NCBI GenBank assembly: GCA_002284915.1
Contig: CP015606.1
Coordinates: forward strand, 372,001 to 436,000
Length of the DNA: 64,000 bases
Source: Actinobacteria bacterium IMCC26077
GTDB taxonomy: Bacteria > Actinomycetota > Actinomycetes > Nanopelagicales > Nanopelagicaceae
Direction of reading: 5' to 3'
Each line of letters begins with the position of its first letter. The first letter of the stretch is position 1. Under the pieces are notes generated by a model. That model was given only the letters and a program-made list of their open reading frames with translations. It ran no database searches and was not told where the DNA came from. This document shows positions 1-64,000 of this stretch, piece by piece. Position numbers and translations under genes: made by a program.

Positions 1-1106
1 CATCTGCACTTAGCGGCAATGCTCCTGATCTCATCAACAATCTCGATACCTATGCTGACCAGTTGGCAGATGTCGGATTTACAGAGGATCTCACGAAGTA
101 TTTCGGAACAGCATCAGGTGGATTGAAGCGTGCTGATTTTAATCAAGCATTCTTGAGTTCCTACGTTCCAATCAACTTCCCGAAGCAAGTTCACGGTCTT
201 CCAATTGCAGCTGATGCGATAGTCGTCTTCTACAACAAGACGCTCTTCAAGAAGGCTGGAGTAGCACTTCCTAAGGATGGTTGGACTTATGACCAATACC
301 TCAAGACTTGCGATGCAATCTCCAAGTGGGGCGCAAAGCAAAAGCCACAGGTTTGGGGATCATCGGGTGGCCCAGGTGGCGGAAGCAAGTCAATCTGGCA
401 GGCCCAGTACAACCCATACCTCCATGCAGTAGGCGCATACACCTACGATCGCAACACCAACACTTCGAAGATCGCTGCTCCTGAGGCAATCGCTGCCTGG
501 AAGCAACTAGTCAAGCCATGGCAGAGCGGTTGCATTCCCAAGTACAGCATCTCCTCCGGCAAGACTCCGCCAACTTTCCAAGGTGGACAGGTCGCTATGG
601 AAACTTCCGTACGCGCACTTCTTCCTACCTACAAGGCTGGTCTAGCTGAGAAGAAGATGGAGTGGGATGTCGTTGATATGCCAACCATTAAGGGCAAAGT
701 CTCCAAGTACATCATTGGTGGCGGTAGCTACGGTCTCGGCATGGCAGCAACCTCAAAGAACAAGGCTGCAGCCTGGAAATTCATCGATTGGTTCTACACA
801 ACCAAGAATGGTGGAATCAACACTCTCCAAGCTAGCGGTTCTCTAGTTCCGCCAACTGATGCGGGTATTGCAAATGGTGACTGGCGCAAACTTCCAGCAC
901 CTCCTGCAAATGTTGAGGCATTCGGTCGCGCAATCAAGAACTCCTTCATCGCTCCTAAGCTTCCAGGTCAAGCCGGAACAGTCCTCGATACTGTCATCGG
1001 TGATGCCCTTGCTGAAGTTCTGTTGAAGAAGGTCTCAGTCGAGAAAGCCTTTAAGAAAGCCGAAGATAAAGTAACTGCGGCTATCAAAAAGGAACTCAAT
1101 CAGTAA
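1..1106 (+). CDS. Sugar ABC transporter substrate-binding protein, 5' end cut by window
   Basis: The reading frame is open from base 3 with no stop before TAA at 1104-1106, so the gene begins before the window. About 368 codons are visible. The first visible residues include GNAPDLI, the motif that normally sits roughly 80-90 residues into family 1 extracellular solute-binding proteins, so the signal peptide and first lobe start are missing. Further family features are IAADAIVVFYNKTLFKKAG and a late GGGSYGLGMAATSKNKAAA segment. The protein should bind a sugar or sugar derivative outside the membrane and hand it to the two permeases that follow. A perfect hairpin lies between this gene and the permeases, which fits the usual higher expression of the binding protein. 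The substrate cannot be read from the sequence; the downstream enzymes suggest a deoxysugar or sugar acid. Confidence 0.9.
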   Translation, partial: SALSGNAPDLINNLDTYADQLADVGFTEDLTKYFGTASGGLKRADFNQAFLSSYVPINFPKQVHGLPIAADAIVVFYNKTLFKKAGVALPKDGWTYDQYLKTCDAISKWGAKQKPQVWGSSGGPGGGSKSIWQAQYNPYLHAVGAYTYDRNTNTSKIAAPEAIAAWKQLVKPWQSGCIPKYSISSGKTPPTFQGGQVAMETSVRALLPTYKAGLAEKKMEWDVVDMPTIKGKVSKYIIGGGSYGLGMAATSKNKAAAWKFIDWFYTTKNGGINTLQASGSLVPPTDAGIANGDWRKLPAPPANVEAFGRAIKNSFIAPKLPGQAGTVLDTVIGDALAEVLLKKVSVEKAFKKAEDKVTAAIKKELNQ

Positions 1107-1130
1107 TTGATTGATCCGAAGTAGTAATGT

Positions 1131-1166
1131 GATTTGGTGACGTTCATACGTGGGCGTCACCAAATC
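1131..1166 (+). terminator. Intercistronic hairpin between binding protein and permease genes
   Basis: A perfect 12-bp inverted repeat (1131-1142 and 1155-1166, arm GATTTGGTGACG) encloses a 12-nt loop. It is followed by CTTCTTATG rather than a long T run. It lies in the 68-bp gap between the binding-protein stop and the permease gene. A role as a partial terminator or 3' mRNA stabiliser that lowers permease expression is inferred from position and from similar elements in other binding-protein operons. Confidence 0.6.
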
Positions 1167-1216
1167 CTTCTTATGTGACCAACTCCATCTATTCGCGAAT
1201 GAAATGGGTGTATAGA

Positions 1217-2146
1217 ATGTCGAGCGTGGCTACGACGCAACAACGAAAATCGCAAATTGGCCAGCGAAATAAATTAAAACGGAACGATCGTTTTTGGTTG
1301 GCAATCTTCGTATCGCCCAATCTTTTTATGTACACGCTCTTTATCCTGGTGCCATCGGTAGCGGGCGTACTTCTTAGTTTCTGTGAGTGGAATATCCTCG
1401 GCCCAATCAATTGGGTCGGTCTTGAGAATTATCGAAGGCTCCTGGACGATGAGTTATTGATTCCATCATTTATCCGAACTTTGAAATTCTTGGCAATCGG
1501 AGTCTTACCGACAGTCTTTGGTGGCTTTTTGGTTGCGGTCTTACTTAACTGGAAGGTAAAAGGTATCGGCATCTTCCGAGCAATGTTCTTCTTGCCACTG
1601 ACTATTTCGAGCGCAGTCGCCGGCATCGCATGGTCGAGCATTTTCAATCCAGAAGCTGGTTGGATCAATCGGATCCTCAAAATTTTTGGAATCACGGGTC
1701 CGGAATGGTTGGCGAGCTTCACTTGGGCGCTGCCGTCGGTCACAATCATCGTAATCTGGCTCTCACTGCCGCTCGTCATCATTCTTTATTTAGCAGGGTT
1801 GCAGCGAATTTCCCCCGAGATCCTTGAAGCGGCTGCACTGGATGGCGCTAATGCCTGGCAGCGCGTTTGGCAGATCATCTTTCCATGCGTATCCGCGACC
1901 ACCATTCTGGTGCTTGCGATCGAAATTCTCGCCTTCCTATCCTCGCCCTTTGAGATCTCGCTATTAATGGTTCAAGGCGGGCCATTAGATGCAACGACAT
2001 CGTTGGCGTATTACGCATACAAGATGGCCTTCGAGCAATTCGAAGTCGGATACTCCGCAGCGCTAGTAATGGTCCAATTCTTCGCGCTGCTCGTAGTTGC
2101 ACTACCGATAATTCAGTTCCGTAGATATAGAAGGGCGAAGGGTTAA
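1217..2146 (+). CDS. Sugar ABC transporter permease, MalF/UgpA type
   Basis: This is a membrane permease of the CUT1 class, about 309 residues with six predicted membrane segments and the cytoplasmic EAA loop (EAAALDGANAWQRVW, near residue 215), which docks the ATPase. The frame is open back to a GTG at 1175. The ATG at 1217 is preferred because GGGTG lies seven bases upstream and the resulting N terminus (MSSVATTQQRK) is a basic cytoplasmic tail typical of MalF-like subunits; ATG 1199 is another option. Two bases separate its stop from the partner permease. No ATP-binding subunit is encoded in the cluster. In actinobacteria such permeases often share an MsiK-type ATPase encoded elsewhere, which is the likely case here. 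Confidence 0.88.
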   Translation: MSSVATTQQRKSQIGQRNKLKRNDRFWLAIFVSPNLFMYTLFILVPSVAGVLLSFCEWNILGPINWVGLENYRRLLDDELLIPSFIRTLKFLAIGVLPTVFGGFLVAVLLNWKVKGIGIFRAMFFLPLTISSAVAGIAWSSIFNPEAGWINRILKIFGITGPEWLASFTWALPSVTIIVIWLSLPLVIILYLAGLQRISPEILEAAALDGANAWQRVWQIIFPCVSATTILVLAIEILAFLSSPFEISLLMVQGGPLDATTSLAYYAYKMAFEQFEVGYSAALVMVQFFALLVVALPIIQFRRYRRAKG

Positions 2147-2148
2147 TC

Positions 2149-3006
2149 ATGGCTAGCTCAGTGCTCTTTACTCAGAAGCGTTCAGCCAATTTTCTGCGTT
2201 ATTCAGTGATTGTCCTGCTCTCGCTCCTATTTATCTTCCCGTTGCTTTATTTGGTCTCGGGTTCATTGATGACGTTGGATGCAGTTTCGGTCTATCCACC
2301 AAAACTATTGCCACCATCTCTAGAGTGGAAAAACTACGCCGAAGCGCTCTCGGTAATGACTCCACGGATCTTCTTCAACACGATTTTCTTCACTTTTGGC
2401 ATCCTGATTCTGCAGTTAATTCTCTCGTTCACAGCAGGATTTGCTTTAGCAAAGATGCCGTTCAAATATGCCGCGTTGATTGTGGCAATCTTCGCGGTTC
2501 CAGTATTCCTACCAACAAATATCTCGATCATCCCGCTCTACCTCGTGACTTATAAGTTAGGGCTACTTAATACTTGGGGTGGAATGATCTTGCCAATCGT
2601 CGGCTCCACTGCATTTGGCACGCTTCTTTTCCGACAATTCATGGTCAACTTTCCGGATGGTTTGATTGATGCTGCACGTATGGATGGTGCAAGCTGGCCA
2701 CGAGTGCTCTTCCGAATCGTGTTGCCGCTAGCGCGCCCGCCAATTGCCTCATACTCAGCGATTACCTTCTTAACTGCGTGGAATATGTACATCTGGCCAT
2801 TAATGGTTGGTAATCGAGAAGAGCTTCGAGTGGCGACGGTGCAGTTAGCACCGCTGATTGCTGGCGGTACTGGTTTCTACGGAAAAGTCGGCCCGAACGT
2901 GACATATGCGGCTGCGCTGCTAAGCGCGCTCCCGGTGGTGCTCTTCTTCTTATGGGCCCAACGGTGGTTTATCAATGCCATCGCAGGCACAGGTAACGAT
3001 TCATAA
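2149..3006 (+). CDS. Sugar ABC transporter permease, MalG/UgpE type
   Basis: This is the second CUT1 permease subunit, 285 residues with six membrane segments. The EAA-like loop reads DAARMDGASWPRVLFRI, followed by the LP that usually closes this motif. The C terminus (FFLWAQRWFINAIAGTG) is the short tail typical of MalG-type subunits. The start ATG follows the previous stop by two bases and its own stop overlaps the next start (TAATG), so the genes are translationally coupled. It should form a heterodimer with the preceding permease and import the sugar bound by the upstream binding protein. Confidence 0.88.
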   Translation: MASSVLFTQKRSANFLRYSVIVLLSLLFIFPLLYLVSGSLMTLDAVSVYPPKLLPPSLEWKNYAEALSVMTPRIFFNTIFFTFGILILQLILSFTAGFALAKMPFKYAALIVAIFAVPVFLPTNISIIPLYLVTYKLGLLNTWGGMILPIVGSTAFGTLLFRQFMVNFPDGLIDAARMDGASWPRVLFRIVLPLARPPIASYSAITFLTAWNMYIWPLMVGNREELRVATVQLAPLIAGGTGFYGKVGPNVTYAAALLSALPVVLFFLWAQRWFINAIAGTGNDS

Positions 3007-4232
3007 TGACAAAAAAACTTGGGGTAGCGATTGTCGGCTGCGGATTTATGGGTCGCAGACATATGTTGGGTTTCAATGCGCTTCATAAGGCGGGAAAACT
3101 CAGCGGCGAAATCGTTGCGCTACTTGATATCAATGCAGAGACTGCCAATAAGTTAGCGGATGAGACTTTTGCCTTGATGGGAGTCAAGCCAAAGGTCTAT
3201 ACGAATATCGATGACCTGTTACAAGATGATCGCGTTGAAGCGCTTGATATCGTCACTGATCCTCGGACACATCACATCATTGCTATCAAAGCTATGGAAG
3301 CCGGTCGCCATGTGCTCTGTGAGAAGCCACTCGCATTGACCATGAAGACAGGTCGGATAATGGTAGCTGCCGCTGAACGTACCGGTATGGTCTTGGGAAC
3401 CGCAGAAAATTATCGACGCGGTGGCGCGAATAGAGTTGCAAAAGCGGTTATTGATTCTGGAATGCTCGGCAAGTTACATCTGATGCTCGAATTTTGGGCA
3501 GGTGGCGACGACAAAGTAATCATCAGCAAATGGCGCCATATGAAAGATACTGGCGCAATTGGTCTTGATATGAGCATTCACTATGCCGACATCATCGAGT
3601 ACTACGTCGGACCGGTAGAGCGAGTCTGGGGGCGTGGCATCATCGCTGAACCAACTCGCGTGACCGCCGATGGTTCTGAAACGATCACGCCAACAGGTGA
3701 AGATGCGCTCTTCGCCAGCATGCAGACTAAAGCTGGCATCGATGTGCAGTACACATACCTACCTTCAGGTTTGGGTAAGCGCTATCAACAGCGAAGTCTC
3801 CACGGCACCAAAGGATCGATGACTGTTCCGCCCGACCGTTCCGACGGAGATGTCATCGTTTATCTTGGAGATCGAGAGCTCAAGGGAGGCGAGCTCATCG
3901 CTGAGCTCGAAGCTTTAGGCGCGTTTATCAACATCAATGATGTAACGAAAGCAGTTCTTGGCGCTGACGGCACTGGCGGCAAAGGAGCAGCCTGGGCGGA
4001 TGTCGATGCCGGTTATCTCGCAGTGGAGATCGCAGATTTCATCGAAGCAGTCCAGTCCAATCGTGCCCCCGAGGTTGATGGTATGGGCGGGCTGCGAGCC
4101 CTCGCCGTCGTTTATGCAATCCTCGAATCCGGTCACGCGAAACGGGAAGTTTCCGTTGCCGAGATACTCGATGGCAGACTTCACGCGTACCAGGACGAGA
4201 TTGATACTGCAATCGAAACTTTCAACGGGTGA
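3006..4232 (+). CDS. Gfo/Idh/MocA family NAD(P)-dependent oxidoreductase
   Basis: The 408-residue protein starts with a Rossmann motif (VGCGFMGRRH, residues 10-19), has the family EKP motif (LCEKPLALTM, near residue 105) and a second-domain helix with DMSIHYAD whose His is the usual acid/base position. These enzymes oxidise hydroxyl groups of sugars, inositols or sugar acids with a nicotinamide cofactor in the cytoplasm. The gene overlaps the permease stop by one base. Its place between transporter and dehydratases suggests it performs the first oxidation of the imported compound. The length is slightly above the usual 340-390 residues. The exact substrate is not evident. Confidence 0.85.
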   Translation: MTKKLGVAIVGCGFMGRRHMLGFNALHKAGKLSGEIVALLDINAETANKLADETFALMGVKPKVYTNIDDLLQDDRVEALDIVTDPRTHHIIAIKAMEAGRHVLCEKPLALTMKTGRIMVAAAERTGMVLGTAENYRRGGANRVAKAVIDSGMLGKLHLMLEFWAGGDDKVIISKWRHMKDTGAIGLDMSIHYADIIEYYVGPVERVWGRGIIAEPTRVTADGSETITPTGEDALFASMQTKAGIDVQYTYLPSGLGKRYQQRSLHGTKGSMTVPPDRSDGDVIVYLGDRELKGGELIAELEALGAFININDVTKAVLGADGTGGKGAAWADVDAGYLAVEIADFIEAVQSNRAPEVDGMGGLRALAVVYAILESGHAKREVSVAEILDGRLHAYQDEIDTAIETFNG

Positions 4233-4745
4233 ATGGGTGAGAATATGAGCGAAGAATTGAAATTTCATCAGGTCGCGTATGTTGTCAACGATCTTGATAG
4301 TTCGGTGAAGCATTGGGCCGACAACCTAGGTATCGGACCATGGACTGTCTACACCTTAAAGGCTCCTGGACTTCGTGACTGTGTATATAAGGGTACAAAG
4401 ACTGAATTTAGCCTCCGTCATGCGATGGCATTTGCTGGCAACATGCAATTCGAATTAGTGCAACCGCTCGATGGTCCGTCAATCTTCAAAGATCAACTGA
4501 CAACTATTGGTGAGGGCATGAATCACGTCGGCTGCGTCGTGCAGGATCATCCAGCAGCAGTAGCAGATTTCCTTGCTCGTGGCTTTACTCCGCTACAAAG
4601 TGCCGCGGGATTCGGCGCTGAAGGTGATGGCGCTTTCGCTTACTTTCAACCACCAGATGGCATCAGCGCAATCGTCGAATTAATCTCGCCACCTAAGGTG
4701 CGAATCAAACCGGATTACATCTATCCAGCTCAGGAAGGTGCATGA
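4233..4745 (+). CDS. VOC (glyoxalase/bleomycin-resistance fold) family protein
   Basis: This 170-residue protein has the paired beta-alpha-beta-beta-beta modules of the vicinal oxygen chelate fold. It opens with FHQVAYVVNDLDSSVKHWAD, which carries the first metal-ligand His, and the second module starts near MNHVGCVVQD. VOC members include lyases, epimerases and dioxygenases acting on 2-oxo or diketo acids. ATG 4233 directly follows the previous stop; a second in-frame ATG at 4245 is possible. The end overlaps the next start (ATGATGA). In this operon a role in isomerising or cleaving a keto-acid intermediate is plausible but unproven. Confidence 0.75.
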   Translation: MGENMSEELKFHQVAYVVNDLDSSVKHWADNLGIGPWTVYTLKAPGLRDCVYKGTKTEFSLRHAMAFAGNMQFELVQPLDGPSIFKDQLTTIGEGMNHVGCVVQDHPAAVADFLARGFTPLQSAAGFGAEGDGAFAYFQPPDGISAIVELISPPKVRIKPDYIYPAQEGA

Positions 4746-5884
4746 TGAAATCTGCAGCGCGAATCGCAAAGGTCGAGACCTTTGTCGCAGGTATGTCGTG
4801 TTTTGTGCGATTGACAACCGAAGATGGTGTGCAAGGCGTTGGTGAATCCACTGCTTTTGCCTTTCCAAAGAATGTTGCCGAAATCATCAAAAGTTTTGAG
4901 CCATTCTTGATTGGTGCTGACGCACATGATGTCGAGCAGAATTGGTTGAAGATGTACCGCGCACTTGGTTGGCGTGGGTTGACGCTCGGTGGCGCAATCA
5001 GTGCAATCGATCAAGCCTGTTGGGATATACGTGGTCGAATCTTCGAAACTCCGGTCTGGCATCTTTTGGGAGGGCGGAGCCGAAAAGCAGTTCGCGGTAT
5101 GAAAGTCGTCTTTGGTGCGACTAAAGAGGACTTACTGAAAGAGTCATTAGCTGCGCAAAAAGAAGGTTTCACGGCGATTAAAGTCATCCTGCATCAACAC
5201 GAACATCACGGAATGCGTCACGCGGAGAAAATCGCCGATTTAGTCGACCGAATGGCAGCGCTTCGTGATGCGGTTGGCAATACCCTCGATATAGGCATCG
5301 AGCTCCATCGCAATATGCAACCAGGGAACTCAATCGCCCTCATCAAGGAATTGATGCCCTATCGCCCGCTATTTGTTGAGGATCCGATTCCACCAGATAG
5401 CGTCCTCTCTTTTGGCGAGGTCTCAGCGAAGGTTGATACACCGATGGCTGCAGGCGAGCGCAATACCTCTATATATGAGTTCCGCGAATATATAGAGCAT
5501 GCCGGACTCTCATTTGTTCGCCCCGACATTGGACTAGCTGGCGGCTTTACCCACGTGCGCAAGATTTGTGCGATGGCTGAGGCGCATCACCAAGGAGTCT
5601 TACCGCATGCCGTGCCTTCGGGTGCAATAGCAACGATGGCGCATATCCATATGGGGCTCACTGCGCCAAACTGGGAAGCACAAGAGCACATGTATCAAAA
5701 TGTCGATCCGATACAGCAGATGGTCAAACGTATTCCAATTGTCAAAGAGGGTTGGCTCTATCCATTCGATGAGCCAGGGTTGGGAATGGAGATTAACGAC
5801 GCATTCTTTGCTACCAATCCTTCAGTAACGGTTCATGGTGTTAAAGCAGATTTACGTGAAGATGGGTCGGTGGCTCTTCGATGA
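4742..5884 (+). CDS. Mandelate racemase/muconate lactonizing enzyme family dehydratase
   Basis: This 380-residue enolase-superfamily enzyme has an N-terminal capping domain followed by a TIM barrel. The barrel shows a Lys at FTAIKVI, the metal-ligand series IELHRN, FVEDPI and AGERN, then RPDIGLAGG and the catalytic His in LPHAVPSG. The pattern is nearest to the galactonate/mannonate dehydratase branch, which removes water from a sugar acid to give a 2-keto-3-deoxy acid. The start is the first of two adjacent ATGs overlapping the VOC gene. A second, clearly different member of the superfamily lies at 12673, so the locus may handle two epimeric acids. The precise substrate is inferred only at class level. 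Confidence 0.85.
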   Translation: MMKSAARIAKVETFVAGMSCFVRLTTEDGVQGVGESTAFAFPKNVAEIIKSFEPFLIGADAHDVEQNWLKMYRALGWRGLTLGGAISAIDQACWDIRGRIFETPVWHLLGGRSRKAVRGMKVVFGATKEDLLKESLAAQKEGFTAIKVILHQHEHHGMRHAEKIADLVDRMAALRDAVGNTLDIGIELHRNMQPGNSIALIKELMPYRPLFVEDPIPPDSVLSFGEVSAKVDTPMAAGERNTSIYEFREYIEHAGLSFVRPDIGLAGGFTHVRKICAMAEAHHQGVLPHAVPSGAIATMAHIHMGLTAPNWEAQEHMYQNVDPIQQMVKRIPIVKEGWLYPFDEPGLGMEINDAFFATNPSVTVHGVKADLREDGSVALR

Positions 5885-6930
5885 GTAAACCAAAGGTAGG
5901 AATAGCGTGCTCGGCTGCAACTCGAGAGCTTTATCTTGAGAAGCGTGATTTAGAGCGATTAGGCAAGATTGCTGAAGTAGTAATCGAAGAGTATGACGTC
6001 CCCACTGATTGGGTGAATATTCCGGTTGACCCTGAGGTAGAGAAGCGTTTCGCCAAATTTGCCGCAGATCTCGATGTATTAATTGTCTGTCATGGTGGCC
6101 CACGAATAACCAAAGCAGTCTTTGATGCAGGCAAGAAACTAAAAGTGGTTGGTGAACTTGAGGGTGATCGATTTGCTGGTCGAATCGATGTTCAAGCAGC
6201 GAAAGATGCTGGTGTGATGGTCGTCGACACTACTCATTCCTCTTCATGGCCAGTCTCCGAGTGGGCGCTCGCGCTCACGCTCGTGGGCTTACGTGAACAC
6301 GCACGATTCCGCGACATCATCGCTGGTAAAGCAATGAGCCATGATGATTATCGAACGAAACCACCAGCTCGGGAGCTCACCGGACGTACCGTCGGCATGA
6401 TCGGTTTTGGCCATATCGCCTGGCGGTTACGGGAATTTCTCGTCCCGTTCCGAACCGAGATTCTCGCTTTTGACCCCTACGCTCCTCGCGAATTGGCAGA
6501 TGCGCTCGATATCAACTTTGCCTCTCTAGAGAAGGTGATGGGTTGCGACGTAGTAATTTGTCTCGCCCCAGATACGCCAAAGACTCGCGACATGATCAGC
6601 GAACGTGAACTTGGTTGGCTGAAACCTGGCGCAGTCTTTGTAAACGTTTCACGAGGAGTTTGCGTCAATGTTCCAGCGTTGATTGCTAAGGCAAAGAAAG
6701 AGGATGCCTGGTTCTGTCTTGATGCACATAACCCAGAGCCAATTGCCGTTGACTCTCCGCTTCGCCAAATGAGAAACGTCTTTCTCTCGCCGCATATCGG
6801 TGGCATGACCGAAGAGGCACAGCCTCGCTTCTTTACCTTAATGGTTGAAGAACTCGAGCGTTGGCATGCTGGCGCTGAACCTCGCGCCCAGATAACTGAT
6901 CGAGTCGTTGCTGGAAGATCCGGGAACTAG
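5881..6930 (+). CDS. D-isomer-specific 2-hydroxyacid dehydrogenase family protein
   Basis: The 349-residue protein has the split substrate-binding domain (about 1-110 and 310-349) around a Rossmann domain with VGMIGFGHIAWRL near residue 165. The active-site Arg is in NVSRGV and the catalytic His in LSPHIGGMT. Such enzymes reduce 2-keto acids or oxidise D-2-hydroxyacids with NAD(P). The start overlaps the preceding stop (ATGA) and the next gene starts directly after its stop. In context it may interconvert a keto-acid product of the dehydratase pathway. The middle tolerates VCVN instead of the usual VVDE, so side-reaction specificity is uncertain. Confidence 0.85.
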   Translation: MSKPKVGIACSAATRELYLEKRDLERLGKIAEVVIEEYDVPTDWVNIPVDPEVEKRFAKFAADLDVLIVCHGGPRITKAVFDAGKKLKVVGELEGDRFAGRIDVQAAKDAGVMVVDTTHSSSWPVSEWALALTLVGLREHARFRDIIAGKAMSHDDYRTKPPARELTGRTVGMIGFGHIAWRLREFLVPFRTEILAFDPYAPRELADALDINFASLEKVMGCDVVICLAPDTPKTRDMISERELGWLKPGAVFVNVSRGVCVNVPALIAKAKKEDAWFCLDAHNPEPIAVDSPLRQMRNVFLSPHIGGMTEEAQPRFFTLMVEELERWHAGAEPRAQITDRVVAGRSGN

Positions 6931-7821
6931 ATGATTGCAGATAGCCACTGTCATGCTTGGCGCCGATGGCCATACGATAAATCTGTACCCGATCCAGACC
7001 ATCGCGGGTCCATTGAGGCGCTGCTATATGAGATGGATACTCATGGTGTAAGTCGCGCTTCTGTTGTGTGCGCTCGGATTGGAGACGGCGCGGGCGGAGA
7101 CGGATTTGGAAATGAAGATAACAACGAGTATGTCGCAGATTTTGCTCGGAAACACCCCGATCGAATCACTGCATGGGTTGATGTTGATTGCAGTTGGCGT
7201 AAAGAGCACCACACACCAGGTGCAGTAACTCGACTTCGAAATGAGTTATCAAAGAATAATGCGCAGGGTTTCACTCATTATGTTGAAGCAGAGAATGATG
7301 GTTGGTTCCGAAGCGATGAAGGACGCGAGTTCTTCGCCACCGCAGCCGAGCTCAAAGTCGTTGCCTCAGTAGCGGTGACGCCTGCGTGGCTTGCGGATTT
7401 GCGCGTTCTGGCAGCTGAAAACCCCACCCTTCCCTTCCTCATTCACCACATGGGCATGCCGAAGAACACCGGTCTAGGCCATGATCAAGCAGAGGTAAAC
7501 GAGATTCTCGAGTGTGCGAAAGTGCCAAATATTGGCGTTAAGATCTCAGGATTCAATTACAACAATAGTAAGAAATTCGACTTTCCCTATGCTCAGTCGC
7601 AGTCGCTCTTCAAAATAATCTACAAAACTTTTGGAGCGCGGCGGATTTTCTGGGCTTCAGACTTTCCTGCCTCGCGCGATATGTTGACGTACTCGCAGGC
7701 GATTGAAGTAGTTCGTGAACATTGTGATTATCTTCCAGCGGTCGAATTAAATCGGCTTCTTGGCGAGAATCTCAATGATCTACTTAATAATCCAGTTTTA
7801 GCTACCGGACAGTTCCACTAA
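6931..7821 (+). CDS. Amidohydrolase family protein, lactonase-like
   Basis: This 296-residue TIM-barrel metal hydrolase carries DSHCHAW (HxH motif) at residues 3-9, LIHHMGMP in mid-barrel and the terminal metal ligand Asp in WASDFPASRD. This is the amidohydrolase-2 subgroup (PF04909), which contains sugar lactonases such as L-fucono-1,5-lactonase and 2-pyrone-4,6-dicarboxylate lactonase. With sugar-acid dehydratases on both sides, hydrolysis of an aldonolactone to the acid is the most likely reaction. The ATG follows the preceding stop with no gap. Decarboxylases of the same fold remain an alternative. Confidence 0.78.
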   Translation: MIADSHCHAWRRWPYDKSVPDPDHRGSIEALLYEMDTHGVSRASVVCARIGDGAGGDGFGNEDNNEYVADFARKHPDRITAWVDVDCSWRKEHHTPGAVTRLRNELSKNNAQGFTHYVEAENDGWFRSDEGREFFATAAELKVVASVAVTPAWLADLRVLAAENPTLPFLIHHMGMPKNTGLGHDQAEVNEILECAKVPNIGVKISGFNYNNSKKFDFPYAQSQSLFKIIYKTFGARRIFWASDFPASRDMLTYSQAIEVVREHCDYLPAVELNRLLGENLNDLLNNPVLATGQFH

Positions 7822-7843
7822 CAAGAGAGAGGCAAGGAAAATA

Positions 7844-8140
7844 ATGAGCGCAGTACTAATAGCTCGATACTACGTAAAGCCAGGCAATTCCCAGGCAGTA
7901 CGTGAGGCACTAGGAAAGATGGCCGCTCGCGTCAAAGCAGATGAGCCAGCATGCTTGGTGTACAACGCAAATGTCGATCCTCAAAATGAGAATCTCTATT
8001 GCCTCTATGAAATCTATAAGGATGAGGCAGCTCTCGTGGCGCACCGCGAGACCCCTCATTTCAAAGAGATCATCGAGGGAATCATCGTTCCACTCCTCGA
8101 AAAGCGTGAGCGCGAGATCTATGAGCAGGTTATTGGCTAA
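7844..8140 (+). CDS. Antibiotic biosynthesis monooxygenase (ABM/YgiN-like) domain protein
   Basis: A 98-residue single-domain dimeric alpha+beta barrel protein. It shows the family order: RYYVKPGNSQAVREAL helix start, CLVYNANVDPQNEN, YEIYKDEAALVAHRETPHF. The ABM fold includes quinol monooxygenases and small stress or mutarotase-like proteins. A purine-rich stretch with GAGAGAGG and AAGGA lies just before the ATG. Its stop overlaps the next ATG (TAATG). Similar small barrels are common in sugar-acid operons, where their role is usually not known. Confidence 0.78.
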   Translation: MSAVLIARYYVKPGNSQAVREALGKMAARVKADEPACLVYNANVDPQNENLYCLYEIYKDEAALVAHRETPHFKEIIEGIIVPLLEKREREIYEQVIG

Positions 8141-9198
8141 TGAAGTTACTCTCCTTCGAGACGGTAATAGGTAGCGATAGGCGCCAACATCTTGGCGCCT
8201 TGGTGGACGGTGATGCCGATTCCGGTCTGATTATCGACCTCACCGCCGCCGCGCAATCATTACTGCTCTCGCAGGGATTACCTTCGGCGCTCGCCGAAAG
8301 TAAAGCCGTTCAACTCTGCCCGCCTTCTACGCTGCGATTTATCGAAGGCGGTGCCGAAGCTAGAGCGTTAGCAGAGGAGTCAGTCTCGGCAGCTCTACAA
8401 AGTGGTCTAGAGAATTTGCCATCGGGAGAAAAGATCCGATTTTCAGCCTCAGAAGTGACGATATTGCCGGCAATAAGTCGCCCGCCTTTGCTCCGAGATT
8501 TCATGTCTTTTGAGGATCATTTACTCAATGTATTTCCTAAGCTCAATCGCCCGATTCCCGATGAGTGGTACCGCCGCCCTGTTTACTACAAGGGAAATCC
8601 CTCAAGCATTGGCGCACATCGCCAAATTATCGAATTCCCAGAATATGCCGAGTTCCTAGATTTGGAATTTGAATTCGCGCTCGTAATTGGTAAAGCTGGA
8701 ATAAACATCAAAGAAGATGACGCGCGTAAGCACATCTATGGCTACACCATCTATAACGACTTCTCGGCACGTGCGATTCAATCTGCCGAGATGACTGTTG
8801 GCTTAGGCCCCGCAAAAGGAAAAGACTTTGTTGGCGCTCATGTGCTCGGACCAGTCTTAGTTACAGCAGATGAGATTGCTGATCCCTATTCACTTGCGAT
8901 GCGCGGGTGGGTCAATGGCGAACAATGGACTGATGGCTCATCGAGCGCGATGAATTGGAAATTTGAAGAGATGATTGCCTACGCCTCCTGGAATGAGCAG
9001 CTGCAAGTAGGTGAAGTTTTTGGTTCCGGCACAGTTGGCAATGGCTCAGGAGCGGAGCAAGATAAAGTGTTACATCCTGGGGATGTCATTCGTCTCGAGA
9101 TGACACATATTGGCGCGTTGGAGAATAGACTGGTGCGGAATAAGCCATTTATTGGAAGTTTGGAATATCCATTTAAACGGAATTTGGGGGCGCGATGA
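8140..9198 (+). CDS. Fumarylacetoacetate hydrolase (FAH) family protein
   Basis: The 352-residue protein has an N-terminal FAH-like cap and the catalytic beta-roll with metal ligands in LDLEFEFALVIG, the NDFSARAIQ segment and GSGTVGNGSG near the C terminus. Family members cleave or hydrate 2,4-diketo acids; in oxidative deoxysugar pathways they split 2,4-diketo-3-deoxy-sugar acids into pyruvate and a hydroxyacid, or dehydrate the keto-deoxy acid. Together with the SDRs and dehydratases nearby, that is the preferred role. Start and stop both overlap neighbouring genes by a few bases, which argues for one transcript. Confidence 0.82.
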   Translation: MKLLSFETVIGSDRRQHLGALVDGDADSGLIIDLTAAAQSLLLSQGLPSALAESKAVQLCPPSTLRFIEGGAEARALAEESVSAALQSGLENLPSGEKIRFSASEVTILPAISRPPLLRDFMSFEDHLLNVFPKLNRPIPDEWYRRPVYYKGNPSSIGAHRQIIEFPEYAEFLDLEFEFALVIGKAGINIKEDDARKHIYGYTIYNDFSARAIQSAEMTVGLGPAKGKDFVGAHVLGPVLVTADEIADPYSLAMRGWVNGEQWTDGSSSAMNWKFEEMIAYASWNEQLQVGEVFGSGTVGNGSGAEQDKVLHPGDVIRLEMTHIGALENRLVRNKPFIGSLEYPFKRNLGAR

Positions 9199-10616
9199 TT
9201 CGTTCTGACCTGTACATCAATGGCGAGTGGGTTCCCACTGCTAAGCGCCATCCGGTATATGACCCCAGCGATAATTCTGTTATCACCGAAATCGCCGTAG
9301 CTGGAGATAAAGAGGTTGATGCTGCGCTCGAGGCTGCAGCTGCTGCCTTCCCAACTTTTGCGAAGATGCCAGCTCGCGCTCGCGGTGAGATCTTGCGAAA
9401 AGCCTTTGAAATCATGATTGCCGAAGCCGATGATTTGGCGCGATTGGTCTCTCGGGAGAATGGCAAAGTCTTCTCCGATGCCAAGGGTGAGATTCTCTAC
9501 GCCGCCGAATTCTTCCGCTGGTTCTCTGAAGAAGCAGTCCGAGTCAATGGCGAATTCCGACATGCGCCAAGTGGCGATAAGCGAATCCTGGTAACCCATC
9601 AACCAGTTGGGGTTTCGCTGCTCATTACGCCGTGGAACTTTCCGGCGGCAATGGCAACGCGAAAGATTGGCCCCGCGGTTGCAGCAGGCTGCACAGTGAT
9701 TGTAAAACCTGCAATGGAAACTCCGCTCACGACTCTTGCTATTGCCGATATCTTGCATCGTGCAGGTTTGCCAGCAGGAGTAGTTAATGTCATCACGCCG
9801 ACTCCAGCGGGGCCGGCAGTCACCCGACTACTCGAAGATCCACGCGTGAAGAATCTTTCCTTTACTGGTTCTACCCAAGTAGGCAAGCTCTTGCTCAAGC
9901 AGGCAGCAGATCGCGTCATTCGTACCTCTATGGAATTAGGTGGGAACGCACCATTCATTGTGCTTGATGATGCGAATATCGATGATGCTGTTGCTGGAGC
10001 AATGCTTGCTAAACTCCGAAATGGTGGCGCTGCCTGCACCGCAGCAAATCGCTTCTATGTCTCAAAGAAAGTCGCAAAAGAATTTGTGGATAAGTTAACT
10101 GAAGCGATGTCCAAGATAAAGATGGCTTCTGGATTGACGGAAGGTGCGCAACTTGGCGCGAGCGTTTCAATCAAGGAACGCGACAAAATCGCCGACCTCG
10201 TTGATAGCTCTGTAAAGCAAGGTGGCAAAGTGACCTTAGGCGGTGCGAAACCTACAGGTGATGGCGCTTTCTATCCACCAACCGTGATGACTGTCGCTGC
10301 TGATAATGACATTTTGAAGGAAGAGATCTTCGGGCCAGTTGCAGTAGTGGTCACGGTCGATTCAGATGAAGAGGCGATCAGGCTGGCGAATGACACTGAT
10401 TATGGCCTGATTAGCTACGTTTATTCAGGCGCTTTAGATCGCGCAATTCGGGTCTCAGAGGCGATGGAGTCGGGTATGGTCGCGATCAACCGCGGCGTGA
10501 TCTCCGATCCAGCTGCGCCATTTGGTGGTTACAAAGAGAGCGGCTTAGGTCGTGAAGGAGGATTCGATGGCATCCACGAATTCCTCGAGAAGAAATATAT
10601 CGGGGTGACAATCTAA
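9195..10616 (+). CDS. NAD(P)-dependent aldehyde dehydrogenase, succinate-semialdehyde dehydrogenase-like
   Basis: This 473-residue ALDH has TPWNFPAAMATRK (cofactor and oxyanion region, near residue 140), SFTGSTQVGK, the general-base Glu in MELGGNAP, and the nucleophile Cys in NGGAACTAANR near residue 280. The C terminal PFGGYKESGLGREGG is typical of the GabD branch. It oxidises a semialdehyde or small aldehyde to the acid. In this operon the substrate may be an aldehyde released by keto-deoxy acid cleavage (lactaldehyde, glycolaldehyde) or a 2-ketoglutarate semialdehyde. The start overlaps the FAH gene by four bases. Confidence 0.88.
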   Translation: MIRSDLYINGEWVPTAKRHPVYDPSDNSVITEIAVAGDKEVDAALEAAAAAFPTFAKMPARARGEILRKAFEIMIAEADDLARLVSRENGKVFSDAKGEILYAAEFFRWFSEEAVRVNGEFRHAPSGDKRILVTHQPVGVSLLITPWNFPAAMATRKIGPAVAAGCTVIVKPAMETPLTTLAIADILHRAGLPAGVVNVITPTPAGPAVTRLLEDPRVKNLSFTGSTQVGKLLLKQAADRVIRTSMELGGNAPFIVLDDANIDDAVAGAMLAKLRNGGAACTAANRFYVSKKVAKEFVDKLTEAMSKIKMASGLTEGAQLGASVSIKERDKIADLVDSSVKQGGKVTLGGAKPTGDGAFYPPTVMTVAADNDILKEEIFGPVAVVVTVDSDEEAIRLANDTDYGLISYVYSGALDRAIRVSEAMESGMVAINRGVISDPAAPFGGYKESGLGREGGFDGIHEFLEKKYIGVTI

Positions 10617-10625
10617 GTAACTGCC

Positions 10626-11864
10626 GTGAACCTGCACCCGACGAGTAAACATAATCATAAGTTGATGCGCCTCCAGGCATTCTGGGGTGGCGCTGCCAAC
10701 GGCGCTTGGGTGATCTTCGCAATTCCCTATCTACTTCGCCTTAATGCATCAATCACTCTTATTAGTATTTATGTTGCGCTCACCTCACTTGGCCCATTGA
10801 TTATCGGCCCAATAGCGGCGGCAAACCTTCGAAATAGGGCGCAACAACGGCGCTGGATGTTGATCTGCGGTGTGGCATCTCGCATCTTCTTCTTTATGCC
10901 AGCGGTGGCGCTCCTCTTTGATAACCATCGCGCCGAAATCGCGATTGCGATGTTCTGCCTCTGCGCGATGCCCACCATTGTCTTTGGTGCACTCTGGTCG
11001 CCAACTCCAGGCGTGGTAGTCGAAGCCGAACATCAACCAATGATTGTGAATGCTCGCGTGCGAATAGCGAACATAGGCGCCTTATCTGCCAACGGTGTTA
11101 TCGGTTTGGGGATGATTTTTCTTCCCTTCCCCTTTAACTATGTCGCAGTCTTTGTCATCTCTGGCTCACTTGGCCTTGCTGAGATGTATGTCATCTCACG
11201 AATTATCTATCCAGAGTCCCCGCAAGCCTATTTAGATTCATTCAAGGAACATTTTGATATAAAGAAGATTCGAGCGGAGCGAAAGTTCTTTTATTTCCTC
11301 TTTGGTATCGGCTTGATTGTCAGCGCTTCTTCGGTAGCTGGGCCGCTGCAATCGGTCTATTTCATCAATGAACGTGGCGTCTCAGATCGCTGGATGGGAA
11401 TCTGGGCGATGGCACTTTCGGTTGGTGCAGTATTTGGCACTTTGATCTGGCGAAAACTGCAGACAACTCGCGGTAGCTATGCGATTTTTGCTTGGACAGT
11501 TCCCATTTCAGGGATCTATTTCTTGCTCATTATTCTTGCGCCAAATATCGAATTGATTCTGATTGCTACCCTTTTTGCAGGTTGGATGAATGCCGGAACA
11601 GATACCGGAATTTGGCTAGGGCTCTTCCGGTACGGCGGTGAAGAGCGGCGCACGATGCTGATTAATATCTATGTTGGCGTTGCGCTCGGGATTCCTTTTG
11701 TCGCAGCCTTCTTTATCCCATTCTTGACCAACCGGTTCACATTGACGGAAATTTTTATTGGGTCTTTCGTAATTCGCACCCTTGTAGGCCTATATTTCAA
11801 GATTCCGAGCGTCTATGCTCTGCTGAAAGATGATGTCCCGGCAACTTCCGATCAGAAGAGGTGA
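10626..11864 (+). CDS. MFS-type membrane transporter
   Basis: The 412-residue protein has about twelve hydrophobic segments in two halves separated by a charged loop (KEHFDIKKIRAERK, near residue 205), the layout of the major facilitator superfamily. A GTG at 10626 lies nine bases after the preceding stop. ATG 10668 (MRLQAFWGGAANG) is an alternative start that would place the first helix nearer the N terminus. The gene sits between catabolic enzymes, so uptake of a second related substrate or export of a product is likely. Its family within MFS cannot be set by eye. Confidence 0.75.
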   Translation: MNLHPTSKHNHKLMRLQAFWGGAANGAWVIFAIPYLLRLNASITLISIYVALTSLGPLIIGPIAAANLRNRAQQRRWMLICGVASRIFFFMPAVALLFDNHRAEIAIAMFCLCAMPTIVFGALWSPTPGVVVEAEHQPMIVNARVRIANIGALSANGVIGLGMIFLPFPFNYVAVFVISGSLGLAEMYVISRIIYPESPQAYLDSFKEHFDIKKIRAERKFFYFLFGIGLIVSASSVAGPLQSVYFINERGVSDRWMGIWAMALSVGAVFGTLIWRKLQTTRGSYAIFAWTVPISGIYFLLIILAPNIELILIATLFAGWMNAGTDTGIWLGLFRYGGEERRTMLINIYVGVALGIPFVAAFFIPFLTNRFTLTEIFIGSFVIRTLVGLYFKIPSVYALLKDDVPATSDQKR

Positions 11865-11874
11865 CTCTCAGTAA

Positions 11875-12660
11875 ATGTCTCATGTTTATGCTTCTGACGC
11901 TCTGAAAAATCGAATCGTTGTCATCACTGGTGGTGGTCGCGGAATTGGCAGTGGGATCTCGAAAGTCGTAGCAGCTGCTGGTGGCGAAGTGGTCATCATC
12001 TATCCCCATGATGGAGAGCGAGTCCACGCAGATAAGGTTATTGCGGAAATCGAGAGCAAGGGTGGACGTGCCAGCGCATATCGATGTGATATCGGAGTGC
12101 GCGCCGAGTGCGAGAGCGTAATCAACGAGATTATTCGCGATAAAGGGCGGATTGATGCGCTCGTTAATAACGCGGGAATCTGTGATTTCACACCTTTCGA
12201 GAAGATCACTCCAGAGATCTGGGATCGCCATTTGGCAGTTAATCTTTCGGGCCCGTTCTATCTCTCGCAGGCTGCTGTCGCGGATATGAAGCCACGGGGC
12301 AAGGGTGCCATCGTCAACATCAGCACCGTTTCTGCCTACCGTGGCGGCGATCGTCAGGTGCACTACATCGCGAGTAAAGGTGGGTTGAGTTCGCTCACTA
12401 CCGCGCTTGCTCATGAAATTGTCGAGACTGGCATTCGCGTCAATGCAATTCTTTGTGGTGGCGTTGCCACCGATATCAATATCCAACAGCGAGCGGATCG
12501 CGAGCGTGCAACGGGAAAGTCATGGCAGGAGCGGCCAGGTGTTCGCTCGATGGGCTTACCGGAGGATCTCGGTAATGCGGTGGTGTACTTGATTTCCGAT
12601 GCAAGTGAATGGGTAACGGGATCTCTAGTGTCCGTAGATGGCGGCGCGCTAATTAGTTAA
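11875..12660 (+). CDS. SDR family NAD(P)-dependent oxidoreductase
   Basis: A classical 261-residue short-chain dehydrogenase: cofactor motif TGGGRGIGSG (residues 19-28), VNNAGI, catalytic Ser in NISTVSAY and Tyr/Lys in YIASKGG, and the C-terminal VSVDGGALIS. The locus makes it a candidate for oxidation of a sugar to a lactone or of a 2-keto-3-deoxy acid to the diketo acid. It precedes the rhamnonate-dehydratase-like gene by twelve bases that contain a strong GGGGGAG ribosome-binding site, so the two are co-transcribed. Confidence 0.87.
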   Translation: MSHVYASDALKNRIVVITGGGRGIGSGISKVVAAAGGEVVIIYPHDGERVHADKVIAEIESKGGRASAYRCDIGVRAECESVINEIIRDKGRIDALVNNAGICDFTPFEKITPEIWDRHLAVNLSGPFYLSQAAVADMKPRGKGAIVNISTVSAYRGGDRQVHYIASKGGLSSLTTALAHEIVETGIRVNAILCGGVATDINIQQRADRERATGKSWQERPGVRSMGLPEDLGNAVVYLISDASEWVTGSLVSVDGGALIS

Positions 12661-12672
12661 GGGGGAGTTGCG

Positions 12673-13860
12673 ATGAAGATCGCAGATATCAAGGTCTATC
12701 TCACAGGTCCATACAAAAATGGTGAACCACCAGTTCAGCACTATCGCATCAACCCCAGTTGGCTCTCGCGGACTGAGATTGCCAATCCGATGTCCATTCA
12801 TCCAGAGTTTCGCCCGCGCCGTGAAATGTGGCTTGGTATGGGTGGGCGAACGATTGTGCAAGTGATTGCCGAAGATGGCAGTTATGGTTTAGGTGAGAGC
12901 GCAGGCGGTCGCGCATCAGCTGAAATTATTGCGCAGCATTTCAAGAAGCTTCTTGTTGGTCGCCAAGTTCACGAAGTAGAACGGAACTGGGACATCATGT
13001 GGCGGGCCTCGATGCCTTATGGTCGTAAAGGCGCACCTGTGATGGCGATCTCCGCTGTCGATTACGCGCTTTGGGATCTCTTAGCAAAGTCTCGACAAGA
13101 ACCGCTCTATGTCTCACTCGGCGGCGCTGCAAAAGATTCAGTGCAGTGTTATCTCACTGGAAATAACATCGAAGAGACGAAAGGTTATGGCTTCATGGGC
13201 CATAAGTTAGCGATGCCATACGGCCCAGCCTCTGGTCGTGCGGGAATGAACGGCAATGTCGAACTGGTCAAGCAAACGCGCGAGCAAGTCGGCTGGGATG
13301 TCGAGATCATGCTCGATTGCTACATGGCGTGGGATGTCGAATACACCATCAGAATGGCAGCGCTTTTGGAGCCTTATCGTTTGAAGTGGATCGAAGAAGT
13401 CCTGCCACCCGATGATTACGAGGGTTATTCGATTCTCAATAAGAAAATTACGAGCACTGCTATAGCAACTGGCGAACATGAGTACTCGCGATGGGGTTTC
13501 CAACAACTACTCGAAGTTCGTGGCTGTGAGATTCTCCAACCAGATATCCAATGGTGCGGAGGTCTTACAGAATCGAAGAAGATTTGCGCCTTGGCATCGA
13601 CAAAGGCGATTCCGGTGATTCCCCACGGTGGTGGATTACGCCCGTGGGATCTTGCATTGATCTTTGCTGAGGTAGGAATTCCTTATGCGGAGTACTTCAT
13701 CTTTGGTGAGATTAACCAGCCAAATCCTGATCCGATCTTCTCGGGAATTCATCATCCAATCGATGGTTGGTTCACGCCGCCACCAGGTATTGGCGCTGGC
13801 ATAGATTTCGCGCCCGATGCCCATGATTACCTCTACGAGATCACCGGCGAACTCAATTAA
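12673..13860 (+). CDS. L-rhamnonate dehydratase-like enolase-superfamily enzyme
   Basis: The 395-residue protein matches the rhamnonate dehydratase pattern better than any other family I recall. Marks are YLTGNN, the KLAMPYGP segment, MLDCYMAWDVEYT with its metal-ligand Asp, WIEEVLPPDD, ATGEHEYSR, LQPDIQWCGGLTE and IPHGGGLRPW with the catalytic His. That enzyme converts L-rhamnonate to 2-keto-3-deoxy-L-rhamnonate; related sugar acids are possible. The ATG at 12673 has GGGGGAG upstream. Its 3' end overlaps the convergent IclR gene by four bases. Side-chain differences in the capping domain could shift specificity to another 6-deoxy acid. Confidence 0.85.
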   Translation: MKIADIKVYLTGPYKNGEPPVQHYRINPSWLSRTEIANPMSIHPEFRPRREMWLGMGGRTIVQVIAEDGSYGLGESAGGRASAEIIAQHFKKLLVGRQVHEVERNWDIMWRASMPYGRKGAPVMAISAVDYALWDLLAKSRQEPLYVSLGGAAKDSVQCYLTGNNIEETKGYGFMGHKLAMPYGPASGRAGMNGNVELVKQTREQVGWDVEIMLDCYMAWDVEYTIRMAALLEPYRLKWIEEVLPPDDYEGYSILNKKITSTAIATGEHEYSRWGFQQLLEVRGCEILQPDIQWCGGLTESKKICALASTKAIPVIPHGGGLRPWDLALIFAEVGIPYAEYFIFGEINQPNPDPIFSGIHHPIDGWFTPPPGIGAGIDFAPDAHDYLYEITGELN

Positions 13861-14603
13861 CTGATTGCTTGCACTTTCTCAGAGAGTGAGTTGGTGCCTT
13901 CAGATAGCACAGTAAGTAGCCAGTCGCGGTAGGACGCTGAATCTTTTGGCATCGAGACGCTAATTGCAGCGACAGCGCGGTTGTTGTGATCCTTGATTGG
14001 TTTGGCGTAGCAGAAGATATCTTCGGTGTACTCGCCACGATCACGAGCAAAGCCAGTAAGTCGCACGCCCTCTAGTTCGCGCTTAAGTTGATCGAGTGAG
14101 GTGATCGTCCGAGGAGTGAACTTCTCAAAGTGGTAATCGGCAAATTTCTCATCGATTTCCTCTTCGCTATATGTAGAGAGAAGCGCCTTGCCGAGCGCGG
14201 TTGCATAGGAGGGGAGTCGGGCGCCGACCTCTGATTCCAAACGGATATCGCGGCGAGGTTGGTACTTACTTAAGTAGATGACCTCAGTGCCGTCGAGGGC
14301 AGCAAGTTGAACGCTTTCATTGAGTTCTTGTGCAATCCATTTCATTGTGGGGCGCGCGTGCTGGAGTAAATCTGAACTTCGGGCAGCTGCGCGACCAATT
14401 TCGAAGACTTTCAAGCCCAGGCTGTATCGATTACCGCGAACTTTGAGGTAATTCTCGTGAGACATGGAGTGAAGCAATTCATGGGCACTGCTCTTTGGAA
14501 TTTCGAGCAACTTGCTAATCTCAGAGAGAGTAAGACCGAGTGGATGATCACGCAGAAGCGTGAGAATGTGCATCACTCGAGTCGCTGACTTTACGTCGGT
14601 CAC
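13857..14603 (-). CDS. IclR family transcriptional regulator
   Basis: A 248-residue regulator with an N-terminal winged helix (SATRVMHILTLLRDHPLG, then LTLSEISKLLEIPKSSAHEL) and a C-terminal ligand-binding domain (from about residue 75; LALLSTYSEEE-like signature present as KALLSTYSEEE). The start is GTG with GAGG just upstream. It is convergent with the dehydratase operon and divergent from the SDR at 14745, with a 141-bp intergenic region that holds a TGGAATG/CATTCCA inverted repeat. It most likely senses a pathway intermediate and controls the cluster from 1 to 15527. Confidence 0.9.
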   Translation of the reverse strand: MTDVKSATRVMHILTLLRDHPLGLTLSEISKLLEIPKSSAHELLHSMSHENYLKVRGNRYSLGLKVFEIGRAAARSSDLLQHARPTMKWIAQELNESVQLAALDGTEVIYLSKYQPRRDIRLESEVGARLPSYATALGKALLSTYSEEEIDEKFADYHFEKFTPRTITSLDQLKRELEGVRLTGFARDRGEYTEDIFCYAKPIKDHNNRAVAAISVSMPKDSASYRDWLLTVLSEGTNSLSEKVQAIS

Positions 14604-14636
14604 GACCTCAAGCCCCCATTTCCGCTGCTATTGAGG

Positions 14637-14660
14637 TGGAATGTACTCCGCTCCATTCCA
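14637..14660. promoter_or_regulatory. Candidate IclR operator
   Basis: An inverted repeat TGGAATG (14637-14643) and CATTCCA (14654-14660) with a 10-bp spacer lies in the shared regulatory region of the divergent IclR and SDR genes. Many IclR-family sites contain TGGAA/TTCCA half sites, although usually with a shorter spacer. A second GGAAT/ATTCC-like element (GATTCCAG, 14694 on) lies nearer the SDR gene. Binding is inferred only. Confidence 0.35.
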
Positions 14661-14744
14661 GTTGGGAAGAGGCAAATTGGGCGAAATCTCGATAGATTCC
14701 AGCTCTACATGTGAAGTTCTACCAGGAGAATCGAGGAGCCCCGG

Positions 14745-15527
14745 ATGCGAAACAGTTCTTTCCCTGTTCAAGGAGATGGTGTCATTGTCACTGGAGCGGC
14801 GCGCGGGATTGGTGCGGCGACGGTAGCAAATCTGGTCGCACAAGGAATTCACGTTATTGCGGCAGATAGTAATGGTGAGCTGCTTCAAGAGACGTTGAAG
14901 AAAATCGATCCATCAGGCGCGCTCACCGTCGCAGTCACTGCAGACGTCACAAGCGAAGCAGAGTGCCAAAAGATTGCCAACGCCGCTGCCGCTCGAGGTG
15001 TCCGCATCAAAGGTCTGGTCAACAACGCAGCGGTAGGCGCATTTAACATGAGCGTTGAAAAAACTAGTTATGACGAATGGCAGCGAATCATCTCGATCAA
15101 TCTGACGAGTATCTACCTGATGTCTAAGTATGCGTTGCCACTAATTCGAAGCGCCGGTGGTGGTGCAGTCATCAACATTTCATCGATTCATGCTTTTGCA
15201 ACATCTACAGCGGTAGCTCCCTATGCCGCTGCAAAGGGCGGCGTGCTTGCTCTTACTCGCACGATGGCCCTTGATCTTGCGCCAGATAATATTCGTGTGG
15301 TCTCCATTCACCCCGGTGCAACTAATACCGCGATGCTTCAAGACCATGCCGATCGGGAAGGCAAGACCGTTGCTGAATTGGGCTTTCCGGCTAGTGATAA
15401 TGCGATTGGTCGAATCGCTGAACCCGAGGAAGTTGCCGATGTCATCGCTTTCGCGCTCTCTCGGGGTGCGAGCTTTATTACTGGTTCTTCCATTACGCCC
15501 GATGGCGGCATACTCGCGAAGTTCTGA
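14745..15527 (+). CDS. SDR family oxidoreductase, divergent from IclR gene
   Basis: This 260-residue short-chain dehydrogenase has TGAARGIGAAT (near residue 12), VNNAAVG, NISSIHAF with the catalytic Ser, YAAAKGG with Tyr and Lys, and the terminal SSITPDGGI. GAGGAG lies about a dozen bases upstream of the ATG. Its position divergent from the IclR regulator is that of a regulated catabolic gene. In deoxysugar pathways SDRs oxidise the free sugar at C1 or the keto-deoxy acid at C4; which step this one serves is not visible. Confidence 0.86.
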   Translation: MRNSSFPVQGDGVIVTGAARGIGAATVANLVAQGIHVIAADSNGELLQETLKKIDPSGALTVAVTADVTSEAECQKIANAAAARGVRIKGLVNNAAVGAFNMSVEKTSYDEWQRIISINLTSIYLMSKYALPLIRSAGGGAVINISSIHAFATSTAVAPYAAAKGGVLALTRTMALDLAPDNIRVVSIHPGATNTAMLQDHADREGKTVAELGFPASDNAIGRIAEPEEVADVIAFALSRGASFITGSSITPDGGILAKF

Positions 15528-15632
15528 TGAATAAGGGCAGATAAAGTCATATTGGTCAGAGAAAATCCGGAAAATGGCCGATTGCCCAGTATGACCTTCT
15601 CACCAGTAGCAACTGAGCGTAATCTCAGAGCC

Positions 15633-15824
15633 ATGCAACGCCCTATGGAGACCGAAAAGCTACTCACCCCCTCTGAGGTGGCATCGCTCTTTCGCGTCGA
15701 TCCAAAGACTGTCACCCGTTGGGCTAAGGCAGGCAAGCTCACCTCGATTCGCACCCTCGGTGGCCATCGTCGCTACCGCGAGAGCGAAGTGCGGAACCTG
15801 CTGAAAAACCTTCCCAACGGCTAA
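15633..15824 (+). CDS. bldC: BldC-like MerR-family DNA-binding protein
   Basis: The core LTPSEVASLFRVDPKTVTRW and the following KLTSIRTLGGHRRYRE are the strongly conserved signature of the actinobacterial regulator BldC, a small MerR-type winged-helix protein that binds DNA cooperatively without an effector domain. ATG 15633 gives 63 residues, close to the usual 60-70. In-frame ATG 15591 and TTG 15552 would add a non-conserved extension. The upstream segment carries an imperfect inverted repeat (GTCATATTGG at 15546-15555 and CCAGTATGAC at 15586-15595) that could serve autoregulation. In streptomycetes BldC controls development; in a planktonic cell its targets are unknown. Confidence 0.9.
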   Translation: MQRPMETEKLLTPSEVASLFRVDPKTVTRWAKAGKLTSIRTLGGHRRYRESEVRNLLKNLPNG

Positions 15825-15851
15825 TCATCACCGCTCGAGTACTCTTTACTT

Positions 15852-16049
15852 ATGAGCACATCTGGATCCCAGCCTGATTCCCAGCCTGATTCCCAGCGGG
15901 AGAAATTTCTAGAAGCCTTAGCGAAGAAAAAGGGCAAAGGGGCCAATCCAGGAAAAGGTGGCGCGAACTCTGGGCCCAAGATTTCTGGAGCGCAACAACG
16001 CGGAGGAATTTCACGTCAGAACGTGCAACGTAAATCTGGCGGCGCGTAA
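15852..16049 (+). CDS. Small basic DUF5302-like protein
   Basis: A 65-residue hydrophilic protein. It has a Ser/Gln-rich start with a repeated SQPD unit, a short helix (REKFLEALAKKKGK), a Gly/Lys-rich middle and a terminal QRKSGGA. This order resembles the actinobacterial DUF5302 family, whose members end in RRKSG; the match is by eye. The function is unknown. A TACTCT -10-like hexamer (15840-15845) lies only six bases before the ATG and no Shine-Dalgarno sequence is present, so translation from a leaderless mRNA is likely. It is convergent with the aminotransferase gene, with two bases between them. Confidence 0.65.
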   Translation: MSTSGSQPDSQPDSQREKFLEALAKKKGKGANPGKGGANSGPKISGAQQRGGISRQNVQRKSGGA

Positions 16050-16051
16050 AA

Positions 16052-17332
16052 CTACTTCAGGGCGCTTAACGCCGTATTGACTGCAATCAGAGTCTTTGCG
16101 ATGTCTTCATCGGTATGCGCTGCCGAGACGAACCATGTTCCTCGAGGCAGGATACGCACACCACGTTGCAGCAGCTCAAATGCAAAATCAAGATACTTCG
16201 CTCTATTTGCCGTCATCGCACTTCGATAATCGGTTGGGCCTTGTAAATCGAAGCGAACATTGAATACCGATGGATAACCAACAATCTCGAATACCAGATT
16301 ATGTTTAGTAAAGATCTCACGTAGACCATTCATCAACGCAGTTCCAGTTTTAGCAATCGCTTGATGCGGTTTTTCGGATTGGAGTAACTTCAACGTTGCC
16401 ACGGTCGCTGCCATCGAAACTGATTGTGAGTTGTAGGTACCACCATGCATCACTTTTGCATCGCCGATGAGCGCCATGATCTCTTTTTTGCCGGCAAGAG
16501 CAGCAACAGCAAAACCATTAGCAAGCGCCTTCCCGAAGATGGTGATATCTGGCGTAAGTCCGAGCACCTTTTGTGCACCACCGCTTGAAACGCGAAAGCC
16601 AGTAATTACCTCATCAATGATGTAAACCGCACCATATTTAGTGGTGAGTTCCCGTACCTTCTCAAGATAACCAGGGAGCGGAAGCACACCACCGGTGTTG
16701 AACATAATCGGTTCCATAATGACCGCCGCGACATCACCCTTAGCCAATTCGCGCTCGATTACCTCTGCGTTATTCCATGGCAAGACGATGAGATTTACCT
16801 CGTCCTCTTGGCCCAGAGTTCCAGGAAGCGGCGTTGGTGCCAGTGGATCACCCGCTGCAGCAGGATCAGGGGTGACGCTCCAGAGCACGTTGTCGAACCA
16901 ACCGTGATAGTGACCTTCGAATTTGATGACCTTCTTCTTCCCGGTAAAAGCGCGCGCAACGCGAAGGGCCGCTTGAACCGCCTCTGCTCCCGATGAGTTA
17001 AATCGAACTAACTCGGCCGCCGGAACGAGTTCGGTGATCAGCCGCGCTGCCTCATATTCGAGCGGTGTTTGCCCAGCAACGAGGATGCTCTGTTGTAGTT
17101 GAGCGCTCGCCGCATCGATGACTTCCTTGGGGCTATGGCCGAGAATCATCGGGCCCATGCCAGCGAAGTAATCGATGTAATCGTTGCCGTCGAGATCGAC
17201 TAAGTGTGCCTCGTACGCTCTTTGGAAGACGAGCGGATGGGGGCGCAACCCCGTGCGGTATCCGCTATTAACACCGCCAGCTACGTATGCCGATCCTGCT
17301 TCCCACGCCGCTTTTGACTTATCGAAATTCAT
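16052..17332 (-). CDS. Class III aminotransferase, glutamate-1-semialdehyde aminomutase-like
   Basis: The 426-residue PLP enzyme of fold type I shows KFEGHYHGWFD, the cofactor Asp in IIDEVITGFR and the Schiff-base Lys in IFGKALANGF. The N terminus (AYVAGGVNSGYR) and general pattern resemble HemL, but related transaminases acting on other amino acids share them. HemL genes normally sit with other haem genes; here the neighbour is an aldo/keto reductase ten bases upstream, so a catabolic or detoxifying transaminase is at least as likely. Another class III enzyme is at 48660. Confidence 0.82.
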   Translation of the reverse strand: MNFDKSKAAWEAGSAYVAGGVNSGYRTGLRPHPLVFQRAYEAHLVDLDGNDYIDYFAGMGPMILGHSPKEVIDAASAQLQQSILVAGQTPLEYEAARLITELVPAAELVRFNSSGAEAVQAALRVARAFTGKKKVIKFEGHYHGWFDNVLWSVTPDPAAAGDPLAPTPLPGTLGQEDEVNLIVLPWNNAEVIERELAKGDVAAVIMEPIMFNTGGVLPLPGYLEKVRELTTKYGAVYIIDEVITGFRVSSGGAQKVLGLTPDITIFGKALANGFAVAALAGKKEIMALIGDAKVMHGGTYNSQSVSMAATVATLKLLQSEKPHQAIAKTGTALMNGLREIFTKHNLVFEIVGYPSVFNVRFDLQGPTDYRSAMTANRAKYLDFAFELLQRGVRILPRGTWFVSAAHTDEDIAKTLIAVNTALSALK

Positions 17333-17341
17333 GCTCCGACT

Positions 17342-18328
17342 TTACCAAGCGTAATGCTCGGGGTGGGTCTTGCAGCCAGGGAAGATCTCATTGATCGCCT
17401 TGAGTTGTTCGTCACTGAGTTTAATCTCGAGTGCGCGCAACGATGCATCAAACTGTTCCATTGTTCGTGGACCAATAATTGGTGCGGTGACTGCAGGTTG
17501 GTGGAGTAGCCATGCGAGTGCGACATCGCCGGGGAGCAAGCCCCAGGTATCGCAGAGCGCTTCCCACTTCTCAACTTGTGGTCGAAGTTTTTCTAGCGTC
17601 TCAGCAGAGCGCGCTTCAAGTCGGCGCTTACCTTCCTTTACTTTCTTAATGACTCCGCCGAGCATTCCAGCGTGCAGTGGCGACCACGGCAAGATTCCGA
17701 TTCCCAGATGTTGCGCCGCAGGAATCAACTCACGCTCGATATCGCGCACGACCAAGTTGTAGAACGATTGTTCAGAGACAAGTCCCATGAAGTTGCGCTT
17801 CTCGGCTGCTTGTTGCGCTTGTACTAAGTGCCAACCAGCGAAGTTCGAACTACCAACATAAATAATTTTTCCTTGTTGGACGAGAACTTCCATCGCCTGC
17901 CAAATTTCTTCCCACGGAGTGGTTCGGTCGATGTGGTGCATTTGATAGAGATCGATGTAATCAGTTTGCATACGCTTAAGGCTCGCATCGCATGCGCGCT
18001 TGATGTTGAGTGCAGAAAGCCACTTGTTATTTGGCCAGAGTGGAATATCACCGAAACCGCTCATCTCGCCATAGAGCTTGGTGGCAAGGACAACCTTCTC
18101 GCGACGTCCGCCACCTTTTGCAAACCAACGACCCATGATCTCCTCGGTACGTCCATGTTGCGGTGCGCCGTATCGATTAGCGGTATCGAAGAAGTTCAAT
18201 CCGACATCGAGTGCGCGATCCATGATTGCGTGCGATGTGGGTTCATCTGTTTCTGGCCCAAAGTTCATGGTTCCGAGGCAGAGGCGGCTGACGGATAGGC
18301 CTGACCTGCCAAGATTCTTGTATTCCAT
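17342..18328 (-). CDS. Aldo/keto reductase
   Basis: The 328-residue NADPH-type TIM-barrel reductase has the full catalytic set: Asp and Tyr in FFDTANRYG, Lys in VLATKLYG and His in YQMHHIDR, plus GLVSEQSFYN and a late cofactor loop. The N terminus LGRSGLSVSRLCLGTM is typical of the YajO/Tas-like group. It reduces aldehydes or ketones in the cytoplasm. It is probably the first gene of a two-gene operon with the aminotransferase. Confidence 0.88.
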   Translation of the reverse strand: MEYKNLGRSGLSVSRLCLGTMNFGPETDEPTSHAIMDRALDVGLNFFDTANRYGAPQHGRTEEIMGRWFAKGGGRREKVVLATKLYGEMSGFGDIPLWPNNKWLSALNIKRACDASLKRMQTDYIDLYQMHHIDRTTPWEEIWQAMEVLVQQGKIIYVGSSNFAGWHLVQAQQAAEKRNFMGLVSEQSFYNLVVRDIERELIPAAQHLGIGILPWSPLHAGMLGGVIKKVKEGKRRLEARSAETLEKLRPQVEKWEALCDTWGLLPGDVALAWLLHQPAVTAPIIGPRTMEQFDASLRALEIKLSDEQLKAINEIFPGCKTHPEHYAW

Positions 18329-18407
18329 ACTGGCAACCTAATCGAGTAACTCCATGTGGGCAAATATCGATATGCGAATCAGCTGCCAAATGCCTACTCT
18401 TGGAGCC

Positions 18408-19988
18408 ATGCGCACCTGGCTAACCCGCGTAACAACAATTCCCGGGCTCTTTGCGCTTCTCACGTCGGGTCTCTTCTCGGTTGCCGCTCCCGCCCAAGCT
18501 TTCTCGAATTCCCGAGTAATCGACCAAGAATCCTTTGTCCTGCATGTTGATGATGTAGCCATTTGTACCAAGTACAAGTACGACTTTAGTAAGTCAACCA
18601 CTTGGGAAGTCAATGGTTACCAAACTTGTCCCTCAGAAACAATCACCACTTCCTCGCTGCCAGCAACGCTACATTTCAAGTTTCGAGTGCAATCGAAGTC
18701 AGCTGATGAATTTCAAGTTTCGAAGGCAGGTGCCTATCTTTTAACAAGGACAGGGTTCAGGCTCCCTATCTCCAAATGGAAACCAGAGCCGCTTACGAAA
18801 ATTGATGGCGCCTTCAATCCGCTCAATCAAGTTTTTTATGGCGCGATAAATTTGGTTGATGAGTTTAATTTCCGATCGGGTACCTACACCTTGTATTTTG
18901 AATTATGGAATACGGTGAGAAATTCGGAAGTGGCGGATATACCGACACCGTACAAGGTATTTACCTTCACAATCGGGCAGGGCGTCAAGCCAGTTCAAGT
19001 GGAGTGCACTGCATCTATGGCGCAATTTCCTAATACCCTTTCAAGCGCAGACGAGAATGTAAAAGCAATCAATACAAAAGTACTTGAGATTGATCAGGGC
19101 GCTCCAGGGATTGCTGAAATCCTTCGCGAATACCGAAAGATACTTCAGGAGGAAATAGGTCGAATAAATGGTACCTCGAAGGAGGCAGCGGCTACCTTTG
19201 AAACAAGACCTACCTGTCTAGACCAATATCGTTCGAATACTTCTACAATGATTAACATTGCTAACAATGCACTTTCTAATGTAGCTGCTTATGTATCTAA
19301 AGCAGAAATTCTCGAGAAGATGCAGACCGATCCATGCATGAAAGAAGCAGCGGAAGCCAAAAATAGCATCGCCAATAGTGCAGAGGTAATTGTTAACATC
19401 TCAAATGAGTTAGCGAATGATGAGGCAAAAGGTGGCGGATTAATTGATTTACGCGATGCCGCCACCCTGCAAAAACTTGAACGGTGGAGAGTTCAAATTC
19501 TTGATGAAGCGAAAATTCTTCAGGCTTGGTCAGAAAAGTTGGCAATCACATATAAGAACAACCCAACTTGTACTTCATATATTGACCTAATGTCAGAAAG
19601 CACAAGCAGGACCGCCCAGGGTGCTAGTGTAATTTCGAAAGTTATTGCATTGATTGCTAAGAGTGAGGCGCTCCAGGGGAGTAAAACCAAAAATTCGAGT
19701 TCAGAGGGAAACTTGCCCGAGAGCGAAGGGTTAGAGGAAGATCCTCAGGCTTCTCTCTCAGTCTCCTTTAATAATTCGCAGTCACGATACATAATTAAGG
19801 TGGAGAGTAATTTGCCCGAAGAGACGCTCACCATTCGAGCGACTAGAAAAGGTTCTAAATCGCTTCGATTCACAATCAATACAAATGAAGAGGGTGCAGG
19901 TGGTTTACGCACAAGAGCGAGATTAAGTGGCTATACACTAGTTTTAAGCTTTGATTCAATTAGATTAGATTCGCTCCGGGTGCGTTAA
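18408..19988 (+). CDS. Exported protein of unknown function with helical central region
   Basis: I do not recognise this 526-residue protein. ATG 18408 has TTGGAG upstream and begins a clear signal peptide (MRTWLTRVTTIPG, hydrophobic LFALLTSGLFSVA, cleavage near APAQA). The frame is open further upstream. Residues ~40-200 look like a beta-rich domain with paired Cys; ~210-450 are helical with regularly placed Cys (ECTAS, TCLDQY, PCMKEA, TCTSY) and Ser/Ala-rich segments; the last ~70 residues are again beta-rich. No membrane anchor is visible at the C terminus, so it may be secreted or bound to the wall. Confidence 0.7.
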   Translation: MRTWLTRVTTIPGLFALLTSGLFSVAAPAQAFSNSRVIDQESFVLHVDDVAICTKYKYDFSKSTTWEVNGYQTCPSETITTSSLPATLHFKFRVQSKSADEFQVSKAGAYLLTRTGFRLPISKWKPEPLTKIDGAFNPLNQVFYGAINLVDEFNFRSGTYTLYFELWNTVRNSEVADIPTPYKVFTFTIGQGVKPVQVECTASMAQFPNTLSSADENVKAINTKVLEIDQGAPGIAEILREYRKILQEEIGRINGTSKEAAATFETRPTCLDQYRSNTSTMINIANNALSNVAAYVSKAEILEKMQTDPCMKEAAEAKNSIANSAEVIVNISNELANDEAKGGGLIDLRDAATLQKLERWRVQILDEAKILQAWSEKLAITYKNNPTCTSYIDLMSESTSRTAQGASVISKVIALIAKSEALQGSKTKNSSSEGNLPESEGLEEDPQASLSVSFNNSQSRYIIKVESNLPEETLTIRATRKGSKSLRFTINTNEEGAGGLRTRARLSGYTLVLSFDSIRLDSLRVR

Positions 19989-20001
19989 GTCGTATTTCTC
20001 A

Positions 20002-21096
20002 TTACTTTTTCTTACCCATAGATATTTGACGGGGCCAATCGATGTTTACGCCTAAATGTGCGGCAACATCTAAAGCCCATCGAGGGTTTCTTAAGAAGGC
20101 GCGGGCGGCCATCACCGCATCTACTTTTCCAGATGCTACGAGCTCATTGGCAAACTCAGCTTCGTGAATTAATCCCACAGCATTCACGGGAATTCCAACT
20201 TCCTTTTTGATTGCTTCAGCAAAGGGCACCTGATATCCAGGTGCAGGGGAAATCTGTTGTTGGTCAGAGAGTCCACCACTAGATACATCGATCAAATCCA
20301 CGCCAATATGTTTGAGCACCCTTGCTAATTCAATGGATTGGGCAAGATCCCAACCACCATCAACCCAGTCTGTTGCAGATATTCGTACAAAGAGCGGCAT
20401 CGAATCGGGGATTACCCCGCGAATCGCGTTGACGATCTGAACGAGGAGCCTTGTTCTATTTTCGAGCGGGCCACCATATTCATCGGTACGGATATTGCTT
20501 AGCGGTGAGAGGAATTGATGAATCAAATATCCATGGGCTGCATGTATCTCGACGAGATCAAAGCCAGCAGCGACAGCGCGCTTGGCCGCATCCGCAAAAC
20601 CAGCAACGGTGCGCTTGATTTCATCGATACTCATCTCATGTGGCGTTGGCATCTTCCCAAAAGCAATCGCACTCGGCGCCGGAGCGCTCCACCCACCCTC
20701 CTCTACTGAAGCAAAAGGATGATCAGCGCCCGGTGGCATCGCTGAACCTTTGCGACCAGCGTGCGCTAATTGAATTCCGATTTTTGTCTTCATCTGATGC
20801 GCGAATTCAACAATTGGTTTGAGCGCATCACGTTGTTCATCGTTCCAAAGCCCAAGACAATTAATGCTGATTCGGCCTTCAGGAAGTACGCCAGTTGCTT
20901 CCATCATGATGAGCCCGGCACCACCAGTGGCAAAAGATCCGATGTGCACGTGGTGCCATGCGCGCGCAACGCCATCAAGCGGTGATGAGTATTGACACAT
21001 CGGGCTGACCCATAAGCGATTTGCGAAAGTAACGCCGCGAAGTGTGAGCGGAGTAAAGAGTGGAACGTTTTCGCGAGAAGAATGTGTGTCAGTCAT
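20002..21096 (-). CDS. Old yellow enzyme family NADH:flavin oxidoreductase (YqjM-like)
   Basis: This 364-residue FMN TIM-barrel enzyme has NRLWVSPMCQYSS with the Cys that marks the YqjM/thermophilic-like OYE class, IGIQLAHAGRKG, the active-site pair in IHAAHGYLIHQF and RISATDW. It reduces activated C=C bonds of enones with NAD(P)H. It lies directly upstream (in window order) of three tRNA genes on the same strand, transcribed away from them. The length fits the family. Confidence 0.9.
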   Translation of the reverse strand: MTDTHSSRENVPLFTPLTLRGVTFANRLWVSPMCQYSSPLDGVARAWHHVHIGSFATGGAGLIMMEATGVLPEGRISINCLGLWNDEQRDALKPIVEFAHQMKTKIGIQLAHAGRKGSAMPPGADHPFASVEEGGWSAPAPSAIAFGKMPTPHEMSIDEIKRTVAGFADAAKRAVAAGFDLVEIHAAHGYLIHQFLSPLSNIRTDEYGGPLENRTRLLVQIVNAIRGVIPDSMPLFVRISATDWVDGGWDLAQSIELARVLKHIGVDLIDVSSGGLSDQQQISPAPGYQVPFAEAIKKEVGIPVNAVGLIHEAEFANELVASGKVDAVMAARAFLRNPRWALDVAAHLGVNIDWPRQISMGKKK

Positions 21097-21100
21097 AACG

Positions 21101-21174
21101 TGGCTGGGGACGGGATCGAACCGTCGACCTCACGATTTTCAGTCGCGCGCTCGTACCAACTGAGCTACCCAGCC
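21101..21174 (-). tRNA. tRNA-Phe (GAA)
   Basis: On the minus strand the 74-nt sequence folds into a cloverleaf: acceptor GGCTGGG with CCCAGCC plus discriminator A, a D arm with AGCTCAGTTGG, anticodon loop CTGAAAA giving GAA, and a T arm with GGTTCGATCC. No CCA is encoded. Confidence 0.95.
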
Positions 21175-21193
21175 TCATGAAAAAAATCCCTCG

Positions 21194-21267
21194 CGACCCA
21201 GACGGGACTTGAACCCGCGACCTCCGCCGTGACAGGGCGGCGCGCTAACCAACTGCGCTACTGGGCC
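21194..21267 (-). tRNA. tRNA-Asp (GTC)
   Basis: The minus-strand 74-nt cloverleaf has acceptor GGCCCAG with CTGGGTC plus discriminator G, anticodon loop CTGTCAC giving GTC, and T arm GGGTTCAAGTCCC. It is the middle gene of a Glu-Asp-Phe cluster, an order often found in actinobacteria. Confidence 0.95.
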
Positions 21268-21308
21268 ATTCTCATCTCACGCAAAGAGCGAGTAGAGAAG
21301 GTCTTGCG

Positions 21309-21381
21309 TGCCCCCAACGGGGTTCGAACCCGTGTTACCGCCGTGAAAGGGCGATGTCCTAGGCCACTAGACGATGGGGAC
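21309..21381 (-). tRNA. tRNA-Glu (TTC)
   Basis: The minus-strand 73-nt cloverleaf has acceptor GTCCCCA with TGGGGGC plus discriminator A, anticodon loop CTTTCAC giving TTC, and T arm CGGGTTCGAACCCCG. It is the first gene of the tRNA cluster in transcription order. Confidence 0.95.
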
Positions 21382-21457
21382 GTTCCGTTGTGGAGAGGCT
21401 AAGCGTAATGCCTGGGGCGAAGCCCTCCAAACCAGGTGCGGGGTAGCTCGCGAGCAA

Positions 21458-22381
21458 CTACCGCTCATTCCGGAAGGCCCAGAGGCTCCCGCCGATAAGA
21501 ATCAGCCCGCCAACAAGGAGGGCAAGGGCAGCGCCGAGCGCACCGTTGAAGGTATCGATAATAAAGGTGCCAACACCGACCGTCGCGATGATCAGCGCGC
21601 CAATTAAGAGCGGCCACCTGCGCGTCTGCAAGTAGAGCCAGATGCCCAATGTGGAGGTGACGGCAGCGACGAGGTAAGAGATGAGATTCATATCTTGAAT
21701 CTGCAGATACTGCGCACATATGAAATAGGTGCCCATCACCAGCGAGTAACCCCAGTAATCCTCCTGCAAGGTCAACCGCACCGTGAGCCAGAGCCAGATC
21801 GAAGCGAGCGCCAACCAAGCAAGCAAGAGTGGGTACTCCATTTGCGAATTAAAGATTTGTTCATGTGCCGCCACAATCGTGGCGAAGAGCGCAACATAGA
21901 GCGCGATATGACCCACCGGTGTCTGTACTCGCAAATATCCAACTAATGCCACGATAGAACCAGCAAGAAATGCGAGTGAGTAGGGACCATCGTTACCAAA
22001 GAGCGTGCCAATTGCAGCAGTTGTCGCTAATGCGCTCGCCGGAAAAAGTAACCCGGCAACGCGACGTTGTGCATCTTTGGCATAGTTCAAACGATAGGCA
22101 AGTAGCGCAAGGAGAATTGCGCTAGCCGCGAATATCGAAACCTGACCGGCTTTCGTTAACCGATCCCATTGTGAGTTAAGGAGAATCGCAGCAGCGATAG
22201 CGGTAAACGCTCCGCCGAGATATCCGCCGATTTCGGCAAGTATGGAACGTCGTGAATCCCGCTCGTTACTACGTGCAGGTTCTTCACTACTACTACGCTC
22301 GCGAATCTCCTGAGCAAGTTCAGCGGTTAGCTTGCCTTCGTTAATAAGTGCTTCAAGAGTCCGATCTAACTTATCGCTCAC
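21458..22381 (-). CDS. Multispanning membrane protein, DUF2157-like
   Basis: The 307-residue protein starts with a charged helix (LDRTLEALINEGKLTAEL, the short N-terminal SHOCT/DUF2157-like helix) and a linker, followed by eight or nine hydrophobic segments from about residue 48 to the C terminus. No enzyme motif is visible. The DUF2157-like assignment is by general pattern. The start codon overlaps the stop of the SIMPL gene by four bases, so the two membrane or exported proteins are coupled. Confidence 0.7.
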   Translation of the reverse strand: MSDKLDRTLEALINEGKLTAELAQEIRERSSSEEPARSNERDSRRSILAEIGGYLGGAFTAIAAAILLNSQWDRLTKAGQVSIFAASAILLALLAYRLNYAKDAQRRVAGLLFPASALATTAAIGTLFGNDGPYSLAFLAGSIVALVGYLRVQTPVGHIALYVALFATIVAAHEQIFNSQMEYPLLLAWLALASIWLWLTVRLTLQEDYWGYSLVMGTYFICAQYLQIQDMNLISYLVAAVTSTLGIWLYLQTRRWPLLIGALIIATVGVGTFIIDTFNGALGAALALLVGGLILIGGSLWAFRNER

Positions 22382-23103
22382 TTAATCGCCCAGCGCACAT
22401 CAACGGTGACGGTGACATCTTGCTCACCAAGGTCAATCTCGGTAGGAGCAGCAGCTGCCGAATCGGCGCTGGCTTTAGCCATCGCATAGATCGGCGGGTT
22501 GTAATTGGAGGAGGTCTCGCTCACCCAGAGAATCTTTCCTAGAGTGAAATCAAAGAGCTTGGCGTATGCAGTGGCTTTCTTCTTTGCCTTCGCAACTGCT
22601 TTTTCACGTGCAGCATCTTGAGCGTCGTCAATGTCGAGAACGATTGGGGTAACGCCAGTAACTTGAATGTTATCTCCAGCGGCATCGACCGCTGCATCGA
22701 TGATCGCACCAGCGTTCGTCTCATCACGAATTAACACAGTAAAGCTCTGGCTCGCGCGATATCCCTTGAGCTCCTGACCTTTCTCTTGGGTCCAGGTGTA
22801 CTCGGGATAGATGGTGAGATTCTGCGATTGAATATCTTTGGTCGCGACCTTCTTCTCGCGCAACGCAGCGCGGAATGCAGCAGCGCTCGTGCTCACCGCT
22901 TTCGAGGCGGCCGAATTGGTGCTCGCGACGAAGGAGATCACGGCATTGAGCCGAACGGTATCGGGCGTGACCTTCACAGTTCCGGTCCCTTGCACACTCA
23001 CACCGGAGGTCGCAGCGGATGCGCTCTGCGCCCCGATGCCCAGCGGAACGAGGGCAAGTGCAGCGGCAAGGACGGTTGCTGGGATAAATCGTTTGGTCAT
23101 CAT
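22378..23103 (-). CDS. Exported SIMPL (DUF541) domain protein
   Basis: From ATG 23103 the protein has 241 residues, with AGGATG upstream as ribosome-binding site. It has a signal peptide (MMTKRFIPATVLAAALALVP, cleavage near SASA) followed by the SIMPL/DUF541 domain: VSVQGTGTVKVTPDTVRL, then SQNLTIYPEYTW, GYRASQSFTV and the AREKAVAKAKKKA helix. Such proteins are periplasmic or extracellular and form oligomers; their function is poorly known. An upstream in-frame start at 23151 is possible but would precede the signal peptide by 16 residues. Confidence 0.85.
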   Translation of the reverse strand: MMTKRFIPATVLAAALALVPLGIGAQSASAATSGVSVQGTGTVKVTPDTVRLNAVISFVASTNSAASKAVSTSAAAFRAALREKKVATKDIQSQNLTIYPEYTWTQEKGQELKGYRASQSFTVLIRDETNAGAIIDAAVDAAGDNIQVTGVTPIVLDIDDAQDAAREKAVAKAKKKATAYAKLFDFTLGKILWVSETSSNYNPPIYAMAKASADSAAAAPTEIDLGEQDVTVTVDVRWAIK

Positions 23104-23158
23104 GGGTTCATCCTCCCGCACTTTCCTTAAAGTTTCCTCATAGTGCGACAATATATAT

Positions 23159-24130
23159 ATGTGTGCTCAACGGGTGGTTCTCTCGAATTGCTCCACTGAT
23201 GCCTTGACTAGCGCAGCCGAGAAACTTCGAGCTGGGGGATTGGTGGCCTTCCCGACTGAGACGGTTTATGGCCTCGGCGCTGATGCGACAAATCCGGCAG
23301 CGGTAGCGCAGATTTATGACGTGAAAGGTCGACCACAGGATCATCCGGTAATTGTTCATCTGGCAGATATCAATCAACTCGATGAATGGGTAGCGGAGAT
23401 TCCCGAGTATGCAATCGCGCTAGCGCGCGCGTTCTGGCCAGGCCCGATGACGTTGATTTTGCCGCGGAGTGAGAAAGTTGGCGATTTCATCACCGGCGGT
23501 CAAGCAAGCGTGGGCATTCGCATTCCCAATAATCCCCTCGCACTTCAACTCTTAATGCTTGCCGGTGTTGGCGTAGCGGCGCCGAGCGCTAATCGTTTCG
23601 GTGCAATTTCACCAACGAGTGCGCTCGCCGTGCAAGAAGAGATCGGCGCTTTTCTCAATCCTGATACTGATGTGATTCTCGATGGTGGTTCTTCTGATGT
23701 TGGCGTGGAATCGACGATCATCGAGTGCTTGGGGGATGCGCCAAAGATTTTGCGTCCGGGTGCGGTCACGAAAGAGATGATTGAAGAAGTAACCGGGTTA
23801 GCGGTCGATGAAAGCTCTTCTAGCGTGCGAGCATCGGGCACGCTCGAGCAGCATTACGCCCCTCGAGCAAAGGTCTTCTTACTCGATTCTGAGAATCCGG
23901 TCATTGCATGTATCGCCGGAGTGGGGTTTATCGCACTGGAAAAGTTCCCAACGCCCGATGGCGCAATTCGTCTAGCTAAGCCTGCGAATAGCGATGAATA
24001 TGCGCGCGTTCTTTATGACGCACTTCGCGAGGGCGATCGGAAAAACCTTCCTGCAATCTACGTCGTGCCTCCTGCAGGTACTGGGGTAGCAGTTGCAATT
24101 CGCGACCGTTTAAAACGCGCAAGCTCCTAG
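23159..24130 (+). CDS. L-threonylcarbamoyladenylate synthase, Sua5 type
   Basis: The 323-residue protein has the YrdC/TsaC domain (FPTETVYGLGADATN near residue 33, KGRPQDHPVIVH, then APSANRFGAISPT) followed by a linker with SGTLEQHYAPRA and the C-terminal Sua5 domain. It makes threonylcarbamoyl-AMP from Thr, bicarbonate and ATP for t6A modification of ANN-decoding tRNAs. The ATG sits at the end of an (AT) run and has no Shine-Dalgarno sequence. The gene diverges from the SIMPL gene with only 55 bases between start codons. Confidence 0.92.
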   Translation: MCAQRVVLSNCSTDALTSAAEKLRAGGLVAFPTETVYGLGADATNPAAVAQIYDVKGRPQDHPVIVHLADINQLDEWVAEIPEYAIALARAFWPGPMTLILPRSEKVGDFITGGQASVGIRIPNNPLALQLLMLAGVGVAAPSANRFGAISPTSALAVQEEIGAFLNPDTDVILDGGSSDVGVESTIIECLGDAPKILRPGAVTKEMIEEVTGLAVDESSSSVRASGTLEQHYAPRAKVFLLDSENPVIACIAGVGFIALEKFPTPDGAIRLAKPANSDEYARVLYDALREGDRKNLPAIYVVPPAGTGVAVAIRDRLKRASS

Positions 24131-24162
24131 GGCGGTTCGCTCCAAGTTTTCTCAGGTTTCTC

Positions 24163-24177
24163 GATAATAATTGGGGC
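24163..24177 (+). promoter_or_regulatory. Candidate leaderless promoter of the Ig-like repeat protein
   Basis: GATAAT at 24163-24168 is a good -10 hexamer and lies nine bases before the ATG at 24178. No Shine-Dalgarno sequence fits between them. Transcription would start at or within a few bases of the start codon. Confidence 0.45.
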
Positions 24178-25875
24178 ATGCGTCGACAGAGAGTTGCCCC
24201 AATTTTCACCTTCCTGCTCTCCTCGATCCTGATTTTCTCAGCGCTCCCGGCGTCAGCAACTGGGCCAACTGCAACAAGCGTGCCGACAATTTCCGGAACC
24301 TTGGCGGTAGGGCAGACGCTCACTACCTCGCCCGGTGTTTGGACTCCGGCTCCCGCCAGTTACACCTACCAATGGTGGAGTTGTAGTAGCCAAGTTTTGA
24401 GTACCTGTTCGATCATCAGTGGTGCAACAAACGCAACGTATACATTGACAAATTCTGATGGTGGAAATTATTTCTACGCACAAGTCACTGCGTTGAGCGC
24501 TGGCGGTGGTACTACTGCTAATAGTGCGATTAGCGGAAGAGTATTAACGCAACCAACGGTTGTCGTCGCGCCCACCATTACTGGATCTGTCCTTGTTGGC
24601 ACCACGCTAACGTTGAGTAGTGGAACCTGGAGCGGTGCCACCTCACCGGCGTTTTCGTATCAGTGGCAGAAGTGTTCTTCAACTGACGTATCAACCTGTA
24701 CAAATATCTCAGGAGCAACCTCTACTGGATTTACAGTCACCTCTGCCGAAGTAGGTTCCTACTTACGAGGCCAGGTATCGGTAGCGGCAAATGCATTTAA
24801 TCTTGCTGGTTCGACTTTCTCGGGTCTAACAAGTCAGATTTCATCAGAGCCAATTACCCTCTCATTACCAGCCATCACTGGATTGATCGCAGCTGATGAA
24901 GTGTTAACTGCGACGCGAGGGACTTTCGCGGCATTCCCGCTCCCTACTTTCACGCAACAATGGCAGGTTTGCACTTCTACCGACATCACAACGTGCGCGC
25001 CGATTGATGGTGCGACGGGGTTGACTTATACTGTCAAAGAAAGTGATGTGGGCAAGTATTTCCGAATCATGGTCACCGCTTCTAATAACCTCGGTGTAAA
25101 GGGTTCGCCAAGTGCGTTGACCACCGTCGCAGTGAAAACTGCTTTACCTGCCAACACCCTCGCTCCGGCAATCACTGGTTCACCCGTGGATCGCCAGACG
25201 CTCACACTTACCTTAGGCACGTGGAGCGGCGTGCCCACCCCAACAACTGCGGCGCAATGGCAACTCTGCACTGATGCCGCAGGCGCAAATTGCTCTGATA
25301 TCTCTGGAGCAACGAACGCTACGTTGAAATTAACCTTTGCAGATCTCGGAAAATACTTCCGCGCAAAGGTCACTGCGACTAATCGAATCGGAGTGGTTTC
25401 AGCGAACTCCAATCTCCTTGGCCCGGTTGTCGCCGCGACCAAACTTGATCGCGCACCATCGACATTTGGATTTTTACAAGTAGGTCAAGAGTGGATTGCA
25501 ACTCCAGGTATCTGGAGCGGGGCGCTCGCGCCAACATATTCCTATCAGTGGCAACGATGTGCCGACGAAAAGGGAGCAACCTGCACTGATATCGCAGGCG
25601 CTACGAAGAAGGAGTACACCATTCAGGGTGCGGATAAAGGGTTTTATATCCGTGTAAAGAATTGGATTGCCGATCAAACGCTCCCTGCATATAGCGAGAT
25701 CCTCGCAGTGAAGATCGCTGCTAAACCAGAATTGCCGAAGGTTGAAGAAACGGCAGAACCTTCGGCGAAACCCGCCCCTGCAAAGCGCATCACCATTACC
25801 TGCGTAAAGGGTAAGACGACAAAGCGGGTCACCGCCGCTAACCCAAAGTGCCCCACCGGTTTTAAGAAAAAGTAG
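24178..25875 (+). CDS. Exported five-repeat Ig-like protein with Cys-containing C-terminal tag
   Basis: The 565-residue protein has a signal peptide (MRRQRVAPIFTFLLSSILIF, cleavage near ASA-TG) and five repeats of about 90 residues. Each repeat has the pattern P.ITG....G.TLT...G.W, then YQW..C, a second Cys, ISGAT...Y.L/V....GKYFR..V. The Cys pair in each repeat could form a disulfide. After a Pro/Ala/Glu linker the protein ends in a 26-residue tag with CVKGK and KCPTGFKKK, shared with the proteins at 25889 and 63118. It is probably a cell-surface adhesin or structural protein. The ATG lies nine bases behind a -10 box. Confidence 0.82.
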   Translation: MRRQRVAPIFTFLLSSILIFSALPASATGPTATSVPTISGTLAVGQTLTTSPGVWTPAPASYTYQWWSCSSQVLSTCSIISGATNATYTLTNSDGGNYFYAQVTALSAGGGTTANSAISGRVLTQPTVVVAPTITGSVLVGTTLTLSSGTWSGATSPAFSYQWQKCSSTDVSTCTNISGATSTGFTVTSAEVGSYLRGQVSVAANAFNLAGSTFSGLTSQISSEPITLSLPAITGLIAADEVLTATRGTFAAFPLPTFTQQWQVCTSTDITTCAPIDGATGLTYTVKESDVGKYFRIMVTASNNLGVKGSPSALTTVAVKTALPANTLAPAITGSPVDRQTLTLTLGTWSGVPTPTTAAQWQLCTDAAGANCSDISGATNATLKLTFADLGKYFRAKVTATNRIGVVSANSNLLGPVVAATKLDRAPSTFGFLQVGQEWIATPGIWSGALAPTYSYQWQRCADEKGATCTDIAGATKKEYTIQGADKGFYIRVKNWIADQTLPAYSEILAVKIAAKPELPKVEETAEPSAKPAPAKRITITCVKGKTTKRVTAANPKCPTGFKKK

Positions 25876-25888
25876 TAAATTCCCTGCC

Positions 25889-27547
25889 ATGAGGCAGCGC
25901 ACTCGATTTACCGTACTCACTACCGCAACGCTTGCATCGTTGCTTCTCTCACTGCTTCCTAGCTACGGCGCAATCTGGGCCCCGGATATTCGCCCACCCG
26001 GCCCGAATGTAGTTGGCGTAAATATCGTTGATTCATTCTTTAACACCGGCGAAAACGTATCCACACTCACCGCGCAAGGTACGCCACGAATTAACCCTGA
26101 TGGAACTCCGAACGCGCGCCTCTGTAAAGCAATTGGCACTGCTCCATGCGATAAACCTGATCAAACTTTTGTGGCAAATCTGCTCTTAGGTGCATGCAAG
26201 TCGCCAGCTGATCAATGGTGCGTTGAAAATTTAAGTGTCCGTAAAAAAGTTGAATCACAAACAAAGCTTGCAACATTTCTTCGCCAAGTGAATGGTCAAA
26301 CTGTAATTAACACTCCAGGTGATGGACTTCCTGGTGGGTCAACTATGAGTCTCTGGCGTGCAGAAGGTTTGAATAATTCCGGTGGCGTTGATACCTACGC
26401 GGTCTATGTCGTATTAAAAGCCACAAAGGCGCCAGGTAGAGGTCCAGTATTCGACGAATTTACGGCGATGGTTCTTCCCTATTCAGAGAAGAGCGGTTTC
26501 CAATACGAACAAGCAGCAACAGATGAGATGGTCTTGCCTAACGGAACTATTCGGGTAGGCAGTCGTGGTTCTTCTCCTGAGTGCGCATGGACTGAAGCAG
26601 GTAAGTGTGGCTTGATGGAAGATTTTCCCGTTGATACCAGGGCATCAGTCACGCTCCGAGTAAGCAATCAATTGACTGGATGGTTGATGGGGCGAATGGC
26701 TGATCCGATCATTGATGTCCAGCCTATTGATGCAGAGCAAAATAAAATTTCGATAGATGCAGAGCCAGTAAAAGTGCCGAAGTTTTTTGCGACCACTGAT
26801 CGCACTACTGCCTCCCCGGCGATACTTGCCTCTCTTCCACGCAATGCGGATTTCTCAGGAGTAACAAATGGGCGTGCAAATGAACAAGGGGCATTTGCAA
26901 CCATCGCAAATTGGAAAGATATCGCAAAAGATACGGCGGCAGGTGTCGTGAGCACTTGGTCAGCGACGACGATATCGAATGGCTTTGGATCACCATGCTT
27001 ATCTGATAGAAGTAAATTACTTGGTGTTGTCACGACAAATGCAATGGTCTACGAGGGCACTGCACCTCGATTTGAGAATAGTACGTTGAATTACCAAGTA
27101 GGTGGCATGCATCTCAATCCTGACGGCACAGTATTCCAAGGCAGTTACGATCTGGTGATGCGCAAAGCAACAGCGCAGTGTCTCTATGGATTTACCGATG
27201 CGCCAATAACTGCGATTGTGACGGTTGTTGATGCTGGCAAAGAAGAGCGGATCGAAACTTCATCGCTCCAAGAGCTCGGCACGGGCGCTGATAAATGGTT
27301 GAAACTCTCCGCGCGCGGCTTCACTTTCTCGAGCCCAACCCTCAAGATCAAACTCAATCAAGCCAAACCTGCAGCGCCAGCGCCCACCCAATCGACAGCG
27401 CCTGCTGGTGAACAGAAAGCTGCAGCGCCAGCAGCCCCCGCGGTGAAGGCACCAGCGAAAATCTCCATTACATGCGTGAAAGGCAAGCTCACTCGCAAGG
27501 TTCTTGGCCTAGCGCCCAAATGCCCTGCTGGTTTCAAGAGGAAATAG
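25889..27547 (+). CDS. Exported protein with Cys-containing C-terminal tag, paralogue of 63118 gene
   Basis: I do not recognise a named family. The 552-residue protein has a signal peptide (hydrophobic LTTATLASLLLSLLPS, cleavage near YGA) and a large globular region of about 430 residues with scattered Cys. It has a Pro/Ala linker and the terminal tag with CVKGK and KCPAGFKRK. The part from about residue 390 (DGTVFQGSYDLVMRK, LYGFTDAPITA, LSARGFTFSSPTLKIKLNQ) matches the partial gene at the right window edge closely. It follows the Ig-like repeat gene by thirteen bases and probably shares its transcript. A surface role is inferred from export. Confidence 0.75.
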   Translation: MRQRTRFTVLTTATLASLLLSLLPSYGAIWAPDIRPPGPNVVGVNIVDSFFNTGENVSTLTAQGTPRINPDGTPNARLCKAIGTAPCDKPDQTFVANLLLGACKSPADQWCVENLSVRKKVESQTKLATFLRQVNGQTVINTPGDGLPGGSTMSLWRAEGLNNSGGVDTYAVYVVLKATKAPGRGPVFDEFTAMVLPYSEKSGFQYEQAATDEMVLPNGTIRVGSRGSSPECAWTEAGKCGLMEDFPVDTRASVTLRVSNQLTGWLMGRMADPIIDVQPIDAEQNKISIDAEPVKVPKFFATTDRTTASPAILASLPRNADFSGVTNGRANEQGAFATIANWKDIAKDTAAGVVSTWSATTISNGFGSPCLSDRSKLLGVVTTNAMVYEGTAPRFENSTLNYQVGGMHLNPDGTVFQGSYDLVMRKATAQCLYGFTDAPITAIVTVVDAGKEERIETSSLQELGTGADKWLKLSARGFTFSSPTLKIKLNQAKPAAPAPTQSTAPAGEQKAAAPAAPAVKAPAKISITCVKGKLTRKVLGLAPKCPAGFKRK

Positions 27548-27632
27548 CCGACAGGGAGCGCATTTGCGCCGTGGTGAGTGGGTGGCTCTAAGTGGTTTAG
27601 ACTTCGTGCTTGTCGCAAGATTCTTGCGCTCG

Positions 27633-27705
27633 GGGCCTTTAGCTCAGTCGGTAGAGCAACGGACTTTTAATCCGTGGGTCGTCGGTTCGATCCCGACAGG
27701 GCCCA
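27633..27705 (+). tRNA. tRNA-Lys (TTT)
   Basis: The 73-nt cloverleaf has acceptor GGGCCTT with AGGGCCC plus discriminator A, D arm AGCTCAGTCGG, anticodon loop CTTTTAA giving TTT, and T arm CGGTTCGATCCCG. It lies upstream of the convergently oriented toxin-antitoxin-like pair. Confidence 0.95.
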
Positions 27706-27729
27706 CAGCGATAGAGTATTTAAGATTTT

Positions 27730-28056
27730 TCACGAACTTTTTGCGAGGAACTCCTCGACAGCTTGTCGGATGAGAGCAGAAGGTGTCTCACCGCGAGCTT
27801 GGGCAGCTGCCTCTAATTTCTCTTTAAGAGGCGCAGGTACACGCGCCTTGATCTCGGGGGAGTGCACTGTGGGTGCAGTCAGTGAAGGACGCCCAACGTA
27901 AGGGCCATGTTCTTCGATCTCTTTGACCATCGCATCGATACGAGCGTTGGTGTAGCGCACGCCGTTCTGGTCGAGGAAAACTTCTTTATCGAAATCAACA
28001 TCTGGACCTTCAATATATTTTGAACTTCGCGCCTGAGCCGCAGATCTACGCTTCAT
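27730..28056 (-). CDS. Putative antitoxin with ribbon-helix-helix-like C terminus
   Basis: From ATG 28056, preceded by a strong AAGGAGG, the product has 108 residues. The last third (IKARVPAPLKEKLEAAAQ, then GETPSALIRQAVEEFL) has the strand-helix-helix pattern of CopG/Arc-type DNA-binding antitoxins. The N-terminal part is basic and then acidic, which would suit toxin wrapping, although the usual order in such proteins varies. It overlaps the upstream toxin-like gene by eleven bases. Confidence 0.65.
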   Translation of the reverse strand: MKRRSAAQARSSKYIEGPDVDFDKEVFLDQNGVRYTNARIDAMVKEIEEHGPYVGRPSLTAPTVHSPEIKARVPAPLKEKLEAAAQARGETPSALIRQAVEEFLAKSS

Positions 28057-28309
28057 TCTTTTTCCTCCTTCTATTGAAAGCTCCTGGCATAACATGAATT
28101 ACAAGAATTACCGTCACGTAGTCGATCGCGATAACCTCTAATTCACGTCCTCTTTCGTCGATTCCTAGCCACAGCAGTTTTGAAGTTCCCTCATCGTCGA
28201 ACTTTTTAGGTTCGTATTTATCCATTACATATCGAGCGCTTGTTTTCCCGATGCGGTGCTTGCGCGCCGATTGGGCAAAGCGCCGAAGCGGTAATTCTGG
28301 AGACATCAT
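28046..28309 (-). CDS. Putative toxin, BrnT/DUF4258-like small protein
   Basis: The 87-residue basic protein contains SARKHRIGKTSARYVMD, LLWLGIDERGRELEVIAID and VIHVMPGAFNRRRKK. This resembles actinobacterial small proteins of the pattern ARKHGI...G.DR.G..LE...VI.HAM, usually annotated as toxins of BrnT- or DUF4258-like pairs; the match is by eye. ATG 28309 is preferred over GTG 28321. A perfect palindrome lies immediately upstream. The toxin gene comes first and overlaps the antitoxin, as in brnTA and higBA modules. An RNase role is only a guess. Confidence 0.6.
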   Translation of the reverse strand: MMSPELPLRRFAQSARKHRIGKTSARYVMDKYEPKKFDDEGTSKLLWLGIDERGRELEVIAIDYVTVILVIHVMPGAFNRRRKKNEA

Positions 28310-28310
28310 A

Positions 28311-28325
28311 TTATGTGCCACATAA
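28311..28325. promoter_or_regulatory. Palindromic operator-like site before the toxin-antitoxin pair
   Basis: TTATGTGCCACATAA is a perfect 7-bp palindrome around one central base, ending one base before the toxin ATG on the minus strand. Position and symmetry fit autoregulation by an antitoxin with a ribbon-helix-helix fold. If GTG 28321 were the true start, the site would lie inside the gene, which argues for ATG 28309. Confidence 0.5.
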
Positions 28326-28805
28326 AAATAGAACTACTTCTTGTTGCTTGATAGGTTTTCGAGATCAACATGGCGGCAAAGGTAGGTAATGCCTCTGACA
28401 GGGCCAGCTCACTTATCCACCGCCCACAAGGAGCCGGTTTTCACAGGAAACCCTCAACACACCCTTGAGGGTTTTAGGGAAATCCCGCGTAATCTGCCCC
28501 GGAGAACCTAAACTTCTACCTATATATAGGCGCCAATTTCCCCGCTGGGCGCCTATTCCGGTAGGTTAGCCCTATCCCCAAACGCCTGAAACCAGGCGCC
28601 TGACGCATACAACAGGCCAAATAAGCGGCCGCAAGCGATGCTTGATCCAAATCACCGCAGGGCAGAAGTACGAAATGTCCGATTTGTCCCGTCAACGCGA
28701 CAAATAGCGACCAGATCCGTAGAAGCCAATGTAGGGCCGAGACGTCGACCTGAGTAGTACCTCCAGCAATGGAGATAAGTAAAGACCTAGGGGCAAGAAA
28801 ACTTT
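28326..28805. other. 480-bp gene-free, hairpin-rich region before the sigma factor gene
   Basis: No convincing reading frame was found. The stretch holds several inverted repeats: a terminator-like hairpin (28448-28474); a nested hairpin with outer arms CTACC 28516-28520 / GGTAG 28560-28564 and inner arms ATAGGCGCC 28526-28534 / GGCGCCTAT 28548-28556; CGCCT 28583-28587 / AGGCG 28594-28598; ATTTGTC 28682-28688 / GACAAAT 28699-28705; and a GCAA-loop hairpin CTCCA 28761-28765 / TGGAG 28770-28774. It may contain a small RNA gene or a long structured leader. I could not match it to tmRNA, RNase P RNA, SRP RNA or 6S RNA. Confidence 0.5.
28448..28475 (+). terminator. Intrinsic terminator-like hairpin in non-coding region
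   Basis: A perfect 10-bp stem (AAACCCTCAA 28448-28457 with TTGAGGGTTT 28465-28474), a 7-nt loop and four T residues overlapping the stem end. No protein gene upstream on the plus strand ends here (the nearest is tRNA-Lys 740 bp away), so it may end a non-coding transcript. The A-rich 5' side could also act on the minus strand. Confidence 0.5.
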
Positions 28806-30323
28806 ATGGCGCGTAACAAGAAGCAAACGGCATCCGCCGCTCCCACAACATGGAGCGTTGCGGATTTTGGTGCTTTCTACACTGAGCACTCGTCCGAACT
28901 TCGCGCACATGCAGCACGCATTCTCAAAGACACTTCCCGCGCCGAAGAAGTTGTCCAAGATGCGCTGATCAAGTTCATGCTCGCTGCCCCTGAGTTGGAG
29001 TCAGCCGATCACGCCCTTGGTTATCTCCACCGCACCATCGAGAACCTTTGCGTCGATATCTTCCGCCTCGAAGGTCGTCGTCCAAACCTCGTACTCCTCG
29101 ATGATGCACAAGCAGAGGTCGAATCAACATGGGTAGATGCTGGTGACCACAGCGAAGTAATCGCACAAGCAGACGATGCCGCGATCATTCGCCAAGCACT
29201 TGCAATGCTCTCTCCCGCCGAGCGCACCGCGCTTGTGATGTGGGAAATGGATGGCCGCACCACAGAAGAGATTGCAGCAGAGCTCAACATCAAGGAGAGC
29301 GCTGTGCGCCACACCCTCTCTCGCGCTCGTGCATCACTTCGTCGCGTTCTCACCGAGATTGTCATCGACGAAGATCGTGGCCTCACTGCACTCGACATGC
29401 TCTCAACGACATACAAGCGCGCTGGCGAACTCGCGAAGAAGTCTTCGCGCGTTGCCCTCTCGCTCGTTCTTGTTCTCGCAGCATTCCTTGGCTTCAACTC
29501 CCTCACCGGAAATGAAGGAAATAACGGCTCCGATTCACGCGTTGTCGCAGAAGGCCCAGCAAACCCAGCAACACCAGCCCTCGGTGGAAACAGCAATAAC
29601 AGCAACACCAACGACAGCGCCAACACAGCAACTCCTTCACCATCAGCGAGCGCAAGCGAATCAGCCGCAGCTGACACAACAGCAGAAGAAGTCACAGCCG
29701 AAGATAACGCTGCAATCGACGAGGCAGCATCCATCGACCTTAACTCTTCCGCGAAGGCATTCTCGAAGTCGATCACTGGCGTGAAGGAATCCCTCGCGCT
29801 CGCCGGTCCTTCTGCCTTCCCAGGCGTCGATGCCAACGGACTTCCAAATGGTTTCACCATTAACGATTCTGGTGACTATGCAGGTAACGCTGTCCTTAAG
29901 AATTTCGGCGATCCAACTCGCATTGGTTCCAAGACCATCACCGAGTCGATCTTCGCCACTAACGATTCGAAGAATGTAAATATCATTCTCGATCAATTCG
30001 TCACTTTCACCGGAACTGTGCTGCAGTATTCGGTGGTTCCTACTGTCCGTATCAATGGGGTATGGCAAGACCTTCTTGTCATCTCAACAAATACCCGCGT
30101 TGAGACACAGGCAGATGGAACGAAGTTGATCATCGCCACCATGTTTATTGATCCTGCGAAGACTGGCGCGAACAGCGTTAAGGCTCCAGCATCAGGTCGC
30201 GATGCCGATCGCATTCCTGCGATCGTGACCGTTCGACTTCACACCACACCAATGGGTCAGACCATCATCGGCCAAGCCGTCCAGGTCCTCGATCCATTTA
30301 TTAACGCGGGAGGTGCGGTCTAA
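28806..30323 (+). CDS. Membrane-anchored ECF-type sigma factor with extracytoplasmic domain
   Basis: The first ~190 of 505 residues are an ECF sigma factor. Region 2 covers about 20-92 (FYTEHSSELRAHAARILKD, ILKDTSRAEEVVQDALIKF, LGYLHRTIENLCVDIFR). Region 4 covers about 125-185 (LSPAERTALVMWEMDGRTTE, then IAAELNIKESAVRHTLSRAR). Residues 214-234 form one strongly hydrophobic helix, preceded by KK and followed by a 75-residue Asn/Ser/Thr/Pro/Ala-rich linker and a ~190-residue beta-rich domain (311-505). Region 4 would thus be inside and the C terminus outside. No separate anti-sigma gene follows; an S-layer-like gene does. Direct sensing of the envelope by the sigma factor is inferred. AGGGG lies upstream of the ATG, at a somewhat long distance. 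Confidence 0.88.
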   Translation: MARNKKQTASAAPTTWSVADFGAFYTEHSSELRAHAARILKDTSRAEEVVQDALIKFMLAAPELESADHALGYLHRTIENLCVDIFRLEGRRPNLVLLDDAQAEVESTWVDAGDHSEVIAQADDAAIIRQALAMLSPAERTALVMWEMDGRTTEEIAAELNIKESAVRHTLSRARASLRRVLTEIVIDEDRGLTALDMLSTTYKRAGELAKKSSRVALSLVLVLAAFLGFNSLTGNEGNNGSDSRVVAEGPANPATPALGGNSNNSNTNDSANTATPSPSASASESAAADTTAEEVTAEDNAAIDEAASIDLNSSAKAFSKSITGVKESLALAGPSAFPGVDANGLPNGFTINDSGDYAGNAVLKNFGDPTRIGSKTITESIFATNDSKNVNIILDQFVTFTGTVLQYSVVPTVRINGVWQDLLVISTNTRVETQADGTKLIIATMFIDPAKTGANSVKAPASGRDADRIPAIVTVRLHTTPMGQTIIGQAVQVLDPFINAGGAV

Positions 30324-30360
30324 TGGCCCACCGTCCTAATCAGGTTTCCATACCGAATCC

Positions 30361-30387
30361 GGAATTCGGTGTGGATTTTGATGCGTC
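30361..30387 (+). promoter_or_regulatory. Candidate ECF-type promoter of the first S-layer-like gene
   Basis: GGAATT (30361-30366) and CGTC (30384-30387) are separated by 17 bases, close to the general ECF pattern of a GGAA-type -35 and a CGTC-type -10. The -35 lies inside an inverted repeat (ACCGAAT 30352-30358 / ATTCGGT 30364-30370). Predicted transcription would start near 30395, some 30 bases before the leader hairpin. Recognition by the sigma factor encoded just upstream is an inference. Confidence 0.4.
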
Positions 30388-30420
30388 AGCACGTGCGATG
30401 CATCAATCGGCGTCAAAGGG

Positions 30421-30505
30421 GTCTCTCATGGTTCATGAGAAGGCCTTTTCGATGCCAGCCGTCGCGAGGAAATCCCTTGCGGCGACTATGTTCGAAAGGA
30501 ACACA
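30421..30505 (+). promoter_or_regulatory. Conserved structured 5' leader, copy 1
   Basis: A perfect hairpin TCTCATG-GTT-CATGAGA (30424-30440) is followed by AGGCCTTTTCG, a GCCAGCCGT box, a second weak stem with GCGAC, and TTCGAAAGGAA as ribosome-binding site before ATG 30506. The same order and nearly the same bases occur before the second S-layer-like gene (37172-37256). Sequences further upstream differ between the two genes. It could control translation or mRNA stability. Confidence 0.6.
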
Positions 30506-33007
30506 ATGTTAAAAACTCTCAAGCGCAAGATCGCGCTTGTTGCAGTAGCAGGGTTGGGCTTTGGAGTTATCTCTACAGTTCCAGCTTTTGCTGCAGCCAC
30601 CGTTCCAACAGCGACTGTAGGTTATGTTGGGCGTATCGGTCTCGATGCTGATGCAAGTGGTGCAGCTGATACGAAATACACACTTGCTACAACTACTATG
30701 ACTGATGACGCTGGAGTTGATGACACAATCGCTCTTGCATTAACCTCAGGTCCAGCCGGTGGTGCTCTCACTGTTATCGATATTGGTGCCTGTGCCTGGA
30801 GCGCAGGGAATGTCGTAACCGTAGGCGGCGCTGAAATTACATTCCAAGAAACTGACTCAGACGGTGCTGGTGCAGATTGTGGAGCAACCATTGGTGCGAA
30901 TCCAACAATCACTGGACTAGCTAACCTTCCAGGTGTATATAAGTTACGCATCGGTGGTGCAGCTGCCGGCGTGACTGCAACCATTACTGTCGGAACTGCT
31001 CCTACCACTCTTACCTTCGACAAAACTGCTTACACAGGAGCTCCTGGAGTTTCACTAAACGTAGTTGCGACTCCAAAGGATTCCGCCGGTCGTACAACCT
31101 TGCTATCAGGAACTGAAGCAGTTGCACTTACTTCCTCCGATGCCACAGTAACCATCGATGCATTAGCCGGGAGCGGTCGACTAGTAGCTACCGGCGTGAA
31201 TGCGGCTGCAAACGGCGTAGTAGCACAGACAGCTGCTACAGGTGCATTCACACTTCCAATCATTGACTCGACAATTGGAACAGCTACTCTCACTTTTGAC
31301 TCTACTGCGGGTCTAATCGTTAGTGGCGCAGCAGTTTTGGCTCAAACGACCGCAAAAGTTACAGTAATTGCAGCCTCGTTGACTGAAATCACCTCAGCAA
31401 AGATCACGAATACAGGAACTATCGCTGGAACTGCTCTTACTACTGCCGTTGGCGAAGTTAAGAAGGTAAAGGCGCCAACAGATGGTGTGTTTACCCTCAC
31501 CGGAACTGTCGGCGGTCTAACTCCAAGCTCGACAAAAGTGATTCGAATCGAACAAACCGGTTTAACAACTCCAGCAAATGCGTCGACGATAGTGGTCACG
31601 GCAGATGACGCCGGTGTTGCACCAATCTCAATATCAATCACAGGCGCGAGTGATACCGATGTTATTCGATTTGGTGTTGATGGTAACGCTTCTGGTGCAT
31701 TCAATGATGCAGCAGGAGATGTTTACGCAACACTAACTTTTGAAGCTTCGCTCTTCACAATTGCTGGTGGTACCACAACTACCGTTCCATCATTCGCAAC
31801 CTCGGCAACACTGAGCACACTTGCAGCAACTGGTGCAAGTGCCTCAGTTTCAGTCACAGTTGCTGATCAATTTGGAAATCCAGGAGCTGCATATTTGTTC
31901 CGAGCCACCTCAGATGACACGGTTGCTCGCACTGTTTCGGCTCTCACTGGTTTAGACGGCAAGGCATCACTCACACTTGCTGCTCCAACTGATGCAACCG
32001 ATACTTCAGTTGTTTGGACTATAGCTCTGCTTGCACAGGACCTTGCAACACCGGTCCGCATTGCGACTGGAACAAACAATGGAACCCTGACTATCAATTA
32101 CACAACTGCAGGTAAGGCAGACTCCATCGTCTTAACAGGAGCAGGTACCACTGTCACATCTAAGACAGTTCCTTATGATGGAGTTGTAAGCGATGAAGAC
32201 ACCACGATGACAGCTACTGTATATCAAGGTGGTTCAGCAATTACCGGTGCTGTTGTAACGGTAACTGCGCCAGCCGGTTGCTTCGTGGCATCTGCTGATC
32301 CAACCGCCACAAACCCATTGTTGAGCACAAATAAGGCAACATTGACTACCACTAGTGGTACAGCTGTCTTCATGTGGTGCAACAAGACCGGAACGCAGAC
32401 TTTCACCTTTGAAAGTAATGGCGTTACAAAGACTCAAGCAGTGAAATATGTAACCGCTACTGCAGGTGCGCGTGATATCTCACTCACAACTAAAGATGCT
32501 TCTGTAACAGCGACTGTTAAGGATCTTTTCGGTAATGGAGTTTCAGGTGCGAGCGTAATTTTCACTCGCGTTGGGAATGCCGTATTTGCTGGTGGATCTA
32601 CTGTCATCACAGTTCCAACAGCTGCTGACGGAACCGCTGAAGCGATTCTTCAAGCACTAGGCACAGGTGGAAAAGTAACGGTTACTGGTACCCATTCAGG
32701 CAACCAAGCAGCTAACGCGGCAGATGCTCCTGCCGTAGGTGCTTTAGCCGCCGTAGCAAGTGCAAGCGTTGACGCCACAGTTTCGGCAACAACGGGAGCA
32801 ACTGCAACTGATGCTGCGGTCACTGCAGTCAAGGCTGACGTCAAGGCTGTCTCTGACACCGTAGCAACTCTCTCCAAGGCTGTAACAACAATCCAGTCCT
32901 CGGTCACAGAGTTGACCTCTTCCTTCTCAGCACAGATCAAGAGCCTTTCCAGCGCGATCGCAAAGATCAGCCGGGCAATTGCTGCGCTCAGCAAGAAGAT
33001 CAAGTAA
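30506..33007 (+). CDS. S-layer-like surface protein 1
   Basis: ATG 30506 with AAAGGA upstream begins an 833-residue protein; an open frame runs further upstream but is not conserved in the paralogue. The signal peptide (MLKTLKRKIALVAVAGLGFG, cleavage near AFA-AA) is followed by a long Ala/Thr/Val/Ser/Gly-rich beta-type region with few Cys (pairs near CAW/DCG and GCF/WCN) and Ig-like segments (VSVTVADQFGNPG, ARDISLTTKDASVTATVKD, FGNGVSGASVIFTR). The last ~60 residues are a coiled coil (VSDTVATLSKAVTTIQSSV and onward) almost identical to that of the paralogue at 34157. Composition and size fit a paracrystalline or abundant surface protein. It directly follows the sigma gene. Confidence 0.8.
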   Translation: MLKTLKRKIALVAVAGLGFGVISTVPAFAAATVPTATVGYVGRIGLDADASGAADTKYTLATTTMTDDAGVDDTIALALTSGPAGGALTVIDIGACAWSAGNVVTVGGAEITFQETDSDGAGADCGATIGANPTITGLANLPGVYKLRIGGAAAGVTATITVGTAPTTLTFDKTAYTGAPGVSLNVVATPKDSAGRTTLLSGTEAVALTSSDATVTIDALAGSGRLVATGVNAAANGVVAQTAATGAFTLPIIDSTIGTATLTFDSTAGLIVSGAAVLAQTTAKVTVIAASLTEITSAKITNTGTIAGTALTTAVGEVKKVKAPTDGVFTLTGTVGGLTPSSTKVIRIEQTGLTTPANASTIVVTADDAGVAPISISITGASDTDVIRFGVDGNASGAFNDAAGDVYATLTFEASLFTIAGGTTTTVPSFATSATLSTLAATGASASVSVTVADQFGNPGAAYLFRATSDDTVARTVSALTGLDGKASLTLAAPTDATDTSVVWTIALLAQDLATPVRIATGTNNGTLTINYTTAGKADSIVLTGAGTTVTSKTVPYDGVVSDEDTTMTATVYQGGSAITGAVVTVTAPAGCFVASADPTATNPLLSTNKATLTTTSGTAVFMWCNKTGTQTFTFESNGVTKTQAVKYVTATAGARDISLTTKDASVTATVKDLFGNGVSGASVIFTRVGNAVFAGGSTVITVPTAADGTAEAILQALGTGGKVTVTGTHSGNQAANAADAPAVGALAAVASASVDATVSATTGATATDAAVTAVKADVKAVSDTVATLSKAVTTIQSSVTELTSSFSAQIKSLSSAIAKISRAIAALSKKIK
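32840..32886 (+). repeat. 47-bp perfect inverted repeat, left copy
   Basis: These 47 bases, coding for part of the C-terminal coiled coil of surface protein 1, recur exactly in inverted orientation at 34278-34324 in the second surface gene. They form the core of a ~180-bp inverted repeat of about 90% identity that brackets the recombinase gene. Confidence 0.9.
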
Positions 33008-33051
33008 TACAAGTAGTTAGTGAGTAATCACTAAACACTGCTAGGTAAGTT

Positions 33052-33102
33052 CCTAAGGGCGGTTTCCTAATCCGCGAGATGCGGAGGCCGCCCTTAGGTT
33101 TT
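33052..33102 (+). terminator. Strong terminator of S-layer-like gene 1
   Basis: An 11-bp stem (CCTAAGGGCGG 33052-33062 with CCGCCCTTAGG 33088-33098) encloses a smaller CCGC/GCGG hairpin and is followed by TTTTA. It lies 45 bases after the stop of the surface gene and before the recombinase gene, so the recombinase probably has its own promoter. Confidence 0.8.
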
Positions 33103-33166
33103 ACCTTGGATGTCCGATTTGTAACGAAAGAGTGAAATATCCGAAACGGAGAAAAACGCAAGATTT

Positions 33167-34072
33167 ATGAGCGAAACTTTTTGGAATTCAGAGGAGATGT
33201 CGGGAATAAGCGACAACCGACTCTTGCGCGCAGATTTTGCGCAGGTAACTTTTGATTTCCCAGAGTTAGCGCTCATAGACGTTGTACGAAGAAAGGAATC
33301 AGAGAGATCTGAACTGAACATGAATCTTCACACACTCGCGGGTGTGATCATTCCGTTCTTGCCTATTACAGAGAAAACTCGATACACCTACACCTGGTGC
33401 TATAAACGCCATTTTGATGGCGAGCTGGGTAGTACCGATGTCAACGAAATATCTCGACAAGATATTGAACGAATTATTTCCCCGCTCCCCAAACAATCTG
33501 GCTATCAAGCCCTCATGGTCATCAAGACGCTCTTTCGAGAGGCTCACGAACGTGGGTGGGTCGATATCAACCCAACGAAGGGCATTAAAGCTCCGAAGAT
33601 AAGAACTGGTCACTCACCTTTCCTCACATGGGAAGAAGTGCGCGATGGTTTCTTTGGTAATTACGACAACCACATCCGATTCCTAGCGCTTCATGGTTTG
33701 CGCTGGGGTGAGGCAACGGCGCTCACTAAAGATGATATTCACGATGGGTTAGTGCACATCAATCAATCGGTGCATGGCGCAACAAAAACACAGTCGGGTG
33801 TACGAACCGTTCCTTATTTGGGATATTTCGAAACTTTCCCAGCAACGCGAAAACCGTTGGCAAAAGTGTTGAAGCCGTATGGAGTGAATATCCATTCGTT
33901 GCGAAAAACATATGCCTATTTACTGAAAACTAACGGAGTTCATGTGACAACGGCACAGAAGTTATTGGGCCATGCATCTCCGATGGTGACGTTATCGATT
34001 TATACCAAGGTACTTGACCAAGAGACCTTGGAGACTGGCGCGAAGATCAGCCGATCACTTGGTTTGTTGTAG
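33167..34072 (+). CDS. Tyrosine recombinase/integrase
   Basis: This 301-residue protein has an N-terminal SAM-like DNA-binding part (about 55-145; TEKTRYTYTWCYKRHF, HERGWVDINPTKGIKAPK). The catalytic domain holds all active residues: Arg179 in LHGLRWGEA, Lys207 in GATKTQSGVR, His243 and Arg246 in HSLRKTYA, His269 in LLGHASP and Tyr279 in SIYTKV. The gene lies between two inverted surface-protein genes and within their inverted 3' repeats. No other phage or element gene is present. A role in site-specific inversion at this locus is inferred. GGAG lies about 16 bases before the ATG, rather far; a later start (MNLHTLAGV) is possible. Confidence 0.88.
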   Translation: MSETFWNSEEMSGISDNRLLRADFAQVTFDFPELALIDVVRRKESERSELNMNLHTLAGVIIPFLPITEKTRYTYTWCYKRHFDGELGSTDVNEISRQDIERIISPLPKQSGYQALMVIKTLFREAHERGWVDINPTKGIKAPKIRTGHSPFLTWEEVRDGFFGNYDNHIRFLALHGLRWGEATALTKDDIHDGLVHINQSVHGATKTQSGVRTVPYLGYFETFPATRKPLAKVLKPYGVNIHSLRKTYAYLLKTNGVHVTTAQKLLGHASPMVTLSIYTKVLDQETLETGAKISRSLGLL

Positions 34073-34085
34073 TTAGGAGGGAAAT

Positions 34086-34125
34086 GCCAAAGGGGCGCCC
34101 TCCTTTTCGGAGAACGCCCCCTGGC
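34086..34125. terminator. Bidirectional terminator between recombinase and S-layer-like gene 2
   Basis: GGGGCG (34092-34097) pairs with CGCCCC (34115-34120), with an inner CTCC/GGAG stem and outer GCC/GGC pairs. It lies between two convergent genes. On the minus strand the hairpin is followed by TTTGGCATTT. Confidence 0.7.
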
Positions 34126-34156
34126 GTAATTGCAGTATCTAGTTACGAATAACTAT

Positions 34157-37100
34157 TTACTTCATCTTCTTGCTGAGCGCAGCAATTGCCTTGCTGATCT
34201 TTTCGATCGCAGCAGAGAGGCTCTTGATCTGAGCGGAGAAGGAAGAAGTCAACTCTGTGACCGAGGACTGAATGGTGGTTACAGCCTTGGAGAGAGTTGC
34301 TACGGTGTCAGAGACAGCCTTGACATCAGCCTTGACCACATCAAGTGCTGGGTTAGCAGCAGCTGCGGCAGAGGTGACGGTGAGGGCTGCAGTAGCTGAC
34401 TTTGTGCTTGCGGCTGTGAAGATTGAGCCGTTTGCAGTTAGGTCAGTTGCAAGGAAGTTGGTTGTTGCTCCGCCATCGGTACCTGCAACAGTGAGCGTTC
34501 CTGCTCCTGTTTCAACACCATTTGACGTTACTTCGAAGACAACCTGTCCACTTGCATCTGTGTTTACAGCTGCTTGGGTACGTCCGCCACCTGTGAAGCG
34601 ACCAGCGGTACCGGTGATAGCACCAGTAAGCGCTACACCAGCGACTGGGTTGCCCCAGACATCTTTAACAGTTGCGATGATTTGATCAACGTTTCCGTTA
34701 AGAGCCGATGTTGCCTTGCCAAGTGTGAGAACACGGCCAGTTGCAGCAGCAGCAGGTGCATCGAAACCGGAGTTTGCGATCGCGAGGAACTCGCCCTTAA
34801 CTGTTGCAGTACCAGCGGAGAATGTTACGGAGCTCGTTCCAACCTTTGAACCAGTGACGTAGAAGGTCGCGATGCCTTGGGCATTTGTTGCGATCTTAAG
34901 ATCAGTGGTTGCGCTGTTGAATGCTGAGTAGAGAACGTTGGCAGCAGCTGCGCTGTTGACAAGCACTCCATCTCCTGGGGCTGCAGTAACAACTACACCA
35001 GCAGCTCCGGCGCCAGAATCATCAGTGACCTTGACGGTCATGACGGTGTGGGTACCAGCAGTTGCGATGTCCTTTGTGGTCACTGTGGTTGCAGTTCCAG
35101 CAGACTTATCTGCATCAGCTGTGCTGATGTCTCCATCTGCATCAATCTTCACGCGGAAGATTGTCGTTGTGGTGTTAGCACCACCGGTGATAGTGATTGC
35201 AGCAGGAGCACCAGTAGCTGTAACGGTAAAGCTAACAGTATTGGTGGTTGCCATTGCTACGTTGTTGTAGCTAAGACCGGTGAAGGTATAGGTATAAGTA
35301 CCAGCCTTCGAACCAAGAACTACGTTGAAGGTAGTCTTTCCATCAGCACCAACGGTCTGAGTAGCAGCAGTTTGAGCTGTTGCTCCAACTGGAACTACCG
35401 TGTTGGTCATAGTGACAGTTGCACCAGGTGATGCCACGCTGAACTGATCAGCAGTGGTTGCTACAACTGGAATTGTTGCACTTGCAGCAGCAAAGGTGTT
35501 TGTACCGTTAGCTGGTGAAGTGGTGACATCTGCAGTTGCAGTTGCCCATGTAACAGTCGCGATGGTGGTGGAAGTAACATTTCCGGCGCCATCAGCATCT
35601 ACTGCAATGCTGTAGATGTCAGCGTTGTTAACTGTTCCTGCAATAGTCATCACGATGGTGATTTTTCCTGCAGCATCAGCGACAGGTGTTGCAGCATCAA
35701 CAGAACATGAGGAGTTATTTCCTGCATCTGCATCTTCAGTACAGCTAACCGCTGCAACCTTATTCGCATCGAGACCGGTTACCACAGCGTTTACCTTGGT
35801 AACAGTCAAACCAGCAGTGTAAGCAGGAGCAGTGCCAGCAACGAAGCCGGTTCCGTTTCCAGCAGTGATCTTCGAGCTAGCAAGTGCAGCCTTTGTTGCA
35901 CCATAACCGGTGACAGTTACTGCAACAGAAGCAGTGATGGACGCTGAGCTTCCAGCAGTAACAGTGAAGGTAAGGGTGTCAGTACCAGCAGTTGCAGCAG
36001 CAGTGTAGGTAAATGCGTTACCAGTTCCTGCGGCACCTGTGGCTGCTGAAGAAGCGATTGTGCTTGCAGCAGATGAGCTAGAAGTAGGCGTTACACCTTC
36101 AACTACTGCTCCGGTGCTGTCCTTGAGTTCCCACTTGTAATCTGTCGCTCCGACAGTTCCGCTTGCAGGAAGTGAGATAGCAGTCACTGCTGAGCTATCG
36201 GACTGCTTCAAGATACGTAGCGTTCCCGCTAGACCTGAAGTAGATGCAGCCCAACGGTAGGTTGCTGAGGTGGTTCCAAAAGCTGCAAGACCAGAAATGA
36301 TCGTTGCATTTAGCTTATAGGTCACTCCAGCAGTTGTATTTCCGCCACCGCAACCAGTTGTTCCTGGGTTGGTGTTATCGATTGCAACGGTGTAACCAGT
36401 GAAAACTCCAGTTGCAGCGTCATATGCTTGATCAGCAGCAGCCGAGTCAGCAGGAGTTGCAGGAGCACAAACGCCAGAAGCTACTGTGTCAAGTGAGTAA
36501 GTGATTGCTTCTGATCCACGAAGGAATGTGGAACGACCTGAAGAATCCTTCACCGAAGCAACAAACGACGAATCTGTTGCAGCATTAGCAATCTGGGTAC
36601 GACCAACCCGATCAAATGAGACGGTTGATGGCGCGCCAACGTTGTAAACGGTGATTGCTCCGATGGAGAATCCATCAGTTGCAAAAGAGGATGCAGCGGA
36701 AGAATCGGCACAAACGTTCCAAGTTCCAGCTGAAAGTGATGCTGTTGTGATTGTCAATGTATTTGCACCAGCTGCTGCTGTGACAACAACGATTTTTCCA
36801 GCGGTGTAAGTAGTGACTGTTGCAGCATTAGCAATAGCAGTTCCGGCATCACCGGTTAGGGTTGCCATTCCCGCTAACATTGTTGCATCTGCAGCATTAC
36901 AAGCAGCAGTTGTCACGGCAATGTGATATGCAGTATCGACTGCAGCACCTTCCGCGATTTTGAGGGTTTGAACGCCCGCACGAGCTTTAGCTGTGTCGGC
37001 TGTGTCATTTGCTCCAGCTGTAACAACAAGGGTGCTGTTCGCTTGAGTGAGGTTTAAGTTCGCCACAACTGTGTCTGCGGCTGCAGCGTTAGCTGGAACT

Positions 37101-37171
37101 GTGGACACAAGTCCAAAGCCCAACCCTGCCACTGCAACAAGAGCGATCTTGCTCTTGAGAGTTTTTAACAT
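34157..37171 (-). CDS. S-layer-like surface protein 2
   Basis: The 1004-residue protein has a signal peptide nearly identical to that of surface protein 1 (MLKTLKSKIALVAVAGLGFG, cleavage near ANA-AA). It has a long Ala/Thr/Gly/Ser-rich beta-type region with repeated Ig-like units, a few Cys (CNAAD, CADSS, CTEDADAGNNSSCS) and the same C-terminal coiled coil ending in KKMK. Central parts of the two proteins do not align well by eye. GAAAGGAAA precedes the ATG and a conserved hairpin leader lies upstream. It is convergent with the recombinase gene. An abundant outer surface layer is the likely role, possibly as an alternative to protein 1. Confidence 0.8.
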   Translation of the reverse strand: MLKTLKSKIALVAVAGLGFGLVSTVPANAAAADTVVANLNLTQANSTLVVTAGANDTADTAKARAGVQTLKIAEGAAVDTAYHIAVTTAACNAADATMLAGMATLTGDAGTAIANAATVTTYTAGKIVVVTAAAGANTLTITTASLSAGTWNVCADSSAASSFATDGFSIGAITVYNVGAPSTVSFDRVGRTQIANAATDSSFVASVKDSSGRSTFLRGSEAITYSLDTVASGVCAPATPADSAAADQAYDAATGVFTGYTVAIDNTNPGTTGCGGGNTTAGVTYKLNATIISGLAAFGTTSATYRWAASTSGLAGTLRILKQSDSSAVTAISLPASGTVGATDYKWELKDSTGAVVEGVTPTSSSSAASTIASSAATGAAGTGNAFTYTAAATAGTDTLTFTVTAGSSASITASVAVTVTGYGATKAALASSKITAGNGTGFVAGTAPAYTAGLTVTKVNAVVTGLDANKVAAVSCTEDADAGNNSSCSVDAATPVADAAGKITIVMTIAGTVNNADIYSIAVDADGAGNVTSTTIATVTWATATADVTTSPANGTNTFAAASATIPVVATTADQFSVASPGATVTMTNTVVPVGATAQTAATQTVGADGKTTFNVVLGSKAGTYTYTFTGLSYNNVAMATTNTVSFTVTATGAPAAITITGGANTTTTIFRVKIDADGDISTADADKSAGTATTVTTKDIATAGTHTVMTVKVTDDSGAGAAGVVVTAAPGDGVLVNSAAAANVLYSAFNSATTDLKIATNAQGIATFYVTGSKVGTSSVTFSAGTATVKGEFLAIANSGFDAPAAAATGRVLTLGKATSALNGNVDQIIATVKDVWGNPVAGVALTGAITGTAGRFTGGGRTQAAVNTDASGQVVFEVTSNGVETGAGTLTVAGTDGGATTNFLATDLTANGSIFTAASTKSATAALTVTSAAAAANPALDVVKADVKAVSDTVATLSKAVTTIQSSVTELTSSFSAQIKSLSAAIEKISKAIAALSKKMK
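34278..34324 (-). repeat. 47-bp perfect inverted repeat, right copy
   Basis: Exact reverse complement of 32840-32886, inside the coiled-coil coding part of surface gene 2. Flanking bases on both sides are also similar; a further 23-bp exact match follows after a few differences. Confidence 0.9.
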
Positions 37172-37256
37172 TTGTTTCCTTTCGAAACTAGTCGCTCCCA
37201 GGAATCTCCCAGGAACGGCTGGCGAAAACAGGCCGTCTCATGAACCATGAGACGGC
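37172..37256 (-). promoter_or_regulatory. Conserved structured 5' leader, copy 2
   Basis: On the minus strand a perfect 11-bp hairpin (GCCGTCTCATG-GTT-CATGAGACGGC, 37256 to 37232) is followed by CTGTTTTCG, a GCCAGCCGT box, GGAGCGACTA and TTCGAAAGGAAAC before the ATG. Order and spacing match copy 1 (30421-30505). The remaining 73 bases up to the next gene are AT-rich and may hold the promoter; I see no clear -35/-10 pair there. Confidence 0.6.
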
Positions 37257-37329
37257 AGGCAAACGAGACTTGTCCTATTTTTGATTCGCGTAAGGAATTA
37301 ACGAGATTTACTTAATAAAGCGGGTGTTA

Positions 37330-38391
37330 CTACTGCGGAAGACCCATACCGCGCAAATCGGCGAAAGCGTTCTTTTCTTCATTTTCGGTCATCGCCCAAA
37401 TCACTCTTAATCCAGCGAGTGAACCTGGTCCATCGGTGAGGGGTTTCTCGCCGGTGGCGATGCAGTGAGCGAAATGTTCGAGCTCGCCCTGGAGGTATTT
37501 CGATTCACCCTCCATCGCCAGGATCACCTCAGCATCTTTCGGATCGGGAGAGAGCGTGCCGCCGATTCCACCAGCAGGGGGAGTTCCCTTGAAGCCGTGG
37601 TGGGCGTAGAGCGTTCCACCGGTGATGTCGGCCTCTAACATCCCGCGCTCGCAATGGGCGTGGATCGCATATCCATGACGAGTGGCGCGGGCGCCCCAGG
37701 TGCCGAAGTGATGGCCGAGCGCGCCGTTAGCGAATTTGATGATCGCATCGCTTGTGCCTTCTTTCTCCATCCACTCTGTTTGGTTGCGCGTACCCAAGTG
37801 CACACCAACTTCTGGTTCACCAAGGAACCAGAGAAGCAGATCGATGTAGTGGCAACCGTGTGAGAAGAATTGACCACCGCCGAGACGTTTTGCTTGCACC
37901 ATCCACGAATCAGCAGGCGGTTGGGTGAGTTGTTCGGTGAAGATGCCGACGTGAAAAACTTCGCCGAGATATTTCTTGTCGAGAAGTTCTTTGAGTTTTA
38001 CAACAAGTGGTTGATAGCGCATCGGGTAGGCGACCATGAGAGTTTTTTGTGAGCGTTCACTTACGTTGATGAGGTCGATGCACTCTGCTTCGGAGATTGC
38101 CATTGGCTTCTCCATTAAGACATGTTTCCCGTGAGTGAAGGCAGCCATTCCTTGTTCGTGGTGGAGGTCGTGGGGAGTGGCGATGAGAACGGCATCTACA
38201 TAAGGCCAAATCTCGCGGTAGTCGGTAGTGGCAAATTCCGCATTGAGGATTTCTTTTGCAGCGTTGGCTTTTTCGATATCTATATCGACGGTGGCGGTGA
38301 CTTCGATGGTGCCCTTAAGGGAATCGAAGACTGCTTGGTGATTTGAGCCCATAATTCCGCATCCGATGATGCCAAGGCGTAGCGCGCTCAT
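37330..38391 (-). CDS. Gfo/Idh/MocA family oxidoreductase
   Basis: The 353-residue protein has the N-terminal Rossmann motif LGIIGCGIMGSNH, the VLMEKPMAIS motif near residue 95 and a GCHYIDLLLWFLG segment with the catalytic His position. It should oxidise or reduce a cyclic polyol or sugar with NAD(P). It diverges from an SDR gene with only 24 bases between start codons; the two probably act on the same compound. Confidence 0.87.
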   Translation of the reverse strand: MSALRLGIIGCGIMGSNHQAVFDSLKGTIEVTATVDIDIEKANAAKEILNAEFATTDYREIWPYVDAVLIATPHDLHHEQGMAAFTHGKHVLMEKPMAISEAECIDLINVSERSQKTLMVAYPMRYQPLVVKLKELLDKKYLGEVFHVGIFTEQLTQPPADSWMVQAKRLGGGQFFSHGCHYIDLLLWFLGEPEVGVHLGTRNQTEWMEKEGTSDAIIKFANGALGHHFGTWGARATRHGYAIHAHCERGMLEADITGGTLYAHHGFKGTPPAGGIGGTLSPDPKDAEVILAMEGESKYLQGELEHFAHCIATGEKPLTDGPGSLAGLRVIWAMTENEEKNAFADLRGMGLPQ

Positions 38392-38401
38392 GTGCTCAAT
38401 C

Positions 38402-38415
38402 TATAGTCTTGCCCC
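38402..38415 (+). promoter_or_regulatory. Candidate leaderless promoter of SDR gene
   Basis: TATAGT at 38402-38407 lies eight bases before the ATG at 38416 in a 24-bp divergent gap, so transcription would start at or next to the start codon. No Shine-Dalgarno sequence is present. Confidence 0.4.
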
Positions 38416-39216
38416 ATGGCTATGGAATCACTCTCACTTAAAGGTCTGCGCGCACTCGTCACCGGAGCAGGCACCGGAATCGGAAAACAGATTGCGCTGG
38501 GTTTTGCCGAAGCAGGTGCAGATGTTATCTTCGTCGGTCGTCGATTAGAACCGCTCGAGAAGGTCGCAGCTCTTGCGAAAGAGAAATACGGCACCACAGG
38601 CCAGTGCGTCGCTGCAGATGTGACAGTCGCCGAGGATTGCGTGCGGTTAGGGCGCGAAGCAGGGCGGATCGACATCTTGTGTAATAACGCTGGCGCATCG
38701 ATCTATGGCAAGTGGGATTCGATCTCGATGGAAGATTGGCGCCAAGTCTTTGCAGTGAATGTCGAAGGTCCGTGGCGGCTCTGCCAGATCTTCGCACCGC
38801 AGATGGCCGAACGTGGTTTCGGTCGGATCATCAACATCGGTTCGGTCTATGGCATCCAAGGTGGCAACCCTGCGCTGTATCCCGGAATGGATTGGGATAT
38901 CGCGCCGTACTTCGTCTCCAAGCATGCAGTCCATGGCATCGCGCATTACCTCGCGCCGTGGCTTGCGAAGTCGGGCGTCACAATCAACACCTTGCACCCT
39001 GGTGGTTTCGCGGGGAGTGAGATGAACGAGAAAGCGATGAGCGAGCGCGCATCCGGGTTGAGTGAGATGGAGAAGGCATTCCAAGCAGCAGTGCCGATGG
39101 GGCGCATCGGTGGCCCCGATGATATTTCTGCAGCAGCGGTATTTATGGCATCCCCTGGTTCGAAGTACATGACCGGGCAAGAAGTTGTCGTCGATGGTGG
39201 GTGGTCTGCATGGTAA
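38416..39216 (+). CDS. SDR family oxidoreductase
   Basis: This 266-residue classical SDR shows VTGAGTGIGKQ (near residue 15), CNNAGAS, NIGSVYGIQ with the catalytic Ser, YFVSKHAVHG with Tyr/Lys and EVVVDGGWSAW at the end. ATG 38416 and 38422 are both possible starts. It overlaps the M81 peptidase gene by seven bases, so the two are translationally coupled. The substrate is unknown. Confidence 0.87.
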   Translation: MAMESLSLKGLRALVTGAGTGIGKQIALGFAEAGADVIFVGRRLEPLEKVAALAKEKYGTTGQCVAADVTVAEDCVRLGREAGRIDILCNNAGASIYGKWDSISMEDWRQVFAVNVEGPWRLCQIFAPQMAERGFGRIINIGSVYGIQGGNPALYPGMDWDIAPYFVSKHAVHGIAHYLAPWLAKSGVTINTLHPGGFAGSEMNEKAMSERASGLSEMEKAFQAAVPMGRIGGPDDISAAAVFMASPGSKYMTGQEVVVDGGWSAW

Positions 39217-40709
39217 AGAAAATTCGGATTGGTTACGCGGCGTTCTCGCACGAGAGCAACTCCTTTGCCTATCAACCTGCATCGTTAGATAAGTGGAGAG
39301 AGTGGGGGATTCTCTACGGCGAGGATATCCGCGCCGAGTACGAAACTTCGAAAGCATCGATTGCTGGGTATTACGGTCGGTTGCGCGATGAGGCCGATGT
39401 CGAGTTAGTGCCGCTGGTTTTTGCGCGGTTGATGCCGATGGGGCCGATTACTGTCGAGGCGACCGAGTTTTTATTTAGTGAGATCTTGCGATTGGTGCAG
39501 GAGCAGGGTCCGTGGGATGGGTTATTACTGCCGCTCCATGGCGCTGCAGTGAGCGATAAATATCTAGATGGTGATGGCGAAATCTGCGCGCAGATTCGCG
39601 ATTTAGTCGGTGAAGATGTGATCATCGGTGCATCCCTTGATATGCACGCCAATGTCTCGCAGAAAATCGTCGAAGAGTGCGATGTAGTGACGATTTACCA
39701 GACCAATCCGCATATCGATACCTATGAGCAAGCGGTGCATTGTGCTGATTTAGTTCTGCGCACGATTCGTGGCGAGATTAATCCGGTGATGTATTTAGCT
39801 GACCCACCGTTACTGGTAAATATTTTGTCGCAAGGCACGAGCGATGAACCGATGGCCGAGTTGTTGCGCGCTGCGCAGGCGCAGTGGCAGAAACCTGGCG
39901 CGCTCTGGGTCGGAATCGGTGAGGGGTATCCATACGCCGATGTTCCCGAGATGGGAATGACCTTCTTAGCGATCACCGATGGCGACCCCGCGCTGGCAAA
40001 GGAACTTGCCGATGCGGTGGCCAATCGCGCGTGGGAGCTCAAGGTAGAGCTGCAAGGAAGTTCTACCTCGGTCCACGATGCGTTGCAGCGCGCCGATAAA
40101 GCAAGCGCATTTCCAGTTGTTTTATTTGACGTTGGTGACAACGTTGGCGCGGGAACACCAGGTGATTCGACTTATGTGTTGCACGAGGCGCGTGCGTTGG
40201 GCGTGCGCGGCGTGACCCAAGCGCTGCGCGATGCTGATGTTGCAGTGCAATGTCACAAGTTGGGTGTTGGCGCTACCTTCACCGGCGAAGTCGGCGGCAA
40301 GTGCGATGAGCTACATGGTGCGCCATTTCCAATTACCGGAGTCATCACCTCGGTGAGCGATGGCAAGTATGAAGAGACCAAACCGGTGCATGGTGGTTTC
40401 CGTTTCTTCGATGATGGCCCAAGCGCGGTCATCAAGAGCGATGATGGTTTTACGATTTTGGTGACGACCTACCCTGCAATGAGCGCAAGCCTAGATCAAT
40501 TCCGTTCATCGGGTGTCGACCCGGTGCAGGAGCGAATCATGGTGGTCAAGGGGGTGCACTCGCCCCGCCCTGCCTATGAGCCAATTGGCAAAGAGTTGAT
40601 TTGGTTATCAACTGCCGGCGCATCGACAGCGGATCTTTCGACTTTTACCTACAAACACATTCGTAAGCCGCTCTATCCTTTGCAAAAGGACGCCACTTAC
40701 ACCCCGTAG
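39210..40709 (+). CDS. M81 family metallopeptidase (MlrC-like)
   Basis: From ATG 39210 the protein has 499 residues. The N-terminal DUF1485 part starts with IGYAAFSHESNSF and contains the zinc-ligand segments SLDMHANVS and NPHIDTYEQA. The C-terminal MlrC domain has DVGDNVGAGTPGD. Known relatives include MlrC, which cleaves linear microcystin fragments, but most family members act on unknown peptides or amides. Overlap with the SDR gene suggests a joint pathway. ATG 39210 is preferred to GTG 39201 because it limits the overlap. Confidence 0.88.
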   Translation: MVKKIRIGYAAFSHESNSFAYQPASLDKWREWGILYGEDIRAEYETSKASIAGYYGRLRDEADVELVPLVFARLMPMGPITVEATEFLFSEILRLVQEQGPWDGLLLPLHGAAVSDKYLDGDGEICAQIRDLVGEDVIIGASLDMHANVSQKIVEECDVVTIYQTNPHIDTYEQAVHCADLVLRTIRGEINPVMYLADPPLLVNILSQGTSDEPMAELLRAAQAQWQKPGALWVGIGEGYPYADVPEMGMTFLAITDGDPALAKELADAVANRAWELKVELQGSSTSVHDALQRADKASAFPVVLFDVGDNVGAGTPGDSTYVLHEARALGVRGVTQALRDADVAVQCHKLGVGATFTGEVGGKCDELHGAPFPITGVITSVSDGKYEETKPVHGGFRFFDDGPSAVIKSDDGFTILVTTYPAMSASLDQFRSSGVDPVQERIMVVKGVHSPRPAYEPIGKELIWLSTAGASTADLSTFTYKHIRKPLYPLQKDATYTP

Positions 40710-40798
40710 TTTTCCACAGAAAATTTTCGAGCCCTCAAAATGTCTAATTGTTGCGATATACTTTGAGCACGACAGACCATGTGTTTGTTGTCTGCCTG

Positions 40799-40819
40799 AG
40801 GCTCCCTATTTGGGAGCCT
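40799..40819. terminator. Bidirectional terminator between convergent genes
   Basis: AGGCTCCC (40799-40806) and GGGAGCCT (40812-40819) form an 8-bp stem with loop TATTT. On the plus strand it is followed by TCAGTGCTTTT. On the minus strand it overlaps the stop codon of the DUF3800 gene. It can serve both the M81 gene and the minus-strand gene. Confidence 0.7.
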
Positions 40820-41474
40820 TCAGTGCTTTTGGTTCAATAATTTTCCAAAGTTTTTCAACAGCGCGACGAGTTCTTGGATCGCGTTCATTATTTTCCCTAT
40901 ATCGTCGATAAATATATGAACATAAATCCGCAATTTGTACACCGGGGTGAAGTTTTGAATCCACATGCTCAATATTTGATACGAACGGAAGCAGTTTGCG
41001 GTCGTTTTTAAGGTAATTAAACAATGTCAGCAATTCTTTTTCCCGTGTTAAGTGATCTGCATAAATTGTTATTGAGCATCCTTTAGATTGACTAAATGAG
41101 TTCAATTGGTGGAGCAAAGCCCTGAACGTAGATTTGTGTGGATCCGAAGAAAAAGTATGAGGATTAGTTTTCGGGGATATTTTTAGTTCTTGGAATATTA
41201 ATTTTCCTGGAATTTCCGCAATGTTTTGCAAAGTATTTTGGTAGATAGCTATCTTCGCCCTAAAACTACTATTAAGACTTTCCCAACCTTTACGTGAAGA
41301 CATGATGGAGTGTCCATGAAACTCTACATCATTACTAATCCCAAAAGCAGCAGCGTAATCGTGAGACCTTTGAAATTCTTTTTCAATCAACGAGAGAAAT
41401 TCCTTGTTAATCACATAAGCTCCTTGGACGTATAGCGCACCCGAGTAAGACTCATCGGTAAATGCGACAAAAAT
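40806..41474 (-). CDS. DUF3800-like protein with non-canonical or damaged start
   Basis: The visible frame runs from a TGA at 41483-41481 to the stop at 40806. Upstream of the GTG at 41414, which has AAGGAG at good spacing, the same frame codes for FVAFTDESYSGALYVQGAYV. This is the typical DUF3800 N terminus with its acidic TDES motif. The C-terminal part (VQIADLCSYIYRRYREN) also fits DUF3800, a family with an RNase H-like fold. No ATG, GTG or TTG precedes the TDES part, so either ATT at 41474-41472 starts a 222-residue protein or a frameshift has removed the start. The gene is AT-rich compared with its neighbours, which suggests transfer. Confidence 0.65.
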   Translation of the reverse strand: MFVAFTDESYSGALYVQGAYVINKEFLSLIEKEFQRSHDYAAAFGISNDVEFHGHSIMSSRKGWESLNSSFRAKIAIYQNTLQNIAEIPGKLIFQELKISPKTNPHTFSSDPHKSTFRALLHQLNSFSQSKGCSITIYADHLTREKELLTLFNYLKNDRKLLPFVSNIEHVDSKLHPGVQIADLCSYIYRRYRENNERDPRTRRAVEKLWKIIEPKALKAPK

Positions 41475-41494
41475 TTTGTCTCAAAATTAGAAAG

Positions 41495-41521
41495 CCCCAC
41501 CATTCCCTTGGGAAGGTGGGG
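41495..41521 (-). terminator. Terminator of the minus-strand D-amino acid operon
   Basis: On the minus strand CCCCACC and TTCCC pair with GGGAA and GGTGGGG (41521 to 41495) in a nearly perfect 12-bp hairpin with one bulge and a two-base loop, followed by CTTTCTAATTTT. It lies about 110 bases after the stop at 41633. Confidence 0.75.
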
Positions 41522-41632
41522 AGTAGGGTTAACGTCTCTCATAGTTTCAAGATTTTGTCATGAGTATTTAAAAGCAGACTTAGTGCCAAAAATTTTGGGG
41601 AAAACTCAATTACTCACTGTAATCAATGGAAA

Positions 41633-42898
41633 TTAGAAGTAAGTTTCGATGATGTCGATGATGGTGTAATCCTTATCGACCACGACCATGTTTCGCCACT
41701 TGTCGAAAGTGGTGCAGGGATGCGCGATACCGAAAGAAATCAGATCACCTGGCGCCACACTCGTGCCTTCAGCAAGATTCAAATAAAGGTGCTGGTCATT
41801 CATGGTGTGGGTACTCATCCCCGTGGCTGGCTCGAAACCGCTCTGCCCTTTCCGGCGAATGAGCTTGGGCACTGGCATCGAAACATCGAAAGAGGCATCA
41901 CGTTTGCCCAACCCAACAATGGCTCGGGTCGGCTCCGGAATCGAGAGCACCTCGCCCCAGAGGTCGATTGCTGAATGAAAATGGGGTAGATCAACCGATG
42001 GGTCTTTGACCCGAGCATCGGGGGAGCCAAAGCCATCATCGTGAGTGAGATAGCAACCAGAACGAAGGACTTTGCGCACCGGCTTGCTCAAAGTAACAGG
42101 CGCGAATTTGGCAATGACGCGATCAAAGTAATTACTTCCTCCGGCAGTGAGCACAATCTCCGGCGTCTTAGCGAAAGAACCTTGTGCATCAATCGCATGG
42201 AGCGTATCGATGATTAAATCAAGAAATGCATCGACGCCATCGAGAACTGTCTTCCCTTCCGGAGGAAGCGCAACTCCTTCAAAGCCTGAGATGCCACGCA
42301 ATACAAGATGATCAGATGCCGCAACAGCTTTCGCAACATCGAGCGCAGTCTCTTTGGAACGCGCACCAGCGCGCCCACCTTTGATGCCCATCTCTATCAA
42401 CACAGTAAGAGGCCGACTTGGCTTGAGCGGAGCAAGCACATCATTAAGCAATTGCACGCCCGCAATGGAATCGACGTACATGAGTAGATCGAAGTTCTTA
42501 TCACGATTGAGCGTCTTGGAAATCCATTTGATGATCGTCGGGTTAACAACTTCGTTGGTGAGAATCACGCGTGGCACGCCCATCGAATAGAAGGTGCGCA
42601 TTTGCCAATTGCTCGTCGCGCTGATTCCCCACACCCCATCGACCAATTGCATATCAACGAGAGATGGTGACATATTTGTCTTGCCATGTGGTGCGATATC
42701 AAAACCATGGCGCTTGCAGAAGGCCATCATCTCGCGACTGTTGTACTCCATCTCATCCTGCGTGAGCACCGCGATTGGATAATCAATTGCATCCGAAAAG
42801 ATCGACTTACCTTTTGACTTACCCCAACGATGCGTTGGCGCAAAACCCTTCGGACGAAATCCGCGGCTAATTGATGGTCTTTTTCGGATGATTCTCAT
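41633..42898 (-). CDS. D-serine dehydratase/D-threonine aldolase-like PLP enzyme (fold type III)
   Basis: The 421-residue protein has the alanine-racemase N-terminal barrel with the cofactor Lys in IAPHGKTNMSP, RGISGFEGVAL, and a C-terminal beta domain ending in the HPCTTFDKWR motif whose His and Cys bind the metal in DSD1/D-threonine aldolase-type enzymes. It should deaminate or cleave a D-3-hydroxy amino acid. The start overlaps the D-aminoacylase stop (ATGA). Release of a D-amino acid by the upstream enzyme and its deamination here form a logical pair. Confidence 0.85.
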   Translation of the reverse strand: MRIIRKRPSISRGFRPKGFAPTHRWGKSKGKSIFSDAIDYPIAVLTQDEMEYNSREMMAFCKRHGFDIAPHGKTNMSPSLVDMQLVDGVWGISATSNWQMRTFYSMGVPRVILTNEVVNPTIIKWISKTLNRDKNFDLLMYVDSIAGVQLLNDVLAPLKPSRPLTVLIEMGIKGGRAGARSKETALDVAKAVAASDHLVLRGISGFEGVALPPEGKTVLDGVDAFLDLIIDTLHAIDAQGSFAKTPEIVLTAGGSNYFDRVIAKFAPVTLSKPVRKVLRSGCYLTHDDGFGSPDARVKDPSVDLPHFHSAIDLWGEVLSIPEPTRAIVGLGKRDASFDVSMPVPKLIRRKGQSGFEPATGMSTHTMNDQHLYLNLAEGTSVAPGDLISFGIAHPCTTFDKWRNMVVVDKDYTIIDIIETYF

Positions 42899-44514
42899 AG
42901 CGCTGAAAGTACCTTTCCGGCTCGGACTTCGCTCTGAACGCCACCAGCAACGGCAACCTGACCATTGACGATGACGTAATCGATGCCAATCGGTGGCTGC
43001 CCTGGCTCGGTAAATGTTGCTTGATCGCGCACTGTTGCCGGATCGAAAGCGACGATATCGGCGGCCTTACCCACAGCGAGCACGCCACGATCGTGGATTC
43101 CCATATGCGCAGCGACCTTCCCACTCATCTTGTAGATGATCTCCTCTAACGGTAAATCGTGCTTCTGGCGACCAATGAACCCCAGCGCACGAACGGCAGC
43201 GCCATAGGAACGCGGATGTGGCAGCGCTTTACTCTGCTTAAAGGCAATCGCCGAGCCATCAGAGCAGATCATCGAGTGCGGTGAACGAATGAAGGTGCGC
43301 ATATCTTCTTCTGTGCGATAGAAGAGCACCACCATCACGCGATTTCCACCCAGGCGACAGAGTTCAAGGACAAGATGTTCTGGCGTGAGATTGCGTTCGC
43401 GCGCAGCTGCATCGATGCGCTGACCAGCTTTAGTATCAAGCAGACCTTCAGTGGCAGAGAGCATCACTCGATCCCATTGCCAGGGAATCTCAAGCGCACC
43501 CCATCCCTTAGCAAGATCTCGCTCAGCGCGCGCAGAAGTTTCTGGATCTGCCAATCGCGTAGCCATAGCATCGACGCCATCTGCTTGCACCCACGCTGGT
43601 AGATATTGGGTGAGTGCGCTACTTGATGCATCGTATGGATAGACATCAAAACAGGCATCGACGCCATCTTTAACCGCAGCAGCAAAAATGTCGGTCCACT
43701 TTCCCGCCATACCCCATCGATGTGGTTGATTAATCGCAGCATGGGAATATTGCACACGTACACCAGAGCGGCGACCTACCTCTAGCGCTTCATTAACAAC
43801 GCCAAAGAAATCATCATCACCCAAGATGTCGTAATCGCGGGCATGCGATGCATAGACGCGGTTATGTTTCTTCAAGACTTTCCCAAGCGCAACAAGTTCA
43901 TCGATATCGGCATAACGCGATGGCACATAAGTCAATCCCGTCGACATGCCAAATGCGCCTTGCGCTAATTCGCGCTCTAAAAGCTCTGCCATCCTCGCAA
44001 GGTCAGCGCCCTTGGCGCCACCTTCTTTCAACCCCATCGCAGCAATCCGCAGATTCCCATGGCCCACCAAAGGCGCATTATTTTGGGCTATTCCGCGCGT
44101 TTCCAGAGTCGCCCGATATTCGTTGAGATCGTTCCACGAGATATCACTCTCCTGATACCCACCACCTGTGAAATCCATTCCCTGTAAGTGTGCAGTGTGC
44201 TCTGCAATTCGCTCTCGATTGATCGGCACCGGACCAAAGGCACAGTTGCCCGAGACGTCAGTAGTGACACCTTGAAAGAGTTTTGATTCGCATCGCCCAT
44301 CAAGAGCCATCGATAAATCTGAGTGGGTGTGAATATCAATAAAGCCTGCCGATATTGCCGGCGCAACAATCTCTTTTGTGCCAGTTATTTTTTCTTTACC
44401 AACATAAGAAATCGTATCTCCGGTGACGCCAACATACCCTTCAAAAGGTTTCGCGCCGGTGCCATCGTAAATCAGCCCGGATAGAACGAGATTATAACTT
44501 TCTGTATCGCTCAC
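42895..44514 (-). CDS. N-acyl-D-amino-acid deacylase (D-aminoacylase)
   Basis: The 539-residue amidohydrolase has IDIHTHSDLSM, the metal-binding Cys in GNCAFGPVP, His in ASHARDYD, His in VQYSHAAINQ and the catalytic Asp in MICSDGSAI. These are the ligands of D-aminoacylase. The C-terminal part (VLAVGKAADIVAFDPATV) completes the small beta domain. It hydrolyses N-acyl-D-amino acids or related amides in the cytoplasm. It overlaps both neighbours by four bases, placing it in the middle of a coupled operon. Confidence 0.9.
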   Translation of the reverse strand: MSDTESYNLVLSGLIYDGTGAKPFEGYVGVTGDTISYVGKEKITGTKEIVAPAISAGFIDIHTHSDLSMALDGRCESKLFQGVTTDVSGNCAFGPVPINRERIAEHTAHLQGMDFTGGGYQESDISWNDLNEYRATLETRGIAQNNAPLVGHGNLRIAAMGLKEGGAKGADLARMAELLERELAQGAFGMSTGLTYVPSRYADIDELVALGKVLKKHNRVYASHARDYDILGDDDFFGVVNEALEVGRRSGVRVQYSHAAINQPHRWGMAGKWTDIFAAAVKDGVDACFDVYPYDASSSALTQYLPAWVQADGVDAMATRLADPETSARAERDLAKGWGALEIPWQWDRVMLSATEGLLDTKAGQRIDAAARERNLTPEHLVLELCRLGGNRVMVVLFYRTEEDMRTFIRSPHSMICSDGSAIAFKQSKALPHPRSYGAAVRALGFIGRQKHDLPLEEIIYKMSGKVAAHMGIHDRGVLAVGKAADIVAFDPATVRDQATFTEPGQPPIGIDYVIVNGQVAVAGGVQSEVRAGKVLSAL

Positions 44515-45287
44515 TTCATCATCCAGCCACCATCAACGGTGATGGTCTGCCCAGTGATGAAACTTGATTGATCACTAGCGAGGAAAACAAATGTTCCGGC
44601 GAGATCTTTTGCAAAGCCACGCATTTGCAACGCTTGCTTCGCGTACACCGCTTCTTTTACTGCCTCAGGATCTGGGTCAAACTCAATCTCCCACTCAGTG
44701 CGAATCGCACCTGGTGCAACGCAATTTGCGCGCACACCATCGGGGCCAAGCTCGCGAGCGAGTGCGCGAGTTAATCCGATGACCGCCATCTTCGATGTCA
44801 CATAGAGCGCGTTGGTGTTATTTCCGTTATGGGCAAGTATCGAAGATACGGTGATAATCGACCCTTGAGTATCAATGAGATCGTGCTTTGCCTCTTTTGC
44901 CATCAACCAGGTCGAGCGAACGTTGACGTTATTAATCAGATCCCAATCGGCAACAGAGTATTGCTCAAATGGAGATCGCCAATTCGCAGCGGCATTGGCA
45001 ACAATGGTGCTAATTGGCCCAAGCGCCTCGCGTGCCTTTCGAACAATCGCGCCCGGATCTTCGGCGCTTGCTAAATCACCAGCAATCGCAACCGCGTTCA
45101 CGCCGGTAGCGCTCAACTCGTCAGCGAGATCACGAGCCAACTTCTCCATTTCAGGAGTACGCGCATATGCGAGTGCAACATCAGCGCCTTCAGCAGCGAA
45201 AGCGCGCGCAACAGCAGCGCCAATCCCACGCGAAGCCCCAGTAATTACCGCTTTCTTACCGACTAGGCGCTTACCCTGCGATGTCAT
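44511..45287 (-). CDS. SDR family oxidoreductase
   Basis: A 258-residue SDR with ITGASRGIGAAVARA, catalytic Ser in TVSSILAH and Tyr/Lys in YVTSKMAV, ending in TVDGGWMMK. The usual NNAG motif is replaced by VANAAANW, a mild deviation seen in other SDRs. It lies ten bases behind the alcohol dehydrogenase gene and overlaps the D-aminoacylase. The substrate is unknown. Confidence 0.86.
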   Translation of the reverse strand: MTSQGKRLVGKKAVITGASRGIGAAVARAFAAEGADVALAYARTPEMEKLARDLADELSATGVNAVAIAGDLASAEDPGAIVRKAREALGPISTIVANAAANWRSPFEQYSVADWDLINNVNVRSTWLMAKEAKHDLIDTQGSIITVSSILAHNGNNTNALYVTSKMAVIGLTRALARELGPDGVRANCVAPGAIRTEWEIEFDPDPEAVKEAVYAKQALQMRGFAKDLAGTFVFLASDQSSFITGQTITVDGGWMMK

Positions 45288-45297
45288 AACGAGGAGT

Positions 45298-46407
45298 CTA
45301 GAACTTGATCAGACCGCGACCTGCGCCACCTTTAGCGAGCACCTCGAATGCCTTAGTCGCCTCATCGAGTGAGTATGTCGCCGTAAGAAGTGAATCCAGG
45401 TCAAGCTTGCCAGCCATATAGAGCTCAATAAGCATTGGGAACTCAGTCGCAGGATTGGCAGAGCCATATTTACTGCCACGCATCCCGCGCTCACCGCGGA
45501 GCACATGGAAGATCGGATCAATGGTCATCTTGTCACCGTTACCAGGGGCACCAAGGACGATCAACGTGCCACCAGGACCGAGAATATTTAGACCATTGAG
45601 GAATGCCGGCACGCTTCCGACTGCGCCAATCGCATGATCAACACCATGCGGCACAATCTTGAAGACTTCCTTCTCGACATCGACTTTCTTTGGATTGATT
45701 GTATGCGTCGCACCAAGTTTAACTGCCATCTCGAGTGCAGCATCGCTGGTATCAATCGCGATAATTGGATTAGCGCCAACAACGCGTGCACCTTGAATTG
45801 AATTCAAACCAACGCCACCGCAACCAACAACAGCGACGCTATCACCAGGACGAGCAGCTGCTGCATTTGTCACTGCGCCAAAACCAGTTGTCACTGAGCA
45901 ACCAATGAGCGCAGCTTTCTCAAGCGGCATATCTTTTCTGATCTTGATCGCCGATGTTGCTGGCACCACAACATAGGGCGCATAGGTAGCTGGGCCGTAG
46001 TGGAGGACTGGCTTGCCACTTTCGACATCGGTAAAGCGACCGGTGTTATCAAAACCAATGGCGCCAAAGGGTGATGGGCCATAGCAATATGCGGGCTTGC
46101 CGCGAAGACATTGCGCACAAGTTCCGCAGTTAAGTAACCAAGAGATGATCACATGATCGCCAGGAACGAGTGTGGTCACGGCCGAACCGACCGACTCAAC
46201 AACGCCGGCACCTTCATCACCAAGGATCATCGGCATCGGAGTCTCATGCGATCCGTCGTATGCATGTAAACAGGAGTGACAGACACCAGATGCCGCCATC
46301 TTCACGCGCACCTCATGCGGCGCAGGATCGGCGACCTCGACCTTCTTCATCGGCATTGGAGTATTCGCTGCGACGAGAACGGGTACTTCCATAACAAGGC
46401 TGGCCAT
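45298..46407 (-). CDS. Zinc-dependent alcohol dehydrogenase
   Basis: The 369-residue MDR enzyme has the catalytic zinc Cys in SGVCHSCLHAYDG, GDEGAGVVESVG, the four structural-zinc Cys in NCGTCAQCLRGKPAYC, and the Rossmann motif VVGCGGVGLNSIQGA. The class III-type arrangement suggests oxidation of a primary alcohol or a glutathione/mycothiol-type adduct. AGGAG lies upstream of the ATG and TATATA some twenty bases upstream. It is the first gene of a four-gene minus-strand operon. Confidence 0.9.
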   Translation of the reverse strand: MASLVMEVPVLVAANTPMPMKKVEVADPAPHEVRVKMAASGVCHSCLHAYDGSHETPMPMILGDEGAGVVESVGSAVTTLVPGDHVIISWLLNCGTCAQCLRGKPAYCYGPSPFGAIGFDNTGRFTDVESGKPVLHYGPATYAPYVVVPATSAIKIRKDMPLEKAALIGCSVTTGFGAVTNAAAARPGDSVAVVGCGGVGLNSIQGARVVGANPIIAIDTSDAALEMAVKLGATHTINPKKVDVEKEVFKIVPHGVDHAIGAVGSVPAFLNGLNILGPGGTLIVLGAPGNGDKMTIDPIFHVLRGERGMRGSKYGSANPATEFPMLIELYMAGKLDLDSLLTATYSLDEATKAFEVLAKGGAGRGLIKF

Positions 46408-46479
46408 CTGCGCTCCTTATATATATGCGTGGTTTCTAGAGATGAGCCTATTCGGCAGCGGCTCGATAGGGTAGAAGCT

Positions 46480-47376
46480 ATGGCGATTTGGGTCTGTGGT
46501 GAAGCGCTCATCGACAAGATCTCATCCGGTGGTCAGGTGCGCGAAATCCCCGGTGGCGGCCCAGCAAATACCGCACACGCCCTTGCGCGTTTGGCAATAA
46601 AGAACGAATTTATCGGCGGGCTCTCCAACGATTCCTACGGGCAGATGATGCGTGAGCAATTCGTCGCAGCGGGAGTTGGGCTGCGCTTTACGCCCACACA
46701 TGAACTACCCACCTGTACCGCGAATGTCACGATCGCAGCAGATGGCGGCGCAAGTTATCGATTCCTCATCGATGGCACCGCAACATTTGCTTACGACGAG
46801 AAGAACCTTCCCGATTTCGCAGGCGAAGAAGTTGATGCGATCTATTTCGGCACCTTAGCAACTATCGTCGAACCGGGAGCGAGCGTGCTCTTCGAATGGA
46901 TGAAGCGCGCTGTAGGTAAAGTTCCCATTATCTTCGATCCGAATATTCGACCGAGTGTCTTAGGTGATCGTGAGCAATACCAAGCTGCAGTCGCGCGCTT
47001 CTTGCAGATCTCTGATGTTGTCAAAGCAAGTACCGATGACATCGGCTGGCTCTACCCAGAGATGAATGAGTTTGAGGTAGCAAAGAGTTGGTTAGCGCAT
47101 GGGGTGAAGTTGGTCGTCATCACTCGTGGCGAAGCAGGGTTGGTGGGAATAACAAACGAACATATGGTCGAAGTGCCCGGGGTGAAAGTCGATGTCGTCG
47201 ATACCGTTGGCGCTGGCGACACGGTCGGTGCGATTCTTGCTGAGGGAATCCGCACCCATGGATTAGAGCGCGCACTAAGCGCTGAGCTCTCTCATATACT
47301 TCATCGCGCAGTACAAGCATCCGCAATCACCTGCTCTAGACAAGGTGCCCAACCACCATATAGGAATGAGTTATGA
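46480..47376 (+). CDS. PfkB family carbohydrate kinase
   Basis: The frame is open far upstream, but that part overlaps the divergent alcohol dehydrogenase. ATG 46480 begins the family N terminus (MAIWVCGEALIDKIS), giving 298 residues. GGGPANTAHALARL and the catalytic DTVGAGDTVGA motif are present. It phosphorylates a sugar or 2-keto-3-deoxy acid with ATP; fructokinase or KDG kinase are the closest types. The stop overlaps the next start (ATGA). Confidence 0.88.
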   Translation: MAIWVCGEALIDKISSGGQVREIPGGGPANTAHALARLAIKNEFIGGLSNDSYGQMMREQFVAAGVGLRFTPTHELPTCTANVTIAADGGASYRFLIDGTATFAYDEKNLPDFAGEEVDAIYFGTLATIVEPGASVLFEWMKRAVGKVPIIFDPNIRPSVLGDREQYQAAVARFLQISDVVKASTDDIGWLYPEMNEFEVAKSWLAHGVKLVVITRGEAGLVGITNEHMVEVPGVKVDVVDTVGAGDTVGAILAEGIRTHGLERALSAELSHILHRAVQASAITCSRQGAQPPYRNEL

Positions 47377-48152
47377 AACAGATCATCGAAGGTGACCAGA
47401 TCCGAGTTGAGATCGACCTAGAACATGGCGCGCGACTCTCATCCGTGCAGTGGGGCGGATACGAATTCTCGGTGCAGAAGCGAGAGAACATCCTCTGGTG
47501 GGGTTGGTATCCGATGATCCCATGGGCCGGGCGAGTGCTCCATGGAAAGTTTCGTCATAAAGATGGGCGAGTAGAGCAATTACCTACCAATGTAATTCCA
47601 CCCCATGCAATTCATGGTTTGGGTTTTCAGATTCCGTGGCAAGACTGTGGCAATGGCGTCAGCCGCGTGGATTTCCCCGCCCCATATAACGGCGCGAGCG
47701 CGGAACTTCGCGTTTCAGTGTCGGGCAATGTGCTCAATTATGAATTGGAGTATTTCGCAGGCGATTGCGATCTTCCTGGATGGGCCGGTATTCACACATG
47801 GTTCCCGCGGGAAATCGGCGGCGGCGCTGAGAAAGCCAAAGTGATCTTCGATGCCGAGAAGATGCTCAAAGTAGATGAGACCTTGATGCCTAATGGTGAA
47901 TTCATCTCACCAATCACACCGCAACCATGGGATGACGTCTTCCATACACCGATTGGAACTCCAACGACGTTATGGCGCGGTGGCGCGAAACTCGAAGTCA
48001 CTTCACCAACGCCATGGTGGGTCGTCTATACCCTCGATAGCGAAGGGGTCTGTATCGAGCCGCAGACTGCGCCACCAAATGCGCAGAATCTTGGCTACGA
48101 CTTAAGTAAATCCAATCTTCTTCAAGCGCAATTCACCTTCTCGAAGGCATAA
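47373..48152 (+). CDS. Aldose 1-epimerase family protein
   Basis: The 259-residue beta-sandwich protein has HAIHGLGFQIPW with a catalytic His, GIHTWFPRE with the second His position, and the general-base Glu in CIEPQTAPPNA near the C terminus. It interconverts alpha and beta anomers of an aldose so that the kinase or a dehydrogenase gets the right form. It is coupled to the kinase gene. Confidence 0.88.
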   Translation: MKQIIEGDQIRVEIDLEHGARLSSVQWGGYEFSVQKRENILWWGWYPMIPWAGRVLHGKFRHKDGRVEQLPTNVIPPHAIHGLGFQIPWQDCGNGVSRVDFPAPYNGASAELRVSVSGNVLNYELEYFAGDCDLPGWAGIHTWFPREIGGGAEKAKVIFDAEKMLKVDETLMPNGEFISPITPQPWDDVFHTPIGTPTTLWRGGAKLEVTSPTPWWVVYTLDSEGVCIEPQTAPPNAQNLGYDLSKSNLLQAQFTFSKA

Positions 48153-48160
48153 GTAAAAGA

Positions 48161-48652
48161 ATGACCAAGCGCGAGACATCAGGGGGCTTTAGTAGCGCCA
48201 GCTTGCTCGCTGAAGAAGCCGAATTGATTCTTCCCAAACTCGACATTGCCGATGCGGTGGCGCTCGGTGAGATTGCGGTACGACTTGCTCGCGCGAAGAA
48301 TTTACCGGTTGCCATCGAGGTGCGAATCGATGAGTGGAAGGTCTTTCATGTCTCGCTCCCTGGCGCTAAACCAGAGAATGATTGGTGGATCGATCGGAAA
48401 GCTCGAGTAGTTGCAAGCGATGGCCACTCCTCGATGTATGAGCGTGTTGCTGCTGAAGAAGAGGGCGTCGATGAGCTCTCTTGGTATGCGATGAATAACC
48501 TTCCTGAAGAGACGCACGCGCTCCATGGTGGCGGATATCCACTTCATGTTGTCGGCGAGGGTCATTGCGGCACGATCTTGGTCAGCGGCGTCCCACAAGT
48601 CGATGATCACAAGCTTGCCGTTGCGGCGGTACGAGAGTTCCTAGGAAAATAA
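48161..48652 (+). CDS. UPF0303/haem-degrading-domain family protein
   Basis: The 163-residue protein carries LPVAIEVRIDEWKVFHVSLP, the ENDWWIDRKARVV segment and GGGYPLHVVGEGHCGTILVSG. This order is that of the UPF0303 family (PF03928-like fold, also seen in HbpS and GlcG). Biochemical function is not settled. It follows the epimerase gene by eight bases in the same operon. Confidence 0.8.
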   Translation: MTKRETSGGFSSASLLAEEAELILPKLDIADAVALGEIAVRLARAKNLPVAIEVRIDEWKVFHVSLPGAKPENDWWIDRKARVVASDGHSSMYERVAAEEEGVDELSWYAMNNLPEETHALHGGGYPLHVVGEGHCGTILVSGVPQVDDHKLAVAAVREFLGK

Positions 48653-48659
48653 CTCCACC

Positions 48660-50012
48660 ATGATTGATCCAGATCACCTTTCGAAGTTGATGGCGCGCGA
48701 GCGCGAGCGCTTTCGCACGCTCCACCCGAAATCAGCTGCGCTCGCCGAGAAGGCGAAGGCCCATATGCCCGGTGGCGTGCCGATGTCGTGGATGGCGAAG
48801 TGGCCGGGTGGATTCCCGATATTCGTCGCTACCGCTAAGGGTTCGCGCTTTCGCGATGTCGATGGAAATGAGTATGTAGACCTCTGTTTAGGCGATACCG
48901 GTTCGATGACCGGACATTCACCCGATGCAACGATCGCGGCGATTCATAAGCAGATTGATCATGGCATCACGATGATGTTGCCGAGTGAAGATTCGTTGGT
49001 GGTCTCGGAAGAGCTAGCGCGACGTTTTGGGCTGCCGCTCTGGCAATTTACTGTTTCAGCAACAGATGCAAATCGCCACGTGATTCGTTATGCGCGGATG
49101 CTTACTGGTCGACCAAAGATAGTCGTAATTGATCGCTGTTATCACGGAAGCGTCGATGAGACCTTTGCGACATTAGATAGCAACCACCACACCGTTGCGC
49201 GCGAGGGGAATATTGGTGCGCCGGTTCCGCTTGATGTCACCACCACCGTTGTGGAGTTCAACGATTTAGGTGCGATGGAACGCGCGCTCAAGACCGGAGA
49301 TATCGCCGCTATTTTGTTAGAACCTGCGATGACAAATGTTGGCATCGTTTTGCCTGAACCGGGTTACCTTGACGAGCTACAGCGGTTGGCAAAACAGTAT
49401 GGCTCGTATTTGATTATCGATGAGACGCACACCATCTCCTATGGTCCAGGTGGCATGACCGGCGGACTCGGTTTGAAACCAGATTTCCTCACTATTGGTA
49501 AGGCAATCGGCGGCGGTATTCCCACGGGAACTTTTGGGATGACCCATCAAGTTGCAGCGCAAATAAAAGAGTTTGTAAAACTCGACCTTGTTGATACTGG
49601 CGGGATAGGTGGCACGCTCGCAGGTAACGCGCTCTCGCTTGCGGCGATGCGGGCAACGCTCACGGAAGTTTTAACCGAAGCGGCGTATGCGCGAATGATT
49701 CCGTTGGCAGATCGCTGGGCCGATGGCGTCGAAGATGTGATTCGAGAGTACGCGCTCTCGTGGCACGTTAATCGTTTGGGTGCGCGCGCGGAGTACACCT
49801 TCACACCACGGGCGCCGCGTACTGGGCGCGAGGCAGCTGATGCTGGAGATTTCGAATTAGAGCAATACCTCCACCTCTATTTACTCAATGAAGGTCTCTT
49901 GCTTACGCCATTTCATAATATGGCGCTGATCTCGCCGGCGACGACTGAGGCAGATGTCGATGCGCATACCCGAGCCTTTAGAAATATGTGTCGGGAGCTA
50001 GTTCAGAAATAG
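48660..50012 (+). CDS. Class III aminotransferase, glutamate-1-semialdehyde aminomutase-like
   Basis: The 450-residue PLP enzyme has PGGVPMSWMAKWPGGFP, DRCYHGSVDE, the cofactor Asp in IIDETHT and Lys in LTIGKAIGGG. The IGKAIGGGIPTG context differs from the enzyme at 16052 and from classical HemL. A transaminase acting on a catabolic amine or amino acid is likely. The gene is the last of the sugar kinase operon and ends 25 bases before the response-regulator gene. Confidence 0.84.
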   Translation: MIDPDHLSKLMARERERFRTLHPKSAALAEKAKAHMPGGVPMSWMAKWPGGFPIFVATAKGSRFRDVDGNEYVDLCLGDTGSMTGHSPDATIAAIHKQIDHGITMMLPSEDSLVVSEELARRFGLPLWQFTVSATDANRHVIRYARMLTGRPKIVVIDRCYHGSVDETFATLDSNHHTVAREGNIGAPVPLDVTTTVVEFNDLGAMERALKTGDIAAILLEPAMTNVGIVLPEPGYLDELQRLAKQYGSYLIIDETHTISYGPGGMTGGLGLKPDFLTIGKAIGGGIPTGTFGMTHQVAAQIKEFVKLDLVDTGGIGGTLAGNALSLAAMRATLTEVLTEAAYARMIPLADRWADGVEDVIREYALSWHVNRLGARAEYTFTPRAPRTGREAADAGDFELEQYLHLYLLNEGLLLTPFHNMALISPATTEADVDAHTRAFRNMCRELVQK

Positions 50013-50037
50013 CGGAATAACTGGCAGACTCACCGCT

Positions 50038-50679
50038 ATGAGGCCAGCGCGAATCCTGATTGTTGAGGATGACCCATTTATTAGGACAACGCTCGCTGCT
50101 GCGGTACGGGCGCAGAATTTCGATGTCGTCGGCGCTACTGGAGTGGCGCAAGAGGCGCTTCGGATTCAGGCACAGAGCCCTTTTGATATTGCGATGTTGG
50201 ATTTTGATTTGGGCCCGGGGCCAACGGGTATCGATGTTGCCCATGCGCTCCGCTCCCGGCAGGCGAATGTCGGCATCATCATCCTCTCGACCTTCCGCGA
50301 CCCGCGTCTGCTCACAACTAAGTTGCCACCGCTTCCTGCCGGTGCGCTCTATCTCTGTAAGCAAGATATCGATGATGTGAAGAAGATCATCGAACAGATT
50401 TATATTGTCAACGAAACTCGTTTTGGTCGTGTGGTGCGAAAGATATTCCCGAAGCGCGAGCCGATTCCACTCACAACGATGCAGATTGAGATTCTGGGGA
50501 TGGTTGCCCGTGGTTTGACTACTGCCGAGATTGCTCGGCAACGTGGCGTGAGCGAGAAAGCAGTCGAGAACACGATTGCGCGCATTTATACGCAGCTCCA
50601 ACTTCCGCGGGACTCCACGCAGAACCAACGAGTTCACCTCACTCGCGCGTACATGCGCTTGGCAGGAAAATCTAGGTAA
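50038..50679 (+). CDS. LuxR-type response regulator
   Basis: The 213-residue protein has a receiver domain (IVEDDPF acidic pair at about residues 7-9, phospho-acceptor Asp in AMLDFDLG, Thr in LSTFRD, Lys in YLCKQD). It also has a LuxR-type helix-turn-helix (LTTMQIEILGMVARGLTTAE, then IARQRGVSEKAVENTIARIY). It is followed after two bases by a membrane kinase gene and forms a two-component pair with it. Nearby same-strand surface genes are possible targets. Confidence 0.9.
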   Translation: MRPARILIVEDDPFIRTTLAAAVRAQNFDVVGATGVAQEALRIQAQSPFDIAMLDFDLGPGPTGIDVAHALRSRQANVGIIILSTFRDPRLLTTKLPPLPAGALYLCKQDIDDVKKIIEQIYIVNETRFGRVVRKIFPKREPIPLTTMQIEILGMVARGLTTAEIARQRGVSEKAVENTIARIYTQLQLPRDSTQNQRVHLTRAYMRLAGKSR

Positions 50680-50681
50680 CC

Positions 50682-52424
50682 GTGTTACCTACAACTATCA
50701 AATCGATATTTGAACGTGTGACTGGAAGTTACATATTTACGCTGCACACCTTTCTCATCTTTTCGATTTTTGGTCCGATTGGCGTTGCCATCACGATTCC
50801 ACAGGATGAAATCACTTTGGGCCAACGCGCAGATTGGTTGGTAATCGGCATCGCCTCGGAGCTAGCTCTTGGCCTATTTATGGCGCTCGTTGCATTTACG
50901 GTTTTGCCGAGAATTCAACGTAAGGCACGGCCACTTCTGCCAATTCTTACGCTCACTGCCCTTGGTGGTGCGCTTCGCGGTGTGGTCATCAATGTGATGC
51001 CGCCGCTCTTTGGACTGCAAGATGATGTGAATATTTTCCTGCGCGCGCTCAATTCATCAATCACAGTCACGATTGCGATGGCAGCGATTGGATTTATCGC
51101 TGAAGGGAAAGAGCGGTACATCCAGGAATATCAAGACCTGTATCGTCGATTCTTACTGCTTAAGCGGGAGCGACAGATCTATATCACCACGAAACCTGCC
51201 GAGCGTTTGAGTGAAGTTTCGAGCTATATCGAGAAAGTGACGGCTACTTTGAAAGGTCGGTTGGCTTCACTCGATGAGAGTGAGATCTCTGATGAGGATG
51301 CTGCGTCGGTAGCCGAGGACATCAAGCAGATCATTGAGAAGCGGATCCGGCCACTGAGCCATCGACTCTGGCTCGATCGCTCGAACCATGTGCTCCGCTT
51401 CCGGTTGAGCCGGCTCGTGGTGGATGCGGTTCTCGCTCGCCAAGTTCCCTATTTTGCGATCTCAATTTTCTTTCTCGCCTCGCATTTTATTGGGATTGCG
51501 ATTCCCGCAGGCGTAGGGGTTGCCTTGGGGACGGCGATACCGGCTGCACTTTCGATTTTTCTCCTGCTATTTATTGAGGATGTTCTGCGGGATCGACATA
51601 TTGTCATTGGTAAGTGGCTCCATCCTCTCGTTCTTGCACTGATTGCCGTTGTGCCATCTACCATCACTATGCAGATGTTGGAAAGTTTGAGCGATAGCAG
51701 GCCGAATGCGTATGTCTTTTGGATGCTGACTTCAGTGAATCCGATGATCACGATATTGATTACTATGATTAATCAAATATTTACTGATCGTGCGAAGATT
51801 CTTGAGTTGTTAGATAAATCAGTTACAGATGAATTACTCGAAGAACACCTACATACTCTGGCAAAAATGAATCAAGATTCTGAGATTGCAACCTATCTTC
51901 ATGGTTCGTTACAGGCTGAGCTCACGGCGATTGCGATGCAGCTGCAACAGGCAGCGACATCCGGTGATTCAATTGGTGTGCGCAAGATGGTGAAGATGGC
52001 GCAGATTGTGATTAACCGAGATATCTCTGCAGATTTCACATCGCACGAAAGTTCTCCACTCGATAAGTTGGAAGAGTTCGCGCGCGCGTGGCAGGGGATT
52101 GCTGAGATTAAACTGGCTCTCGCTGATACCGAGTACTACTCGATTGATTTCTTGAGTGATGTCTCGCAACTTGTTGAGGAGGCGGTCTCTTCTGCGGTTC
52201 GCTTCGGGCTCGCGACGCAGGTTGATGTCAACGGCGCACGTGAAGGGAATTACTTCCACCTCACTATTAGCGACAATGGGCGAAATAAAGGTGGTGGCGG
52301 TGCTGGTCTGGGAAGTCGGATCCTGGACGAATTGGCACCTGAGCTGTGGAAACGAAAATTTATGGACCATGGCACGGTCCTTGATATCCACCTGCCCGCC
52401 CACGGCCAAGTCGCTCGGGGCTAG
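50682..52424 (+). CDS. Membrane sensor histidine kinase with degenerate N box
   Basis: This 580-residue protein has about four membrane segments in residues 20-140, a helical cytoplasmic stretch (145-250), a further four in 255-365, a dimerisation helix with the likely phospho-acceptor His407 in YLHGSLQAEL, and a C-terminal ATPase domain. The G1 box (ISDNG) and G2 box (GAGLGSRIL) are present. The N box reads EEAVSSAVRF, with Ser504 where Asn normally coordinates Mg-ATP and Phe508 for the usual His. The start is GTG. It pairs with the preceding regulator. Reduced or altered kinase activity is possible. Confidence 0.85.
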   Translation: MLPTTIKSIFERVTGSYIFTLHTFLIFSIFGPIGVAITIPQDEITLGQRADWLVIGIASELALGLFMALVAFTVLPRIQRKARPLLPILTLTALGGALRGVVINVMPPLFGLQDDVNIFLRALNSSITVTIAMAAIGFIAEGKERYIQEYQDLYRRFLLLKRERQIYITTKPAERLSEVSSYIEKVTATLKGRLASLDESEISDEDAASVAEDIKQIIEKRIRPLSHRLWLDRSNHVLRFRLSRLVVDAVLARQVPYFAISIFFLASHFIGIAIPAGVGVALGTAIPAALSIFLLLFIEDVLRDRHIVIGKWLHPLVLALIAVVPSTITMQMLESLSDSRPNAYVFWMLTSVNPMITILITMINQIFTDRAKILELLDKSVTDELLEEHLHTLAKMNQDSEIATYLHGSLQAELTAIAMQLQQAATSGDSIGVRKMVKMAQIVINRDISADFTSHESSPLDKLEEFARAWQGIAEIKLALADTEYYSIDFLSDVSQLVEEAVSSAVRFGLATQVDVNGAREGNYFHLTISDNGRNKGGGGAGLGSRILDELAPELWKRKFMDHGTVLDIHLPAHGQVARG

Positions 52425-52545
52425 GCAACTCGGGGGCTCTGCCGGTGGGGGTACCCCCACCCGCCATTTCCCAGGGCTGGGGGCGGTCGGCATACTTCTA
52501 CTTGCCCTGTCCAGCTAACAGTTGCCCCGCGCTGCTACCCCTCGA
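52425..52545. other. Gap with perfect GC-rich palindrome
   Basis: The 121-bp gap between the kinase and the acidic repeat protein holds GGTGGGGGTACCCCCACC (52444-52461), a perfect 18-bp palindrome without a T run. It could be a protein-binding site or a weak terminator. No clear promoter was seen, though the sequence TACTTC at 52495 may belong to one. Confidence 0.45.
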
Positions 52546-55500
52546 ATGGAGCGTCGTTCTGCCGTGAAGATAATTCGCCGCAAGAATAAAAACGGCGTGC
52601 AGATTGATGCCAAGGCGCAGGGGGCCGATGGTGCAAGCGTTGAAGTCTCGCATCCACAGTGGGTCAATGCGATAAGTCAGAGTAAAACTGGCTCGACAGG
52701 ATTGATTCTCCAAAACGGAACTAAACTTGAGAATGATTTCAAAGCAAGAAAACGAAAAGTTGAATTTTCGAATGGATTAACGCTTGAGACCGAGCTAGTT
52801 CAGTCTGCACCGAGCCCGATGGGAACGAGACGGACTCTTTGGTACACGCTCGGTATTCCAGGTCTAGCGACATTCTTCGTTGTGCGAGATACCACGGGTG
52901 TCCCATACATCAATATTCCACCGAGCACTTCGAGTGCGAGTGCATCTCAAGGATTTGAACGACTTAGCGTTCATCAGTTCACCTCTCGCTTGGAGCAAGA
53001 GGGTGTGGGTCTGCAGGTCCAAGTGGGAAGAGATCAGTCTTTACAGTTTGTGGCGCGGGATAAGACAGAAGTTACCGTCCGCGATAGTGGAGAAATTGAG
53101 ATTCAGGTAAGAAAAGGTGAGAATGTAACAAGAGTTTTCACTGATAAAGAAAATGTTGTCTCTCAAGTAAATAACACAAACACAATTGCTGAACCGACTC
53201 AGGTCGTGGTAATTCAAGATAATCAAATTCAAAGTGTTGTTTCTCCGGAAAAAATTGTTGTTCCATTACAGGATGGTCGCGAGCTCGTTCAACCTGTCGA
53301 TGGAAATGTTCAGATTGTTTTAGCGGATGGGAATGTGCAGGCTCCACCAGCAGAAAATGTGGTGGTAAACCCCGCAGGTGATCTTGTAATTGTTGCTCCG
53401 GAAGCTGCACCTGTCGTTCCACCTGCGCCTCCAGCACCTCCTGCACCGGAAGCTCCTGCACCTCCTGCTCCTCCTGCACCGGAAGCTCCTGCGCCTCCTG
53501 CTCCTCCTGCGCCTCCTGCTCCTCCTGCGCCTCCGGCGCCAGAAGTTCCACTTATTCAAAATCAACCTGAGCCAAATCTCGTTGTTGAAGGTGGCGAACC
53601 TCCTGCACCTCCAGTGGTTGAACCTCCTGCACCTCCAGTTGTTGAACCTCCAGCACCGCCAGTTGTTGAACCTCCTGCACCTCCAGTTGTTGAACCTCCA
53701 GCACCGCCAGTGGTTGAACCTCCAGCACCGCCAGTGGTTGAACCTCCTGCACCGCCAGTGGTTGAACCTCCTGCACCGCCAGTTGTTGAACCTCCTGCAC
53801 CTCCAGTTGTTGAACCTCCTGCACCTCCAGTTGTTGAACCTCCTGCACCTCCAGTTGTTGAACCTCCTGCACCTCCAGTTGTTGAACCTCCTGCACCTCC
53901 AGTTGTTGAACCTCCAGCACCGCCAGTGGTTGAACCTCCTGCACCGCCAGTTGTCGCTCCACCTGCTGGCGATCCTCAAGTAGATGGCGAAGGCGAAGGC
54001 GAAGGCGAAGAAGAAGAAGGAAACAACCTTGTCGCTCCACCTGCTGGCGATCCTCAAGTAGATGGCGAAGGCGAGGGCGAAGGCGAGGGCGAAGGCGAAG
54101 AAGAAGGAAACAACCTTGTCGCTCCACCTGCTGGCGATCCTCAAGTAGATGGCGAAGGCGAGGGCGAAGGCGAAGGCGAGGGTGAAGACGAAGAAAAAGG
54201 AAACAACCTTGTCGCTCCACCTGCTGGCGATCCTGATCCAAATGCGTATGGTCCTGATGGTTATAACGCTTTTGGATTTAACGAAGCAGGAATTCATCGA
54301 GATACACAAACGCCATTTAATCCTGAAGGATTCTCAAGTGACGGTTCAAGGTATTTCGAGGGCTTCGATGTTAATGGCTTTAGTGAAGCTGGAATCCACC
54401 GACAAACAAACACTCTTTTCGGTCCAGATGGCCTCACTCGCGAGGGACTTGCCTTTGTTGACGGGCGCGATTGGGAAGGCTTCGATGAAGCGGGCTTCAA
54501 CGAAGAGGGAATACATCGAGCAACTGCCACACATTGGAATCCAGAAGGCTTCACAAGAGAGGGAATTCTCTACTTTGAGGGCTTCGATAAAGACGGATTT
54601 GATGTAAATGGTTTCAACCAAGCTGGCATACACCGAATTACCGCCTCACCATGGAATCCAGAGGGATTAACTCGAGATGGAACTCGATTTTTTGAAGGAT
54701 TAGATGTAAATGGGTTCAACCAAGCTGGCATCCATAAAGACACTGGCACTCAGTACGACTTGAATGGATTAGATCAATTTGGTAACCCTGAGTTAGTTAT
54801 TGAGGAAGAGGACGAAGAAGAGGACGAAGAAGAGGAAGAAGAAGAGGAAGAAGAAGAGAAAGAGGGCGAAGAAGAGGGCGAAGAAGAGGGCGAAGAAGAG
54901 GGCGAAGAAGAGGAAGAGGGCGAAGAAGAGGAAGAGGGCGAAGAAGAGGAAGAGGGCGAAGAAGAGGAAGAGGGCGAAGAAGAGGAAGAGGGCGAAGAAG
55001 AGGAAGAGGGCGAAGAAGAGGGCGAAGAAGAGGAAGAGGGCGAAGAAGAGGGCGAAGAAGAGGAAGAGGAAGAGGAAAATGCTGGCGGTGTTGCGCTGCG
55101 CAACTTACCTAATCCAGGGAATCTTCCCGTCGAAGATAACGACATCGTTGCTTATCTACATAACATTTTTGGAGAGCTCTCACCCGCTCAAGAAGAATTG
55201 ATGCTTCAAGCCTGGAAGGCAAACATTGCACCTATTCAAGTGGTTGATCCAAATCAACTTCGAGACGAGAATGGAAACTACCGCTTCCAACCTAATGACA
55301 CCTTCCTTGATCCTGCACTTAGATACGGAAAATATTTACGAGACACTGTCCATATCTCTGAAGAATTAGGAAAAGCCTTCATTGCTGGAGGAGGCACTCA
55401 GGATAGATTTGATGAAGTGATGGGCGCAGGTCTTGCAGCCGCACGTGATGCAATTGCAGAAAGTGATGAGATAGCCGTAAATGGGCTCTTCACTCTTAAT

Positions 55501-56271
55501 TATGAGCAAGCCACAGAGCTAAACGAAGACATAATAAAAGTTTTTGATGTTCAACTTCGCGAAGCGCAAAATAACTTGACAGCTTTAGTAGCTGGTGAAG
55601 TTAATGACGAAAATATTGAACTTCTCATGCAGCGGGTAACGCAATTTCATGGAATTGGTGTGAACTATCTTGATGCGGTTTTTGAAAAATACTTTGATTT
55701 TGGTGGCACCAATGATGGTTTAACAGATGAAGGCAAAGCCCTAATTGGGAATATAGATCGATTTTTCGCAGGAATAGTTGGTGACTTACTCGGCGATAAA
55801 ATAGATTTATTACCACCAGGATTCTTGGATGCCCTCGCCAATCCTGATGATGACGAAAACGAAGAAGACGAAGAAGAGGAAGAAGAGGAAGACGAAGAAG
55901 ACGAAGAAGAGGAAGAAGAGGAAGACGAAGAAGACGAAGAAGACGAAGATGAGGAAAACGAAGACGAAGTTGTTGTGGTCGAACCTGAGGAAGAGGGACC
56001 ACAATTTGACGAAGAGGGCTTCGACGAAACCGGTTACGACATAGATGGCTACGATAGAGATGGCTACGGACGCGACGGCTTTAATCGCGAAGGCTTCGAT
56101 ATCAATGGAGTAAAGCGCCTTGAGTTTGGAGATGGGGCCGAAGAAGAGGGCGACGACGAAGAAGAGGGCGACGACGAAGAAGAGGAAGACGACGAAGAAG
56201 AGAACGAGAACGAAGAAGAGAACGAAGACCATGAAGAAGGCAACGAAATCGAAGCACCGGAGCCAAACTAA
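52546..56271 (+). CDS. Giant acidic, repeat-rich protein without signal peptide
   Basis: I do not recognise this 1241-residue protein. The N-terminal ~280 residues look folded and beta-rich (SRLEQEGVGLQVQVGRDQS) with only one short hydrophobic stretch (LGIPGLATFFVV). Then follow PAP-type repeats, fifteen exact copies of an EPPAPPVV unit, four APPAGDPQVDGEGEGE-type units and five long repeats around GFNEAGIHR and NPEG. A Glu/Gly stretch of ~95 residues leads to a ~235-residue helical domain (DIVAYLHNIFGELSPAQEEL), more Glu/Asp runs, a block of DGYDRDGYGRDGF repeats and a last acidic tail. No signal peptide or wall anchor is visible. ATG 52546 is preferred over TTG 52522. The next gene starts one base after its stop. 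Confidence 0.78.
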   Translation: MERRSAVKIIRRKNKNGVQIDAKAQGADGASVEVSHPQWVNAISQSKTGSTGLILQNGTKLENDFKARKRKVEFSNGLTLETELVQSAPSPMGTRRTLWYTLGIPGLATFFVVRDTTGVPYINIPPSTSSASASQGFERLSVHQFTSRLEQEGVGLQVQVGRDQSLQFVARDKTEVTVRDSGEIEIQVRKGENVTRVFTDKENVVSQVNNTNTIAEPTQVVVIQDNQIQSVVSPEKIVVPLQDGRELVQPVDGNVQIVLADGNVQAPPAENVVVNPAGDLVIVAPEAAPVVPPAPPAPPAPEAPAPPAPPAPEAPAPPAPPAPPAPPAPPAPEVPLIQNQPEPNLVVEGGEPPAPPVVEPPAPPVVEPPAPPVVEPPAPPVVEPPAPPVVEPPAPPVVEPPAPPVVEPPAPPVVEPPAPPVVEPPAPPVVEPPAPPVVEPPAPPVVEPPAPPVVEPPAPPVVEPPAPPVVAPPAGDPQVDGEGEGEGEEEEGNNLVAPPAGDPQVDGEGEGEGEGEGEEEGNNLVAPPAGDPQVDGEGEGEGEGEGEDEEKGNNLVAPPAGDPDPNAYGPDGYNAFGFNEAGIHRDTQTPFNPEGFSSDGSRYFEGFDVNGFSEAGIHRQTNTLFGPDGLTREGLAFVDGRDWEGFDEAGFNEEGIHRATATHWNPEGFTREGILYFEGFDKDGFDVNGFNQAGIHRITASPWNPEGLTRDGTRFFEGLDVNGFNQAGIHKDTGTQYDLNGLDQFGNPELVIEEEDEEEDEEEEEEEEEEEKEGEEEGEEEGEEEGEEEEEGEEEEEGEEEEEGEEEEEGEEEEEGEEEEEGEEEGEEEEEGEEEGEEEEEEEENAGGVALRNLPNPGNLPVEDNDIVAYLHNIFGELSPAQEELMLQAWKANIAPIQVVDPNQLRDENGNYRFQPNDTFLDPALRYGKYLRDTVHISEELGKAFIAGGGTQDRFDEVMGAGLAAARDAIAESDEIAVNGLFTLNYEQATELNEDIIKVFDVQLREAQNNLTALVAGEVNDENIELLMQRVTQFHGIGVNYLDAVFEKYFDFGGTNDGLTDEGKALIGNIDRFFAGIVGDLLGDKIDLLPPGFLDALANPDDDENEEDEEEEEEEDEEDEEEEEEEDEEDEEDEDEENEDEVVVVEPEEEGPQFDEEGFDETGYDIDGYDRDGYGRDGFNREGFDINGVKRLEFGDGAEEEGDDEEEGDDEEEEDDEEENENEEENEDHEEGNEIEAPEPN
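53596..53955 (+). repeat. Coding tandem repeat, 15 x 24 bp
   Basis: Fifteen in-frame copies of a 24-bp unit coding for EPPAPPVV. Units differ only at third positions (CCT/CCA/CCG, GTT/GTG), and several neighbouring units are identical. Copy number is likely to vary between strains; length changes in multiples of 24 keep the frame. Confidence 0.95.
53953..54237 (+). repeat. Four VAPPAGDPQVDGEGEG-type coding repeats
   Basis: Starts of the units lie at about 53953, 54109 and neighbouring positions (GTCGCTCCACCTGCTGGCGA occurs four times), each followed by a GGCGAAGGCGAG run of variable length and GGAAACAACCTT. The repeats are in frame and form the second low-complexity block of the giant acidic protein. 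Confidence 0.85.
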
Positions 56272-56272
56272 C

Positions 56273-59200
56273 ATGAGACATAAAGTGCGATCTATCACCA
56301 CTTCGCTAGTTATTTATGCAATTTTTAGCACCTGTCTTGCACTTGTACCTGTGATTCTTTCAACCCAAAGCGCTTCAGCTGACTTACTCGATACGTTGAG
56401 ATTTTCCCGGAACAAAGTGGCATCAATTTACGACTCTCAGGGTAGAGATCCACTCGACTGCCTCAAGAGCTCAGGAACATGTGGTGGAACGAAGACTGCG
56501 ACTAATGAGTTAACTCTCCCTGCTGGTGGATATTTTGCGGTTTACCGATATCCAAACCCTACATATCGTGTGGGCTTATCCGTCTGTGATGGTGCAAGCT
56601 CCTGCACTAACTACGCCGATGGCAACATCTATGCCTATAAACCAGGTGAGTATTTCCTGCTAAAGATTCGGCGAAATTTTCCAGAGAAAAGTTGGTTGCT
56701 CGTATTCTCCTTGGGTAGCGCAAATCCATATTTGTTATCAAACGGTTCGTCTATATCGTGGACTTTTAATTCCGCAAACGTTGGCGAAGGAGCGTACTTT
56801 TCAATTCCAGGTTCATTACAGGTGAGTATCGCTGGAACCCTACGCGCAGGATCAACACTTACCGGGTCAGAAACATTCACTGGAGTTGACGTAGAAGTCA
56901 CTCGTCAATGGAAACTATCGGATTACTACCGTCCGCTCTATAATGTTGGCGGGGCTGATATTACGGGTGCAACGGGAAGTACTTACACGCTAACGAATGC
57001 AGATGTTGGAAAGTACATTCGATATAACGTCAAATTACGAAATATGCAGGGTTCTGAATCACTCTATGGAGTTGGATCAGATTACGCCCTCGTTTTGCCA
57101 GCTCTTGGAGCCGCTCTCACCCCAACTTTTGGCACTTACACGCCAACAGCTGATGGTTTTACTGTGGCTATCACCAATTACAGCACTTCTTACACATGGG
57201 CAGGCACCGCAACTAATGGTGGGTCAGTGTCATTTAGTGGCAGTAATGGAAATGGATTAGCGACTATCACAGGGGTTGCGCCGAATACAGCTTCAGTCGC
57301 AACAATCACAACCACACGCACCGACTACAACAGTGGAAGTGCTCAAACTTCCTCAACAACCTCATTGTTAGCAGGTTTGACACCTACTTTTGGAACATAC
57401 ACAAGGACAGCGACAGGATTCACGGTTGGTATTTCAAATTATGACACTGCTTATACATGGCAAGGCACGGCAACAAGTAGTGGATCAGTAGCGTTCAGCG
57501 GTACTACGAATAATGGAGTAGCAACTATCACCGGAGTGGCTCCAAATACGGCCTCGGTTGCGACGATTACAACCGCACGTGCGGGTTATGCCAATGCGAG
57601 TGCCAATAGCAATTCGACAACTTCGCTAGGTGCAGCGCTCAATCCCACGTTCACCAGCTACACACAGACGTCATCGGGCTATACCGCCCAAATAAGTAAT
57701 TACAGTAATCAATACAACTGGAGCGGCACTGCCACTAATGGCGCATCAGTTTCCATATCCAACACAGGCCTGGTGACTGTCTCTGGTTTATCTGCGGGAC
57801 AGGCTTCCGTCGCCACGATTTCTACCTCTCGTTCCGGTTACGTGAATGGCAGCGCAACAACTGTTTCAACTTCTGCATTATCGCTTGCGCTAACACCCGT
57901 ATTTGGTGCGTATACACCAACTGCAGATGGCTTCACTGTAGCAATTAGTAACTATGATCCGGCTTTCACATGGAGTGGAACTGCCACTCGTGGGGGCACA
58001 GTTACATTTAGCGGCTCACTCAATAATGGTTTAGCCACAATTTCCGAAGTCTCAGCCAATACTGCCTCTGCAGCAACTATCACCACAACACGAACGGGAT
58101 ACAACTCTGGCACGGCAACAACCACCTCGACCTCTTCGCTCAACAGCGCCCTAAATCCAGCATTTGGCACCTACACGCGAACAGAAAATGGTTTCACAGT
58201 AGCCATAACGAACTACAGCTCGAGCTACACATGGGCTGGTTCAGCGACTAACGGAGGAACCGTCTCTATTTCTGGCAGTGGTATTGCGACAATCACAGGA
58301 TTAGCTCCGGGCGCTACCTCTGTTGCGACTATCACCACTACGCGAAGCGGATACAGCAATGGAACTAGCAATACTGCATCGACTGCAGCCTTGAACGTCG
58401 CGCTTACGCCTACTTTTGGTACATATACGCAAACTTCCTCAGGCTTTACCGTACAAATCACTAACTACAATTCTTCATATACTTGGGGGAAGTCAGCAAC
58501 AAATGGCGCTTCAGTGTCAATCTCTGGTAGTGGTTTAGTCACTGTAAGTGGTTTATCCGGGGGAGAGAGTTCAGTTGCAACCATTACAACAACTCGAACT
58601 GGTTACGTCAGCGGTACCGCAGAAACTCAATCCACTGCTGCGCTTCAACCAGCTCTCACTCCAATTTTTGGTGAATACACTCCAACCGCCGATGGGTTCA
58701 AAGTAGTTATAACTAATTACGACAGTGCATACACCTGGAGTGGTACGGCAACAAAAAATGGCTCTGTTGCTTTCAGCGGAGTTGATGGCAACGGTCTAGC
58801 TACAATCGAGGGAGTCGCGGCTAATACTGCCTCTGTTGCAACTATCACTACCTCGCGTAGCGGTTACAGTAATGGAAGCGCAGCGACAACTTCAACGACA
58901 TCCTTACGAACCGGCATGGTCTCCACGACAGGTGCAGCAACGCCTATCTTTGGCGGCTTTACATTCACTATTACTAATTACAACGCGGCATACAACTATG
59001 AGTTAACTGCCACTGCTGGAACCGCTACTGCTGGCACTGCGAATGGATCGAATTTGCCAGTAACTGTTTCTGGGCTTACCAATGGTCAGGATGCAACAGT
59101 TGCCATCAACACCATCCGGAACGGATATGCACCCGCTAAGAGTACGAAAACTGGTAGAGCAAAAACATCTGACCTCACCCCAACGACTGGCAACCCTGGC

Positions 59201-60061
59201 ACTTGGACCGCCTCTGCGATATCAGATGATGGACAATATGTGTTATTCGCTGGAAACAATTCGAAGTTGTTCGTCTCTCCAGATAATGGCGAGAATTGGG
59301 CGGCGGTCTCATCTGTCAAGGCTTGGACATCAGTAGCAATCTCAGGGAATGGTTCGAAAATGATTGCGGCGGGAAGCAAGACGAAGATTTATTACTCAAC
59401 TAACTTTGGATCAACCTGGTCATCAAAAGGTGCAACGAGAAATTGGCGCGCATTGGCTATCAATGGCGATGGCAGCAAGTTATTTGCTGCTGCACAAAAT
59501 GGATTCATTTATCGATCGACAAATGGTGGGAGTTCATGGACTGAACTTGGTCTATCAAAGAATTGGCGAGCTATCGCATCATCACAAAACGGCAACATTC
59601 TCGTTGCGGCCGCTTTCGGTGGGAACCTCTATACCTCGGTAGACGGTGGAAACACTTGGACTGCACGCGAATTAGAACGTAATTGGAGCGCAGTATCAAT
59701 TTCTGACGATGGCAGTGCCATGGTGGCATCAGTAGGAAATGGTTCTATCTATGTATCGAATGACACTGGAGCAACTTGGAATCAGATTAATGGTGTTCAG
59801 AGAAAGAATTGGAACTCACTTTCATGTGATTCAACTTGTCGCAACGTTGCAATGACAAATGTTAGCGGCGATTTCTTTATCGCCACCTTAGCGGGCCCAG
59901 TAATGGCAGGAATAACAAATCCAAATAGGCCATCGAAGTGGAGTACGGTCACCTTGAATAGCTCTGGCACACAAGTTATAGCTGGCAGCTCTTCGGGGAT
60001 GATTTACCGTGGCACTGAGACTTTTGTGACATGGAGCCAACGAACGAGGATCCAAGAGTAG
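56273..60061 (+). CDS. Exported beta-repeat protein with C-terminal BNR-type propeller
   Basis: ATG 56273 begins a signal peptide (SLVIYAIFSTCLALVPVILS, cleavage near SASA-DLL) and gives 1262 residues; the open frame upstream overlaps the previous gene. After ~280 residues, including one Ig-like unit of the same type as in the protein at 24178, come seven full repeats of ~85 residues. Each starts like LTPTFGTYTPTADGFTVAIT and contains YTWSGTAT and a TASVATITTTR strand; one degenerate eighth unit follows. The last ~300 residues hold BNR-type propeller blades (SPDNGENW, STNFGSTW, STNGGSSW, SVDGGNTW, SNDTGATW). It is probably a long stalk with a binding head at the cell surface. Confidence 0.85.
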   Translation: MRHKVRSITTSLVIYAIFSTCLALVPVILSTQSASADLLDTLRFSRNKVASIYDSQGRDPLDCLKSSGTCGGTKTATNELTLPAGGYFAVYRYPNPTYRVGLSVCDGASSCTNYADGNIYAYKPGEYFLLKIRRNFPEKSWLLVFSLGSANPYLLSNGSSISWTFNSANVGEGAYFSIPGSLQVSIAGTLRAGSTLTGSETFTGVDVEVTRQWKLSDYYRPLYNVGGADITGATGSTYTLTNADVGKYIRYNVKLRNMQGSESLYGVGSDYALVLPALGAALTPTFGTYTPTADGFTVAITNYSTSYTWAGTATNGGSVSFSGSNGNGLATITGVAPNTASVATITTTRTDYNSGSAQTSSTTSLLAGLTPTFGTYTRTATGFTVGISNYDTAYTWQGTATSSGSVAFSGTTNNGVATITGVAPNTASVATITTARAGYANASANSNSTTSLGAALNPTFTSYTQTSSGYTAQISNYSNQYNWSGTATNGASVSISNTGLVTVSGLSAGQASVATISTSRSGYVNGSATTVSTSALSLALTPVFGAYTPTADGFTVAISNYDPAFTWSGTATRGGTVTFSGSLNNGLATISEVSANTASAATITTTRTGYNSGTATTTSTSSLNSALNPAFGTYTRTENGFTVAITNYSSSYTWAGSATNGGTVSISGSGIATITGLAPGATSVATITTTRSGYSNGTSNTASTAALNVALTPTFGTYTQTSSGFTVQITNYNSSYTWGKSATNGASVSISGSGLVTVSGLSGGESSVATITTTRTGYVSGTAETQSTAALQPALTPIFGEYTPTADGFKVVITNYDSAYTWSGTATKNGSVAFSGVDGNGLATIEGVAANTASVATITTSRSGYSNGSAATTSTTSLRTGMVSTTGAATPIFGGFTFTITNYNAAYNYELTATAGTATAGTANGSNLPVTVSGLTNGQDATVAINTIRNGYAPAKSTKTGRAKTSDLTPTTGNPGTWTASAISDDGQYVLFAGNNSKLFVSPDNGENWAAVSSVKAWTSVAISGNGSKMIAAGSKTKIYYSTNFGSTWSSKGATRNWRALAINGDGSKLFAAAQNGFIYRSTNGGSSWTELGLSKNWRAIASSQNGNILVAAAFGGNLYTSVDGGNTWTARELERNWSAVSISDDGSAMVASVGNGSIYVSNDTGATWNQINGVQRKNWNSLSCDSTCRNVAMTNVSGDFFIATLAGPVMAGITNPNRPSKWSTVTLNSSGTQVIAGSSSGMIYRGTETFVTWSQRTRIQE

Positions 60062-60119
60062 ATTTCCTATGGGGAAAGCCGAATGCCCGCTTAATCCCAG
60101 CCCTATTCTGGAGTAGCCT

Positions 60120-61208
60120 TTGAGTGTGAAATTCCGAGAAGTGTTGGCGCGTATCCGTAAGGCTGTCGACCGCCAGCCTGAGGTTCCTCTGACTCCTGAA
60201 CAATCGCAGAAGTTACGGAAACACCGACGCAACATCGTCATCACGATGATCATTCCGATCTTCTTCTTTGCCACCACGCCAATCATCGTCTTCCGTCCGG
60301 TAAAGGCCTCTGCCGAACCTTGTCAGGGCGTAACGAGCCAATTTCAATTAACGGAACAACCGGTCATCATCCCCGCTGAAGATGGTCGCTCTATTAAAGG
60401 ACCAGAGGGCATCGCAATGATGCGCTCATATTCAATTGCTGGGCAAACACTCGACACAATTCCACTTGGCTATTCGACTGAAAATAAGCCATCTGCAAAC
60501 TTGCGCGCTATTCCACTCAACGAGATCGTAAAACGTGTTGCCGATGATGCAGATTTACAACCGCAACTGAGCAAGGTGCGAAATCTTGCATATGCAATTA
60601 GATATAACGGCGATATCGCATCATCGATTCTCTCGCTAACTGCTCGCGAGGGAACGATTGCCACTTGGATTGCTGCGCAACGTCTCCTTGGTATCGAAGC
60701 TGATTTCTTCACTGAAGATCAATTGGTGAGTGAGCTTGCGGACTCGATTGCAGGTGCTGCTGGTGATGGCTCTTGGCCATTTGATGATGTTGGGCCCGGA
60801 GCGCTCTCATCAACGGCAACTATCGATGGCGATTCACTCCATATATATGTTTTAACAACCCGTGAAGGTTTCGATAAGGACGATGTCGCAAATGGCGAGA
60901 ACCTCGAGCGTTCGGTAAGCCAGGCGGCTAAGAACCAGAGAATCACCGTTACCTATCCTGGTGGAGAAGTACGTGGCGTTACCTCGAGCAATGGCGATGT
61001 CTGCATCTCCGTCCCATGGACTACCGGAAAGACCTTGCCGCAACTTCGCGTAACTTGGCAGATGACCGTTCCAGCAGGAACCATCCTTTACAACTCTAAG
61101 GAATTCACCGGCGGCGACAGGTATGCGTTGATGGATAACGCCGAAGTGACTTTGAATGCGCTTGCGCTGCCAGTTGCGACTCAAGTGATTTGGAGTTCGA
61201 CATCATGA
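60120..61208 (+). CDS. Membrane-anchored protein with large extracytoplasmic domain
   Basis: I do not recognise this 362-residue protein. Residues 1-35 are basic and cytoplasmic, 38-58 form one membrane helix (NIVITMIIPIFFFATTPIIV), and the rest (from about 62) lies outside, with one Cys near its start (AEPCQG) and one near DVCISVP. The segment around GTIATWIAAQRLLGIE recalls helices of thioester domains, but the residues of such a domain are not clear. The start is TTG 60120 with GGAG five bases upstream; GTG 60126 is possible. The end overlaps the next gene by four bases. Confidence 0.72.
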   Translation: MSVKFREVLARIRKAVDRQPEVPLTPEQSQKLRKHRRNIVITMIIPIFFFATTPIIVFRPVKASAEPCQGVTSQFQLTEQPVIIPAEDGRSIKGPEGIAMMRSYSIAGQTLDTIPLGYSTENKPSANLRAIPLNEIVKRVADDADLQPQLSKVRNLAYAIRYNGDIASSILSLTAREGTIATWIAAQRLLGIEADFFTEDQLVSELADSIAGAAGDGSWPFDDVGPGALSSTATIDGDSLHIYVLTTREGFDKDDVANGENLERSVSQAAKNQRITVTYPGGEVRGVTSSNGDVCISVPWTTGKTLPQLRVTWQMTVPAGTILYNSKEFTGGDRYALMDNAEVTLNALALPVATQVIWSSTS

Positions 61209-62155
61209 CCAACGACAAATTCGAAGATCGCGATGCCAACGGAATCGACGACGATGTCGATGAAATCCGCGAGGATCTAGAGGAGCTTCAAGAAGAGCTC
61301 CAAGAGAAGATCGAGAAGCTTTCATTAGCCGAGCGGTCGCGCACCATTGGCACTATCTCTGGGCTCCTTCAAGAGAATATGACGCAGATCGTCTCCTTTG
61401 GCGGCGTGCTCTATCTCCTTACTCGTCTGATTGCTATTAGCGGACGTTCGGCGCCAACCGCGCTCTCGTTCCTTGATGCGCAAGGAATCAGCAAGACAGT
61501 TACGGGTGCAATCGTCCAAGCGCTCCCAATCCTGCTCCTTGCGGGAGCAATCGGTTTCACCATCACGGCTTTAATTAACGTGAGCGACAAACCGGTAACG
61601 AAGAATTCGCGAGTCTGGATTTCCATTGTCGCATGGTTCCTCGTTGCGACAGTCGTACCGTCGCCGTTCTCATGGAATCGTGCAGTGGCATTGGTTGCAT
61701 TCTTTGCAGCTGCGATTTTGATTATCTACACCGCTATCTCGGCGTGGACGAATAACCTTGATGATTGGCCCCATCCATTCCAATTTCTGATTCTCTATTT
61801 TGCATTAGTAGCTGGCACACAGTTAGTTGCCGATGATCAGGTGTGGCTTGCGCCAGAGCGACTTCAGATCATCTCTTCTTCAGAGAATCTCGTCGCGGTG
61901 CAAGGCGTTGAAAAGGGAGACCAAGCCTCAACGCTCGTTGGCTACGTCCTTGATGGAAATGGTGATGATTGGGTCAGTATCTTGCTTGAGGAGCCACGAA
62001 TCGTGCTTCGAGTAAAGAGTGACAGCATCTTGCAGCGATCAGTATGTCGTCTTCCCGATTCACGCAGACAAGTGCCACCGCTTTTCGTCTCAATCGCCGA
62101 GCGTTTCCAAGATGATAAGCAACGCGCTGTCGAAGATGTCGTGCCAGTGTGTTAG
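61205..62155 (+). CDS. Five-helix membrane protein with acidic coiled-coil N terminus
   Basis: The 316-residue protein has an acidic N-terminal coiled coil (DDVDEIREDLEELQEELQEK), five hydrophobic segments in residues ~55-215 and a C-terminal domain of ~100 residues with QLVADDQVWLAPERL. No known family was recognised. ATG 61205 overlaps the previous stop (ATGA); an upstream in-frame ATG at 61190 is less likely. The pair 60120/61205 may form a membrane complex that serves the two giant proteins upstream. Confidence 0.72.
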   Translation: MTNDKFEDRDANGIDDDVDEIREDLEELQEELQEKIEKLSLAERSRTIGTISGLLQENMTQIVSFGGVLYLLTRLIAISGRSAPTALSFLDAQGISKTVTGAIVQALPILLLAGAIGFTITALINVSDKPVTKNSRVWISIVAWFLVATVVPSPFSWNRAVALVAFFAAAILIIYTAISAWTNNLDDWPHPFQFLILYFALVAGTQLVADDQVWLAPERLQIISSSENLVAVQGVEKGDQASTLVGYVLDGNGDDWVSILLEEPRIVLRVKSDSILQRSVCRLPDSRRQVPPLFVSIAERFQDDKQRAVEDVVPVC

Positions 62156-62159
62156 CGCT

Positions 62160-63047
62160 TTAAGCAACTTGAATTGAGCGGCGCGAGAATCCAAAGCGAT
62201 AACCATCGATAGCAGTAGTGATCTTCGCATCAGGTGATGATGCTGCGCCGAGTGCAACAAAGAGTGGTGTGAAATGCTCGACAGTCGGATGCGCAAACGG
62301 CATACCAGGGGCGCTTACTTTGTAGTTAGCCAATGTATCGACATCGCCCTTCCGGAGCGCTTCATCAGCCCAAGCATCGAACTCATGTGACCAAGCCGGA
62401 ATCTGGTTGAAGAAGAGCATCTCGTGGGTGGCATGGCGCAAGCCATGGACCATAAAACCTGAACCAATCACCAAGACTCCTTCATCGCGAAGTGGTTTCA
62501 AGCGCCGACCTAATTCCAGTAGTCGTTGTGGATCATGGGTGGGCATGCTCATCTGCATTACCGGCACATCACCTAGTGGATACATAACCTTAAGCGGCAC
62601 CCATGCGCCGTGATCCAAACCGCGTGAAGCGCTCTGATGAACAGGCTCAGTCTCGGGCATCAGCGCTGCAATTTTCGCAGCAAGATCGAAAGCATCTGGG
62701 GTGTCGTAGCGCATCGTGTAGTAGATGTCAGCAAAACCACCAAAGTCATAAACCAAACCCGCATTTCCGTGTGGCGTTGATAGCGCGAGTGGCGCAGATT
62801 CCCAGTGTGCGCTGACGATAAGAATCGCACGAGGTTTCGGAAGTGATAGTGACCAACGGAAGAAATCATCCATCCACTCTCGATCATCAAATACTGGGGG
62901 AGCGCCATGGCTCAAATAGAGGGCAGGAATCGGACCATCGCTCGGCTTCCAATTCTTTTGAGATTGAGCCTTCGCAAGATTCTCATCAAGAAATTCTTGA
63001 TAAGCCTTACCTGGGATCTCAGGCGTCCAAATCGATTCCATCACCAT
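62160..63047 (-). CDS. Class III extradiol dioxygenase, DODA type
   Basis: The 295-residue protein has the LigB-type metal ligands: His in LYLSHGAPP, His in VSAHWES, GLDHGAWVPL and the late GSGFMVHGLRH. This arrangement is that of the 4,5-DOPA extradiol dioxygenase family (YgiD-like), which opens catechol rings with non-haem iron or zinc. The physiological substrate is open. The gene is convergent with the surface operon and separated from it by four bases. Confidence 0.88.
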   Translation of the reverse strand: MVMESIWTPEIPGKAYQEFLDENLAKAQSQKNWKPSDGPIPALYLSHGAPPVFDDREWMDDFFRWSLSLPKPRAILIVSAHWESAPLALSTPHGNAGLVYDFGGFADIYYTMRYDTPDAFDLAAKIAALMPETEPVHQSASRGLDHGAWVPLKVMYPLGDVPVMQMSMPTHDPQRLLELGRRLKPLRDEGVLVIGSGFMVHGLRHATHEMLFFNQIPAWSHEFDAWADEALRKGDVDTLANYKVSAPGMPFAHPTVEHFTPLFVALGAASSPDAKITTAIDGYRFGFSRRSIQVA

Positions 63048-63117
63048 GTCAGTCTATAACGCGTTGGTGCTACAAGTTATTCCGAAGCTATTCCTGCAAA
63101 TGGTGTGCAGCTAGCTC

Positions 63118-64000
63118 TTACTTTCGCTTGAAACCCTTAGGACAAGTACCGGTAGTGACTCGTTTTACTGTCTTGCCCTTTACACAGTTAATGGATTTCA
63201 CTGTTGTCTTCTTTGCTTCGACAAGGGGTTGACTTTGAGTTAGCTTCACGCGCAACACGGGATTCGAAAAGGTAAATCCTTTTGCAGAGAGTGAAAGCCA
63301 CCCATTTTGCTCCTTAACAGAAGTTGTGGTGGCTTTTTCTACACCGTCACTAGTAACAATGCTTACAGTTGCCTGTATCGGTGCATCAGTGAAACCGTAG
63401 ATGCAACGGGCTACTTTCGAATCGATCAATAGGTCATAGGTTCCAAAGAATTCTTTGCCATCTGGGAGGTAATGAGCGGCCGCAACCTTGTAGTCGAGCG
63501 TTTGAGTTGCGCTGTTGAAAGTGGGAGGCATAGCGATATAGCTAGTGGCATTAGTAGTCACAATTCCACTTACCGATGGATTATTTACATAGCACGAAGC
63601 ACCATTACTCATCGCCGTGAAGTTCTTTGGAATCGCGCGCACACTCCACTGAGTTGGCGCCGAAACTGCTTTATCGTCCATCTCTGGAAGCCAGAGTAAG
63701 AATTCGCGCATCGCACCCTCGCCAAAGGTGAGCTGTTGCCTGAGACAATTTGGTTTATCGTCAAAATCACGACAGGTACCGACGCCACCTAGAGGTTTGG
63801 GGGCTGCTGTGTAGAAGTCGATTAGGGCTTTCGACATCTCACTTCTCTTCACGTACTTGCCAATCATCGGGACTATTACTGGTTTTCCGCTAACTTGGAT
63901 TTGGGTGCTGCCATCAGGTAGCGATTTCAAAGTTGCTGCAGCATCACTGAATCTTCCATGTAACCAACCCTGAACTTTGGCATCAATATTTGCAGTTAAC
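63118..64000 (-). CDS. Exported-type protein with Cys-containing C-terminal tag, 5' end cut by window
   Basis: The frame is open from the stop at 63118 through the right window edge, so at least 293 codons are present and the N terminus is missing. The protein is a paralogue of that at 25889. Shared segments are GWLHGRFSD versus GWLMGRMAD, the FFGTYDLL region, CIYGFTDAPIQATVSIV and LSAKGFTFSNPVLRVKL. It ends in the tag with CVKGK and CPKGFKRK. Export is inferred from the paralogue, which has a signal peptide. Function is unknown. Confidence 0.8.
   Translation of the reverse strand, partial: LTANIDAKVQGWLHGRFSDAAATLKSLPDGSTQIQVSGKPVIVPMIGKYVKRSEMSKALIDFYTAAPKPLGGVGTCRDFDDKPNCLRQQLTFGEGAMREFLLWLPEMDDKAVSAPTQWSVRAIPKNFTAMSNGASCYVNNPSVSGIVTTNATSYIAMPPTFNSATQTLDYKVAAAHYLPDGKEFFGTYDLLIDSKVARCIYGFTDAPIQATVSIVTSDGVEKATTTSVKEQNGWLSLSAKGFTFSNPVLRVKLTQSQPLVEAKKTTVKSINCVKGKTVKRVTTGTCPKGFKRK

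Follow-up and report, generated by a model that had tools for sequence, protein, structure and literature searches.

We analysed a stretch of 64,000 nucleotides (the window; positions 372,001 to 436,000 of contig CP015606.1) that is part of the single-contig, complete 1.55-Mb genome of Actinobacteria bacterium IMCC26077. At its centre a sigma factor gene, surface gene 1 and a tyrosine recombinase gene follow one another on the plus strand, and surface gene 2 points back towards them from the minus strand. The features of this locus, numbered from the first letter of the window, are:

28806–30323, plus strand: ECF-type sigma factor gene with a long C-terminal extension (Pfam matches to Sigma70_r2/r4), which marks the expression site.
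30343–30375, plus strand: leader hairpin A, loop TCCGGA (covarying consensus fold), with no equivalent upstream of gene 2.
30378–30406, plus strand: leader hairpin B, loop AGCACGTGC, at the expression site only (covarying consensus fold).
30424–30440, plus strand: proposed crossover site P, TCTCAT-GGTTC-ATGAGA (two genome copies; position-fixed motif in family leaders).
30457–30487, plus strand: leader hairpin D of gene 1, predicted to travel with the gene (covarying stem, model R1).
30506–33007, plus strand: surface gene 1, 833 aa, now in the expression site (ORF, signal peptide; ends in common with gene 2).
32798–33007, plus strand: 3' shared block of gene 1, encoding the coiled-coil end (86% identical to the inverted copy at 34157–34366).
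33052–33098, plus strand: inverted repeat I7 in the gap between gene 1 and the recombinase gene, likely a transcription terminator.
33320–34072, plus strand: tyrosine recombinase, 250 aa from its likely start (PF00589, catalytic residues, tree, AF2 model).
34157–37171, minus strand: surface gene 2, 1004 aa, proposed silent copy (ORF; leader without hairpins A and B).
34157–34366, minus strand: 3' shared block of gene 2, the inverted copy of the gene 1 block.
37190–37220, minus strand: leader hairpin D of gene 2 (covarying stem).
37236–37252, minus strand: proposed crossover site S, an inverted copy of the same 17 bp (exact genome match; family leader motif).

A preliminary description of this DNA had noted two convergent surface genes with a complete tyrosine recombinase between them, and the ORFs, the Pfam matches and the catalytic residues R, K, HxxR, H and Y were all found. 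It had also stated, correctly, that the two genes have a leader hairpin, ribosome-binding site, signal peptide and C-terminal coiled coil in common and differ in their central parts, the cores giving no mutual match at E<1e-5. Its estimate that the shared ends are about 90% identical or better was too high, as we measured 83–92% (83% over 145 nt and 92% over 26 nt at the 5' end, 86% over 210 nt at the 3' end), and the perfectly shared 5' block comprises 17 bp, at 30424–30440 and 37236–37252. The signal peptide and the coiled-coil end are the recognisable features of both surface proteins; matches to Big_1/Invasin_D3 were weak and below the cut-off, a search of the PDB returned no relative, and a search of viral contigs returned no relative of surface gene 2. 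Both proteins are S-layer candidates, for which the formation of a crystalline array at the surface is putative.

A tRNA-Lys gene (27633–27706) lies shortly before the sigma gene, and the interval ahead of the latter also holds, on the minus strand, a small ribbon-helix-helix gene with an upstream small ORF, a toxin-antitoxin-like pair (27730–28321). The sigma factor itself carries a hydrophobic segment at about residues 212–235 and a long C-terminal part, which is long in its relatives too, and these two features suggest that it is membrane-anchored and might sense the state of the envelope.

The longest ORF of the recombinase spans 33167–34072, and its start probably lies at 33320, giving a protein of 250 aa, as in its relatives. 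The catalytic-domain profile PF00589 matches this protein (E=5.5e-10), residues R128, K156, H192, R195, H218 and Y228 are invariant in 18 aligned recombinase sequences, and its AF2 model (pLDDT 89) matches Tn1549 Int and lambda Int; by sequence and predicted structure, it is a member of the tyrosine recombinase (phage integrase) family. By sequence comparison it is not close to the integrases of phages or plasmids: the best matches in viral contigs are mostly 25–35% identical, versus 45–69% inside the family, and phage and plasmid records, among the matches listed, reach about 24–30%. When contigs were queried with an alignment, the named relatives found were freshwater actinobacterial genomes; a query of the same contigs with the single sequence returned no relatives of the recombinase.

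Upstream of the surface genes lies a leader that we followed across 296 genomes of the family using a covariance model built on its last hairpin (D) and the gene start. At E<=0.001 the model found 105 leaders in 89 genomes, of which 101 had enough upstream sequence to be read for the site described below. The leader is usually present as a single copy behind the sigma gene. Copies on the sigma side carry two extra hairpins, A and B, upstream of the site, and copies away from the sigma gene have neither. In the consensus fold of 14 sigma-side leaders, 18 of the 23 base pairs in A and B show changes of both partners in one or more sequences, and this covariation supports a structured RNA or, alternatively, a palindromic DNA element. 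The leader of the window (30343–30487), which folds with z=-8, appears to be a structured RNA not described before, its hairpins covarying and its loops TCCGGA and AGCACGTGC conserved; Rfam gave no match for it, and the weak Rfam matches in relatives were below the cut-off and outside the leader. One sequence before gene 1, GGAATT-17-CGTC, was considered as an ECF promoter and rejected, being the loop of hairpin A and the stem of hairpin B. A scan of the region with the sigma-70 consensus yielded fewer promoter-like sites than shuffled sequence and identified no promoter.

Most genomes with this leader have a simple locus. In the 19 single-gene loci examined, a sigma orthologue stands directly upstream of the surface gene in every case (19/19), glycan genes mostly follow, and the stretch holds no recombinase. 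In most of them (L067, 5829–7523, and its equivalents) an O-antigen-ligase-type gene (PF04932) and sugar-nucleotide genes come next after the surface gene, which suggests that the coat protein is glycosylated. One genome, G250, has duplicated the locus without a recombinase, and there the arrangement is tandem (sigma-surface-sigma-surface), each copy with its own hairpin B.

Relatives of the recombinase occur in a minority of the 296 genomes, and where they stand beside surface genes the layout of the locus recurs in further genera of the family. Genomes G070 and G022 have a surface gene, the recombinase, an inverted surface gene and the sigma gene, and G214 also has the surface-locus layout. 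Variants include a locus with two recombinases (G202), one with two recombinases and three surface genes (G239), one in which the recombinase lies outside the inverted pair (G053), and two genomes whose surface copies are on separate contigs (G150 and G273). The recombinase points in the same direction as the sigma-side gene in the window and in G214, where the sigma gene is off the contig and the sigma-side copy was told by its leader, and in the opposite direction in G070 and G022. Both directions are thus found, as expected if the segment can flip, though the genomes compared are of different species.

In a phylogenetic tree, all surface-locus recombinases form one clade, split with a support of 100/100 from a sister clade whose members are found away from surface genes and next to island-like genes. 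This sister clade, together with the second surface copy of G150 on another contig, is what one would expect if the recombinase and the second gene were a mobile cassette with an island integrase that had inserted by the surface gene, with no regulated switching at all. Such an origin is very improbable. The two clades are fully separated, a repeat search found no direct-repeat att sites at the locus of the window, and the candidate sites are inverted, which argues for inversion rather than excision. The surface clade is associated with duplicated leaders: at least two leader copies are present in 9 of the 10 genomes with a surface-clade recombinase versus 5 of the 79 without (p=3e-8), and a silent-type leader in 9/10 versus 6/79 (p=7e-8), counted only among genomes with leaders, which are related by descent, so that these p-values overstate independence. 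In the six genomes that have a silent-type leader without a recombinase, the latter was not found in assemblies that are fragmented.

The 17-bp core TCTCATGGTTCATGAGA stands ahead of each surface gene of the window in mutually inverted orientation and reads as a near-palindrome, CTCAT-N5-ATGAG, whose spacer is asymmetric. A scan of the 1.55-Mb genome found exactly two copies and no further match at up to 2 mismatches. Across the family, CTCAT-N5-ATGAG is present with at most 1 mismatch in 36 of the 101 readable leaders; in the remaining 65 there are 3 mismatches or more, and no leader has 2. Its offset from hairpin D is nearly constant (-28 to -33, with one leader at -39). Of 97 leaders scored for the loop sequence of hairpin B, 80 have this hairpin, and 16 of the 17 that lack it contain the site (Fisher p=1.2e-7, which overstates independence, the genomes being kin). 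The asymmetric N5 spacer is the same in partner copies and differs between lineages (GGTTC in the window, TGCTA in G053, GACTT in G022 and G070, GACAT in G214, G239 and G273), a pattern that is expected of a crossover site. On the minus strand at 37256–37232, the site of the silent copy folds into a hairpin of 11 pairs with a T-rich tail behind it and scans as terminator-like. A second inverted motif pair, CTCAT-GGTGA-ATGAG, was seen in G239 (L060, G239:C2:8000-26897) at 14905–14919 and 15998–16012, bracketing a gene for a protein of 345 aa that lies between two convergent surface genes, at their 3' ends; two recombinases are present in G239, and the spacer GGTGA also occurs in G210:C47 next to its recombinase.

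Partner copies compared around the site are 28–32% identical over the outer 60 nt and 93–100% over the inner 60 nt in G053, G070 and G022. The sharp edge is best seen in these three genomes because gaps shift the register in the window, where the ungapped identity inside the site is 42% over 60 nt, and because exact matching in G214 runs 14 nt outward of the site. The shared 5' and 3' blocks would be long enough for RecA-type exchange, and leaders without the site also have a hairpin, of different sequence, at the equivalent position; one could accordingly suppose that ordinary homologous recombination or gene conversion acts at the shared ends, the palindrome being merely an RNA hairpin and the recombinase incidental. 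We consider this very unlikely, if marginally less so than a mobile cassette, as the fixed CTCAT..ATGAG with its partner-matched spacer is confined to the site class, the distribution of the motif is bimodal, identity between copies ends at the site and the recombinase clade is tightly associated. Lone sites without a recombinase do exist, in G028, G072 and G183, and the motif alone is therefore no proof of an active switch.

Taken together, these data lead us to propose, with a probability of roughly three in four, that the locus is a site-specific inversion switch for a major surface protein, in which the recombinase swaps the gene that occupies a single expression site. The expression site would consist of the sigma gene and leader hairpins A and B and would lie outside the invertible segment, and each surface gene would bring its own crossover palindrome, leader hairpin D, ribosome-binding site and signal peptide. 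The segment's own recombinase is predicted to pair the two inverted sites and to exchange strands within the asymmetric 5-nt spacer, flipping about 6.8 kb, so that hairpins A and B would then precede gene 2 instead of gene 1, which would move to the silent position. In the present orientation gene 2 would be silent, with expression directed from the sigma side. The crossover site is placed in the third leader hairpin (C), and since it is a near-palindrome there, the recombined leader would fold into the same four hairpins; a leader inverted in silico indeed keeps hairpins A–D.

The central idea of the preliminary description, that inversion between the 5' ends by an internal recombinase swaps the gene behind the sigma gene, thus gains support from comparative genomics, namely from the recurrent inverted pairs, the single recombinase clade, the position-fixed palindrome with its partner-identical spacer and the one expression-site leader. 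Some of its details need revision. It had inversion run across the 5' repeats; crossover at the 5' ends is supported, but the proposed site is the 17-bp core and not the whole repeat. It also had gene 2 move behind the sigma gene and its promoter, of which the sigma side stands, but no promoter was identified and it is the structured hairpins that mark the copy proposed as active.

Some assemblies carry possible signs of movement. Contig C8 of G150 starts exactly at the first base of an 11-nt core that it has in common with the other copy, and as 11 nt are too short alone to break an assembler, both left flanks may coexist in the G150 population, a suggestion from this one case, in which the sigma-side flank was not seen. 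Contig ends of G202 and G269 had been taken up as a similar sign and were discarded, as identical ends of 149 nt explain them as an assembler word-length effect. By sequence similarity, families of surface genes change position between species: the single expressed genes of G051 and G066 are the best matches to the silent gene of G214, and a silent gene of G239 is the best match to the expression-site gene of G214.

Other loci show decay. Recombinase fragments of about 100–130 aa, one with a stop, are present in G050 (L042), G071 (L043) and G015 (L044), and lone sites persist in G028 and G072; relics of the system are clearly present. The remnants of G050 and G071 sit beside the ribokinase neighbourhood where G273 keeps a silent surface copy, and it looks as if the switch had decayed in these two genomes. 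The locus of the window could itself be such a relic, once inverted and now fixed in orientation, with gene 2 a silent or separately expressed leftover; its leaders are 83% identical apart from the core, unlike the 93–100% of G070, G022 and G053, and switching could therefore be rare or over. We hold this to be unlikely, as the recombinase is full length with all its catalytic residues, both copies of the 17-bp core are perfect and both surface ORFs are open.

Inversion switches of surface genes are known from other phyla. In Campylobacter fetus sap, inversion between conserved 5' ends brings alternative S-layer genes behind a single expression site, the repeats being long and the exchange RecA-dependent, unlike the short site and locus-borne tyrosine recombinase found here. 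In Lactobacillus acidophilus, two opposed S-layer genes, slpA and slpB, one expressed and one silent, are swapped by inversion; the present locus belongs to another phylum, and the sigma gene, the structured leader and the recombinase in the segment are features of its own. Clostridioides difficile cwpV is an on/off switch of one gene, unlike the choice between two coding sequences proposed here. The silent slpB of L. acidophilus is mentioned in PMC6015585, and CwpV has been described as a phase-variable cell wall protein under the control of DNA inversion (PMC2784873).

The sap and slpA/slpB systems, named as models in the preliminary description, do share the inversion design, but a closer match, by likeness of locus design, appears to be Mycoplasma agalactiae vpma/Xer1, with which we group M. 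bovis vsp and M. pulmonis vsa as the closest systems. In vpma, silent genes are brought behind a single promoter by site-specific inversion, the recombination sites lie in the 5' untranslated region, signal peptides are conserved and the locus includes a tyrosine recombinase gene (PMC2268961). As there, our surface genes have a conserved 5' leader and signal peptide with a variable remainder, and the locus holds a tyrosine recombinase gene. In place of the vpma sites we find an identical inverted 17-bp motif at both leaders, with a putative role in recombination, and in place of the single promoter, hairpins A and B at one copy only. Unlike vpma, the present system usually has two genes, resides in an actinobacterium and has as its expression site a dedicated sigma gene together with a structured, covarying leader; its crossover site would lie inside a leader hairpin, and its inversion is a prediction from sequence. 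A literature search, itself incomplete, so that an earlier description may exist elsewhere, returned no paper joining Nanopelagicales with S-layer, and the sole paper joining Planktophila with S-layer was a general essay.

The proposed switch predicts exact short junction sequences that can be sought in existing lake long-read data. If the segment is inverted, the expression-site flank would be joined to gene 2 as ...GGCGTCAAAGGGGTC-TCTCATGGTTCATGAGA-CGGCCTGTTTTCGCC... (core-adjacent flank bases provisional; reference 30405–30423), and the silent flank to gene 1 as ...TTTGCCTGCCG-TCTCATGGTTCATGAGA-AGGCCTTTTCGATGCC....

In lakes these bacteria rank with the most abundant; their genomes are very small, and phage predation on them is believed to be heavy (PMC10202952). 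The benefit of a switch would probably be escape from phages or grazers. Beyond the single locus, we think it rather probable that streamlined freshwater actinobacteria possess a dedicated tyrosine recombinase family with a crossover site that also serves as one hairpin of the structured leader RNA, that inversion thereby exchanges the coat and leaves the leader structure intact at a sigma-linked expression site, and that gains or losses of this system have recurred in the family. If the proposed reading is true, a single clone would have in the coat switch an explicit means of diversifying its surface, and the locus would also provide a recombinase/site family and a structured leader that are both new.

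Follow-up and report, generated by a model that had tools for sequence, protein, structure and literature searches.

An ECF sigma factor fused to a predicted membrane helix and outer domain is conserved beside a structured leader RNA and an S-layer-like gene in the Nanopelagicaceae

How would a sigma factor that carries its own membrane helix and outer domain be held and released, and which genes would it control? This question is raised by a gene in a stretch of 64,000 nucleotides from Actinobacteria bacterium IMCC26077 (contig CP015606.1, positions 372,001 to 436,000), the whole of which is referred to here as the window. The genome containing the window is a single contig of 1.55 Mb, and its close relatives include Ca. 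Planktophila lacus, family Ca. Nanopelagicaceae. The Nanopelagicaceae are a widespread freshwater family (the acI lineage). An earlier note on the same DNA had described ECF regions 2 and 4, one membrane helix, a linker and a beta-rich end in one frame, and had proposed that the protein could sense the state of the surface layer directly and be released by proteolysis. The reading preferred in this study is a self-contained surface-layer control module, in which a tethered sigma factor would be released by proteolysis and would drive its own operon, while an intercistronic RNA would set the output of the S-layer-like protein. This reading is offered tentatively, since its chance of being correct is considered to fall a little short of even.

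The sigma gene (28806-30323, + strand) is a single uninterrupted frame of 505 residues. Pfam identifies sigma region 2 at residues 24-91 (28875-29078; PF04542, Sigma70_r2, E 1.4e-10) and sigma region 4 at residues 127-178 (29184-29339; PF08281, Sigma70_r4_2, E 3.9e-14), and the NCBIfam model TIGR02937 (sigma70-ECF) also passes its cut-off. Region 3 has just a sub-threshold Pfam match, which overlaps region 4. With regions 2 and 4 present and region 3 absent, the protein is an ECF (group IV) sigma factor. The most hydrophobic stretch of 19 residues is found at 216-234 (29451-29507; mean hydropathy 2.1) and is flanked by five Lys or Arg residues before and one after. This pattern is repeated in 22 relatives, giving 23 sequences in all, and it predicts that the N-terminus is inside and the C-terminus outside. 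The helix is followed by a low-complexity linker of Ala, Ser, Thr, Asn and Pro (residues about 235-318; 29508-29759) and by a beta-rich outer domain (residues about 330-495; 29793-30290), which was assigned with the help of the fold of the homologous domain in the relative L038. In the AlphaFold model of the whole protein the sigma domains are good, the linker is disordered and strands run from 351 to 495; the model also contains a helix at 217-233, with low confidence there and with pLDDT under 50 over residues 213-349. The reading frame, Pfam, hydropathy and AlphaFold thus agree on the architecture that the earlier note had described.

The protein was also searched for a means of inhibition of its own. 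No zinc-finger family was found in it by Pfam at E 1, and neither FecR nor any other anti-sigma family was present in the Pfam list at the same threshold. About 30 residues, without Cys or His, lie between region 4 and the helix, and the entire protein has one Cys (C82). This cytoplasmic segment is too short and therefore leaves no room for an anti-sigma domain. The absence of a neighbouring anti-sigma gene, which had also been claimed, held as well: none adjoins the sigma gene in the window by Pfam, and none recurs in the loci of relatives when these are read by eye.

The fusion of sigma factor, helix and outer domain is conserved across the family Nanopelagicaceae, and is both real and old. 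Of 73 genomes (the genome of the window and 72 family relatives), 32 have the sigma gene, whole or as a fragment, and a search of the species collection returned 31 named sigma loci. Full-length members all keep the order of sigma domains, helix, linker and beta domain. Among homologues, hardly any residue changes in the part that spans region 4 and the helix, the linker is variable and the outer domain is moderately conserved. In addition, a more distant relative from another family of the class (L032/L130) combines sigma regions with a hydrophobic stretch, a linker rich in proline and an outer part. Draft assemblies undercount the locus. For example, a contig of G002, a draft of the same genus, breaks at the sigma start codon (end of L152), and the absence of the sigma gene from G002 is therefore an assembly effect.

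Directly downstream of the sigma gene is a gene for an S-layer-like surface protein (30506-33007, + strand), which has a signal-peptide-like start, Ig-like stretches, a C-terminal coiled coil and weak Pfam matches to Invasin_D3/Big_1. The start of this gene is likely to be 30506 and not 30323, because the frame from 30323 takes in the leader described below. The first residues from 30506, MLKTLKRK, match the start of the paralogue and the MSTKT starts found after the leader in relatives. A search for the same fusion next to S-layer-like genes, as the earlier note had suggested, found this arrangement in relatives without exception: in each of the 18 loci (19 copies) read far enough, the sigma gene is directly followed by an S-layer-like gene in the same orientation. 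The proteins encoded there have a signal-peptide-like start and, in most cases, a coiled-coil-like C-terminus, and all 37 aligned leaders run up to a signal-peptide-like start. The pair is present twice, in tandem, in L053. Surface-glycan genes, such as one for a Wzy-type ligase, often come after the surface gene in relatives.

Several other features were observed around the locus. The surface gene and a second one convergent with it (34157-37171, - strand) are alike at both ends and in the P3/P4 leader, which form inverted repeats (83-86%), and a tyrosine recombinase gene (33167-34072) sits between the two; the region 30424-37252 is possibly a surface-variation locus that has now diverged. 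Two further surface genes (24178-25875 and 25889-27547) end alike, in an ITCVKGK...KCP.GFK.K tail with two Cys that is perhaps an anchoring signal. A gene for a ribbon-helix-helix protein and a small gene that overlaps it upstream (27730-28321, - strand) look, by eye, like a toxin-antitoxin pair of the BrnT/BrnA type, and relatives of both genes also adjoin the sigma locus in G002. Also, a tRNA gene with a Lys-like anticodon region (CTTTTAA) is found just upstream of the sigma gene in L058 (5766-5838) and L022 (upstream of 1492), a position that resembles the borders of genomic islands.

The outer domain was found solely in these sigma proteins among the 60 genomes searched. Structure prediction, which had been proposed as a check on this part of the protein, bore out its beta-rich character: the homologous domain of L038, predicted alone, has ten strands, with a pLDDT of 86 and a pTM of 0.81. 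The sequence of the domain has no match in the PDB and no convincing match in Pfam. Fold searches gave nothing clear (best E 0.1 with Foldseek, best Z 5.1 with VIA-align), the weak matches being LprG, LpqH and NTF2-like proteins; the predicted fold is accordingly described as having no clear match, and it is not taken as a new one. The S-layer-like protein was ruled out as the source of the sensor domain, as the two share no similarity. The divergence of the sensor domain tracks that of the S-layer tail beyond that of the sigma core (partial r 0.52, permutation p 0.0005, by a partial Mantel test on 19 copies, which is liberal), and the middle of the S-layer-like protein, which is variable, gave no such correlation. 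These comparisons hint, weakly, that the sensor domain may contact the S-layer tail.

Between the sigma gene and the surface gene lies a leader RNA with four hairpins on the + strand. P1 (30347-30375) and P2 (30378-30406), the latter a stem with a bulged A and a GC-ACGU-GC tip, are followed by P3 (30409-30456), which is optional among relatives. P4 (30457-30487) is positioned just before the ribosome-binding site of the surface gene, AAAGGA (30495-30500). The UCCGGAUA loop is conserved in P1, as are the bulged A and the ACGU tip in P2. RNAalifold gave 33 consensus pairs for 37 leaders, and in 25 of the 33 both sides have changed. When the structure is held fixed, 97.7% of cells pair, versus 77% in shuffled alignments and about 50% or less when the partners are slid by 1-3 columns. 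The paired positions hold 128 G-U combinations versus 7 A-C. This excess indicates that the sense-strand (+) RNA is under selection, and it rules out a DNA dyad or cruciform in place of RNA. The leader of the window folds at -83.8 kcal/mol (z -7.85). No Rfam 15 family reached its gathering cut-off over the leader in a permissive search of the window or in seven relatives, and the leader pattern was absent from viral contigs. P1 was considered as an intrinsic terminator and rejected; a T-run follows P1 in the window, but relatives often have none. In the literature searched, no paper was found that describes this RNA or that treats the control of surface layers by a sigma factor in the order to which these bacteria belong.

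The distribution of the hairpins divides the leader into two parts. A covariance model of P1 and P2 finds one strong site in the genome of the window (E 2.8e-17). Among the 73 family genomes, 27 have both the sigma gene and P1/P2, none has P1/P2 alone, five have the sigma gene alone and 41 have neither, the last number including drafts with contig breaks such as that of G002. The five genomes with the sigma gene alone comprise G040, in which it is degenerate with stops, three in which it is at a contig end (G036, G044 and G064) and G032, a complete genome. In G032 the sigma gene is truncated, the outer domain is gone together with the P1/P2 leader, and the S-layer-like gene is still downstream; this is a single case, yet its direction is the one expected from the control module. 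Ahead of the window's second surface gene the TCTCATGGTTCATGAGA part of P3 recurs, and P4 alone precedes that gene and also a sigma-less surface gene in G020. P3 and P4 thus resemble a leader common to these surface genes, and P1 and P2 a part specific to the sigma-linked pair.

The same observations bear on an alternative in which the leader RNA is the true regulator of the surface gene, by binding a protein or ligand or by attenuation, while the main targets of the sigma factor are elsewhere and the neighbours are genes of a co-moving island. Conservation of the loops and stems far beyond the needs of mRNA stability alone would fit this explanation, as would the P3/P4 leaders of sigma-less surface genes and the tRNA-Lys and glycan genes near the locus in some relatives. 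However, a free-standing regulator is at odds with P1/P2 never being found without the sigma gene and with a gene order, from sigma to surface gene, that is constant in the loci read. This alternative is considered unlikely.

In the control module preferred here, the sigma factor would be a membrane protein from the outset: the half that reads promoters would lie inside the cell, and a sensor would extend outside on a long flexible linker, which is probably long enough to span the wall. A satisfied sensor, for example one engaged with the assembled surface layer, would leave the sigma factor tethered and idle. Because there is no recognisable anti-sigma domain, either the tethering itself or the conserved juxtamembrane segment would have to hold the sigma factor back. 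If the sensor were not satisfied, the outer part would be cut, after which a site-2 protease would cut the conserved helix; the genome of the window encodes one M50 (site-2) protease. The freed sigma factor would then drive its own operon, including the surface gene directly downstream, so that sigma factor and surface protein would be made from one shared transcript. Hairpins P1-P4 would uncouple the two products, giving a stable and well-translated mRNA for the surface protein and little sigma factor. By this route a cell may monitor its coat and thereby determine when more of it is made. A further step, to which we give a low probability, would make the P1/P2 RNA a second sensor that binds freed sigma factor or unassembled surface protein, in which case the locus would measure its product both outside and inside the cell.

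The proteolytic step has an alternative of its own, in which the sigma factor stays whole, the anchor merely positions it and the outer domain signals conformationally through the helix. The near-invariance of the juxtamembrane segment and the helix goes beyond what a plain cleavage site would need, and the protein has no anti-sigma domain that would require destruction. Against this, a single helix is a poor conformational route unless the protein dimerises, and the precedent among membrane-fused ECF factors, IutY, works by proteolysis (PMC8999054). Signalling by an intact sigma factor is thus regarded as rather unlikely, and release by proteolysis is retained in the preferred module.

The site that a released sigma factor would read was sought on both sides of the sigma gene. 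A conserved block, ATGTCCGATTTGTCC-N6-CGCGACAAAT (28675-28705, + strand), is a candidate promoter or operator of the sigma gene or operon. It occurs about 115 bp before the sigma start, in one copy each, in nearly all loci of one large clade and in the window, and the pattern, which can also be written ATGTCCGNTTTGTCC-N6-CGCNACA, is found almost nowhere else in the genome of the window. Autoregulation by the sigma factor, as proposed in the module, would act through this block. In some loci just a few bases separate the sigma stop from P1, and a conserved promoter within the last part of the sigma gene was ruled out, as synonymous variation is not reduced at its 3' end. The short gap and the unreduced variation favour one operon, with the surface gene transcribed from upstream of the sigma gene.

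Copies related to this block were also observed at other sites. In the pattern search of the 1.55-Mb genome, the exact 13-mer ATGTCCGATTTGT was found only twice, once upstream of the sigma gene (28675-28687) and once upstream of the recombinase gene (33110-33122), which suggests shared regulation or a recombination site. In L155, L156 and L157, all of one genus, the motif is reversed near 1502-1515, upstream of a transglycosylase-like (weak SLT) gene beside phoH, and such reversed copies would suit an operator as well as a promoter.

The earlier note had instead proposed transcription from 30361-30387, and a third alternative is that the released sigma factor reads a promoter between the genes, at that site or in the DNA within P1/P2, and controls the surface gene from there. 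The strict linkage of P1/P2 to the sigma gene would be expected in this case, and the motif GGAAT-N17-CGTC does exist in the window at 30361-30387. However, it spans the P1 loop and an arm of P2, and it is not conserved among relatives, nearly all of which read GGATA in the loop while others differ; the CGTC position, moreover, changes jointly with its pairing partner among leaders. Since these bases lie within covarying hairpins and are not kept as a promoter, the site at 30361-30387 was rejected as a promoter and is best regarded as belonging to the leader, and the covariation and G-U bias indicate selection on RNA. A promoter at this site or within P1/P2 is considered improbable. Lastly, a joining of two genes by sequencing or assembly error has a negligible probability, as nothing beyond the unusual architecture speaks for it, the same fusion is present in dozens of independent genomes (several of them single-contig), a free-standing gene for the helix-containing part is absent from all homologues examined, and both sigma regions (2 and 4) are intact.

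If the control module is correct, a single protein would link the outside of the wall to a promoter, with no anti-sigma factor in between. Few ECF-type regions 4 are encoded in the genome of the window, and the module offers a direct way of testing how surface control works in a streamlined cell that has very few sigma factors. Its sensor domain and its RNA element are, in addition, absent from the sequence, structure and RNA libraries searched (Pfam, PDB and Rfam 15).

Membrane-fused ECF factors have been described in other bacteria, and the protein can be compared with these. First, ECF52 (SCO4117 of Streptomyces coelicolor) has a zinc-finger domain and a carbohydrate-binding module, and positive autoregulation has been suggested and proteolytic release proposed for it (PMC5826349). 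Both proteins are actinobacterial ECF factors with a membrane helix, a low-complexity outer linker (proline-rich in ECF52) and an outer domain. However, the protein studied here is without a zinc finger, searches of its outer domain by sequence and by fold gave no carbohydrate module and no clear match of any kind, and a structured RNA and an S-layer-like gene lie downstream. Secondly, IutY (ECF243) of Pseudomonas putida is, according to a review, the sole membrane-bound ECF fusion with experimentally shown proteolytic activation, by Prc and RseP; it has a fused anti-sigma part and responds to an outer-membrane siderophore signal (PMC8999054). The two are alike as membrane-bound ECF fusions, whereas no FecR-like anti-sigma part was found here and the host is a Gram-positive-type actinobacterium. 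Third, ECF48 and ECF53 are described as combining one to two helices with a zinc-finger anti-sigma domain, and their release by proteolysis is expected (PMC8999054). These are also actinobacterial ECF factors with a C-terminal membrane portion, and a helix follows the sigma domains here too, but the zinc-finger anti-sigma domain described before the helix in those groups is absent. The leader, likewise, resembles the structured leaders of Rfam 15 in being a covarying element in a bacterial leader, but none of those families reached its threshold in the window or in the seven relatives. The sigma protein is of the membrane-fused ECF kind, and in this family it is coupled to a structured RNA that has not been catalogued and to a gene for an S-layer-like protein.
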